A stretch of DNA of 37,903 nt from a virus. Position 1 is the first letter of the stretch; every line of letters begins with the position of its first letter. Where the stretch lies: the IMG/VR virus record IMGVR_UViG_3300006810_000136, positions 1 to 37,903 of that record; one strand, given 5' to 3'. Below the pieces are notes generated by a model. That model did not search any database. It was not told the DNA's origin and was given only the letters and a program-made list of their open reading frames with translations. A program made the translations under genes and the position numbers. Shown in pieces: positions 1 to 37,903 of the stretch.

Positions 1-2286
1 ATCATCATCTCTCGACAGGTTTGGCTTCTCCCCAGAGTTTTCAATATCTGTCTTGGCTCTAAGCAAGGATTCGTACCTAGTGGTGAGCTGTTCTCTCTCC
101 TCCTTTGTCAAGTCCTTTCTTCTCAGGGCGTTTTCCGTGTACGCCATATCCCTGTGGATCTTGAGAAGTCTTCTTCTCTGACCCTCAGAAAGGTTTTCGA
201 ACGCAACCCTTGATGCGTCATCAATAACCATAAGCTCCGCAGAAACTCCTTCTTTTATTTGGTTGAGTCTCTTTTTTTCCTCTGCAGAGTCCGCGTTAAA
301 TATGGCGTCGTCGATTTCGCTAATTTGATCAGCAAGCTGCTTTCTTCTTCTTATCAATGAGTTGTGAGCCTGAAACGTGCCTACTCCAGCAAGCGCACTC
401 GTGGGGCCCGCCCCAATAAGACCAGCAAGTCCAGCATCAATAAGTGAATACCAATCAACATCTTTGGGCTTCCTGCCCATGGCGATGTCGTTGAGTATTT
501 CCGCACCCTGAGCAACAACCTCAACTCCAAACTCCTCAAGAAACTCTTCGCTAAGTCCTTTTCCTGTAGTCTTAAACGCTTCTCTTGCGCCACGAGCTCT
601 GCTCACCTTTGCAAGCTGCTCTTTTGCCATTTTAGCAAAGCTTCTTGTGGCCTCGGCTCTGGCTGTGGCCGTCGCTCCAGAAACAAAAAGTCTTTCGACA
701 TTGCCAAAAATTGCATTTAACGTAGCCTCTGCCGTTCCCACCAGTGCTGCCTGAACTGTTTTCTCTCCGAGAGACAAGTCAGGCCTCTCGTATAGAGACT
801 GATAAGTGTCTGCTGCAGAAGTCAATCCAAGAGTGCCAAGAACAGCTCTGTATCCTGCGTTTGCAGATTTGTATGCCGCGTCTGCGGCTCTGGCTGTAGC
901 TGCTTGGCTTGAAGTAAGTACGCCAGCGCCCCTTGGCACAGCTGCTTGCGCAACCTTTGCGGCACCGCGAGCTCTCATAGCCAATCCGATTGGGTGCATG
1001 TAAGATGCTGCAGAAGCAAATATCTGGCCCGTCTCTATTCCAAGCTTTGTCCTAAAATCATCACCACTAACGTCCCCCCTCATAGCCATGCCTATGGACT
1101 CGGTCAAACCAGCCTCAGAGAGCTCTTTGCTTACGCCTCTCTTCTGCTGATACATCTGACTCGCCATGCTGTTCACGTCCTGAACCCGCTTGTTGTTTGC
1201 AGCAATGGCATTTGCCTTTTCGTCTTGTCCAGTGAACTCGTAGTAATACTGAGGCGCTGCAAATACAGCCATCTCAAGTATTTCTTTTGCAAATCCACCA
1301 AGATAGTTTCGAACAAATGTTGCAGGAGCACCAAGGGGTTTGTCATACAGGTTCTTTCTGAACTCAGCAACCTCCTCGGCTTCTTTCATGACTTCTTGCA
1401 TGTACTCGTACTGCTCGCTAGACTCAAAGTCTATCTGCTGCCTCTCAAGAGACTCGCGCATAGCGTACATAAAGTCGACATTGGAGTCTGGGTTGAAATC
1501 AGACGGAAGCCCGTACTCATCGTTGATGAGATTCCTTTCGTTGATCAAGGATTTTTTCTTGTCCTCGATGTCGAAGAACATTGCTCTGGAGTTGCTTTGA
1601 GCTTGATCGAAATCATCTTCGCTCTCAAGCTGGGGCATATAGTTGCCCATCTCCTCAATCTGCCGTGCGATTTTGTTGTAGGAATCTAAGTCCCTATCTC
1701 TAATCGCCTTGTTTACATCCGAAAGGAGTTCTTGCTCCCTCCTAACGTTAAATAAGGCCTGATCGTTTTCGTAAGACTGAACCCTAAGGCCAGCGTCTTC
1801 GTTGTTCTTTAACGCTTCAGCAATGTCTGATGGAGTTGCTGTAGCTGTGAGGGGGTTGATCTTTTGATCCTTGTAAGACCCAACTCCAAGCTCCTCGAAA
1901 ACACCCTCGGCAAGCCCCTTGAAGTCATCTATAGACTCTAATGGTGTACCCAAAGAGTCGGTAGGTTCTTCCTTTTTTTTTTCAACGTCTAGCTTGGCAG
2001 ACATCTCATCGGCTCTTGCCTCAGCCTGAAGCCTTCTTTGACGATCCTCTTCTTGTCGCTTCAGAAACTCTTCTCTTTGAGCCTCGTACTGAGAAACCAT
2101 CTCATTGTAGACGTCCTGACTGTTGTATCCGTTTCTAGACATCACGGAAACAGCGTCGGCGTCATCAACACCCATGCTTCTTAGTCTACCCAGGTATTCG
2201 TTGATAGAGATATCTGGAGTTTGCTGTATTTCTTGTTGGGGCGATTGGACCTCGCCAAGGGTGAGATTGTTGTCTTCTCCGTTCAT
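1..2286 (-). CDS. Large internal virion (ejection-type) protein, C-terminus off the window
   Basis: An open frame runs leftwards from an ATG at 2286 to the window edge without a stop, giving at least 762 codons. The protein starts MNGEDNNLTL and is Gln/Glu-rich and helical for the first 350 residues. A more hydrophobic stretch follows (KPLGAPATFV, AVFAAPQYYY), then Ala/Gly-rich segments and a Gly/Ala-rich hydrophobic segment near residue 605 (AGLAGLIGAG) that could insert in a membrane. After that comes a charged coiled-coil-like tail. The size, composition and place at the end of the tail block fit an internal protein ejected with the DNA. A TATCTTTG box lies four bases before the ATG. No enzymatic motif was recognised, so the role is inferred from context. 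Confidence 0.7.
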   Translation of the reverse strand, partial: MNGEDNNLTLGEVQSPQQEIQQTPDISINEYLGRLRSMGVDDADAVSVMSRNGYNSQDVYNEMVSQYEAQREEFLKRQEEDRQRRLQAEARADEMSAKLDVEKKKEEPTDSLGTPLESIDDFKGLAEGVFEELGVGSYKDQKINPLTATATPSDIAEALKNNEDAGLRVQSYENDQALFNVRREQELLSDVNKAIRDRDLDSYNKIARQIEEMGNYMPQLESEDDFDQAQSNSRAMFFDIEDKKKSLINERNLINDEYGLPSDFNPDSNVDFMYAMRESLERQQIDFESSEQYEYMQEVMKEAEEVAEFRKNLYDKPLGAPATFVRNYLGGFAKEILEMAVFAAPQYYYEFTGQDEKANAIAANNKRVQDVNSMASQMYQQKRGVSKELSEAGLTESIGMAMRGDVSGDDFRTKLGIETGQIFASAASYMHPIGLAMRARGAAKVAQAAVPRGAGVLTSSQAATARAADAAYKSANAGYRAVLGTLGLTSAADTYQSLYERPDLSLGEKTVQAALVGTAEATLNAIFGNVERLFVSGATATARAEATRSFAKMAKEQLAKVSRARGAREAFKTTGKGLSEEFLEEFGVEVVAQGAEILNDIAMGRKPKDVDWYSLIDAGLAGLIGAGPTSALAGVGTFQAHNSLIRRRKQLADQISEIDDAIFNADSAEEKKRLNQIKEGVSAELMVIDDASRVAFENLSEGQRRRLLKIHRDMAYTENALRRKDLTKEEREQLTTRYESLLRAKTDIENSGEKPNLSRDDD

Positions 2287-2290
2287 TTCT

Positions 2291-2298
2291 CAAAGATA
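2291..2298 (-). promoter_or_regulatory. TATCTTTG promoter -7 box, 4 bases before the ATG at 2286
   Basis: The box matches the Bacteroidetes -7 consensus TAnnTTTG. It sits between the stop at 2304 and the ATG at 2286, with only AGAA between box and start codon. No TTG is seen 17-21 bases upstream. If it is used, transcription would begin at or next to the ATG. Confidence 0.45.
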
Positions 2299-2303
2299 AG
2301 GAC

Positions 2304-4226
2304 TTAGCTAAAGAAAATCATTTCCCCTGTATCCTCTCCAGCTTCGTTTTTGAAACCAATAGCTTTTTCCCCTGCAGAGTTCTCTGTCTCGAAGGCATAA
2401 ATCTTTTGGGGTAGTGCCTCATTTATTATTGAAGTCACTTTATCCTTCATTTCATCGGGAATCCTTGCAATGACTGCGCTTGATTCTTTAGATAGATCTT
2501 CTCCGACCTTTTCTGGCCCTGACGGAATAGCCTCCTCTGGAGACATCCCCTTGATTCTGTTTTTTATGTAGGAGCCAACGGTCTCGTCTTCAAGGAGGGA
2601 TTCCATCTTAGACTTGACGTCTTCTCTACTTTTTGTAGAGCCAGGAACCATAGCCAGCTGATTGTATTGTCTCTCAAGAAGCCTGTATCTCTCAAGGGCG
2701 GACTCACCTCTCTCTCGTCTTGATTTGGATGGATCCTCTTTGACCTCTGGCTTCTTTTCGTCTTTGGTGGATCTGACTCTCTGGTCAAGGACGCGAGATC
2801 TATCCGCTTCAACCAGATCGGCCATAGCGGTCTCGCCCTGATATATTTGCTGATATATATCTGCCCCAACACCCTCTTGGTCTGGACCAATCTTCACTTC
2901 TTGCCAAAACTCCTTGGAGTCTACGCTTGGCGGAAAGTCAGGACCCAGTGGATTGGGGGTTTCGACCACCTCTTCACCAAGTATGTACGCAACCCTTTGT
3001 CCAACCTCATTAACACCCACGGCGTGGATGTGAATTTTGCTGGTATTTGGATGGTCTGGGAGTCTGTATGTACCAACTATTGTTGGTGGCTTCTTAAACC
3101 TATTGAGGGCGTGGCCCATAGTACCTCCAGCAGCAAGGTGCTTCTCCATTTCTGGGTCCTTTAGGTCTGCAAATCCAGCAGCTGCGGGCTGAGTAATGTT
3201 CATGCCCCCAACGATTATGTTTGAGTCCTCGGTGTCTCCGTCACCAGAGCCCTTGCCAGAACCCTTTTTGGTAGACCCACCAACAATACCGTCAAATCGG
3301 CTTCTGTTGACAAACTCATCCTCACCCTTCTTGATGATCTCAGAAAACTTCTCAGAGCCGAGATTCACACCGTTTCTAAACTGCTGCTTCTCCTCCTCCG
3401 TCAGGTGTGCAGTAAGGCCTCTGTCCTCCATAGTTGTGAGGAGTTGGAGTCTGTGCTCCTTACCAGCCCTTTCTTCGAGCAACACGTTGTCTCTGTAGTA
3501 GTTGCGAGCCCTAGACTCGTCCCAAGTGCCATCCTTAAACCCAATAGCGGTTTTCGTGGCCTTAGATTGGGCCCAGTCGACAAGAGACCCCACATCTACA
3601 GAGTGAGCGCCAACCTGATACATGGACGTATCCTGAAGGAATTCAGCCTCATCCTCTTTGACGAGGCTGCCATCTGGACCCAAGACGTAAATCTCACCAT
3701 CCTGGTACACGTACTCCTTGTTCCAAGCTGCATCAGCATTGGCCAACCAAGAAACGTCTACTTCGTCGTATTCCATGCCAGCAGGCAATCCGCTGTTCAG
3801 CGCGTCGATCTCCTTCCCAGAAGCCCCAATCATAGCCTTAGCCTCCTCAGAGGCCTCATCCCTTAAGCTTTCACGCGCCACACCAGTGTTGTAGTACTGC
3901 CTAAACTTATTAATAAGGGCTCTCGCCTTTACAGGGTCGTTCATCTCCCTGATTTGCTCTGATATGTCGTTAGCCATGGCCGTAAGAGCCTTGGCCTTGT
4001 CTGGACCAGCCTTGGTGACATCAAACGCAGCCATTGCGTTGAGGTCGGTGCGCATCATGTTTTGAGCCCTTTCGTATATCCTCGTAGCCTCTTTCTTCTT
4101 GGCCTGAAGCGATGCGTCAGCTGCTCTGATTCCAGCGGCTATGCCGCTACCTTGTTGGGCTACAGCTTGCTGCTGAGCCATGCCAGTGCCTGAGCCCTGA
4201 CCTCTTTGTCCTACTGGTACGTACAT
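2304..4226 (-). CDS. Internal virion protein candidate, 640 aa
   Basis: A 640-residue protein that I cannot assign to a named family. It opens with a Gly/Gln/Ala-rich segment (GQRGQGSGTG), then a long helical, Ala- and charge-rich region (residues 35-130). A middle part contains a Lys/Gly/Ser linker (about 314-327), and a Glu/Lys-rich region ends in a short beta-like tail (GEDTGEMIFF). The ATG overlaps the stop of the 308-aa gene upstream by one base (TGATG), so the two are probably translationally coupled. Its place between two other large helical proteins suggests a set of three internal or ejection proteins. This is inference from position and composition. Confidence 0.65.
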   Translation of the reverse strand: MYVPVGQRGQGSGTGMAQQQAVAQQGSGIAAGIRAADASLQAKKKEATRIYERAQNMMRTDLNAMAAFDVTKAGPDKAKALTAMANDISEQIREMNDPVKARALINKFRQYYNTGVARESLRDEASEEAKAMIGASGKEIDALNSGLPAGMEYDEVDVSWLANADAAWNKEYVYQDGEIYVLGPDGSLVKEDEAEFLQDTSMYQVGAHSVDVGSLVDWAQSKATKTAIGFKDGTWDESRARNYYRDNVLLEERAGKEHRLQLLTTMEDRGLTAHLTEEEKQQFRNGVNLGSEKFSEIIKKGEDEFVNRSRFDGIVGGSTKKGSGKGSGDGDTEDSNIIVGGMNITQPAAAGFADLKDPEMEKHLAAGGTMGHALNRFKKPPTIVGTYRLPDHPNTSKIHIHAVGVNEVGQRVAYILGEEVVETPNPLGPDFPPSVDSKEFWQEVKIGPDQEGVGADIYQQIYQGETAMADLVEADRSRVLDQRVRSTKDEKKPEVKEDPSKSRRERGESALERYRLLERQYNQLAMVPGSTKSREDVKSKMESLLEDETVGSYIKNRIKGMSPEEAIPSGPEKVGEDLSKESSAVIARIPDEMKDKVTSIINEALPQKIYAFETENSAGEKAIGFKNEAGEDTGEMIFFS

Positions 4227-5152
4227 CAGTCTTGAAATTGAGGCTTAGACAAGAGCCCCTTCATAAACTCAAGGAGTCCCTTATCGTCGCCTTGCTTGAT
4301 GAGCTCTTCCATCATTTCAGATTGGTCTGGGTTAAACACCAGCTCCCCACCTGTAAGCTCGGCTTCCTTCTCTCCGTTCTCCTCGTCAATGACAGCCTTC
4401 TTGTTGGTGTCGTGGTTAAACTCACCCTTGGTCTTGAAGCCTTGATCAGCCATGTATCTCATGCCATCCTTAGCTTGACCTGGGTTCCCCAGATCGAAGT
4501 CCTTGAGAAGAGAGGCAAGAGCTGTAGCCGTCTGAACACCACTTGCGGTTGCAGCAGGTCCAGCAGCTTGCTGTCTTTCCTGAAGATCGAGAAGCTCTCT
4601 TCTACCTTCGTCGGCAGCGGCAGCTCCACGCTCCATGAGCAACTGATCAAGTGCTGATTGGAATCCTTTTTCTTTTTCGGTGAGATCTGCTCTCAGGGCT
4701 TCAGAGGCCGTCTTCATGCCCAAAGCCTTTGCTCTTCGTTCGTCGTCCCCAGCACTAAGTCTCTCAAGAAGGTTTGCTGCACCTGCAGCTGATCTTGGAT
4801 CACCAGACTGAAGCGCAGAAACAATGTCGCTTCTTTGCTCTTGAAGTCTTCTGTCACCAGCCCCCAGCAAGGCCTCTGCAGCCTCCTTTTGAGCCTGAAT
4901 GTAATCCTCACTAGCCTGAGTTACAGCGGGTCTAGCACGCAGCTTCTCAAGCATCTTCTCGTATGACTTTCTGCCTGCTGCTTGTTGCTCAAGGGCAGCT
5001 GCTCTTCTGTCTTCAATGCCAGCCTCAAGGCCCTTTTTTGCTCGGCCCCTTTCTAGGGCGCCTGCCCCGAGTGTCAAGGCTGCTCTACCAAGCTTCTTTC
5101 CTTGGTCTGATTTTAAGAAGTCGAATATCTTATCGAATGGAATATCTGCCAT
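4226..5152 (-). CDS. Internal virion-associated protein, Ala/Glu-rich, 308 aa
   Basis: The first 200 residues are almost wholly helical and rich in Ala, Arg, Glu and Leu (RRAAALEQQA, LLERLSAGDD). A Gly-containing linker follows, then a distinct C-terminal module with FNHDTN, ELTGGELVFNPDQ and a final LLEFMKGLLSKPQF. From memory, a TGGE-x-VFNP motif of this kind recurs in small virion-associated proteins of marine phages, but no function is known to me. The gene opens a three-gene run (308, 640 and more than 762 aa) coupled by stop-start overlap. A TACTTTTG box lies five bases before the ATG. Confidence 0.65.
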   Translation of the reverse strand: MADIPFDKIFDFLKSDQGKKLGRAALTLGAGALERGRAKKGLEAGIEDRRAAALEQQAAGRKSYEKMLEKLRARPAVTQASEDYIQAQKEAAEALLGAGDRRLQEQRSDIVSALQSGDPRSAAGAANLLERLSAGDDERRAKALGMKTASEALRADLTEKEKGFQSALDQLLMERGAAAADEGRRELLDLQERQQAAGPAATASGVQTATALASLLKDFDLGNPGQAKDGMRYMADQGFKTKGEFNHDTNKKAVIDEENGEKEAELTGGELVFNPDQSEMMEELIKQGDDKGLLEFMKGLLSKPQFQD

Positions 5153-5157
5153 AATTG

Positions 5158-5189
5158 CAAAAGTAATAAATGTTATCTATCGTGGTCAA
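5158..5189 (-). promoter_or_regulatory. Promoter: TTG, 21-base spacer, TACTTTTG, 5 bases to the ATG at 5152
   Basis: On the minus strand TTG (5189-5187) is followed after 21 bases by TACTTTTG (5165-5158), close to the Flavobacterium -33/-7 pattern of TTG then TAnnTTTG. It lies in the 20-base gap between the 263-aa gene and the 308-aa gene and would drive the internal-protein run. Confidence 0.5.
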
Positions 5190-5964
5190 GATCAGTGGGT
5201 TCGTAGTCCACGTTTATAGAGTAAACCTCAAAGTCACCAGCTCCAAAGCCTATAAGGGAATCAGCGAACTGACCCCTAGCTTGGTCTCCGTTTGAATCTA
5301 CATAAACAAGAAACAGCGAAAGCCCAGGCTGAAACACTGAAGATGCGTCATTGAAGAATCCCTTCTCAAAAACGCCTGTAATCCTCTCAGATGAATTGGG
5401 GTCAAATGCCGCAGGGTCTGAAGTAATAAAGGCTTCCTGTCCCGTCCAGGAGTTGTCTCCACCGCCGTCAAGAACGTTAAAAACCCCAAGGTCTTCAAAG
5501 CCTGGTACGGAATCTCTAGACCCAACCACGGTGCCCAAGTACTGGACATTTGCCATTGTTTTTCTCTGCTCGCCAGAGATACCGCCATACAGAATGCCGC
5601 CTTTGTTCTTCAAAAGGCTCACAAATACTGTCTTCAGGGTTGAGTTCCCTGTACCTGCATTAGGCACAAAAGTATTGCCTCCAGAAATGGCGTTTATGTC
5701 TGGGGTCTCAACAGAAAAAGACTTGTATATCTTGTTGGTTGAAGGGTTGTCGTTAAAAGAAACCCCAATAATAGAGGAAACAGGCTCCTCACCGTAGAAC
5801 TGATTGTTCGTGGATGCCGACTCGTCGTGCTTCCAGAAAGGAGTTACCCCTGCCTGTGGGCATGACACGTGGTGCTGCTTAACCCACGCCATCATAGAAG
5901 GCGTGTAGCTAAGCCGCGTGGCCCAAAAGTTACCCCCGTTGTTGAATGCTACCGTCTGTCTCAT
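5173..5964 (-). CDS. Separate C-terminal part of the tail-stabilisation/muzzle-like protein, 263 aa
   Basis: The protein reads like the end of a muzzle protein: FNNGGNFWATRLSYTPSMM near the start, then FWKHDES, NQFYGEE and VSFNDNPSTNKIYKSFSVE. From memory, muzzle/stabilisation proteins of crAss-like and marine relatives carry this pattern (K-x-x-FxSxYsYTP, LWxH, FYG, fNdnps-x-K-x-fksLs) in their C-terminal part. Here it is its own reading frame. Its ATG overlaps the stop of the 1753-aa gene by one base (TAATG), implying coupled translation and a shared complex. It could also be an independent tail protein. The family link needs a profile search. Confidence 0.6.
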   Translation of the reverse strand: MRQTVAFNNGGNFWATRLSYTPSMMAWVKQHHVSCPQAGVTPFWKHDESASTNNQFYGEEPVSSIIGVSFNDNPSTNKIYKSFSVETPDINAISGGNTFVPNAGTGNSTLKTVFVSLLKNKGGILYGGISGEQRKTMANVQYLGTVVGSRDSVPGFEDLGVFNVLDGGGDNSWTGQEAFITSDPAAFDPNSSERITGVFEKGFFNDASSVFQPGLSLFLVYVDSNGDQARGQFADSLIGFGAGDFEVYSINVDYEPTDLDHDR

Positions 5965-8900
5965 TATATGTCGTCTGAAGTTAAGAAGTTTGCTTCGTCA
6001 CCAGTGAATGTCTGCTCATTATTAAACGAGGTCTCAGAACTCAAAACCGACAAGAAATCAAGAAGATCCGCCGTAGAAACCAGACCATTGTTATCGAAGT
6101 CAGCTCTTTGAGCAGTAGAAAGCCTTTGTGAAATCTCTCCGTCTGAAAGCTGCACCGCAACAACGTCAACGACTTCTACAGGGCCTCCGTTGCCACCCTG
6201 GTCTGGGTCTGGCTCTGCAACAGGATTTGAATCCGTGTCGTACAGGTTGTAGACGCTGAGGATAAAAGAGTCCTTTTCTGGGTCATACCCGCCAACGACT
6301 TTTACTGGGCCCAATCCATCAATCTCGTCCTGCTCAGCAGCCTTGAACAGCTTTCTAAAGTAAGACTTCATGTTGATGTCAGATACGACCTGTATGCCGC
6401 TGCTTCTGTTGAACTTGTAAACCTCCCTGTTGGACTTGCTGGCGAAGTATATCGTATTGCTAACCTCGCACACCGACTCGGGGTTGTCGTCACAACCGAA
6501 CTCTCCAGCATAGAACCCTTCGGTGCCAAGCACAGCTTTAGCAGCCACAAGAGACTGGGTATCTCCGAGATCCGTGATGATGTTTCTATTCACTGGAATA
6601 GAGCTGCATCTACTAGACTGAATAACGAAAATAGAGTCGTCCGTATTGGCAATGTAGTTGATGTCTCCGTGCTCAATCGGCAAGTCCTTGAACTGGCCCT
6701 TCGTTGGGTTAAAAGACGTCAGCGTAAACACCCTTGATGCAGGATTGTTCTTGTCGGAGTACGTGATAGAAGAGCTTCTCACTGACTTTTGTTGATCAGG
6801 GAGATACACCTTGAACTTGCCCTTTCCGTTTACATCAGAGTTAAGAACCTTGTAGCTAAATCTATCAGACTCAGTGTAATACGGGAACAGATTCGAGTTG
6901 GACGTCTGAGATGTGATAAGGGTTTCGAAGAACCCAGAATCAATCTTTGAGAAATTCATAGGAACAGACCTCCACCAAGAGTCTCCGTTCTGTATGGTTT
7001 TCTCAGAGTTGAAATCTGCAATGTCGAATACATTCCCAGTCTCGTAGTACACAAGGCTGTCTTCGTCAGAACCGAGCTTAGGAGAGTTTATCTCAACGAC
7101 ACATCTCTTGTTCCAGTTGTGGGTCTGAGCGTTTATGTCATTACCACCAGCCTCAACATCCTCAAACGAGAATCCAAGAGCGTTGATGTTGTTTTCAAGA
7201 ATCAAGAACGCCCCCGTTTTTGCTGGGTGCGGTGCTTCACCGTCCTGCTCTACGTCGTACAGAGGATTGTCTGTTCCCTCAGACAGCGTGACTTGATCCA
7301 CAATGTTGAACTCGTAGTCTTGAGGATTGAAAACCCTTGCGCTTTCAGTATTGTAGTGAGACACTACTCTGAGCCTATCTCCTTGCCTAAAGGTGTATAT
7401 ATCTTGAGATCCATCAACACTTCTAGCGCCAAAGGACTTGGCGAGGGAAGCGGGGTGGTCCTGAAGGTAGTTCAGTGACACATAGATGTTTCCATTTCCA
7501 GAGTCTCCCTTGGATATAAAGGCCCCAGCTGTCGCGTACTGAAGATATCTTGAGTAAGACGTCTGTCCAGAGTACACGATCTGAAACTTCTTAGCCTCAG
7601 GCGGCACGGCACCAGAAAGAGTGATGGACATGTACACGGCCCCCTCGAATCCAGGTCTTTCACTGTACCAAGGTGCGTTGGCAGACCCTATGGGGTGAAC
7701 ATTAGAAGGCCTTCCTCTGTCGTCATAAAAGATGACTCCAAAAGAGTGGTTTGCACCAGCCTTAAAGGTTCTTCCAAGCCCCACAGCTGGAGGCAAGACG
7801 TACATCTGAATGTTTCTTGCGTCAGCGTTAGAAAGCTTCAGCTCGTAAACCTGACCGTCGTTTTCTCCGTCGTGATGCGTTCCGCCGTGGGCGCCGCCAA
7901 CGCTGCCTTCGTCGTAGTCTACTGGCAAAAAGGCCCCACCGTTTCCGTTCGCGGGCGGGAAAGGCTCAGAGCCGTGAAGCAGAGGTAGACTCGATGTAAA
8001 ACTAACGGGGTGGTAAGCGGGCTGACCCGACAACCCAGAGTCACTGCTGGCAACGCCAGCGGGGGTGTACTCGCCAGTATCTTGATCCAAGTACTTTGGG
8101 TTCTTCCAGTTGTTCTCAGAATTCCCAAAAAATTGAGTGACTGAACTGTGACGGATATTATATCCAACCATAAGGTTGTTTCCTAGGGCTGGTCCATAGA
8201 CTCCTGGGTGAACAGTCTCGTAGAATTGAGTAGGCCCTCCAGGGTCCTGAAAGACATCAGAAAGGCTAAACAAAGGTGCAGAGCCGAGATTCTGAATACC
8301 ATTAACCCTACCCTCTATCCCAAGTCCGTTCTGGGTGTAAAGAGTATAGTTGCCGTAGTGACTTTTAGGGTGGGGAGAAGAACCTCCTGGACCGCCCTGT
8401 CCGTCCATCAGAGAGTAAAGTGGTGTGCCGTCGGGCTTCTCTCCGTCAAAAAACCTTATGGTCCTGTTGTCATCAGTGAATGATGCAATCCATCCCGCGT
8501 CGGGCAAAAGGCCACCAAATACATTCGCCCACGGAGCTCTGTTGTCCTCGGATTCTTCACCTCTGTCGTGGTTTATGAAAATATCCCTCTCTTTCATCGC
8601 AGAGAGCCTATCCCCATAGCCCTTACGTAGGTAATCCATAGGGACGTTGAACTGGTGATATTGATTCTCAGCGTCCTCGGCAAGGCCTTGTTCATAAAGG
8701 CCGATGTTGTTTGTCAAGGCGCCCGAAAAACTTGACTCCTCCTGAACGCCAGGGGTGTTCGTGATGCCCGACGGAAAAAGGCTTTTGTTTACAAAACCTG
8801 TAGGAGTCTCCCTAAATCCATTAGGCACGTTCCAGGGTGCATAAGCATACCAGTTGGACCCTGGCCAAGGCCTACGCATGCACGTCATAACTGCGTGCTT

Positions 8901-11225
8901 GTCGTCAGGAAGGTCGATAGCCCTAATGTAAAGGCCTATTCTGTTTTTGGTTTGATCCTTTCTCTCTGAGAAGGCATTGGGATTACCCGAATAGTTCGTT
9001 ACCCCGTCTAGCTGAGAGCTGAGATTTCTGGGCAAAGAATACTGAGTGTCAAGGTAGGTTCCAAACTGAACCTCAGCCTTGTTAAGCACAAAGAAGCCTT
9101 TTATTACATCTTGAGCGCCGTCAGGGTTGGAGCTTGGGTTAAGTGGAATTCTGGCGGCACCACCACCTCCGTCCTCTGAATCACCCTCAGAGGAGGTCCC
9201 TCCCCCACTCACAAATCTGTAATCATCAAGAACGTCGTCTTTAGAGAACTGTCGAACAGCAGTAGTTACAAGCTTACCTATAGCCCCAGTGTCTGGGAAC
9301 GTAGAATTATCAGTAAGACCAACATCTACGGTGTAGGACAAACTTTCTTGAGTTGGAGGAGTTACAGAGGAAGCAAACGCAGAGAGCTCGTTTACGGGAT
9401 CTCCTTCCGCAGGAAGTGTCTCACCGCTAATGATCAACGCCAAGGCCCTACTTATGTTCTCTCTGCTGAGAGTTCCATTAGCAATAAATGAGCAGCTAAT
9501 TGTAAATGACTTCCCCTGAACTATCAAGGGGTTTCCTGCGCATGTGCCAAAATCAGCATTTTGTGCCTGAGCGTTGTTTGACTGATTTGTAGCAGGGTCT
9601 GTAGCACTCCACTTCCATCGTGACGATCTAAACTGGCCGCCATTTAAGTACCACACCTTGTTTACTCCGTCAGAACACGCAAGAGGAATCCTTTTGAAGT
9701 TCTCAGTCATGTACTTAATAAACTGGGCCCCACTGTGCTCGGTGTTCTGCCACCAAAATCCCTTCGGTCCGTTAGAAACTTCACTCTCACCTACAGAGTT
9801 GTCTGGAGATCCTGGATCACCTTCGTTCTCTCCGCTGGAGAAGTTAAGAGCCCTAACGTTTCTGAGATATCCTTCATTGCTGAAGTCGTCACCCATTTGT
9901 GGGCTTTGGTGATAAGAGTTGTGAGCGTTGTATACGTGAAAGTTCTGATTGGGGGTTACGGTAAATGAAAAATTGATCAAAGACCCCGCGTCAACAGTTT
10001 CTTCAGTTATCGTAGATGTGTCGATAACAAACCCCATGTTCTTGTTCTGAGCACCGTCATCAGTCGTGTATGGTGAGGGAACGGTGGTAGGAATTGCAGA
10101 CACATTGTATACTGCAAAATCGGTTGCTCTTTCCTGTGGCTTCGGCGTTATTGTTGCCGAAATAGACGCTTGATCTCTGTTCTCCACGTAGTTCCCGTAC
10201 ATCAACCTGTTGTCAATGATGGTTTGAGCCTGTGCTCTGTATGGGAGCGCATCGTAGTCCTTCGTCTGAACATCTCTAGGGATGGCAGCATTCACCTCAG
10301 TGTTATTGAAGAGGTAAGTGACGCCCTTATCAACCTCAGAGAGAAGGAACCAAGAGCCTGACTCACCCCTCCTCCCAAGTATCTTAACGCTCTCCACCTC
10401 GCTAGACATGTCGCCTGTAGGCACGGTAATTTCAAGGGCGTTGTTGGAGTTGAAGAGAGATGAGCTACCGCTTGGACTGTAGTTGAGATACCCAGGTGGT
10501 ATGTACACATCTGAGTAAGTAGATATGGCGGACTCGTTTGAGTCCTTGTAGACGCACTGGTAAGCAAACTGAAATCCTTCTACATTCAGGAACTCGTTAC
10601 CAGTCACACTGGTGTCATTCGTCCACACCGCCGTAGGTGGGTCAACAGGAGTCTTTGTGCAAGCCAAAATAAAGTCAGACTCCCCATCGGTTGCGGCTGG
10701 GCCCTCTTCGGTTATGGCTCTGAGGATATTGAGCTTCTTGGGCTCATTCTTGTTGTCCGTGAAGAACAACATAGGCGTATCCTCGTACTCATCATCACCG
10801 TTGATGAATCTCTGCTGCGTGTAAGTGATGTCAGCCTTGACAAAGAGTTCTGGGTCAAAGTTGAAAGATGAAGACAGATATACAGCCACCACGTCATCGA
10901 CGTCGTGGTCGTCAGGAAGGTATCCGTTGGGATCGTAAGCATACACCCCATCCAGACTTGTGTTGTCTGGAACATGGACAAAGAAGTATATGACATCGTA
11001 CTTGCTGTCTATACACTTTCCAAGGACGTACTTTACGCTACCGTCCTCACCCTCCATATTCATAGCAAAGTTGGACTTGATAGGCTTGATTACCCCACCA
11101 TTTCCATCTCCGTCTCTACCGTCCTCAGTCACAGAGACGTTGAGGGCGTCGTACATGTCCAGCTTACCTCTAAGCTTTGAATCTAAAGACTTGTTGAGTT
11201 TTCTAGGTGTCCTCTTATCAATCAT
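5964..11225 (-). CDS. Giant tail-stabilisation (muzzle-like) protein with C-terminal dockerin/EF-hand
   Basis: The 1753-residue protein begins with a region like the N-terminus of crAss-like muzzle proteins: a basic start, VKYVLGKCIDSKYDVIYFFV near residue 65, then LFFTDNKNEPKKLNI near 155. Such proteins form the distal part of a short tail. The middle is beta-rich with many Gly, Ser, Asn and aromatic residues. The end contains VVGGYDPEKDSFILSVYN, a Gly/Pro linker and, from about residue 1709, DFDNNGLVSTADLLDFL. That last segment has the spacing of one dockerin-type calcium loop (D-x-D-x-N-G-x-V-x-x-x-D-L). The ATG overlaps the stop of the 283-aa ring gene by one base. The 263-aa gene downstream appears to hold the usual C-terminal portion. 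Confidence 0.75.
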   Translation of the reverse strand: MIDKRTPRKLNKSLDSKLRGKLDMYDALNVSVTEDGRDGDGNGGVIKPIKSNFAMNMEGEDGSVKYVLGKCIDSKYDVIYFFVHVPDNTSLDGVYAYDPNGYLPDDHDVDDVVAVYLSSSFNFDPELFVKADITYTQQRFINGDDEYEDTPMLFFTDNKNEPKKLNILRAITEEGPAATDGESDFILACTKTPVDPPTAVWTNDTSVTGNEFLNVEGFQFAYQCVYKDSNESAISTYSDVYIPPGYLNYSPSGSSSLFNSNNALEITVPTGDMSSEVESVKILGRRGESGSWFLLSEVDKGVTYLFNNTEVNAAIPRDVQTKDYDALPYRAQAQTIIDNRLMYGNYVENRDQASISATITPKPQERATDFAVYNVSAIPTTVPSPYTTDDGAQNKNMGFVIDTSTITEETVDAGSLINFSFTVTPNQNFHVYNAHNSYHQSPQMGDDFSNEGYLRNVRALNFSSGENEGDPGSPDNSVGESEVSNGPKGFWWQNTEHSGAQFIKYMTENFKRIPLACSDGVNKVWYLNGGQFRSSRWKWSATDPATNQSNNAQAQNADFGTCAGNPLIVQGKSFTISCSFIANGTLSRENISRALALIISGETLPAEGDPVNELSAFASSVTPPTQESLSYTVDVGLTDNSTFPDTGAIGKLVTTAVRQFSKDDVLDDYRFVSGGGTSSEGDSEDGGGGAARIPLNPSSNPDGAQDVIKGFFVLNKAEVQFGTYLDTQYSLPRNLSSQLDGVTNYSGNPNAFSERKDQTKNRIGLYIRAIDLPDDKHAVMTCMRRPWPGSNWYAYAPWNVPNGFRETPTGFVNKSLFPSGITNTPGVQEESSFSGALTNNIGLYEQGLAEDAENQYHQFNVPMDYLRKGYGDRLSAMKERDIFINHDRGEESEDNRAPWANVFGGLLPDAGWIASFTDDNRTIRFFDGEKPDGTPLYSLMDGQGGPGGSSPHPKSHYGNYTLYTQNGLGIEGRVNGIQNLGSAPLFSLSDVFQDPGGPTQFYETVHPGVYGPALGNNLMVGYNIRHSSVTQFFGNSENNWKNPKYLDQDTGEYTPAGVASSDSGLSGQPAYHPVSFTSSLPLLHGSEPFPPANGNGGAFLPVDYDEGSVGGAHGGTHHDGENDGQVYELKLSNADARNIQMYVLPPAVGLGRTFKAGANHSFGVIFYDDRGRPSNVHPIGSANAPWYSERPGFEGAVYMSITLSGAVPPEAKKFQIVYSGQTSYSRYLQYATAGAFISKGDSGNGNIYVSLNYLQDHPASLAKSFGARSVDGSQDIYTFRQGDRLRVVSHYNTESARVFNPQDYEFNIVDQVTLSEGTDNPLYDVEQDGEAPHPAKTGAFLILENNINALGFSFEDVEAGGNDINAQTHNWNKRCVVEINSPKLGSDEDSLVYYETGNVFDIADFNSEKTIQNGDSWWRSVPMNFSKIDSGFFETLITSQTSNSNLFPYYTESDRFSYKVLNSDVNGKGKFKVYLPDQQKSVRSSSITYSDKNNPASRVFTLTSFNPTKGQFKDLPIEHGDINYIANTDDSIFVIQSSRCSSIPVNRNIITDLGDTQSLVAAKAVLGTEGFYAGEFGCDDNPESVCEVSNTIYFASKSNREVYKFNRSSGIQVVSDINMKSYFRKLFKAAEQDEIDGLGPVKVVGGYDPEKDSFILSVYNLYDTDSNPVAEPDPDQGGNGGPVEVVDVVAVQLSDGEISQRLSTAQRADFDNNGLVSTADLLDFLSVLSSETSFNNEQTFTGDEANFLTSDDI

Positions 11226-12076
11226 CAGTACTTAGGAGCTAGTTTGAAATTCTTACGAGTTATTCTCATTGCTTCATCCTTGGAGAAGTTGGAGAGCCTT
11301 CTGTTAGCCTTTCTTCGCTCGTTGTAGTACTCTGATCTAGCCCGAGCCTTTTCGTTAGCAGGGATAGTTGATTTTCTCTCGCACAACTTGTAGTAAATGT
11401 AGGATCTCAGTGCCTCCTCTGCATACACATGGATAACAGGGTTGGTCGAACGAGCCTCATCAGCAACGTACTCCAATACAACCTCGCTGTAAGAGCCGTT
11501 TGTATCCACTTCTATTCTATTCTGATCAAGATTGATTCTGTACTCCCCATGCTTGAAACCCCCTCCAATACCATACAACCTTCCGAGAGATCCGTTGTAC
11601 ATGTAGTTCTCAAAAACGTAGTAATCGTAGTCCTCAGCCGTGTTTGAGTCTGGGGCAGTCGCTGACTTTGAGTCCTTTCTGTCAAGAATAAAGTTGCCCT
11701 CTATGTCAAGAGGACCATTTGGGCTATCTGTAATAGTTCCATCAATTACCTCTCTGGAGTAGTTGATATGCTTGTTCTCCCCAAATATCTTGAGGATTCC
11801 GTCAGAGTCAACAACTCCGAGTTTAATCATATCCACGTAATCATCAGGGATGGCCACAGTGTTGTTGGTCTTGTTGATGGTGAGCTTAAGGCTCTTGACC
11901 CTGCTTACGACGTCGAAACCAAGCTCTCTGATACCTCTCAGCGCAAAGTTTCTAAGCGCAGCATCAGATGCGTTGGCAGCAAAGTCATCAATATCTCTAG
12001 TTATCTTAAAATCATTGATAACCTGGCTCAGTGGAACGTAATTCATTCCAGAGGCCGAAACGTCTTGATAGGCCAT
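11225..12076 (-). CDS. Neck/tail ring (adaptor) protein candidate, 283 aa
   Basis: Visible motifs are YVPLSQVINDF near residue 14, a helix ending in ALRGIRELGFDV, then VKSLKLTINKTNNTVAIPDDYVDMIKLGVVD split by turns. The C-terminal half is very basic and helical (EYYNERRKANRRLSN). The KSLxLxVN-x(n)-LPxDYVdxvKlG pattern is one I associate with ring or tail-tubular-like structural proteins between portal and tail tip. Position agrees: it follows the 255-aa ring candidate (TAATG overlap) and precedes the muzzle-like gene (TGATG overlap). The assignment is by motif memory and synteny. Confidence 0.6.
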   Translation of the reverse strand: MAYQDVSASGMNYVPLSQVINDFKITRDIDDFAANASDAALRNFALRGIRELGFDVVSRVKSLKLTINKTNNTVAIPDDYVDMIKLGVVDSDGILKIFGENKHINYSREVIDGTITDSPNGPLDIEGNFILDRKDSKSATAPDSNTAEDYDYYVFENYMYNGSLGRLYGIGGGFKHGEYRINLDQNRIEVDTNGSYSEVVLEYVADEARSTNPVIHVYAEEALRSYIYYKLCERKSTIPANEKARARSEYYNERRKANRRLSNFSKDEAMRITRKNFKLAPKY

Positions 12077-12843
12077 TATTTATTTTGAGTTTCTTGTACG
12101 GCGTATCCAGAAATCACCTGATCTCTAAGCCTCACGCCAACCATCTTACAGATCTCCGCAATCACCTCGCCTATGTATCTCGCTGGAAGGTCAAAGTTCC
12201 TTGAGTTCGCAACGTCTGGGACAAAGAATCCTTCATTGTCAAGGGCCCCAAATGTAGCAATACGAGGCTTACCGTCATAATCCACATCTCCAATCTTCAC
12301 CCTACCTATAGAGGCGGCGTAAGCGGATGCAGGTTGTCTGTAGTAGGTCATGATGACACTATCCACAGTTGTTGGGAAGATCTCTATGTTCTTTGACACA
12401 AGGGCCACAGGGAAAAGGTCTGTAGGGGCCGAAAGCTTGCTGTTGAGGATGTGAGCCATCTTAGCTGAGTTGTACACCAACTCTGCCTGAACTCTGTCAT
12501 CATCATCAACTCTAATAGATATAAGCTTGCAGAAATCTTCTGGCTTGCTAAATACATTAGAGTCACCACTTGCGGAACCGTCAGAACCCCCAGAAAGGAC
12601 TTCTTCCACGATATATCTTGAGAGGTCGTCTTCAACGCCCCTGTAGGCAGACTCACCTTGAGAGGGGTCCACACCTCTTACCCTAAGGGAATAAGCAGCT
12701 GTAAGCTCTGAGTACATCTCCATGTAGACGTTCTCCTGAGCGATGGCAGCGAAAGAATTGAAGACCTTGGGGGAAATGAATCCTTTCTGGTCTTTGTTTG
12801 CCAAGTCCCTAACGGCGTTGTATACTTCGACTACGCTGATCAT
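12076..12843 (-). CDS. Neck ring/adaptor protein candidate, 255 aa
   Basis: The frame is open further upstream, but its first in-frame ATG is at 12843 (MISVVEVYNA), preceded four bases earlier by a TATATTTG box, so that start is chosen. The protein is helical at the N-terminus (AVRDLANKDQKGFISPKVFN). It then has a beta-rich middle with VIMTYYRQPASA and ends RNFDLPARYIGEVIAEICKMVGVRLRD. The combination of a YYRxP strand, an FDLP segment and a final I-x-GVxLRDxxV helix is typical, from memory, of phage head-tail connector ring proteins near the capsid. It is the first gene after a strong terminator and leads the ring, ring, muzzle run. Confidence 0.6.
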   Translation of the reverse strand: MISVVEVYNAVRDLANKDQKGFISPKVFNSFAAIAQENVYMEMYSELTAAYSLRVRGVDPSQGESAYRGVEDDLSRYIVEEVLSGGSDGSASGDSNVFSKPEDFCKLISIRVDDDDRVQAELVYNSAKMAHILNSKLSAPTDLFPVALVSKNIEIFPTTVDSVIMTYYRQPASAYAASIGRVKIGDVDYDGKPRIATFGALDNEGFFVPDVANSRNFDLPARYIGEVIAEICKMVGVRLRDQVISGYAVQETQNK

Positions 12844-12847
12844 ATCG

Positions 12848-12855
12848 CAAATATA
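12848..12855 (-). promoter_or_regulatory. TATATTTG promoter -7 box, 4 bases before the ATG at 12843
   Basis: This box lies directly downstream of the terminator at 12867-12886 and reads TATATTTG then CGAT then ATG. It matches TAnnTTTG exactly. It would restart transcription for the ring and muzzle genes after the terminator. No TTG element is seen at the usual distance, where the terminator hairpin lies. Confidence 0.5.
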
Positions 12856-12866
12856 CAACAAAGAAA

Positions 12867-12886
12867 AAGGCCCCTTTCGGGGCCTT
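12867..12886 (-). terminator. Intrinsic terminator after the 276-aa gene
   Basis: A perfect 8-base-pair stem, AAGGCCCC with GGGGCCTT, is closed by a GAAA (GNRA) loop on the minus strand and followed by TTTCTTTG. It lies 3 bases beyond the stop at 12890. The opposite strand lacks a comparable U-run, so the direction is leftwards. Confidence 0.9.
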
Positions 12887-12889
12887 CCT

Positions 12890-13720
12890 TTATGCTAGAC
12901 GCTCTAGCCGATCTTCGATGTCAGCTAGTACGGTGGATCCTTTCTCCGTGAGGCAGAACCTCGTCAAAACGTCGGTGGGGTCTTGTCCCACTGGAACTGA
13001 AACAATCTGCGTGTTGGAATCAAACCACTTGCAGGCGCTACGGTCCATTTTAATTATCTGATAATCAGCCGCTTGCTTGAGAATAGCGCGAGTTCTGACT
13101 GTCGGAGAATCAAAGGATTCGATAAATTCTTTTGGTTTGCTCTTGGCGATACGCAACAAGTTGTGGCGGATCTCCGCTGTAGGAGCATTGATGTTCACTT
13201 TGAAGTACAAAGCAACCGCGAACAAATCCGTGATCTCTGTGTCACGAACCATGGCAACTGCATCTGTAACAAGAAACTCCTTTTCGAGTTCCTTCTCAGC
13301 GTCCACCTTCTTGTTCACTTCCTTGAACTTGTTTCCACCGTTGGAAGCGTTGCCAGGGTGAAGCTCCAAGAAGCGACGAAGGTTGGGTTGGTTCTTGTCC
13401 ACAAAGATGCGACCGTTTCGGAAGATCACAGACTTCTTTACAGCGGCGCTTCCCTGCTCATCAGCCCAGATAGAGTTTTCGTTAGGACAGTAGCGAATCT
13501 CGCGAACACTGTCGGTCTCTTTGTCGTACACCGTCTCGCCTTGCTGAGGGAGCATGTATACGATTCCACCCCCACCAATGACTTCGAACTCCTTTCTTTC
13601 GTTAGGGGTTTCGTTGCGTACAATAGGTGGTCTCTTAGTCACCTTCTTCTCTACGACTGGTGCAGCCGTAGCTTCGGTCTTTTTGGGGCGACCTGGAGCC
13701 CGTCTAGTTTGTTGTGTCAT
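12890..13720 (-). CDS. Conserved phage protein of unknown function with AT-hook-like start, 276 aa
   Basis: The N-terminus RRAPGRPKKTEA contains a GRP core flanked by basic residues, as in AT-hooks, followed by a Lys/Pro-rich linker to about residue 40. The central part has FEVIGGGGIVYML, a beta-rich segment, then IFRNGRIFVDKNQPNLRRFLELHPGN in pieces around residues 97-123. The C-terminal half is helical. I recognise the central motif as recurring in phage structural regions, but no activity is known to me. It ends a transcription unit closed by the terminator at 12867-12886. A minor DNA- or capsid-associated role is possible. Confidence 0.65.
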   Translation of the reverse strand: MTQQTRRAPGRPKKTEATAAPVVEKKVTKRPPIVRNETPNERKEFEVIGGGGIVYMLPQQGETVYDKETDSVREIRYCPNENSIWADEQGSAAVKKSVIFRNGRIFVDKNQPNLRRFLELHPGNASNGGNKFKEVNKKVDAEKELEKEFLVTDAVAMVRDTEITDLFAVALYFKVNINAPTAEIRHNLLRIAKSKPKEFIESFDSPTVRTRAILKQAADYQIIKMDRSACKWFDSNTQIVSVPVGQDPTDVLTRFCLTEKGSTVLADIEDRLERLA

Positions 13721-13724
13721 TAAA

Positions 13725-15017
13725 TTAAACTTTGTATAGGTTATTCAAATCAGTTGCTAATTTACTACAAGATGCGGAACCGATGTCTTTTTCGATAACG
13801 CCAAACCTTGCAATATTCCCAATAAAGGCTGTCGTGGCCGCAATGTCAGCCACAGTTCCAAGCCTTTCTATCTTGAGATCTCCGTCAGTTCTGAAGTCTG
13901 TTGTTGTTGTAGGCTTGTATGGTATGGAGGCAGGGTCGAGGGTGGGTATAAATCCAACCAAGTCTCCATCTTTGTTGTACATGTACAGGTTTGATTCAGA
14001 ATCTCTTCTGATTACAAACACCTGAAAAAGCTGCTGTTCTTCAGCATCATTAATTGGATAGGTGTAGCTAACCGTTCCGTTTTCATCGTTGTCTACGTCA
14101 GTGTTAGGAAAGTCCCCAAACCTATCATGGTGCCTGGTCACAAACCTGCCAAACGCAGATGACCTCATCTTGGTGATTGCACCATTTGAATCCGTCAAGG
14201 TCTTTCCAATAGTTGGTCCAAAACACTCCCCGTCACCATCCGAGTAGATTGCATGGGCCCTCTCAGACTGGTAAACAACGTAAAGAGTGTAGTCGTTAGC
14301 AACAGTAAGAGTAGGGATGGTGAAGTTATCTGAACCAGTAAATCGAGCTGACCTTTTTGACAGATGGTCTGTAACGTCAGCGACACTAGGAGCCCCAGTA
14401 TTATGCCCAATATCATAGGTATTACCGCCTGTGCCGTCATTAGCCCACGAGTTTATCTCATGACCTACAGTCTTTGATTCCAGTTCAGTATGATTGTAAT
14501 CTACGATAGGCTTGTTCTCTGAAATGCCGAAGTCAATGCCAGCAATGGTTGTTGACACTACGTCTGCCCCCACCGTACCAGTACTTCCGATAAAGCTCTG
14601 TGTGCTGGCCTCACCAGTAATCCTTTTTGTGGGGTTGATGTGAATCTTAGATTCAATCTTGCTGTCGTAAGACACAGGAGAGAACGTAGAGGTTTGATCC
14701 ACTGCATCGAACTTCATCACAGACTCGCCACCCTGACGAGAGATGAATGCGAGGATAGACTCGATGAGGGCTACCTCCTTGCCGATCTCACAAGGAATCT
14801 TTACTGAGGTTTTCTCAAGGGACTCACCGTCTGTGAGGTTGCTCTCTTCGTACTTAGTAGCCCCATTGAAGGAGAGTACGATATGGCCCTTACCCGCGCT
14901 TGCAAACGCTAGGCTGTCGGCAGGAAGAGCGAGAACACTAAGGCCTTGGCCACTGTCTGATGCAGTGACGCTTGAGGCGTTGATCTCTTCCTTTCTAAAT
15001 AAGAAAAACTTTTTCAT
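13725..15017 (-). CDS. Capsid/virion-associated protein with C-terminal LamG-like domain, 430 aa
   Basis: The first 120 residues form a compact module starting MKKFFLFRKEEINAS, with VLALPADSLAF, IVLSFNGATKYEESNLTDGE and MKFDAVDQTSTF. From memory, this N-terminal module recurs in phage proteins coded next to the capsid gene. Residues from about 195 onward look like a concanavalin/LamG jelly roll: alternating strands, RSARFTGSDNFTIP, YTLYVVYQSE, then a final IARFGVIEKD. That suggests glycan binding on the virion surface. The gene follows a strong terminator at 15033-15059, so it needs its own promoter or read-through. The lectin call is by pattern only. Confidence 0.6.
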   Translation of the reverse strand: MKKFFLFRKEEINASSVTASDSGQGLSVLALPADSLAFASAGKGHIVLSFNGATKYEESNLTDGESLEKTSVKIPCEIGKEVALIESILAFISRQGGESVMKFDAVDQTSTFSPVSYDSKIESKIHINPTKRITGEASTQSFIGSTGTVGADVVSTTIAGIDFGISENKPIVDYNHTELESKTVGHEINSWANDGTGGNTYDIGHNTGAPSVADVTDHLSKRSARFTGSDNFTIPTLTVANDYTLYVVYQSERAHAIYSDGDGECFGPTIGKTLTDSNGAITKMRSSAFGRFVTRHHDRFGDFPNTDVDNDENGTVSYTYPINDAEEQQLFQVFVIRRDSESNLYMYNKDGDLVGFIPTLDPASIPYKPTTTTDFRTDGDLKIERLGTVADIAATTAFIGNIARFGVIEKDIGSASCSKLATDLNNLYKV

Positions 15018-15020
15018 GCA

Positions 15021-15059
15021 ATTAAAATAAAAGGGGGGAAGAGCGATTCCCTGCCCCCC
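15021..15059 (-). terminator. Intrinsic terminator between the 117-aa and 430-aa genes
   Basis: On the minus strand a run of six G (15059-15054) can pair with six C (15038-15033). An alternative inner stem is GGGAA with TTCCC. A T-rich tract, TTTTATTTTAAT (15032-15021), follows at once. This is a textbook leftward terminator, directly before the ATG at 15017. Confidence 0.8.
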
Positions 15060-15067
15060 AATTACGA

Positions 15068-15421
15068 TTATGTAGCAGACACAGTTGCTGAACCGCTACC
15101 AAGCGGCAACAAGCCAATGTCTTCGTTTACGTACAAGAATGATGCAAAATCCTTTGCAGGGATTTCAAAAGTATCCATGTCAGCACCTCCGAATGGAGAG
15201 CCACCAAGGGTGACCTTAAGAGCACCAGCCGTATCGTTAGCAACAATAACAACCGTGCCAGCAGCCACATCGACTCCAGAAGGAGCTTCCAATGTGAATG
15301 CGCCACTCATGTTAATTCTGCTAGTCAAACCATTCCATGCTCCTGCAGCGCCGATATCTTGAACGGCGTCATCCTTCACGATCAAGAATGCGTTCTTTTC
15401 TGAAAATTTTCCTCCAGCCAT
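15068..15421 (-). CDS. Small beta-rich virion protein, decoration candidate, 117 aa
   Basis: The frame is open to 15475, but the ATG at 15421 (MAGGKFSEKN) gives a compact protein. The upstream extension would run through the C(UUCG)G hairpin. The sequence alternates Gly, Ala, Thr and Val with short strands (AFTLEAPSGV, GTVVIVANDT, ALKVTLGGSP) and no long helix, consistent with a small beta-sandwich. It lies directly after the capsid gene, separated by the hairpin at 15449-15466, and is followed by a strong terminator. A capsid decoration or cement role is likely from position but unproved. Confidence 0.55.
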   Translation of the reverse strand: MAGGKFSEKNAFLIVKDDAVQDIGAAGAWNGLTSRINMSGAFTLEAPSGVDVAAGTVVIVANDTAGALKVTLGGSPFGGADMDTFEIPAKDFASFLYVNEDIGLLPLGSGSATVSAT

Positions 15422-15448
15422 GATTAAAGGTGTTATGAAGATCAGAGC

Positions 15449-15466
15449 GAGAGCCCGAAGGCTCTC
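15449..15466 (-). promoter_or_regulatory. C(UUCG)G hairpin just after the capsid gene
   Basis: A perfect 7-base-pair stem (GAGAGCC with GGCTCTC) is closed on the minus-strand RNA by UUCG with a C-G closing pair, one of the most stable RNA tetraloops. It lies 20 bases after the capsid stop and has no U-run, so it is not a classical terminator. It may stabilise the 3' end of the capsid message or attenuate the next gene. Confidence 0.65.
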
Positions 15467-15485
15467 ACCCGTCACCTCAGGTTTA

Positions 15486-16907
15486 TTATCCCTCGATCAA
15501 GACGTGCTGGTTGGCAGCTCTCGTGATCAAGTTAATCTCAGAACGGTAGTGGAAGGTCATCACGTCCTTACCAGCGTCGCCGTTGGTGTGGCCCATGATT
15601 CCGCCGCCAGTTACCCAGTGCTCCAACTCACGGCTGTAGCCGTTAGAAGCCTTGTAGTTCATCTCCAACGCAGGAGCCTTAGTTCCAGTGCGTGGGTCAA
15701 CAACTTGAGTCATTGGGCACATAGCACCTTGGATCTTGGTTGAAGCACCACCCAAAGTTGGGTCGTTCAACAACTTCCAGTCGTGCTTGTGGAAGGTGTA
15801 TCCACCGCGAGTGAATGACTTAAAGCCGAGCTTCACAGCCAAGTCAGCGTCGTTGTTAAACGCACCGAACTGACCAGCCAAACCAGCAGTCACCTGAGTA
15901 GCGATACCTGCAGCCAACATGTCGTCGATAGCGAGGTCTTGCTTTCTGTTCAAGTACATAGCGTACTCAGCAGGAGCACCTTGCTTGTCCAACTCGATGA
16001 TGATGTCGTCGAAGTTAGAGAGAGTCAAAGGAGCAGCCTCTGCGCCAGTAGCAACCAAACCTCTGTCCTTGATGGCAGCGAAGTAACCTTCAGAACCAGC
16101 GATGTCAGCACCAGTAGCGGCACCACCATCGTGGAGCTCACCGTACAACATCATCATCTCTCTGCGGTCCTCGAAGCGCTTGCGAGCTTCCTGCTCACCG
16201 TACATGAACCATCTGTAATCGCCGTTGCCAACGTTCACGTAACCGACGTTAGTGGCCTGTGAACCATTGACTTGGTAGCGATCCTTGATGATCATGAATG
16301 GGTTCTTGTAACGCTTCAATTCTGGCTGCATGAAGTGCTCAGGCTGATCAGAACCTTGTGCATACAAGTTGCCGAGAACGACAAACTCCTGGTTTCCAGC
16401 GAGGTCGTCAGAAGCGCTCATTACAGCGCCATCCAAACGAGCCAAAACGAGTTCGTCAGCATCAGTACCGCCAGGAGAGTTAGCTCTGTTATCCTCAGTA
16501 ACGATGTAACGAACACCAGTAGAAGCGTTCATAATCACGTCACGAGTCTGAGCAAACTTAGTGGTTGCTGGGTCTTCGGTGGTGTCAGCAGCGATGACGA
16601 AGTTACCAGTAGCACCTGTTCCAGCGGTAGTAGCAGCCAAAGTCAGTGTTCTGTGACGACGACCTTCTTCGAAGTATTCGATTTGGTCGGCAGCACCTGC
16701 GTTGTTCACAGCACCAGTGAGCTTCAAGAAGCCAGTGATACCCTGATCACCAAAGGTCTTGATCAAGAGGTCGCGGACCTCAGGCTTGTTGACATCGTTT
16801 GCGCCAGTCAACAATTCGTCGAGAGAAGTGTACTTCTCGGGGGTAAGTCTAAAGGCGGGATTTCTATCGTGTACACCGCCTGTTGGAGTACTTGGGCTAG
16901 TAGCCAT
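15486..16907 (-). CDS. Major capsid protein (HK97-fold candidate), 473 aa
   Basis: The 473-residue protein follows the scaffold-like gene by 13 bases, the usual order. It begins with a disordered Ser/Thr/Pro-rich stretch, then LTPEKYTSLDELLTGAND and an N-terminal helix. Further on it has HFMQPELKRYKNPFMIIKDRYQV and WFMYGEQEARKRFEDRREMMMLYGE, a long charged helix as expected for the HK97 spine helix. The C-terminal half has mixed alpha/beta character and ends in strands. Codon choice is more biased than in the neighbours (many GCA, ACC and AAC), as in a highly expressed gene. A stable hairpin lies just downstream. A fold search would settle it. Confidence 0.75.
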   Translation of the reverse strand: MATSPSTPTGGVHDRNPAFRLTPEKYTSLDELLTGANDVNKPEVRDLLIKTFGDQGITGFLKLTGAVNNAGAADQIEYFEEGRRHRTLTLAATTAGTGATGNFVIAADTTEDPATTKFAQTRDVIMNASTGVRYIVTEDNRANSPGGTDADELVLARLDGAVMSASDDLAGNQEFVVLGNLYAQGSDQPEHFMQPELKRYKNPFMIIKDRYQVNGSQATNVGYVNVGNGDYRWFMYGEQEARKRFEDRREMMMLYGELHDGGAATGADIAGSEGYFAAIKDRGLVATGAEAAPLTLSNFDDIIIELDKQGAPAEYAMYLNRKQDLAIDDMLAAGIATQVTAGLAGQFGAFNNDADLAVKLGFKSFTRGGYTFHKHDWKLLNDPTLGGASTKIQGAMCPMTQVVDPRTGTKAPALEMNYKASNGYSRELEHWVTGGGIMGHTNGDAGKDVMTFHYRSEINLITRAANQHVLIEG

Positions 16908-16920
16908 AGTTTCTTAGTTT

Positions 16921-18015
16921 TTAGATTTTGAAAGTCATGCGACCCCCATCACCCATAATTTGTTTTAGTTGGGAAATGACAGGGTCTGCATTTGAGTTTT
17001 GTTGTCCGACCTGCGGTGTCTGAGCTTGTACGTTAGCCGCCTTGTCTACAATGCCACGCTGACCATCGCCCATGCCCTGCCGATAAGCAGCAGAAACAAT
17101 CTTGTCGATGTTGTCAATCACAGCTCTGTGTGAAGAAAGCATATCGTAATCCCAGCTACCATCCTCTCGGACGTAAGGATCAAAGTACTCGTCGAGTCGA
17201 GAGTTCTTATCAACGAGCTGAGCCTTGTAATCGTCATCAATGCCAAACGTGAAGGTGTTGTCATTACCAAGGTCGAATTCCAACCCTGTCATGGCATCAA
17301 CTTCTGTGACCATGTTTTTGATCCAAGTCTCGTCAAAGACGTCGTTTGCTTGAGGTGAGTCCTTTTTCTCAGGGGCCATGTACTCATTGCGCATCGTCTC
17401 GATGTTGGTCTTGGCCTTCTGAGCGTCAATCTTCATCTGAAGCTTAGACAGCTGAACCTCTTCCTCCGAGTGGAGGTCGGGATCCATTTTGTACTTGCTA
17501 TTGACAAGAGTGTTGATTTCATCAGTAGTCAAGCTGGGGTACTCCGTAGCAAGGTCTACACGAATTGCGGTAAAGTCGTCCATCTCGGACGGATCAAGCC
17601 GCTGGTATGCAAACCAGTCCTCTGGAGCTCTTCCAGTCTCTTCTACAAAGCGAGAAATCGCTTCTACTCTCTCGTCAAGAGCATTTTGTTGAGGCGTAGC
17701 CAAGGCATCAAAATCGCTAATCTCTCTTCCGAGCCTCTCGCTCAGGTAGTTGAGAACAGCACCTTCGATATCCTCGTCGGCATATTCCTCTTGTTGTTCT
17801 TGTTGTGGTTGCTCAGCCTGAACCTCTTGCTGAGGCTCTGATGGAGCAGCGTCTGGGTCTACATAAGGCGTCTCTTGGACAGGCTCTGGGGCCTGCTCTT
17901 GAGCCGCTTCTTGTACTGGGTTCTGAGGCTCTTGCTGAGTCTCACGATCCATACTTGCCTGCAACTCTTCTGGAGAGGAGGCAATCTCAAAGTTGGTGAT
18001 GTTAGTTTCTTCCAT
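16921..18015 (-). CDS. Scaffolding-like protein, 364 aa
   Basis: Directly upstream of the capsid gene. Residues 20-80 are an extremely Gln/Glu/Pro-rich, acidic, low-complexity stretch (EPQQEVQAEQPQQEQQEE). A helical acidic region follows (LNYLSERLGREISDFDAL and onwards). The C-terminal end is short and basic after a Gln/Asn linker (QIMGDGGRMTFKI). An acidic, helical, partly disordered protein with a small basic C-terminus next to the capsid gene is typical of scaffolds. No protease domain is seen. The upstream sequence is A/T-rich (AATTTAATTTAAG) without a Shine-Dalgarno. Confidence 0.7.
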   Translation of the reverse strand: MEETNITNFEIASSPEELQASMDRETQQEPQNPVQEAAQEQAPEPVQETPYVDPDAAPSEPQQEVQAEQPQQEQQEEYADEDIEGAVLNYLSERLGREISDFDALATPQQNALDERVEAISRFVEETGRAPEDWFAYQRLDPSEMDDFTAIRVDLATEYPSLTTDEINTLVNSKYKMDPDLHSEEEVQLSKLQMKIDAQKAKTNIETMRNEYMAPEKKDSPQANDVFDETWIKNMVTEVDAMTGLEFDLGNDNTFTFGIDDDYKAQLVDKNSRLDEYFDPYVREDGSWDYDMLSSHRAVIDNIDKIVSAAYRQGMGDGQRGIVDKAANVQAQTPQVGQQNSNADPVISQLKQIMGDGGRMTFKI

Positions 18016-18039
18016 CTTAAATTAAATTGTTGTTTTTTA

Positions 18040-18330
18040 TTACTTGACGTAGCAGACAACGCCAGCTGCAGCGGCCCCAACCTTGCTAAAGGTTCCGTAT
18101 ATAGTGGCCCCCACAGGCAAAGCAACAGATGCAAGCTCTGTGGTCAGTGGCTTATAGTCGTCTGTCTGATATGTGTATATATCACCAGTAAGGTCTACGG
18201 TTGTGGCTGCTGAGCCAAGGTTTGTTACTGCGTAAACCCTGGTTCTAACTCCGTCTCCAGTAAAGTCTAGGTCATTAGTACCATTGAGGTAATAAACCGT
18301 ATTTGGGAGTGAATGAGTAGAGTGTGCCAT
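18040..18330 (-). CDS. Small beta-rich virion protein, 96 aa (paralogue group)
   Basis: A Gly/Ala/Thr/Val-rich beta protein with the string RVYAVTNLGSAATTVDLTGD, then VALPVGATIYGTFSKV and a final VCYVK. This ordering (VY-hydrophobic strand, NL/G turn, strand, then a Gly-centred strand and final beta strand) is also visible in the two genes upstream (18333 and 18728) and, more weakly, at 33366. It is separated by two bases from the upstream stop. Probably a small capsid or tail-fibre-base component. Function unknown. Confidence 0.55.
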   Translation of the reverse strand: MAHSTHSLPNTVYYLNGTNDLDFTGDGVRTRVYAVTNLGSAATTVDLTGDIYTYQTDDYKPLTTELASVALPVGATIYGTFSKVGAAAAGVVCYVK

Positions 18331-18332
18331 GA

Positions 18333-18728
18333 TTATCCGAGTTTAGCTTGTGTATCGTCGACACCGAACACCGCGTACTCAATGGTGGTGTTAGCCTTTG
18401 CTGCAAAGACCTTAAAGTCAAGGTCTGGGTAAGCAGGGAAGAAAGCAAACTCACCACCAGCGATCTTGGCAATGTTAGTTGTTCCGACGTAAAGTGTTAT
18501 TGTGTACTCTCTTTCACCAGCAAGGTTTCTGACGTAGACGTAGGCTACATCCGCCTTATCATCCGCCTTAGCAACAGTGACAGCGTCAGCACCCTGAGCA
18601 GTACCCAAAACCTTAGACCGAATGCTGTGTCCAGAATCTGCCAAGGCAGAAAGCTGGGATTCGATAGAGAATGGGTAAGAAAGGGCGTTTTGGCTGGAAA
18701 GAGAAAAGTTAGCTCTTATCGTAGCCAT
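18333..18728 (-). CDS. Small beta-rich virion protein, 131 aa (paralogue group)
   Basis: Starts MATIRANFSLSSQNALS and contains VAYVYVRNLAGEREYTITLY, IAKIAGGEFAFFPAY, then LDFKVFAAKANTTIEYAVFG. The same string of strands is seen in the 133-aa product upstream (VYIRVVSSNATEYATL, GRLYGGDWTLIPW, FTVEYALIFE), so the two are probably tandem duplicates. The genes share a one-base stop-start overlap (TAATG). A jelly-roll or Ig-like virion surface protein is a reasonable guess. No family name can be given. Confidence 0.6.
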   Translation of the reverse strand: MATIRANFSLSSQNALSYPFSIESQLSALADSGHSIRSKVLGTAQGADAVTVAKADDKADVAYVYVRNLAGEREYTITLYVGTTNIAKIAGGEFAFFPAYPDLDFKVFAAKANTTIEYAVFGVDDTQAKLG

Positions 18729-19129
18729 TATGCTTCAAAGATGAGCGCGTACTCTACTGTGAATTCCGTAGCAACACTGGGAGTGATCTTGATGTCAGCA
18801 CTAGCGGCAGCAGACCAAGGGATCAAAGTCCAGTCACCACCGTAGAGTCTACCAACCTCCTGAGAGTTGACAGTCAATGTAGCGTATTCGGTGGCGTTAG
18901 AAGACACAACTCTGATGTAAACCTTGTGAGCCTTATCAGCAGTGTAGAGTGATGCGTCGAAAAGAGTGTAGATGGTAGAAGCTGTAGTTGTCTTTCTACC
19001 GACACCTGAGGTTTGATCGAGTCCAGTAGAAACACCAGCCTTTCTCAACGTCGTAGTCTGATTCAGAGACAAAACGTCTCCAGTCAGGTCGGGACTGTTG
19101 AGAGTGAGTGTTGCGGTTGTTGTAGCCAT
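18728..19129 (-). CDS. Small beta-rich virion protein, 133 aa (paralogue group)
   Basis: Starts MATTTATLTLNSPDLTG and ends FTVEYALIFEA. The central segment VYIRVVSSNATEYATLTVN followed by LYGGDWTLIPWSA parallels the 131-aa neighbour, supporting duplication. It is the first gene of the scaffold-capsid unit. A TATATTTG box lies 28 bases before its ATG, and no coding frame occupies 19130-19170. A virion surface role is inferred from position. Confidence 0.6.
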   Translation of the reverse strand: MATTTATLTLNSPDLTGDVLSLNQTTTLRKAGVSTGLDQTSGVGRKTTTASTIYTLFDASLYTADKAHKVYIRVVSSNATEYATLTVNSQEVGRLYGGDWTLIPWSAAASADIKITPSVATEFTVEYALIFEA

Positions 19130-19157
19130 TTTAGAAAAAGATTGTGTTTGTTTTCCG

Positions 19158-19165
19158 CAAATATA
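19158..19165 (-). promoter_or_regulatory. TATATTTG promoter -7 box upstream of the capsid unit
   Basis: TATATTTGCGG lies in the 41-base gap between the 82-aa and 133-aa genes, 28 bases before the ATG at 19129. This leaves room for a short leader, unlike the boxes that abut start codons. It is the only promoter-like signal before the small-protein, scaffold and capsid genes. No TTG is seen upstream at the expected distance. Confidence 0.5.
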
Positions 19166-19170
19166 GGGAT

Positions 19171-19419
19171 TTATCGTTTCTTCTTTTTCACTCTGTACCT
19201 AGATACACGACCTTTCTCCCTCTTTTCCTTTCTGGCTCTACGCTTCTCTCCCTCAGTAAGTTCGGATGCGGTGACTGGAGTTTTACTTGAAATCCTTTTT
19301 GTGGGACGAAACGTTCTATCTCCCTTGGAATAATCCTTGTCTCCAGAGAGCGTTCTCCAATCTTCTTTGAACCAGCGCTTCAAGTTGAGGCCAGCCTGTG
19401 TCTTTCTGACCCTAGGCAT
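19171..19419 (-). CDS. Tiny basic conserved protein (DUF5872-like), 82 aa
   Basis: Strongly basic protein with GLNLKRWFKEDWRTLSGD in the first half, then FRPTKRISSKTPVTASELTE and a Lys/Arg-only end (RVKKKKR). The RWFkEdW, RPtkRvSsKTPxTxxEL pattern is one I associate with DUF5872, a small domain of viruses and phages without known function. Two of the Cys positions I expect are missing. The ATG overlaps the upstream stop by one base. High positive charge suggests nucleic-acid binding or packaging with DNA in the head. Confidence 0.6.
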   Translation of the reverse strand: MPRVRKTQAGLNLKRWFKEDWRTLSGDKDYSKGDRTFRPTKRISSKTPVTASELTEGEKRRARKEKREKGRVSRYRVKKKKR

Positions 19420-19559
19420 TACTTCTTGCTCTTGTTGCCCCAGTTGGCGGCTCCAACCTTACGACACTTGGCCAAGGCTCCAGATGCGTAAGCAGAGGGC
19501 CACACGCTATAGCGAGCCTTCACTTTGTGGTAGCATGCGTCTTTCAACACCTTAGCCAT
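19419..19559 (-). CDS. Tiny conserved basic protein with PSAYASGALAKCRK motif, 46 aa
   Basis: A 46-codon gene with ATG at 19559 and TAA at 19421-19419, linked to its neighbours by an 8-base overlap upstream and a one-base overlap downstream. The product contains ACYHKVKARYSVWPSAYAS, then GALAKCRKVGAANWG and a basic end. I recognise this compact motif (a Cys-x-x-K-V-K-x-R-Y, then W/F-PSAYAS, then K-C-R-K-x-G) from many phage and algal-virus genomes, often beside DUF5872-type domains. Two conserved Cys could bind metal. The role is unknown. Co-occurrence with the neighbours supports it being real. Confidence 0.7.
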   Translation of the reverse strand: MAKVLKDACYHKVKARYSVWPSAYASGALAKCRKVGAANWGNKSKK

Positions 19560-19737
19560 GGTTTACAGTTTTGAACTTTGCTTTGGCAACTGCGCCTGGG
19601 TGGGTCTTGTATTCACCCTTCATCAGGAAGTAGCGCCCACGCTCTTCCATCCAGTGATAGCCCTGGGGTGGATCGACAGAAACGGTCTTCTGTGACACCT
19701 TGAGCTTACCTCCCTTGTTGTACTTTACAGCCTTCAT
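19552..19737 (-). CDS. Tiny conserved basic protein with KYNKGGKL start, 61 aa
   Basis: The ATG at 19737 is chosen over one 18 bases earlier because it gives a clean ATGA overlap with the upstream stop and the start MKAVKYNKGGKLKVSQ. The rest reads PPQGYHWMEERGRYFLMKGEY, then HPGAVAKAKFKTVNHG. The Y-H-W-M-E-E-x-GRYFLMKG core is conserved in memory among phage proteins of this type. The opening K-Y-x-x-GG element also appears in other genes of this window (33366, 34627). Function unknown, probably virion-associated. Confidence 0.65.
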   Translation of the reverse strand: MKAVKYNKGGKLKVSQKTVSVDPPQGYHWMEERGRYFLMKGEYKTHPGAVAKAKFKTVNHG

Positions 19738-20033
19738 GAGCAGCGGCATCTCCACTTACGCAGAGACTTGTTGATTCTTGAGTTAGGATCTTTAGCTGTC
19801 TTGGCGCTGGTAAGCCTTTTCTTCATCCCGCACATGCGAGAGCAGAAGGACTTTCTTCTACCAGCTCTCTTCCCCTTGGGGTTTGATTCTGTAACAGCAG
19901 TCTTAAGCTTGCTCCCTGGGTTGGCTCTTCGATATGCAGCGACACCCTTAGCGGTAAGTCCACCAGATCTACTCTTGTGAACACCCATCTTCATCTTGGG
20001 CATCTTAGCTTTTCTCTTTACAACCTTGGGCAT
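19734..20033 (-). CDS. Small basic Cys-containing conserved protein (DUF6321-like), 99 aa
   Basis: Very basic protein: MPKVVKRKAKMPKMKMG, then SGGLTAKGVAAYRRANPGS, then GRRKSFCSRMCGMKKRL and a Cys-containing end KWRCRCS. The GGLTAKGxxAYxRAxPGSxLk and RRKSFCxRMxGM pair is what I associate with DUF6321, a small domain found in phages and large DNA viruses. It heads a four-gene cassette of tiny basic proteins (99, 61, 46 and 82 aa) with overlapping ends. A TATATTTG box lies four bases before its ATG. Confidence 0.65.
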   Translation of the reverse strand: MPKVVKRKAKMPKMKMGVHKSRSGGLTAKGVAAYRRANPGSKLKTAVTESNPKGKRAGRRKSFCSRMCGMKKRLTSAKTAKDPNSRINKSLRKWRCRCS

Positions 20034-20037
20034 AATG

Positions 20038-20045
20038 CAAATATA
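20038..20045 (-). promoter_or_regulatory. TATATTTG promoter -7 box, 4 bases before the ATG at 20033
   Basis: TATATTTG, then CATT, then ATG, in the 19-base gap after the BspA-like gene. The box and spacing are the same as at 12843 and 28625. It would drive the cassette of tiny basic genes with an essentially leaderless message. Confidence 0.5.
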
Positions 20046-20052
20046 AACAGTA

Positions 20053-22803
20053 TCAGTAAACCGAAGTTCCGTCGGTGTATTCGGCGGTCATGCCTACGGC
20101 CTGCATAGCCGATATTGTGGCCGAGTCAAGAGAGTTGGCGGCATCGACACCGCTGAGAGGGATCTCTCCAACCTGAGCGTTAGCTACAATACCAGAGTTC
20201 GTAGCCCAGTCAGTGAGCGTGGCATCGAGATTTGCCTTTGACATACCTGATTTCAGAAAAATTCCAACAATGCCTGAAGAGCGATCTCCGTTGTCGTTAA
20301 TATCATTCACCATAGACACGGTGCCCGTAACACCATCACCGTCGGTAATTTGAACAATCCCGCTAAGGTCCCAGCCTGAGAGGTCTTGATCGAAGGTACT
20401 GCACTGATTAAACATGGTTCTAGCGTCGGCTACGTTGCTCATATCCCATCCAGACAGGTCTCTGTTAAATGCTACGTTGTTGAAAAACATCGTTCTCGTA
20501 GTTGTCATTGAGGATGTATCCCATCCAGCGATGTTGTGATTCACACCCTCGACATAGCTGAACATAAAATTGGCTTCCTGCACACTAGAGACATCCCAAG
20601 TGCTCAGGTCTAGAGTAGGTGAAAGCGAAGTGGCACCATAAAACATTTGGTGCGTGTCAGTTACGTTTGAGACGTCCCATGTGCTCACCCCCTGTCCCTC
20701 AAAGGCCCTAGCATTCAAGAACATGCTCCTCATGGACGTTACATTGGACACATCCCATTTACTCCCGTTCGTAGAGAGATCTTGATTGAAGCTATTGGCA
20801 TTAGCAAACATACTGGCCGTGAGTGTTGCGCTAGAAGTATCCCAATTTGATAGCGGCTGGTTAAAATTCCGAGCATGACGAAACATGGATCGAAAATCAG
20901 TTACGCTTGAAGTATCCCAGGTGTTTAGAGGTTGGTCAAACAACAAGCAGAAGTTGAATGCAAATTCCATGTTCTTAACCCTAGAGGTGTCCCAGTTGCT
21001 TAAGGGTTGATTGAACGATTCACATTTTTCAAACATACTCCTAATGTTCGTGCAGTTAGACATGTCCCAATACTTAACACCATCTTCCTCGTGTGTATCG
21101 ACGGGTTGATTGAACGGTGTAAAAGAGAACATAGATGTAGCGTTGAAGCCGCCAGGCACATCTTCACTATTTGGAAGTATCCACTTACTTACGTCCTGAT
21201 TAAAGGAAGTGTTCTTAAACAGCTCGAAGAAATTGTTACATGTTTTCCAGTGAGCATTCGTCCAAGGAATTAAGCTGTTGTTGGTTACATCCCCGTTATT
21301 AAAGGCTGAAGCCCCATTAAACATTCTGATGGCTGACCTTATATTTTTCACCTCATCCCCCCAATCAGAACACGGCTGATTAAAGGATGTTGCACCCGAC
21401 AACGTGCTGTCGCAGAGTGAGGATGGGGGGAACTTAAAGTGACCTATATACTTATTGAATGCTGTGCAATCGTTAAAAGTACCTATGAAATCTGTGCATC
21501 CAGAGGTATCCCACGTCTGAACACCCTTGCCAGTAAAGGAAGGATTTTTAGAGAAAGCATTGGCCAGCCTGGTGCAATATGATGTCACAAGACCAGACGT
21601 ATCTCCATCAAAGCTATTGGCTGCATTCGCAAATTCAAGCAAAGAATACGGAGATTCTGGAGGGTTGAATAGGTTAACGTCAAAGTTCTGACTTGACGGG
21701 TGCATAGTGAAAAAACTGCTCCCGAGGGTAACGGAAACCTCCTCTGGAGATGGAGCTCGGCGCAAATTGCCCAAAACCCCTCTAAGAGCATCAGGATCAG
21801 CAGCAGCATCAAATCTCCAGTTGTGCCTAAAGTTTACACCAGGCTTAGCTGCACGAGATCTGCCATGAAAACTCATAGAACCAGAAAACCTTTTTGAGGG
21901 TGTAGTCCAGTGTCCTAGATCAGAATTCAAACTATTGGTGCCTCTAAACGGCTTAACAGTCTCGCCAACAAATGTCATTCCAGATCCCGATGGCGCATGA
22001 GTAGACGCTGTACCGCACTTCTGAAATAGAGGAGCCACCTCAGAAGAGTCGTACCAGTTTACACACCCGTCCCAGACTCCACCTGTGTTTATGGTTGAAG
22101 GTATATTGTTCGGGCTATGAATCGGCACGTAAGACGCAATATCAATGAAAAATCCAGAGCCCCATCTAGATGTTTCTATAAGCTTCCTGCAGTCCATGTG
22201 ACCCGTGGCCTCATTTCTGTGAAAGTTTGCCCCTTCAAACGTTCCAATTATGGATATCTGATAGACCCCAGGAGTAGAATAGGTGTGAGTTATCTCACTT
22301 TGATCCCACGATGTGATCGTGTTTGAAGAGGAGTCGCCCCAAGACACGGTAAAGTCGTAAACACCCCCCTCAACTGTAGGGAGAGTGTACTGATTGTTGG
22401 CACTAGAAATAACGGTCGCTCCAGAAGCTGGTGTTGCCGTAGGAATCCAGTGAGTAAAAGCGGGATGATGATTTTCATCCTGTCCAGATCCGTCAAAAAG
22501 AACTTCCTCGCCAGCGGCATCACCATTAACCCAATCGCGATAGTCGTAACCAGAGTATGCGAGCTCTCTCGTATCAATAGTGAATGTTGTTCCACTAAAC
22601 CTAGGAGTGAGGAGATCAAGAGTAGCCTCTCTTCCGCTCAGGTAGGGATCAATGACTGCGACTTTATCTGAGTCAGAAGAGAAAAGGTATTCGACATCAA
22701 CCCTGTCTTCATTGGGTATATCTAGCGTAAAAACGTCCAAAACAACAGACACCTCCTGAAGGGAGATGTCTACTGTGGCGTCCGCAGTGTACTGCAATGC
22801 CAT
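20053..22803 (-). CDS. BspA-like (DUF285-repeat) adhesin with a PKD-like domain, 916 aa
   Basis: The last half holds tandem repeats of about 25 residues with the core W-D-[TMV]-S-x-[VC]-x-x-x-x-x-MF-x-x-x-x-x-FNQ-x-L-s. I count about ten canonical copies (such as SNWDTSRV, NTWDTSSV, STWDVSNV, SGWDMSNV) and about four degenerate ones before them, around residues 430-830. This is the DUF285/BspA surface repeat known from Mycoplasma lipoproteins and Bacteroidetes. Near residues 143-191 is a PKD-like domain (VSWGDSSSN, ITHTYSTPGVYQISI). No signal peptide is present, so it is more likely a virion adhesin or receptor-binding fibre than a secreted protein. The upstream 134-aa gene may be its attachment adaptor. 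Confidence 0.8.
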   Translation of the reverse strand: MALQYTADATVDISLQEVSVVLDVFTLDIPNEDRVDVEYLFSSDSDKVAVIDPYLSGREATLDLLTPRFSGTTFTIDTRELAYSGYDYRDWVNGDAAGEEVLFDGSGQDENHHPAFTHWIPTATPASGATVISSANNQYTLPTVEGGVYDFTVSWGDSSSNTITSWDQSEITHTYSTPGVYQISIIGTFEGANFHRNEATGHMDCRKLIETSRWGSGFFIDIASYVPIHSPNNIPSTINTGGVWDGCVNWYDSSEVAPLFQKCGTASTHAPSGSGMTFVGETVKPFRGTNSLNSDLGHWTTPSKRFSGSMSFHGRSRAAKPGVNFRHNWRFDAAADPDALRGVLGNLRRAPSPEEVSVTLGSSFFTMHPSSQNFDVNLFNPPESPYSLLEFANAANSFDGDTSGLVTSYCTRLANAFSKNPSFTGKGVQTWDTSGCTDFIGTFNDCTAFNKYIGHFKFPPSSLCDSTLSGATSFNQPCSDWGDEVKNIRSAIRMFNGASAFNNGDVTNNSLIPWTNAHWKTCNNFFELFKNTSFNQDVSKWILPNSEDVPGGFNATSMFSFTPFNQPVDTHEEDGVKYWDMSNCTNIRSMFEKCESFNQPLSNWDTSRVKNMEFAFNFCLLFDQPLNTWDTSSVTDFRSMFRHARNFNQPLSNWDTSSATLTASMFANANSFNQDLSTNGSKWDVSNVTSMRSMFLNARAFEGQGVSTWDVSNVTDTHQMFYGATSLSPTLDLSTWDVSSVQEANFMFSYVEGVNHNIAGWDTSSMTTTRTMFFNNVAFNRDLSGWDMSNVADARTMFNQCSTFDQDLSGWDLSGIVQITDGDGVTGTVSMVNDINDNGDRSSGIVGIFLKSGMSKANLDATLTDWATNSGIVANAQVGEIPLSGVDAANSLDSATISAMQAVGMTAEYTDGTSVY

Positions 22804-22807
22804 GATA

Positions 22808-23212
22808 TCAAACGTTTACGGTGACGTCCTCGTTGACAACAAAGCTACCCTTAAGCCAAGTCTGAACAAGGCTATTGTCTGTTGTGTGGGTGGCCTCAAG
22901 GTCATATACGTACTTACCTCCGTTTATATTGCTCATGGTTGAGGCAGACATGTGTATTGTCACATCTCCACTAGATCCAATCTCAAATCCATTTGAATTT
23001 ACAGAACCGTCTCCAGAAAGATCAATGATTGCCCCCGAATCAGTGTCGTCACTGGCATCATCCCTAACCTGAAGTCTGTACGTGTAATTGCTCACAGAGA
23101 TGGCTATTCCACTGCTGTCTGTAAAAGTTACCTTTAGCCTAAAGGTGTCGCCCTTCCTGGCCGTTATATTCAGCTTTTGAGCTACATCAAGATTTGCTTT
23201 CGCTGATGCCAT
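22808..23212 (-). CDS. Ig-like tail adaptor (BppU-N-like) protein, 134 aa
   Basis: The motifs LNITARKGDTFRLKVTFTD, SNYTYRLQVRDD, VTIHMSASTMSNINGGKYVYDLEA and a final VNEDVT run in the order seen in small phage Ig-like or BppU-N-like modules. Those modules begin with I-R-x-GDTF, continue with tGyt-x-x-xQvR, and end with gxYvYDLe and a V-x-x-DVT strand. They usually anchor receptor-binding fibres. It precedes the BspA-like gene by four bases and follows the portal by 20 bases, agreeing with a fibre-base role. The domain assignment is by pattern. Confidence 0.6.
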   Translation of the reverse strand: MASAKANLDVAQKLNITARKGDTFRLKVTFTDSSGIAISVSNYTYRLQVRDDASDDTDSGAIIDLSGDGSVNSNGFEIGSSGDVTIHMSASTMSNINGGKYVYDLEATHTTDNSLVQTWLKGSFVVNEDVTVNV

Positions 23213-23232
23213 AAATCCTTAGTTTTTGATAA

Positions 23233-25689
23233 TTACAATCCCAAGATTTCGTCAATGTCACTTGACTGATCCTGACCTCCAGGGGATTCTGAAAGCTCCC
23301 CTCTCTTACCCTGTCTCTGAGAGATAAGCTTGCTCTGTTCTGAAGATTCCTTTTTGATACGATCGTCCTTGCGATCCTCTTTGAGGACTTCGAGCTTTTC
23401 CTTGAACTCCTTATCCTCAGTTCTAAATCCGAGAGTTGCCTGAGCCCTAATGGTTTCGATTTCTTTTCTGTACTCGTGCTTGACCTGCTCCAGCTGTATC
23501 TCAAGCTGATTCTTGAGCTGCATCTTTTGAGCCTCTATCTGGGCCTCCATCTGCATCTCCTGCTGTCTAGCCTGCGAAGCTGCTTGCGAGGCCTGAGCCT
23601 GCTGTTGGGCCTGCATCTGAGAGTTCTGCTGTGCCTGCTCTTGCATCTTCTTCATGCGCTTCTGACGTCTCACAATCAAAAGGCGCTCCGCCTGATTGAT
23701 ATCCTTGAGTTGTCTGATAGCTATAGCATCCTCAAGATCCAACTCTTTCTGCGAGAGAGATACCTGGATGTTTTGTTCAAGGAACTGGCGCTCAACATCC
23801 TCCATCTCCTTCTGAACACTTACACCGAAGTTGTACATGGGGAGGTCAGAGAAAGTAGAAAGGACTCTCATGTTCTCCTCTCCAATGGCATTCTCATAGG
23901 CCTTCATCAAAACAGACCCCGAAGGAATAATTTGAAGACACTTGACAATGTCTTCGCAAACCTTCTTGAACAATACCATAGATGCGTTAGTGATGTCGTA
24001 GATGGCATTGTTTCCTGCAGCAATAGCTTGCTCACGAACACCAACCAAAGCATCACCCTTAGGAGAGCTTGCATCCATCGCCTCATTAACACCCGTAGCG
24101 TCTCTGATAAGTCGCAGGTAGTGGTTGTAAATACCAATGAGTTCGTTTATGTTTCTGATGCTGTTTCCAATCTCACGGATAGGTGGGTTTTGGAAACCTC
24201 CCTCTGGGTCCTTGCTTCTGTAGTAGAAGACACCTGTCTGCTCGTAGATGTCATGAAGCTCCAGTGGCTGAAGCTCACCACCCTTCCCGAGCTGGACGTT
24301 CTCAAGGCCCTCGATGTCAATGATCAAACCGTCAGGCTTCGCCTTGGCGATAGCTTGCTGGATCTTGAGGTGAGTAATCTGGAGCATATCCGCAAAGCCA
24401 ACACAGCTGTCAACCATTGACTTAGGAACCATTCTCCGAAGGTTCGTGGCGACAGCTGAGTAGGACAAACGACACTTAGAGATGTCGTGGATGTTTCTTG
24501 GCATATTAGCCTTCATGCCGTAATCGTACATGAAGTTGGTGCCAATGATGTAGCTACCGCCGTAAACGGTGGCGATATTCATCTTTCTAGGCTGACGCTC
24601 AAAGACGCTGCCTGGTCTCTCCTTGTATTGGAATCCTTCGTAGAAGAAGAGCTTGTTGCCATATCTGTTCTCCTTGTCCTCAAAGTACATGCAGTCAACT
24701 GACATAAACTCAAAGTCAAGGACGTCGACCATGTATTCATCGTACCCAAAGACATTTCTCTTCAGGTAATCGTCAAAGTACTGATGGTTAAGCTTGCTGG
24801 AATCGTTTCCATTCATGCCAGCAGCCCCCTGCGCCATCTTCGCGTAATCCTCTTCTGTAAACTGATCACCAGCCAAGCGCTTCAGCTCCTGGATTGAGAT
24901 TTTTTTAATGTGTCCAGCATAAGTGAGATCGTTGAGGCCAGGGTCTTCGGTGTAGCTATGCACAAACATGCACGGATCAACGTATTCAGTCTTGATTCCA
25001 TAGTTAGGGTCGTTTGACCTCTTGACTACAGCCATGCCGAGGGAAACAAGGTCGTTGACACATCTTCTGTAGATGCTGTCGTTGAAATTGTTCCAAGACA
25101 GAGTAAGGCTAGTGCCAATCTGGGCAGCTATCTCTGCGTCAGTCTTGAGGTTGGTTTCCAAAAAGATCTCTGCCTCCTCCAGTGTATCTGGAAGGTCTGC
25201 TGGGTCCTTGTCGAGGATAAGGCCACCAGTTTCTGCCTTGAGAGCCTCAAGCTCTGGCTTGATCTGTACTTGCGTTCTTATTCTTTGCTTCTCCTTGTTC
25301 TTTTCAGAAGAAGAGATGGGGTCGATGGCCTCAAGGTTCGGATATGGATTTCTTGAGAGAATCTTGTTCCCAACGATGCGAGAAAACTTAGGGAGTATAG
25401 GTACTGGCGTGTAGTCAAGATTCACGAGGCTGCCGTCAGCAGCATTCGGATCCATAGAGGTAAGAATCCTCTTGTAGATGTTCGTGTCCTGAGTGCCGTT
25501 AGCGTAATCTCTATTTCTCTCCCAGATCTTATTTCTCTTCCTATACAGAGACTCTGAGTCCTGCATTTTACCCCACTGACCTTCAATAGCCTTGGCATAC
25601 TTCAGACCGTACTTTTTGCCCTGCTTTACATCCTGAGGAGCTAGTGGGTCTGGAAAGCTCTTGCTCTGCCTTTTATCGTTACTGTACAT
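23233..25689 (-). CDS. Portal protein, 818 aa
   Basis: Directly after the terminase, as is usual. The length of 818 is in the range of large podovirus portals. The N-terminal half contains VRTQVQIKPELEAL-like helical stretches and a long alpha/beta clip/stem region (GFADMLQITHLKIQQAIAKA; GLIIDIEGLENVQLG). A segment GNSIRNINELIGIYNHYLR is typical of portal proteins of this type. The last 150 residues are a Gln/Ala/Glu-rich coiled coil (about 660-760), as in portals with a barrel or crown extension. The ATG at 25689 is preceded by a TATATTTG box 19 bases away. Identity comes from context and helical layout rather than a diagnostic motif. Confidence 0.75.
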   Translation of the reverse strand: MYSNDKRQSKSFPDPLAPQDVKQGKKYGLKYAKAIEGQWGKMQDSESLYRKRNKIWERNRDYANGTQDTNIYKRILTSMDPNAADGSLVNLDYTPVPILPKFSRIVGNKILSRNPYPNLEAIDPISSSEKNKEKQRIRTQVQIKPELEALKAETGGLILDKDPADLPDTLEEAEIFLETNLKTDAEIAAQIGTSLTLSWNNFNDSIYRRCVNDLVSLGMAVVKRSNDPNYGIKTEYVDPCMFVHSYTEDPGLNDLTYAGHIKKISIQELKRLAGDQFTEEDYAKMAQGAAGMNGNDSSKLNHQYFDDYLKRNVFGYDEYMVDVLDFEFMSVDCMYFEDKENRYGNKLFFYEGFQYKERPGSVFERQPRKMNIATVYGGSYIIGTNFMYDYGMKANMPRNIHDISKCRLSYSAVATNLRRMVPKSMVDSCVGFADMLQITHLKIQQAIAKAKPDGLIIDIEGLENVQLGKGGELQPLELHDIYEQTGVFYYRSKDPEGGFQNPPIREIGNSIRNINELIGIYNHYLRLIRDATGVNEAMDASSPKGDALVGVREQAIAAGNNAIYDITNASMVLFKKVCEDIVKCLQIIPSGSVLMKAYENAIGEENMRVLSTFSDLPMYNFGVSVQKEMEDVERQFLEQNIQVSLSQKELDLEDAIAIRQLKDINQAERLLIVRRQKRMKKMQEQAQQNSQMQAQQQAQASQAASQARQQEMQMEAQIEAQKMQLKNQLEIQLEQVKHEYRKEIETIRAQATLGFRTEDKEFKEKLEVLKEDRKDDRIKKESSEQSKLISQRQGKRGELSESPGGQDQSSDIDEILGL

Positions 25690-25708
25690 CAGGGATTCTG
25701 CATTTTTG

Positions 25709-25716
25709 CAAATATA
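25709..25716 (-). promoter_or_regulatory. TATATTTG promoter -7 box before the portal gene
   Basis: TATATTTGC in the 42-base gap between terminase and portal, 19 bases before the portal ATG. A short unused ATG (four codons then TGA, overlapping the portal ATG as TGATG) lies between them and might couple translation. No TTG is seen upstream. Confidence 0.45.
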
Positions 25717-25731
25717 GAAATAATCTGATTG

Positions 25732-27843
25732 TTAGCCTATTGGCCTATATCTCCTAAAGAATTTCTTCTCGTCAAAGTTGACAACCTCTTTCTTAGTTTT
25801 TGACTTTTGAGCACCAAGGAGAGCCAAACCAGAGCTAATCGTAAGGTCAAACTTAGTACGGTCGTTGATCTTGAATCCAATCCAATCCTCAAGAGTTTCG
25901 TTGAAATACATGTTCCCGTACTCCCCAGTCTCTCTGTGCATGCCAATGTGGTCATGTACGTATGCTTCAATGGCGTGTGCATGAGCTTGAATTACGTCCT
26001 GAGAGTTAGACGGTATACCCTTGGTCTTGACGTTGACCTTTGAGTTGGCGGCCCTCAAGTGAGAAGGCCTTGACATTAAGTAACCGTCGTAACCTCTTGA
26101 TTCAAAGTATCTTGCGATACCGTACTTATTGTTCTCAATTAACAGTGGGTACCCGTAGAACACAGCTGCCATCAGGCAGTCTTCGTAGAAGATCTTAGCC
26201 AAAGGCGGACGGGACGCATACTCCAGCACAAACATGTTCGATGGATGCTCCATGTGAAACTTGTTGTACAGGTGTAGCGCTCCTTTCGACCCCCGTCCGT
26301 CGACGGTGGCGTCAAGGTCGTAGGAGTCAACCCCGCCTACCCCCAGCTCTGCATTAGGTGCAATACGTTTACCTCTCTCTTCTTTCTTGAGGTTTCTTAG
26401 ATTCTCAGGCGGCATCCAGGCAATCTTGAACCTCCCCTTCGCGTCTGGCTTAAAGATGACTTTCGTGTCCTGGACACCGTCCTTCCACACGAAGTTCCCT
26501 CTGACAACAGGGTTTGGATATAGATCGTCATTATACTGGATTTGCTCATAGATCTTTCCGATGTTAAACAGGCTACCGTCAATACTATCCCGAAAGGCCT
26601 CATCCGTTGTAAACGGGAACTGCCTTGTCACCTCGTTGAGTTCCGACGGATCGCTCTTAAGACTATCTCTTTCGTTCTTAAGGTAAGTCTTAGCTCCGAA
26701 TATGATGTCCTCTCCATCAAGCCCTTCTATGACTTTGTCTGGATCGTTGACAACTGGATTTCCGAACTTATCGAAGAATCCTTCTAGGGATTCAAATGCA
26801 GGGATAAAGAGTCTATACAGGCCACTCCTGGTTCTCCCATTCGCGTTCCTCTCCTCGGGGTTAGAATCCCTCCAGAGATCCTTGTACTCTTTTCCTCCCT
26901 TGTCCATCGGATTTACGGTGCTTCCCACCATTGCTTTTCCGACGATTCTTCGCCCGACGATCAAACACGTCCGTTGAATCCTCCAAGCGTCTCTTATGTC
27001 TGTAGGTTTTTCCCATTTTCCTGCCTCATCGAGATACAGGAGGTGAAGCTTTTCACCGTCATAAGCGTTGTTAGTGGTATTCTTCCAGTTTATGACCGTA
27101 TTAAGAGCCTCGCCCTTCTGCGTAGTCTTATTGTTCTTCGTGATTCTCTTACTCGGCTCGCGAAAAGCCAACTCCATGCGCGGATTGGTCGTTCCATCCT
27201 GAATAGGTTTAAAGAAGAAGGGGTAGTGCCTGAACATCTGCACGACCTTCTTCATGAATATATTCTCCTGGGCGTCCTTACCAGTCTTTGACTGTATCCC
27301 CAGGAGCTTGTCTTTTACTTGTGTGGCCTCGTCAAGCAGAACGGCAGAGCAGATATTGGTGTATCCGCTCCGCCTGCACTTGGTATATAACTGCCCGATA
27401 CATCGGGGGTCCGCCTCACACGCAGCTAAATGTAAGAAAATTTCTCTTTGGAACGACAGGAAGCTCGGATAACCTATGTCCATCCGAGTCCATTGGAGCA
27501 TCATATAGTGCCTGCCCGTAATATATGTAGGCTTGCCCCCATTGTAAAACCAAAAGCCTTCACGCCGACGGCGAAATTCCTCTTCGATATACGGAGAAAA
27601 CTTCTGCCTGAACTCCCGAGGCGTCTCGGCCCACTCATCCATACTCTTAATCCTAGACAGTTCCTCAGGCATAGTAGTCCTTTCCCACAACTGCAGGTCG
27701 TCTGGCCTTCCATGTCCTGCAATCTCTTTTTTGGGAGGCTGAGCGGGAAGTGCAATGTCCAACCCACCGATCCGAACAACTTCTCCTTTCGTACCGTGGG
27801 GGCAAATTGCGATAATATCCTGATCATCAGAATACTTGTCCAT
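25732..27843 (-). CDS. Terminase large subunit (packaging ATPase/nuclease), 703 aa
   Basis: The ATPase half shows an unusual Walker A-like loop TKCRRSGYT at about 154-162, with Arg-rich P-loop replacement as in crAss-like and related terminases. A Walker B strand LHLLYLDEAGKW follows at about 266-277 with the DE pair, and VGSTVNP at about 306 is a likely coupling motif III. The nuclease half has GGVDSYD at about 503-509 as the first RNase-H-like acidic site and further acidic residues later. It packages DNA into the head through the portal coded next. The ATG lies 17 bases inside the end of the 61-aa zinc-ribbon-like gene, so the two are overlapping and probably coupled. Codons in the central part use more CGN Arg than neighbours. 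Confidence 0.88.
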   Translation of the reverse strand: MDKYSDDQDIIAICPHGTKGEVVRIGGLDIALPAQPPKKEIAGHGRPDDLQLWERTTMPEELSRIKSMDEWAETPREFRQKFSPYIEEEFRRRREGFWFYNGGKPTYITGRHYMMLQWTRMDIGYPSFLSFQREIFLHLAACEADPRCIGQLYTKCRRSGYTNICSAVLLDEATQVKDKLLGIQSKTGKDAQENIFMKKVVQMFRHYPFFFKPIQDGTTNPRMELAFREPSKRITKNNKTTQKGEALNTVINWKNTTNNAYDGEKLHLLYLDEAGKWEKPTDIRDAWRIQRTCLIVGRRIVGKAMVGSTVNPMDKGGKEYKDLWRDSNPEERNANGRTRSGLYRLFIPAFESLEGFFDKFGNPVVNDPDKVIEGLDGEDIIFGAKTYLKNERDSLKSDPSELNEVTRQFPFTTDEAFRDSIDGSLFNIGKIYEQIQYNDDLYPNPVVRGNFVWKDGVQDTKVIFKPDAKGRFKIAWMPPENLRNLKKEERGKRIAPNAELGVGGVDSYDLDATVDGRGSKGALHLYNKFHMEHPSNMFVLEYASRPPLAKIFYEDCLMAAVFYGYPLLIENNKYGIARYFESRGYDGYLMSRPSHLRAANSKVNVKTKGIPSNSQDVIQAHAHAIEAYVHDHIGMHRETGEYGNMYFNETLEDWIGFKINDRTKFDLTISSGLALLGAQKSKTKKEVVNFDEKKFFRRYRPIG

Positions 27844-28012
27844 ACCTATTGCTTCTAAAGCTTGGGGCCCCAGACTTTGGGTTCTTGAGCTCCATATACT
27901 TTCCGCATGGACACTTGATGTCGTGATAAGCTCCGTCTGATCCGAACTTAATGGATACTCCGCTTCTAGACTCTTCGTGCTTTTTTTCGCAGTTGCAGAT
28001 GTAATCAGCCAT
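27827..28012 (-). CDS. Small zinc-ribbon-like protein, 61 aa
   Basis: The protein has two Cys pairs, C6-N-C8 near the start (YICNCEKKHEE) and IKCPCGKYMEL near residue 35, the spacing of a small zinc ribbon with C-x-C motifs. No other domain fits in 61 residues. It overlaps the terminase start by 17 bases and the upstream 54-aa gene by 8 bases. It may help packaging or bind DNA. Function unknown. Confidence 0.6.
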   Translation of the reverse strand: MADYICNCEKKHEESRSGVSIKFGSDGAYHDIKCPCGKYMELKNPKSGAPSFRSNRYGQVF

Positions 28013-28169
28013 GGATTGGTTTCATAAAATTGTTTACAGTAATAATAGCCTCGTAAAGCTGAGCGCCGTTCATCCTGTCCTGCATTCTGTTTCTTGCAGA
28101 AGTAGAGTCATCAATAAAAGGAATCAGCACGATAACTAGCAATAGTAGCCTTGAAACGAAACTAAGCAT
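28005..28169 (-). CDS. Small single-span membrane protein, 54 aa
   Basis: ATG at 28169, TGA at 28007-28005. The first 20 residues (MLSFVSRLLLLVIVLIPFID) form one hydrophobic span or an uncleaved signal. The rest (SARNRMQDRMNGAQLYEAI and on) is polar with basic and acidic residues. It overlaps the next gene by 8 bases and starts two bases after the preceding stop, which supports it as a real gene. A holin-, spanin- or membrane-anchoring role is possible, but nothing in the sequence decides this. Confidence 0.5.
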   Translation of the reverse strand: MLSFVSRLLLLVIVLIPFIDDSTSARNRMQDRMNGAQLYEAIITVNNFMKPIHG

Positions 28170-28171
28170 GA

Positions 28172-28303
28172 TTATCGTCCCTGTGAAGCGTATGGCTTCT
28201 TGTAGGCCTTGGAGTTTTTGTTCTTAGACTGCTTCGTCTTTGCATGAACCCCTTTGCGCTTGACGCTTTTTGACTTGTAAGTTGACGATTGAATTTTAGC
28301 CAT
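28172..28303 (-). CDS. Tiny very basic protein, 43 aa
   Basis: ATG at 28303, TAA at 28174-28172. The product MAKIQSSTYKSKSVKRKG... has about 14 Lys and Arg in 43 residues and only one acidic residue at most, with Ser, Thr, Tyr and Asn making up the rest. It resembles the other tiny basic genes of the window (19171, 20033, 28398). It sits directly downstream of tRNA-Arg. A nucleic-acid-binding role is likely. It could also be virion-associated. Confidence 0.5.
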   Translation of the reverse strand: MAKIQSSTYKSKSVKRKGVHAKTKQSKNKNSKAYKKPYASQGR

Positions 28304-28317
28304 TTTATTGAATTTAG

Positions 28318-28391
28318 TACACCTGCAGGGACTCGAACCCCGAACCTGCGCATTAGAAGTGCGCTGCTCTATCCTGTTGAGCTACAGGTGC
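28318..28391 (-). tRNA. tRNA-Arg (UCU)
   Basis: A full 74-base cloverleaf on the minus strand. The acceptor stem GCACCTG pairs with CAGGTGT (first pair a G-U wobble), and the discriminator is A. The D stem is GCTC/GAGC. The anticodon stem GCGCA/TGCGC has loop CTTCTAA giving anticodon TCT. The T stem carries TTCGAGT. The CCA end is not encoded. It decodes AGA, a common Arg codon in many of the leftward genes. Confidence 0.92.
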
Positions 28392-28397
28392 ATACAG

Positions 28398-28625
28398 TTA
28401 CCTACTGCGTCTTCGCCTAGGCCTATTGTTTGCTCTGTTCTGAGACTCGGGCTGAGGTGTTGTTTTGTCAGACGTGCCGACGTGCGCTTCGTCGAGACCA
28501 TCGCCGTTACCGTATGTACCCTTACGGCGGTTGATTCGGTTCAAGTGAGCACGGTACTTCTTGGCTTTTCCGCCCTTCCCGTACTTCTCGTACTCCTTCT
28601 TATAGTCTCGCTTCTTGAGCTTCAT
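28398..28625 (-). CDS. Small basic HNH-like conserved phage protein, 75 aa
   Basis: The product contains DYKKEYEKYGKGGKAKKYRA, LNRINRRKGTYG, then GDGLDEAH and a basic Arg-rich end. From memory this is a variant of a common tiny phage protein (YGKGGKxKKYRAxLNKxRR-x(n)-GDGKDxSH...NRS) that looks like a shrunken HNH module. Here the usual downstream N-x-x-N/H positions are replaced by a Thr/Pro/Gln linker, so nuclease activity is doubtful. It is encoded between two tRNA genes. A TATATTTG box lies four bases before its ATG. Confidence 0.6.
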   Translation of the reverse strand: MKLKKRDYKKEYEKYGKGGKAKKYRAHLNRINRRKGTYGNGDGLDEAHVGTSDKTTPQPESQNRANNRPRRRRSR

Positions 28626-28629
28626 GGTA

Positions 28630-28637
28630 CAAATATA
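28630..28637 (-). promoter_or_regulatory. TATATTTG promoter -7 box, 4 bases before the ATG at 28625
   Basis: TATATTTG, then TACC, then ATG, in the 20-base gap between tRNA-Ile and the 75-aa gene. The same arrangement occurs before 12843 and 20033. The usual -33 position would fall in the tRNA T arm and no TTG is seen there. Confidence 0.5.
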
Positions 28638-28645
28638 ATAAATTG

Positions 28646-28719
28646 TTGGGGCGGCGGGACTTGAACCCGCGACTTCCTGTGTATAAGACAGACGCTCTAA
28701 CCAACTGAACTACGCCCCA
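28646..28719 (-). tRNA. tRNA-Ile (UAU)
   Basis: A 74-base cloverleaf on the minus strand. The acceptor TGGGGCG pairs with CGCCCCA, with discriminator A. The D stem is GTTC/GAGC. The anticodon stem TCTGT/ACAGG has loop CTTATAC giving anticodon TAT. The T stem is GCGGG/CCCGC with loop TTCAAGT. No encoded CCA. It reads the rare Ile codon AUA. Confidence 0.9.
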
Positions 28720-28768
28720 GTTGATAAGCCCATTATGCGTAGAGGGCCGCCTGACGAAAACCAACAAC

Positions 28769-28912
28769 TCAGTCCTCGAACTCTTCGTTCCAGGATTCAT
28801 CCCAGAACTTAAAATCTATCTTGTTTTTTTGATACACGATTTCTTTCCAATCATTTAGAGTATCTCTCAGCGAAACCTCCGCTGTAGTCTTTGGCTTCTT
28901 CGATCCCTCCAT
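28769..28912 (-). CDS. Possible short overlapping gene, 47 aa
   Basis: An ATG at 28912 opens 47 codons to a TGA at 28771, in a different frame from the 96-aa gene that it overlaps by 62 bases. The product MEGSKKPKTTAEVSLRDTL... ends in an acidic, Trp-rich tail (FKFWDESWNEEFED). Without it, 28720-28850 would be a 130-base gap. The sequence before the ATG is A-rich without a Shine-Dalgarno. The overlap with a well-formed gene makes it uncertain. Confidence 0.4.
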   Translation of the reverse strand: MEGSKKPKTTAEVSLRDTLNDWKEIVYQKNKIDFKFWDESWNEEFED

Positions 28913-29141
28913 TTGTTTGTAGGTCTTTGATCATTTGTTCCAATCGCTGTCTTTCAACGATTAGCTCCTTGCAGTCTGTGGCTGTTTGCTTGATAGACTG
29001 AAGTTCTGCTTTACGTGCGCTCCCGTTGATCTCAGGATCAACAGGTTTCTTGACTTCGTCAATCATGTTATTGATAGCTGCTTCCATCGACTTCATGAGT
29101 CGCTCGGCAGCATCAATCGTTGTGAACTTCTTCCTCGACAT
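28851..29141 (-). CDS. Small helical protein, possible small terminase-like, 96 aa
   Basis: The product is almost all helical: DAAERLMKSMEAAINNMIDE, then SARKAELQSIKQTATDCKEL and RQRLEQMIKDLQ as a coiled-coil-like hairpin. There is no clear HTH. Position a few genes before the terminase large subunit, plus the helical hairpin, would fit a small terminase or assembly helper, but the evidence is thin. It overlaps the end of the GroES-like gene by 29 bases. Confidence 0.5.
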   Translation of the reverse strand: MSRKKFTTIDAAERLMKSMEAAINNMIDEVKKPVDPEINGSARKAELQSIKQTATDCKELIVERQRLEQMIKDLQTNGGIEEAKDYSGGFAERYSK

Positions 29142-29718
29142 AAAGAATATCTTCTGCTCGAACTCTAAAGTAATTAACGTCGTCGATAGTTATCTCGTAG
29201 TCTCGGTTCTTTTTAATGCCCACAACATCGCCAGTAGCGATCCCAAGCTCTTCAAGCCAAGGAGCGTCAAAAGCAACGCGAGCTTTGCGAACAGGAGACT
29301 CGGTAAGCTTGACCACTTCGATGAGGTCGCTTTGCTCTCCAGGCTCAGGACCTTCTTCAACAGGCGTGAGAAGAGCCCAACCGCCGAGAGTATATATGTG
29401 TCCACTTTTTGCACTCTTGTATGCGATTGCTTGGTTATTGATTGTGTGTTCAGCATCGTACCGAACCAGGAAGTGCTTATCGTGACCAGTCAGTACTTGA
29501 CCCTCATTAAGTACAACTAGGTGGTGGAAGTACAAGGTGTCTCCTGGCTCTACGCCAGTATCGTGCTTAAGCGGGGCGCACACCACGGGACCCTCGGTCA
29601 CTCGGTGCTTGAACTCATTCCACTTGGAGTCTACGTACAGCTCCAAGCCCCCATCGGTAGTCATCGTGTCTTTGATCTGCTTGTCTAGCTCGACAACGAA
29701 TAGGTCAAGAGTCTTCAT
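29113..29718 (-). CDS. GroES-like co-chaperonin candidate, about 201 aa
   Basis: The first 110 residues read like a co-chaperonin subunit: MKTLDLFVVELDKQI near the start, HRVTEGPVVCAPLKH, then GVEPGDTLYFHHLVVLNEG, which matches the G-x-x-V-GDxVyf core. A second similar half follows (ARVAFDAPWL, IATGDVVGIKKNRDYEITI, VNYFRVRAEDILYVEEE), ending in the yf-rvraeDIL signature of GroES C-termini. So it may hold two GroES-like folds in tandem. Phages such as T4 (gp31) use such proteins to fold capsid. I chose the ATG at 29718 over 29739 because the sequence then starts with the conserved MKtLDLF. It overlaps the neighbour upstream by 14 bases. Confidence 0.55.
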   Translation of the reverse strand: MKTLDLFVVELDKQIKDTMTTDGGLELYVDSKWNEFKHRVTEGPVVCAPLKHDTGVEPGDTLYFHHLVVLNEGQVLTGHDKHFLVRYDAEHTINNQAIAYKSAKSGHIYTLGGWALLTPVEEGPEPGEQSDLIEVVKLTESPVRKARVAFDAPWLEELGIATGDVVGIKKNRDYEITIDDVNYFRVRAEDILYVEEEVHND

Positions 29719-29872
29719 TTTTGTAGGGAAACATTTCATTTAATTTATCGCGTCGTTGATCACAGCCGCAGTCCTCTGGGCCGTATTTCTCAAGAAGCTT
29801 TTTGATTCCAGCTGCTGTAGCGATCTTCTCTACTGTATCGCCCAGTCCTTTACTCTTAGAAGTTGCAGTCAT
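29705..29872 (-). CDS. Small conserved phage protein with KxATAAGIKKLLEKYGPEDCGC motif, 55 aa
   Basis: ATG at 29872, TGA at 29707-29705. The product contains GLGDTVEKIATAAGIKKLL, then EDCGCDQRRDKLNEMFPY and a short acidic tail. I recognise this shape (GLGDxvek-ittAtGIKklv, then C-G-C-x-x-R-x-dKLNemFPY) from many phages of Bacteroidetes and of marine samples, where it is a widely shared gene of unknown function. The C-G-C pair may bind metal. The gene overlaps both neighbours (14 and 17 bases). Confidence 0.75.
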   Translation of the reverse strand: MTATSKSKGLGDTVEKIATAAGIKKLLEKYGPEDCGCDQRRDKLNEMFPYKNEDS

Positions 29873-30092
29873 ACTCTATAATACAAGGCATGTCGTCGAC
29901 ACACTTCCACAAAACCTGTGAGTCGTCTCTCTGCAAATATACAAGGTATCTCTTCTTATTGTACTTAAAAAGGTGTTCGTCGTCCATAATAATGGTTGAA
30001 ACTTCACCCCCGCCAGCTCTCATGCCGACGTAATAAGCCATAGCATCCTTCGGGTCTCTCCCGATGATGATTTTCCGTATAAGTCCGTCCAT
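29856..30092 (-). CDS. Conserved small phage protein, 78 aa
   Basis: The product begins MDGLIRKIIIGRDPKDAMAY, then YVGMRAGGGEVSTIIMDDEHL, and ends VLWKCVDDMPCIIEYDCNF. The pattern I-x-GxxPKDAMxYyVGmxxGGGkvxxIxxDe is familiar to me from phages next to the 55-aa gene. It has no assigned activity. The ATG is one base from the stop of the 102-aa gene (overlap), and a TATATTTG-like string occurs inside it at 29934-29941, in frame. Confidence 0.65.
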   Translation of the reverse strand: MDGLIRKIIIGRDPKDAMAYYVGMRAGGGEVSTIIMDDEHLFKYNKKRYLVYLQRDDSQVLWKCVDDMPCIIEYDCNF

Positions 30093-30400
30093 TAGTTCAA
30101 TGAAATGCCGAGGTCTCCCAGCAGGTCATCTAGATCGGGTCCACTGTTCTGCTCCTCGTAGGTATTCGATATGAATTTTATCATCTCCTCCATCTCTTCT
30201 TTAGATCCGAGATTGTAGCTGAACAAAGCTTTCATGTTGCTGGTGTCTTCATCAACGGGTTCGAGAAGACCTGTAACGACTACAGACATGACTCTCTCCC
30301 TCATATTGTAGCGCTCAATCAAAATGTCCATTTGACTGTGGAGCTGCTGCATCTCTAGTAGGAACTGGTAGTCTTCTGTATCTTCGTAATCCATCATCAC
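30092..30400 (-). CDS. Conserved helical phage protein, 102 aa
   Basis: The annotated start at 30400 is GTG; two ATG codons follow at once (30397 and 30394). The protein has a helical N-terminus (YQFLLEMQQLHSQMDILIE) and a central beta segment (VVVTGLLEPVDED). A helix SKEEMEEMIKFISNTYEEQN follows, with an acidic end DDLLGDLGISLN. The last string is familiar from phages with the same neighbours. Function unknown. It faces the rightward 141-aa gene across only 8 bases. Its promoter must lie inside that gene (see 30466-30494). Confidence 0.65.
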   Translation of the reverse strand: MMMDYEDTEDYQFLLEMQQLHSQMDILIERYNMRERVMSVVVTGLLEPVDEDTSNMKALFSYNLGSKEEMEEMIKFISNTYEEQNSGPDLDDLLGDLGISLN

Positions 30401-30408
30401 TTTATTTC

Positions 30409-30834
30409 ATGCCAAAAAGCGTAGTCTCGAAGAAGAAGCTTTTCAGAGAGTTTTCTAGATTAAATCAAAGGTACGTAAAAAAGAACTACCTCAAGAGGCT
30501 GAGAACCAGCGTCAAAGACTTCTGCAGAGAGAAGGATATCTTTGAAAAAGAGCTCATGTTTTTGCTGTGGGCATACGACCTAGAGTTCTGGACGCTGAGG
30601 TACGCCGCCGAGGACTACGACTATTCAGAAAAGAAGCTAGGCGAAAGGCTTGTGTATGAGTTAGTTAAGCAAGGTTACATCTACAAACACTTTGACAAGA
30701 TGACACCTTCTCAAACGTTTGAGGATCACCTGTTTAGAGAAGAGACGAAATACAACTACAGAGTCAGGTATGCCATAACGCAAAAAGCCCGCTTGTTAGT
30801 GCAGGCTTTTTACAGATATCTAGAGGGTGATTAA
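30409..30834 (+). CDS. Winged-helix-like DNA-binding protein, 141 aa
   Basis: The only rightward gene within the leftward block. The product is basic and helical: KKKLFREFSRLNQRYVKKNYLKRLR, then DFCREKDIFEKELMFLLWAYDLEFW, SEKKLGERLVYELVKQGYI, then a wing-like YRVRYAITQKARLLVQAFYRYL, all in pieces. The order helix, helix, recognition-like helix, strand, final helix fits a MarR/PadR-type winged helix. A terminator hairpin lies within its last 55 bases. It could regulate the late block or its own region. The fold is by pattern only. Confidence 0.55.
   Translation: MPKSVVSKKKLFREFSRLNQRYVKKNYLKRLRTSVKDFCREKDIFEKELMFLLWAYDLEFWTLRYAAEDYDYSEKKLGERLVYELVKQGYIYKHFDKMTPSQTFEDHLFREETKYNYRVRYAITQKARLLVQAFYRYLEGD
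30466..30494 (-). promoter_or_regulatory. Promoter for the 102-aa gene, inside the rightward gene
   Basis: On the minus strand TTG (30494-30492) is followed after 18 bases by TACCTTTG (30473-30466), the best match in the window to the Flavobacterium -33/-7 promoter. It lies 66 bases before the start at 30400, inside the coding sequence of the opposite gene, which explains how the leftward genes restart beyond the terminator at 30782-30811. Confidence 0.6.
30782..30811. terminator. Bidirectional terminator inside the 3' end of the 141-aa gene
   Basis: AAAAAGCC (30782-30789) and GGCTTTTT (30804-30811) form an 8-base-pair stem with a 14-base loop. Both strands end in a U-run. On the minus strand it lies 20 bases after the stop of the 238-aa gene at 30831. 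On the plus strand it precedes the stop of the 141-aa gene, so its main use is probably leftward. Confidence 0.7.
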
Positions 30835-31547
30835 GTTAGAGAGAAATCGAAGGTGCTGCTCAATGAAGTGAGGGACGTGTTTTTGTTTCCTGGGAGATAT
30901 CTAGCATAGATACCGTTTGCGGCTATTTGGCCATTGTTAAAGTAAGCGTTTATGGGAACCAAAACACCTTGCTGAAAAACATCTTCATTCCAGGGGAAGA
31001 AGGGAAGTCCACTCTGACCCACGAAAACGTTTTGAGCTAAATTAAAAATATCCAGAGAAACAAGAACCTCATTTTCCCCAAGAGATATTATAGAGGTTAT
31101 CTTGGGCTGGGTTTTAATTCTGACACCAGACTGGCTAACATTGGCAGATCCGTTGTCGCACCCAAGGTATTGACCTTTGTCCGATGCAACCTCTATGGTT
31201 TCGGCCAAAGAAACTGGAATCTGACTTGGGGGAGCATCTGCGTACTGAGTAAACTCAGAGATATTGGTTCTAATAAAAAGACCAGTAAGGCCAACCCTGG
31301 GGTACACAGGGAAATTGCATGGACCAAGGCTACTAGTGCTAAGCAGCCCAAGAACATCCTGCAGTGTTACGGGGCCAGTGTTGGAGCTTGCGTAGGGTGT
31401 GAGGTCAAAAGTCTGGACAGTATTCAGGGGGACGCCTGGGGCAAACCAGTCCCACACGGTGTTCTGCTTAGCAGCTCCGCCGCCGATTGCTGTAATTCTA
31501 TTGCTTCCAGAACTAGGCCTTGGAGTTGTTTTTCTTCGAATTGCCAT
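30831..31547 (-). CDS. Hypothetical virion protein, 238 aa
   Basis: Begins MAIRRKTTPRPSSGSNRIT with a basic, Ser/Pro-rich head, then continues with a beta-rich, Gly/Thr/Ser-rich body: VYPRVGLTGLFIRTNISEF, VRIKTQPKITSIISLGENEV, LVPINAYFNNGQIAANGIYARYL. There is no transmembrane segment or catalytic motif. Composition resembles the beta-rich virion proteins of the capsid region. It converges on the rightward gene with a 4-base overlap, and its transcription probably ends at the hairpin at 30782-30811. Function unknown. Confidence 0.6.
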   Translation of the reverse strand: MAIRRKTTPRPSSGSNRITAIGGGAAKQNTVWDWFAPGVPLNTVQTFDLTPYASSNTGPVTLQDVLGLLSTSSLGPCNFPVYPRVGLTGLFIRTNISEFTQYADAPPSQIPVSLAETIEVASDKGQYLGCDNGSANVSQSGVRIKTQPKITSIISLGENEVLVSLDIFNLAQNVFVGQSGLPFFPWNEDVFQQGVLVPINAYFNNGQIAANGIYARYLPGNKNTSLTSLSSTFDFSLT

Positions 31548-31557
31548 TATTTATAGG

Positions 31558-31812
31558 TTAGAGTCCAAGGTCTTCGGCAGTTACAACTTCTGACCACTCG
31601 GAGTTTTGCATTATGAGTGTAATATTCTCTAGTGTGTATGTGGTCTTTCCTGAAAGGAAAGAAGGGATTGGTGTTTCGTATTTAATACATGCTTTAGTTC
31701 CGTCAAGAGAATATCTAAAGTATTCCTTGCCAGAGCTAGGGAGCTGACTGATGTCAATAGATGAATCTGCAGCATCCACTTCTGATCTATCTACAATTAC
31801 GTACTTAAACAT
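31558..31812 (-). CDS. Small conserved protein beside the LamG gene, 84 aa
   Basis: Begins MFKYVIVDRSEVDAADSSID and continues with YFRYSLDGTKACIKYE, then TLENITLIMQNSEW. The pattern MxkYVivdrsEV-x(n)-RYSlDGTKtxvKye is one I recall from marine phage tail regions, next to LamG-type proteins as here. It probably forms a small beta structure supporting the lectin-like protein. Function unknown. Confidence 0.6.
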   Translation of the reverse strand: MFKYVIVDRSEVDAADSSIDISQLPSSGKEYFRYSLDGTKACIKYETPIPSFLSGKTTYTLENITLIMQNSEWSEVVTAEDLGL

Positions 31813-31814
31813 GA

Positions 31815-32624
31815 TTATGGGGTTGCTATTGCGCTAGATGGGGTAAATGTAACTCCACCTGATGGGTTAGTTGCATCTCCTGCATTACCCATTGTGTCAG
31901 AAAAGTCGTTCTCAAACCTGTAGTAATACTGAAGGTTTGAAGAAGAGGTGTAGTCACCATTGTCCGACTGCAAGTCAAACGTAGATCCACTGTTGTATAT
32001 AGCGGTTACTTCTGCAGCACCAAGTTCGGCATCCCAAAGAGCTACCTCATCATAGTTACCCTTTGTGTAACCATTAAAAGACGAAGACCCAGTCATCTGA
32101 GCACCAACCGCATAATTGATCCCGCTGGATACGTCAGCAGCAGCGTGGTTGGTACCAGAAGCAAGCGTATGCGACACGGCTTCAGTCCCGTTTACGTAAA
32201 ATTTGGCCAAACCTGCAGCAGCACCAACACCCTTCTTCACAGAAGCTGCAATATGAATCCAGGTTTCGCTGGCTGGTGCTGTAATAGCACCAAGGCCAGA
32301 ATGTCCTGAACCGTTGTGAGTAACGCCCGTCTGGATGTAGCTCGCACCGACGTTCAAGTATCTTATCCAAAAAGCATTTGCCGTTCCAGATAGTTGATTA
32401 AATCCAAAGAGATATGAGGTGGACCATGTCTTTCGTCTAACCCAGAACGACACAGAAAAGCTATCTGAGTGGAATGCTGACACCTGGGCATCGCTGAGGC
32501 CCAGAGGCACAACATCATCCACCCCGTCAAGCTGAATAGAGTATTCGTTGCTGTAAGGAACAACTCTATTTACACCAGCTTCCTGGGATGAAGAAGAATT
32601 CATATTTAATCCTAGTCCTAGCAT
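31815..32624 (-). CDS. LamG/concanavalin-like virion protein, 269 aa
   Basis: A jelly-roll lectin-like protein: YSIQLDGVDDVVPLG, then FSVSFWVRRKTWSTS, WIHIAASVKKG, KFYVNGTEAVSHTL, INYAVGAQMTGSSSFNG, YDEVALWDAELGAAEVTAIYNSG. These are the ordered strands of the LamG/Laminin_G_3 family, ending with the D-E-v-alWd-aeLsaaevtaiYn signature. It probably binds glycans on the host surface. The ATG at 32624 lies one base after the stop of the endolysin gene and is preferred over a TTG at 32642. Another LamG-like protein is coded at 13725-15017. Confidence 0.8.
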   Translation of the reverse strand: MLGLGLNMNSSSSQEAGVNRVVPYSNEYSIQLDGVDDVVPLGLSDAQVSAFHSDSFSVSFWVRRKTWSTSYLFGFNQLSGTANAFWIRYLNVGASYIQTGVTHNGSGHSGLGAITAPASETWIHIAASVKKGVGAAAGLAKFYVNGTEAVSHTLASGTNHAAADVSSGINYAVGAQMTGSSSFNGYTKGNYDEVALWDAELGAAEVTAIYNSGSTFDLQSDNGDYTSSSNLQYYYRFENDFSDTMGNAGDATNPSGGVTFTPSSAIATP

Positions 32625-32625
32625 A

Positions 32626-33126
32626 TCAGAGTCCTTTACCAAATATCACTTCGTAGTACGTCTTCCCCTCATCATCACGACAAGCCTTGAGACACCGACC
32701 ACGATTAATCCCATCATAAACGAAAGAGACGTGAACCCAATCAGGATTATCGTCATCACCAAACTCCCAAATGAGTTGATCAAACGTAACGTTGTTGAGT
32801 ATCCAACGGAAGATTTCACCGTTTGTACAGCGTCCAAATACGTCTGCGTCCAAATCAAGTGCTCTGCCTTCCACATGTTGACTGCGCTTCGAACCGCCGA
32901 TAGCATCATTGAGCTCAGGCGAACGATAGCCGCTCGACACGTATATAGGACACTTGAAAGTGTCCCTAAGAGGTTGAAATACGTGCTCTGCAACCTTTCG
33001 TAAATTTTCTGTAGCCCAGTCATCAGGTGTGTTATCTATTCCAAGTCTTTTAGCCGTGTTGCTTTTTGTCACCTCGGCGAGCGACAGATTTTTTGACAGC
33101 TTCATTGTTGAGTCTGCGTTTTTCAT
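32626..33126 (-). CDS. Peptidase M15-type endolysin (D-Ala-D-Ala or L-Ala-D-Glu peptidase), 166 aa
   Basis: The zinc peptidase M15A signature is complete: YVSSGYRSPELNDAIGG near 62-78, then SKRSQHVEGRALDLD with zinc ligands His84 and Asp91. The catalytic Glu is in LIWEFG near 121, and WVHVS near 130-134 supplies the third ligand, His132. It cleaves peptide bonds in peptidoglycan and most likely releases progeny by lysis. There is no signal peptide. A second ATG at 33105 (MKLSKNLSL) is also a plausible start. Upstream is a GGAG eight bases before the ATG, unusual here, and a hairpin leader (33130-33170). Confidence 0.88.
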   Translation of the reverse strand: MKNADSTMKLSKNLSLAEVTKSNTAKRLGIDNTPDDWATENLRKVAEHVFQPLRDTFKCPIYVSSGYRSPELNDAIGGSKRSQHVEGRALDLDADVFGRCTNGEIFRWILNNVTFDQLIWEFGDDDNPDWVHVSFVYDGINRGRCLKACRDDEGKTYYEVIFGKGL

Positions 33127-33129
33127 TTT

Positions 33130-33170
33130 CTACTCCAGGATCCTTTCGCTTCCTGATAGGATTGAAGTAG
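33130..33170 (-). promoter_or_regulatory. Hairpin leader before the endolysin gene
   Basis: In the 51-base gap CTACT...ATCCT pairs with AGGAT...AGTAG, a two-part imperfect stem ending four bases before the ATG. It contains the GGAG that would act as a ribosome site, so folding could delay endolysin translation. No U-run follows, so it is not a terminator. Confidence 0.4.
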
Positions 33171-33177
33171 GTTTTTT

Positions 33178-33366
33178 TCACTTCGTCTTAGTCAGGGATC
33201 TGTATCTCTCAACCAGTGGCTTAGCAGCTGATGTACCCTTGACCTTAGCTATCTGGGCTTCTAGCTTCTTTATCTCTGCTGAGATCTTTTTTCTGTCCGC
33301 CTCTCTTCTAGTGACACTTCTGTTGTCCCCAAGGGAGCCGCCACCGTTGTACTTCTTTACTTTCAT
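33178..33366 (-). CDS. Small basic coiled-coil protein with KYNGGG start, 62 aa
   Basis: The ATG at 33366 is used because it overlaps the upstream stop as TAATG and gives the start MKVKKYNGGGSLGDNR. The rest is a basic helical hairpin (READRKKISAEIKKLEAQI, KPLVERYRSLTKTK). The frame is open 30 bases further upstream but with a Cys-rich, implausible start. The K-Y-x-GGG head resembles the starts of genes at 19737 and 34627. Function unknown, probably virion-associated. Confidence 0.55.
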   Translation of the reverse strand: MKVKKYNGGGSLGDNRSVTRREADRKKISAEIKKLEAQIAKVKGTSAAKPLVERYRSLTKTK

Positions 33367-33794
33367 TACGCAGCTACAAATAGTTCGACATTGCATGCGG
33401 CTGTGTTAGCCACTGCTTTAATAGAATCAATGTTTGACAGTGATGCTGTGGCAGCGCCTGCATCATCATCTGTATCCATGACCGTCTCAAACAAAACAAA
33501 GGAGTCACCAGCTGAGAGCTTAACGAAATACTCGTCGTCTCCAGAGGTCATGCGCAGTGTGATGAAGTTTGTGAGGTCCAAGTTCGTGATACGAACGTAG
33601 TCTACGCTGGAGTCAGCGAACTGACCTGCAGCCTCCGCCGTATCGAAAAGGGCCAGAGACTGTTCTGTAGTCCCCACCTTTACGATACGTTGATCCAACT
33701 GGGTGATGCCAGTCATATCAATCGTGTTCGTGGATCCTCTTTCAGATCCGTTGAGAGTGATGCTCTCCTGTATAGTTACTGTGAGTGTTGCCAT
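33366..33794 (-). CDS. Small beta-rich virion protein, 142 aa (distant member of the capsid-region group)
   Basis: The product begins MATLTVTIQESITLNG, then DYVRITNLDLTNFITLRMT, FVKLSAGDSFVLFET and a final CNVELFVAA. The central string (VRI-TNLD-x-TNfItL-x(n)-vKLsaGdsFvLf) has the same order of elements as VYVRNLAGE-x(n)-IAGGEFAFF at 18333 and VYIRVVSS-x(n)-LYGGDWTLI at 18728. So it looks like a further copy of that small virion-protein type. Role unknown. Confidence 0.6.
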   Translation of the reverse strand: MATLTVTIQESITLNGSERGSTNTIDMTGITQLDQRIVKVGTTEQSLALFDTAEAAGQFADSSVDYVRITNLDLTNFITLRMTSGDDEYFVKLSAGDSFVLFETVMDTDDDAGAATASLSNIDSIKAVANTAACNVELFVAA

Positions 33795-34627
33795 TATCTA
33801 GGGAGTCTTGCTCCGAGCATCGCTCTAAGCATTTTGAAGTCTTCAGCTGTGATCTTACCGTCGTTGTTCTTGTCGAGCTTCTTCTGTCCACCGACAAGAC
33901 CACCCTCTTTGAGAACCTTCATTCCGTTCTCCCCTACTCCAAAGCTACCCAGGAGTCTCATGAGGTCTCCAATACCCATGTCGGGTCTAGAGCGATCGGC
34001 CTGACGACCAGTGTATTCACCAGCACCGATTCTATCCATCAGTGACGGACCTCCGAGGTTGTCGTCGATGTTCTCTTCAGCCATGTCAATGTCCTGAATC
34101 TGTCCGAGCTGCATGTCATCAACAGACATCCCAGGTGCCCCGTAAGCATCAGAACCTGGGGTCTCCCCCATACCTCCAAAGAAACCTGCTTCACCAAGGG
34201 CCTGTTGAACCTTTCTGGCTTTCTGAGCCTTCCCCAACAAGCCTTTCAGCCCTCCCTTTCCGAGGGACTTTGCTGCAGCACCTTTAAGAGCACCGCCCTT
34301 CAAAGCACCAACAAGTGCAGGAGCTCCGAATGCTGCCCCAGCAGCCAGAGCACCAGCAGCTATGCCTTTCTTTGCTCTGTCTTTCTGTACGTTTCTGAGG
34401 TAATCGAGTCTGTCAGAGCTCTGAGGTCCGTACTCATTGAGTCTACCTTCTCTTTCGAGCTTCTTGAGGTATCTCTTCTCCTGTCTAAGTGCGCTGCCCT
34501 TGGTATCAAAAAGGCCTCTGTTGGCGAAAGCCATGTTGATGCCTCTGCCAGCGCCCTCCATATCGGAGTACTTGGCTTGAGAGTTCCCGAAGAAGCCCCC
34601 ACGCCTGTATTTCTTGGTTACTTGCAT
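33794..34627 (-). CDS. Virion-associated protein with C-terminal EF-hand, 277 aa
   Basis: Starts MQVTKKYRRGGFFGNS, a head like those at 19737 and 33366. Residues 40-80 are basic helices. Residues about 85-130 are an Ala/Gly/Leu/Lys-rich low-complexity stretch (AAGALAAGAAFGAPALVGAL) that could associate with membranes. Then follow an acidic region and, from about residue 251, LDKNNDGKITAEDFKMLRAML. That is a complete EF-hand calcium loop (D-x-N-x-D-G-x-I-x-x-x-D). The ATG is 17 bases after a TATATTTG box. Probably a structural protein that uses calcium. Confidence 0.65.
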   Translation of the reverse strand: MQVTKKYRRGGFFGNSQAKYSDMEGAGRGINMAFANRGLFDTKGSALRQEKRYLKKLEREGRLNEYGPQSSDRLDYLRNVQKDRAKKGIAAGALAAGAAFGAPALVGALKGGALKGAAAKSLGKGGLKGLLGKAQKARKVQQALGEAGFFGGMGETPGSDAYGAPGMSVDDMQLGQIQDIDMAEENIDDNLGGPSLMDRIGAGEYTGRQADRSRPDMGIGDLMRLLGSFGVGENGMKVLKEGGLVGGQKKLDKNNDGKITAEDFKMLRAMLGARLPR

Positions 34628-34644
34628 GCTTGTTCCTTTGCACG

Positions 34645-34652
34645 CAAATATA
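34645..34652 (-). promoter_or_regulatory. TATATTTG promoter -7 box before the EF-hand gene
   Basis: TATATTTGCG in the 26-base gap between the 42-aa gene (stop at 34654) and the 277-aa gene, 17 bases before the ATG. No TTG at the usual distance. Confidence 0.45.
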
Positions 34653-34653
34653 C

Positions 34654-34782
34654 TTACTTATTTTTAAAGGCTTCTACTTGCCTTAGCCGCCTCAAAGCAG
34701 CCAGCCTGCTCCCATAGGGCCCCCCTAGATTCCTTCCCTTCTTGCTCTGGACGTAATACCCGTCTTTCTTCTTGACAATCAT
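34654..34782 (-). CDS. Tiny conserved protein with KKKDGYYV motif, 42 aa
   Basis: ATG at 34782, TAA at 34656-34654. The product starts MIVKKKDGYYVQSKKGRNLG, then GPYGSRLAALRRLRQVEAFK. I recognise the fold-like string dGyyVxSkkGknLGGPY-x-sr-x-AlkRLrQVEyFK from many small phage genes. It overlaps the stop of the lysozyme-like gene by four bases (ATGA), supporting coupled translation. Role unknown. Confidence 0.7.
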   Translation of the reverse strand: MIVKKKDGYYVQSKKGRNLGGPYGSRLAALRRLRQVEAFKNK

Positions 34783-35396
34783 TTCTGGACCCTTCTAAAG
34801 TGATCCCTTCTGTCGTCCTCACCCTTGTAATGTCCGATTTGCCACTGATCAGCCCAGTTTTCCTCGTCCTCTAAGACCTTCCTCACTGATGTCCCAGGAT
34901 CTTTGGCGAAGTGTGCTGTAAAAAGCATGTCCTGAACCTCAGGATCCAACAAACTAACATCTTTCAAATCCTCATCAGATAGATCGGGCACTTGCATACC
35001 ACGCTTCTCCCCAATAGACTTCAATCTGTTGTAAGCTGTCTTAGCTGTAGGGGGGTCAAACTGATAAGCACCCCTACCAACCCCCACAGGCAAGATAAAG
35101 GTCTCCCCATTCCTTTCCACCTCTACCTCTTGTCGCTGTCTGTATGGGTCTGGTGAGTCAGGACCAGCTTCAACAGTCCTTACTGCCGCCCTGAAATCCT
35201 CAAAAGGCAACCGACCCCCGTAGTTGGTCTCCAAAATGCTGTCCAGCTTGGCAAGATTCAAGTAGCTGTCACCCCCCTCCTCATGAAACTCACTCCACCC
35301 CGTAGGAACCAGCTCCCCAGAAGCCGTGTACTTGTAACCTTTAGGAGGATCCTTCTGCAATCTCACCCCCTCCTTAGCCCTAAAAACTGTTTTCAT
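34779..35396 (-). CDS. Lysozyme-like peptidoglycan hydrolase candidate, 205 aa
   Basis: The ATG at 35396 (MKTVFRAKEG) is chosen over an upstream TTG. Residues 1-40 are a charged head with PPKGYKYTASGELVP, like the PPxGYxw element at 19552. From about residue 64, LPFEDFRAAVRTVEAGPD carries a candidate catalytic Glu (E76). Then GRGAYQFDPPTAKTAYNRL near 107-125 matches the G-AYQf-x-p-t-a lysozyme/transglycosylase pattern, and LLDPEVQDMLFTAHF near 155-170 the helix that follows. This fits a virion- or lysis-associated muramidase. It is the first gene of the leftward block after the divergent region. Confidence 0.55.
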   Translation of the reverse strand: MKTVFRAKEGVRLQKDPPKGYKYTASGELVPTGWSEFHEEGGDSYLNLAKLDSILETNYGGRLPFEDFRAAVRTVEAGPDSPDPYRQRQEVEVERNGETFILPVGVGRGAYQFDPPTAKTAYNRLKSIGEKRGMQVPDLSDEDLKDVSLLDPEVQDMLFTAHFAKDPGTSVRKVLEDEENWADQWQIGHYKGEDDRRDHFRRVQK

Positions 35397-35732
35397 GTCT
35401 AGATACAACTATTCTCGCGCCATAAAGAATAAGGATTCATCTGCGTACACGCAAAAAAAACATCTTTGAGTGCTTTCTTTAATCTGAATCGCTTCGATGC
35501 CGTAAAGGTATAAAGGAATTTTTTGAAAGTCAATAGTCTAGTAACACTTTAAGACAAGGCTTCTAAGTTGCTGTAAACGAAAGGCTTAGAGGTTTTCGTG
35601 TGAAATTGTTTCTGAAGGCAATGACCCAAGATCACGTCGAAAAAAGAGGGGAGTAACATATACCGTGGGGATTATATATACTTACACACGCCCGACTGCA
35701 CGAACCGAAACGGATTCAGCAACCCCACCCCC

Positions 35733-36027
35733 CTACTATCTTCGATAGTAGCGCAAATACTTTTCAGCTTTTACCTACTGACTTTCAGTCAGTTAGGTAG
35801 CTTTGGTTCTACCACTGATGCAAGACCTGCGAAGCTTGCGCCGTCTCCTGAGCGGTGGGACAATCCCTCCCAAACTCCTCTTACTGCCTTACCCCTTCCC
35901 CTCTTAGGGGAAACATTCAAGCCGATTTGGTCGGCCTTCACGATGGCTAACCTACGGAGATAACAAGTTATCTCTCAGTGCGTTAGCAGCCTCGACTTCC
36001 ACTACTACTACCGAAGGTAGTGTAGTG
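35733..36027 (+). ncRNA. Hairpin-rich non-coding segment (possible structured RNA or ssDNA)
   Basis: Hairpins read on the plus strand: 35733-35751 (8 bp, loop TTC), 35772-35799 (about 12 bp with one bulge, loop TTC), 35820-35839 (5 bp), 35896-35912 (7 bp, loop CTT), 35921-35935 (5 bp), 35957-35974 (8 bp) nested within 35946-35987 (6 bp outer stem), and 36000-36027 (12 bp with one bulge, loop GAA). They are too many and too regular to be accidental. No known RNA family was recognised. Loops are TTC/CTT up to about 35.91 kb and GAA after 36.0 kb. Confidence 0.5.
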
Positions 36028-36043
36028 AGGACACTGAAAGGTA

Positions 36044-36098
36044 GAGATATGTATTAGAATGAAAGAAACCTTTAGGTTTCATTCTAATACATTATCTC
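36044..36098. repeat. Long inverted repeat before the first rightward gene
   Basis: Arms GAGATA-TGTATTAGAAT... and ...ATTCTAATACA-TTATCTC pair over roughly 24 bases with one or two bulges. An inner GAAACC/GGTTTC stem closes the top. The repeat ends nine bases before the ATG at 36107. An ATG at 36059 lies within the stem, so it is not taken as the gene start. Confidence 0.8.
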
Positions 36099-36106
36099 AT
36101 AAACCG

Positions 36107-36679
36107 ATGAAAAACTTCAACTTCTCCGATTGCCGTAAGGCAACCAACCAAGCCATCTTCCGTCCAACTGCGGCCCGCAAAGCAGAAGCTGTAAAGCTTC
36201 TGACTGAGGCCTTGGACTTCATCTCCAACCTCGAAGAGGTTGCCGACAAGCCTTCGAAGAAGGCTGGCAAGAAGCGTCGTCGTAAGACGACGAAGAAGGC
36301 CACTCCACAGCAACGAGTTGCTGACCGTCAAGAGAAAGCCTTCCATGGGAAGGCTGACAGCCCAGTCAAGCCTTCGAAGAAGGCTAAGACAGCTTCAGTA
36401 GAAGCTGCAAGAGAGTCAGCTAAAGCTGTCTCGGTGGCCACAGGAGCCGCTGCTAAAGCAGCGAAGAAAGCTCAGCTGAAAGCTGAGGCTGAGGCCGCTG
36501 AAGCACCGAAGGTGACTAAGCCGAAGGCTAAGGCTCAACCGAAGGTTGACGAGTCAAGAGTAGCTTCCTTGGAAGCTAAGATTGAGGCTCTCACCGCAGT
36601 GCTCGCCCTGCACATGGAGTCTTCGACTCAGCCCTCAGCTAACGAAGTTAGCTTGGACGAACTCCCCTTCGAGCTCTAA
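36107..36679 (+). CDS. Lys/Ala-rich histone-H1-like protein encoded by a hairpin-packed sequence, 190 aa
   Basis: The ATG at 36107 follows the long inverted repeat. The product begins MKNFNFSDCRKATNQAIFRP, has a helical acidic stretch (AVKLLTEALDFISNLEEVA), then about 100 residues of Lys/Ala/Pro/Ser repeats (KPSKKAGKKRRRKTTKKA, AAKAAKKAQLKAEAEAAEA) like histone H1 tails. A short coiled coil follows (SRVASLEAKIEALTAVLAL) and an acidic end SLDELPFEL, similar to the tip of SSB. It probably binds DNA. At nucleotide level it contains about 19 perfect hairpins, of which the last holds the stop codon. The gene heads the rightward operon. Confidence 0.6.
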   Translation: MKNFNFSDCRKATNQAIFRPTAARKAEAVKLLTEALDFISNLEEVADKPSKKAGKKRRRKTTKKATPQQRVADRQEKAFHGKADSPVKPSKKAKTASVEAARESAKAVSVATGAAAKAAKKAQLKAEAEAAEAPKVTKPKAKAQPKVDESRVASLEAKIEALTAVLALHMESSTQPSANEVSLDELPFEL

Positions 36680-36693
36680 TCCTTTAGGATTAG
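36130..36693 (+). other. Hairpin array within the first rightward gene
   Basis: Perfect stems of 4-8 bp with 2-5 base loops occur at 36130-36143, 36183-36202, 36226-36242, 36249-36265, 36275-36292, 36308-36323, 36337-36355, 36369-36385, 36390-36407, 36413-36432 (one internal mismatch), 36448-36463, 36471-36487, 36504-36514, 36519-36529, 36535-36549, 36561-36578, 36617-36629, 36637-36653 and 36676-36693. Eight loops are GAA, three are GTAA. The units at 36249 and 36369 are identical. The hairpins fall in different reading phases, so they are not a by-product of one peptide repeat. Confidence 0.85.
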
Positions 36694-36711
36694 TTTAATT
36701 GATAACCCTTA

Positions 36712-36953
36712 ATTCATTGAAAATGAATCACTTAGTTTCTGACCTTGATATCGAAGATATCAGCCAAATCACTGCTTCCTACCCGCAGGGCACGACGCTC
36801 GACCATGCGACCTTCAGCGAAGCTGTCGACTTTCTTGACTCCTTCGTTGATAACGAAGAGGACGGCGACAAACTCCGAATGCTGTGGGACTTGCAAGGTC
36901 TGAAAGACCTCCTGCGTGACGCAACAGCAGGCGCTGTGGAGATTACCATCTCC
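36712..36953 (+). other. Hairpin array across the start and body of the second rightward gene
   Basis: Perfect hairpins at 36712-36728 (7 bp, loop GAA, containing the ATG at 36723), 36746-36762 (7 bp, GAA), 36815-36825 (4 bp, GAA), 36842-36858 (7 bp, GAT), 36896-36910 (6 bp, GAA), 36913-36923 (4 bp, TGA), 36924-36937 (5 bp, AGGC) and 36938-36953 (6 bp, TACC). The last four are almost contiguous. The encoded protein is not low-complexity here, so protein repeats cannot explain them. Confidence 0.85.
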
Positions 36954-36995
36954 CGAAGCTTGCTTGCCCTTGGAAGCGGTTGCTCCATCGGCTAA
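36723..36995 (+). CDS. Small acidic protein of unknown function, 90 aa
   Basis: The ATG at 36723 is used because it falls in the same position relative to a hairpin as expected of this operon; an ATG at 36699 would add eight residues. The product starts MNHLVSDLDIEDISQITASY, is acidic and helical (AVDFLDSFVDNEEDGDKLRM, WDLQGLKDLLRDAT), and ends in Gly/Ser residues. No family is recognised. Acidic small early proteins of phages often inhibit host factors, but nothing here proves that. Confidence 0.5.
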   Translation: MNHLVSDLDIEDISQITASYPQGTTLDHATFSEAVDFLDSFVDNEEDGDKLRMLWDLQGLKDLLRDATAGAVEITISRSLLALGSGCSIG

Positions 36996-37004
36996 CCTCT
37001 TAGA

Positions 37005-37059
37005 GTATCTTGATATATACACTCTCTTCATTTATGAAGAGTGTATATATCTTAGATAC
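37005..37059. repeat. Long inverted repeat between the second and third rightward genes
   Basis: GTATCT, then GATATATACACT and CTTCAT on the left pair with ATGAAG, AGTGTATATATC and AGATAC on the right, with small bulges, giving a stem of about 24 base pairs around a TT loop. It lies in the 108-base gap 36996-37103. There is no U-run of terminator type, so an mRNA-processing or DNA-structure role is as likely as termination. Confidence 0.8.
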
Positions 37060-37103
37060 CTCTTGACTCAACATTTTCAAACTTCAATTCAAACCCCTTT
37101 GCT

Positions 37104-37250
37104 ATGCAGACATTTGCAGCTACCCGCCGTCAGCTTATCGCTGACCTCCTCGACCTTCACCTCTCCTTCGACGCAGTGCGTGCCACCTCCGAGTGGGACG
37201 AACTCACCTGCCTTGAGCAGATGACCTTGGAGGACTTGATTGAGATGTAA
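37104..37250 (+). CDS. Small acidic protein, 48 aa
   Basis: ATG at 37104, TAA at 37248-37250. The product MQTFAATRRQLIADLLDLHL... is helical, Leu/Asp/Glu-rich and acidic towards the end (LEQMTLEDLIEM). It has no recognised domain. A 6-bp hairpin (37129-37145) lies inside it and the stop codon lies in an 8-bp hairpin (37239-37257). The hammerhead ribozyme begins 12 bases downstream. Confidence 0.55.
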   Translation: MQTFAATRRQLIADLLDLHLSFDAVRATSEWDELTCLEQMTLEDLIEM

Positions 37251-37257
37251 TCTCAAT
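37239..37257 (+). other. Hairpin with the stop codon of the 48-aa gene in its loop
   Basis: An 8-bp perfect stem (ATTGAGAT with ATCTCAAT) with a 3-base loop GTA. The TAA at 37248-37250 spans loop and stem. The same arrangement, with TAA in the stem, occurs at 36676-36693. Confidence 0.75.
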
Positions 37258-37261
37258 TACA

Positions 37262-37314
37262 GGTACACTGATGAGCCTTGAGTAGGCGAAACACCCCCTT
37301 GGGGTGTCTGTATC
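37262..37314 (+). ncRNA. Hammerhead ribozyme (type I)
   Basis: All parts of the hammerhead are present in order. Stem I is GGTACA (37262-37267) with TGTATC (37309-37314), 6 bp including one G-U. Core CTGATGA spans 37268-37274. Stem II is GCCT/AGGC (37275-37278 and 37284-37287) with a 5-base loop. Core GAA follows at 37288-37290. Stem III is ACACCCC (37291-37297) with GGGGTGT (37301-37307), beginning with the required A-U pair and capped by CTT. The cleavage-site C is at 37308. Predicted cleavage is between 37308 and 37309. It lies between the 48-aa and 125-aa genes and would cut their shared message 27 bases before the ATG at 37336. Stem I is the open stem, hence type I. Confidence 0.88.
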
Positions 37315-37335
37315 AAACTTCAAACTTCATCTACG

Positions 37336-37713
37336 ATGACAATCAAATCCTTATACTTCCTCGTTCAAGAGAGCGAGGGCTTCAGCGTCCGAGCCAACGA
37401 CCTCCTCACCTATGCGGCCAAAGAGGGCTACGCAGTCGGTGGTGCAGAGCCAGCGGTGGGCGTGTTCAAGTGCAAGAACGACGACCTTTCGTTCCGAATC
37501 TTCAACAGAGAAATCAACAGACTTCAGTCGGTGGTGACTGACCCCAACCAAGTCATAGGTGCGTGGGTAGACGTGGTCGAAGACCCCAAGGGGGTGGCCT
37601 ACCTCGAACTCTCTGACGTAGTCAAGTCGAAGCAAGTGGCTCTCGAACTTGCCCGAGCACGTGGTGAGAAAGCCATCTACGATTTCGCTAACTCTGAATC
37701 CATCTACCTGTGA
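37336..37713 (+). CDS. Hypothetical early protein, 125 aa
   Basis: The product begins MTIKSLYFLVQESEGFSVRA, contains DLLTYAAKEGYAVGGAEPAV and FKCKNDDLSFRIFNREI, then a beta segment (VIGAWVDVVEDPKGVAYLEL), and ends with helix and NSESIYL. I recognise no family. Unlike the genes to its left it has few hairpins. It follows the ribozyme, so its mRNA probably begins with a 5'-hydroxyl end at 37309. Codons favour C-ending forms (CTC, GAC, AAC), unlike the leftward block. Confidence 0.6.
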   Translation: MTIKSLYFLVQESEGFSVRANDLLTYAAKEGYAVGGAEPAVGVFKCKNDDLSFRIFNREINRLQSVVTDPNQVIGAWVDVVEDPKGVAYLELSDVVKSKQVALELARARGEKAIYDFANSESIYL

Positions 37714-37903
37714 ACGTGTGGGAACGCTACCCCGAGCGGGGCACGATGAGCGATGGCCTCCCCAAGTCGGTACCAACCGACGAGTACCGAATGGTCTTCT
37801 ACTACGGCTTTGACCGAGATGACTGGGACGCACTCACGTTCAAGGCGAACTCGATCGGGCACGCAAGGGAGCGGGCACTCGACCTTGTCCCTGACGGACA
37901 CCG
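37710..37903 (+). CDS. Partial gene at the right edge, unknown
   Basis: A frame from GTG at 37710, overlapping the previous stop as GTGA, runs to the window end without a stop (64 codons). It starts VNVWERYPERGTMSDG; an internal ATG at 37746 is the alternative. It continues with DEYRMVFYYGFDRDDWDALT, then HARERALDLVPDG. Function cannot be told. The GTGA overlap supports coupling. Confidence 0.5.
   Translation, partial: MNVWERYPERGTMSDGLPKSVPTDEYRMVFYYGFDRDDWDALTFKANSIGHARERALDLVPDGH

Follow-up and report, generated by a model that had tools for sequence, protein, structure and literature searches.

The early promoters of phage N4 are hairpins that lie in the early region, near the genome end. 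Conjugative plasmids have structured DNA, with single-stranded promoters of the Frpo type, in the leading region that enters the cell first, and phage T5 has inverted repeats near its leading genome end, in the first-step-transfer stop region. Mobile palindromes, such as the Rickettsia palindromic elements, place inverted repeats within protein-coding genes. Most known cases of overlapping constraint on coding sequence come from RNA structure. The N4 promoter hairpins are extruded by negative supercoiling; their stem has at most 7 bp, and their loop, of three bases including a sheared G-A pair, is closed by C-G (PMC4496689). Quasipalindrome correction turns imperfect inverted repeats into perfect ones by template switching (PMC3820800). 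Finally, a survey published in 2026 covered the inverted repeats of 118,019 genomes with a minimum arm length of 10 bp (PMC13155455), so that the stems described below would escape it.

The locus compared here with these systems was found in an IMG/VR record of 37.9 kb, whose source virus is a marine flavobacterial podophage. The window, which is the whole stretch of DNA analyzed, is 37,903 nucleotides long. At 35733–36953 it contains an array of about 25 perfect minihairpins that stands out in a hairpin scan, in codon shuffles, in its conservation and in its DNA-type features. We give even odds to the reading that the array is a selected, cis-acting string of about 25 DNA minihairpins that acts at the DNA level and is located at the genome end.

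Similar to the N4 promoters, the array hairpins are short, with a stem mode of 7 bp and often with GNA-type triloops and C-G closing pairs, and they belong to the early region of a podophage genome. Whereas N4 has three hairpins of conserved sequence, the array has about 25, most of them within genes, whose stems are arbitrary, and no conserved bases are found beside a fixed start site. This comparison bears on the possibility that the hairpins are sites read by an enzyme, like the promoters of the N4 virion RNA polymerase or the starts of a single-strand primase/polymerase. Although the hairpins are of the same physical type as the N4 early promoters, neither their stems nor their flanks have a conserved sequence, and about 20 such sites would be in coding sequence with their loops in both orientations. 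Moreover, a family search that lacked a working positive control found no T7/N4-type polymerase among 15 genomes. The giant virion protein had no match in Pfam, PHROG or PDB and no conserved polymerase-like region. We regard a role as enzyme sites as quite improbable.

The array shares with conjugative plasmids the position of structured DNA in the part of the element that probably enters first; plasmid DNA, however, enters single-stranded, and its promoters are few and sequence-conserved. The T5 region is non-coding, repeat-rich and sequence-specific and has no covarying minihairpins in genes. Elements of the Rickettsia and REP types are repeat families inserted as units, whereas the stems of the array share no sequence. 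Quasipalindrome correction is described as sporadic mutations and not as a conserved 1-kb array with size-limited, synonymously constrained stems. No described system is known to have the design of this array. The sequence-only reading had likewise named none, in agreement with the openly accessible literature that was searched.

Extent of the array in the window and in related phages

Structural genes of the window are directed leftward from 35408 and early genes rightward from ~36107. The terminase (40–49% identity) and the portal link the window to the Flavobacterium elemo phages, Maribacter phage Panino and isolate MW202828, and relatives of the window code for primase-helicase, ribonucleotide reductase and an exonuclease VIII-like protein. 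A tRNA-Arg(TCT) at 28317–28391 and a tRNA-Ile(TAT) at 28645–28719 are both in the structural half. The first four early genes are all on the plus strand. Gene 1 (36107–36679) encodes a basic, Lys/Ala-rich protein of 190 amino acid residues including the initiator Met, which had no match in PHROG or Pfam. Its predicted helical N terminus, disordered middle part and C-terminal coiled coil come with a structure model of low confidence (pLDDT 69, pTM 0.26). Gene 2 (36723–36995, 90 residues) is unrelated to gene 1, and is followed by gene 3 (37104–37250, 48 residues) and, past the array, gene 4 (37336–37713, 125 residues).

The window was scanned for non-overlapping hairpins with perfect stems and loops of 2–4 bases. 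For 36130–36953, the sequence-only reading had reported about 27 hairpins, about 16 of them with perfect stems of at least 7 bp. The scan found exactly 16 such stems in this span and 19 hairpins with stems of at least 6 bp; the count of 27 includes weaker stems. The hairpins are therefore real, but the earlier coordinates understate the feature, which extends from ~35733 to ~37000. As also proposed earlier, hairpins are present in the flanking non-coding DNA, the first at 35733, and the array loops occupy all codon phases. Stems of at least 7 bp reached 18 per kb in 36000–37000 versus ~0.3 per kb across the other 35 kb, and nothing comparable to the array was found upstream of 35674 in the window.

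Six array hairpins precede gene 1, at 35733–35751, 35777–35793, 35896–35912, 35957–35974, 36007–36021 and 36065–36080. The coding sequence of gene 1 holds 13 perfect hairpins, located at 36183–36202, 36226–36242, 36249–36265, 36275–36292, 36308–36323, 36337–36355, 36369–36385, 36390–36407, 36448–36463, 36471–36487, 36535–36549, 36561–36578 and 36637–36653. These are followed by hairpins at 36676–36693 and 36712–36728, the latter containing the start codon of gene 2, and by four within gene 2, at 36746–36762, 36842–36858, 36896–36910 and 36938–36953. Start codons of several early genes are within such a minihairpin (36712–36728 and 37328–37340 in the window; L009, L012, L013, L016 and others among the relatives), which reads TTCATC-tac-GATGAA or a variant thereof and in which the ATG pairs with a CAT upstream of it. 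Two long hairpins were also found. One is bulged, has more than 20 bp, covaries and is located just before gene 1 (36044–36098), and the other is perfect and located between genes 2 and 3 (37012–37051); both may be RNA-processing sites.

Gene 1 had 12 stems of at least 7 bp, whereas 500 codon-preserving shuffles gave 0.52 ± 0.74 with a maximum of 4. For gene 2, the numbers were 2 versus 0.2. Hairpins were not enriched in gene 3, and its stem count, like those of gene 4, the capsid gene and terL, was at the level of codon shuffles, with 0 perfect hairpins in gene 4. Failure of the shuffles to reproduce the hairpins spares the claim one of the refutations named in the earlier reading, and it rules out peptide repeats, as that reading had argued, or codon bias as the cause of the array. 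Lys/Ala/Ser-rich proteins would raise the frequency of complementary codons, which is the point in favor of chance. The array, however, is also found in a gene for an acidic protein (L173). A repeat family or insertion as the cause can also be rejected, given that the stems of the array share no sequence and arise by substitution. Furthermore, an assembly artefact would have to recur in dozens of independent assemblies. It is thus very hard to credit the array to chance, to repeats in the peptides, to a family of mobile palindromic repeats or to an artefact of assembly.

Searches with genes 1 and 2 plus a conserved upstream element, SGTGGGGATTATATRTRY, recovered dozens of relatives. The element occurs once per genome and is at 35664–35681 on the plus strand of the window. 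The array was present in some 30 related IMG/VR phages, represented by dozens of independent assemblies, and only once per genome in those that are near-complete. Stem density is 0.38 per kb upstream of the element, where the arrays start, versus ~10–25 per kb downstream of it; it decays by ~1.2 kb from the element, and its maximum is not at the very tip. Arrays are kept where the downstream gene encodes a different Lys-rich protein (L143, L175) or the acidic protein of L173. Thus, the array belongs to the place and not to the protein. The arrays of a divergent clade (L020, L025–L031) were weaker and had shorter stems. Lineages L149, L154, L163 and L164 have the same element and the same cut, described below, without an array, so the array is not essential. 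The cultured relatives, elemo phage and Panino, had no array in the parts examined. In MW202828 (L249), 12746–14620 contains copies of an identical 16-bp palindrome, GTGTCGTTAACGACAC, which are placed ahead of successive early genes, with one copy within a gene. This series looks like an operator series and is different from the array.

Paired changes and the nature of the hairpins

In aligned hairpins of the relatives, both arms changed together, in coding and non-coding parts alike, so that homologs do show the paired changes on which the earlier reading had depended. In the leader of close relatives, paired changes outnumbered or equaled one-sided changes. The peptide KAFHGKAD was coded with or without a hairpin via synonymous codons in different phages, and homologs without hairpins were aligned gap-free with those bearing them, which together indicate that hairpins arise by substitution in place and not by insertion. 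Fourfold-degenerate sites of gene 1 differed in 30% of the comparisons in stems, 52% in unpaired positions and 50% in loops, where the state of each site was taken from one sequence only, given that conditioning on both exaggerates the contrast. Synonymous constraint in the stems and its lack in the loops favor selection on the array.

The paired changes are also what would be expected if the array had little or no function and resulted from a copying ratchet, in which the genome end is repeatedly resected, becomes single-stranded and folds on itself, so that inverted repeats arisen by chance are made perfect by template switching, as in quasipalindrome correction. The location of the array at the end, its decay with distance and the exonuclease VIII-like protein encoded by these phages are all consistent with such copying, as are the few one-sided intermediates and many transversions that accompany the paired changes in close relatives. 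Templating, however, leaves the sharp limit of the stems at 6–9 bp unexplained. Synonymous sites are slower in stems while loops are unconstrained, although arm-to-arm correction could also slow stems. Loops swapped for their reverse complement point to copying as well, but they are not clearly beyond what loop frequencies predict: 12 of 37 fully changed loops were exact inversions, which is near that expectation. Finally, contig L003 is at 4410–5060 an inverted dimer, in which two copies of the array end are joined head to head, centered on the array hairpin TTAATACTAACTAGTTAGTATTAA. Fold-back at array hairpins can therefore occur, be it in the cell or in the course of amplification or assembly; as evidence for a ratchet, L003 is weakened by the possibility that it is an assembly or amplification chimera. 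We consider the copying ratchet unlikely. If it were true, the array would strongly exemplify how mutation can drive the formation of palindromes in nature.

Selection could instead act on RNA, with the first early transcript armored by hairpins, for example against ribonucleases or an RNA-targeting defence, and a hammerhead ribozyme setting its 3′ end. The array overlaps the first early genes, and the minimum free energy of gene 1 had a z of -7.3. The long hairpins at gene boundaries and the start codons within hairpins also fit a role in RNA. Moreover, a hammerhead is found 1270–1675 nt from the element in many phages. The candidate of the window is at 37262–37314 on the plus strand, downstream of the array, with predicted cleavage after 37308, and scored 28.8 bits against RAGATH-1-hammerhead, which is under the Rfam gathering score. 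The hammerheads of relatives comprise 40–49 distinct covarying sequences with the full CUGANGA...GAAA core, three stems and a UH cleavage site. One to three RAGATH-1-like hammerheads per phage were observed in the early region, beside small early genes, in L007, L009, L014, L015, L020, L027, L029, L032 and others besides the window. An Rfam search of the array itself gave no match, and the sub-threshold hammerhead and long-hairpin look-alikes were found only outside it.

In sense RNA, G-U is the imperfection expected to be favored. Among array stems with one mismatch, 13 had G-U and 15 had A-C, and alignment counts agree with these numbers. Genuine RNA of the same region, however, does have a G-U preference: 40 distinct hammerhead ribozymes of the same phages, used as a control, had 36 G-U and 0 A-C among 598 pairs. 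The difference between 13:15 and 36:0 is significant (Fisher p ~1e-11), with most of the ribozyme G-U pairs at one stem position, so that the number in the control reflects how many sequences there are more than how many independent events took place. The array loops were mostly of three bases, with few tetraloops and no UUCG, which also argues against RNA. Triloops of GNA or its reverse complement made up 133 of 244 (55%) in arrays versus 18 of 112 (16%) in background hairpins. The enrichment of both GNA and its complement, the latter of no benefit to RNA, means that there is no strict strand preference. A pyrimidine-purine closing pair was found in 371 of 397 array stems (93%) versus 207 of 396 in the background (52%), and the commonest closing pair plus loop was C-gaa-G. 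Stem length had a mode of 7 bp and a sharp limit at 6–9 bp, with only 2 of 397 stems reaching 10 bp or more, and this cap at ~9 bp also counts against selection on RNA. GNA loops on C-G pairs form extraordinarily stable, nuclease-resistant DNA minihairpins (PMC4686876). Hence the lack of a wobble preference, the DNA-type loops and closing pairs and the lack of a strict strand preference favor DNA over sense RNA. RNA-level selection is in our view rather doubtful. Among the options of RNA structure, single-stranded DNA structure and copying that the earlier reading had left side by side, DNA under selection is thus favored and sense RNA disfavored, while copying keeps a place.

The conserved element and the probable genome end

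Several relatives indicate where the DNA molecule ends. Contigs L140, L145, L150, L163, L188 and L195, from different metagenomes, end exactly after GG(A)AC at the junction of GG(A)AC and AATC, which is ~180–205 nt past the element; L180 ends one base further and L030 begins exactly at AATC. In addition, G016, the contig of L163 (61,030 bp), begins inside the element at the junction of GATT and ATATATAC and ends at GGGGAC, with a 169-bp direct repeat at both ends whose copies differ by five mismatches. A pattern scan for left-end contigs gave no further evidence of termini among the matches listed. By homology with G016, the left genome end of the window is probably within the element, between GTGGGGATT and ATATATAC, after 35673. 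A putative direct terminal repeat of 188 bp would extend from 35674 to 35861, at the conserved cut between GGGAC and AATC, and contains the hairpins 35733–35751 and 35777–35793. The same sequence at both ends, as in the termini of T7 and N4, was seen in G016, the one contig with the full terminal repeat; this contig belongs to an array-less lineage, and the repeat was transferred to the window by homology. The simplest reading is a linear genome of the T7/N4 style with short direct terminal repeats, where assemblers join or break.

These contig ends strongly support that the element marks the physical genome end. The element is likely to be the recognition and cut site of the terminase. A promoter role is possible for it, but the probable genome end inside the element makes a role in packaging likelier. 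Against a role as early promoter, no host-type promoter was found at the element. A Bacteroidota-type promoter, TTGACTTTT...TATAACTTTG, was observed ~130 nt left of the element (L002, L133, L148, L171, L173, L194; ~35510–35545 in the window); it points leftward into the structural genes, and the element has none that points rightward. Promoters of the host type come after the array in L143, L151, L159 and L175. A replication origin at the array is not supported: purine skew turns at the element and GC skew 5–9 kb downstream, and gene direction confounds both.

The array is therefore probably the first ~1.3 kb from the left genome end. This location was missing from the sequence-only interpretation and alters how the hairpins are read. 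The right-hand copy of the terminal repeat puts the probable genome end between the element and gene 1, which is a further point against a role in RNA. On the other hand, the other genome end has only the 2–3 hairpins of the terminal repeat, which speaks against an explanation by genome ends, and the array coincides with the first early transcription unit, as a role in RNA would also predict.

A proposed role at the probable entering end

Tentatively, we suggest that the array is a new genome-end element, in which genes evolved as a string of minihairpins that lets the leading injected end fold on itself in the cell. About 25 minihairpins, with stems of 6–9 bp and loops of 2–4 bases, would be distributed over approximately the first 1.3 kb of the linear phage genome, in non-coding DNA and also in the first genes, into which they would be written through the choice of synonymous and matched codons. 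The early genes located there suggest that this end is the first to enter the cell. Relaxed duplex DNA does not form hairpins of its own accord, so this reading requires DNA that is unwound or supercoiled. Once the leading end is unwound, resected by an exonuclease or negatively supercoiled, either strand could snap into compact nuclease-resistant hairpins. The folded hairpins would then shield and structure the entering end until circularization or recombination; alternatively, the folded end could serve for recognition as folded DNA. Among several putative roles, shielding of the entering end appears to be the likeliest.

If confirmed, a kilobase of phage DNA, genes included, would be selected to fold as DNA. 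It would also offer a direct handle on the state of phage DNA ends after entry, with respect to nucleases, supercoiling and single-strandedness. The phages concerned are widespread marine flavobacterial phages, and their arrays would then amount to a library from nature, with hundreds of different minihairpins shaped by evolution.
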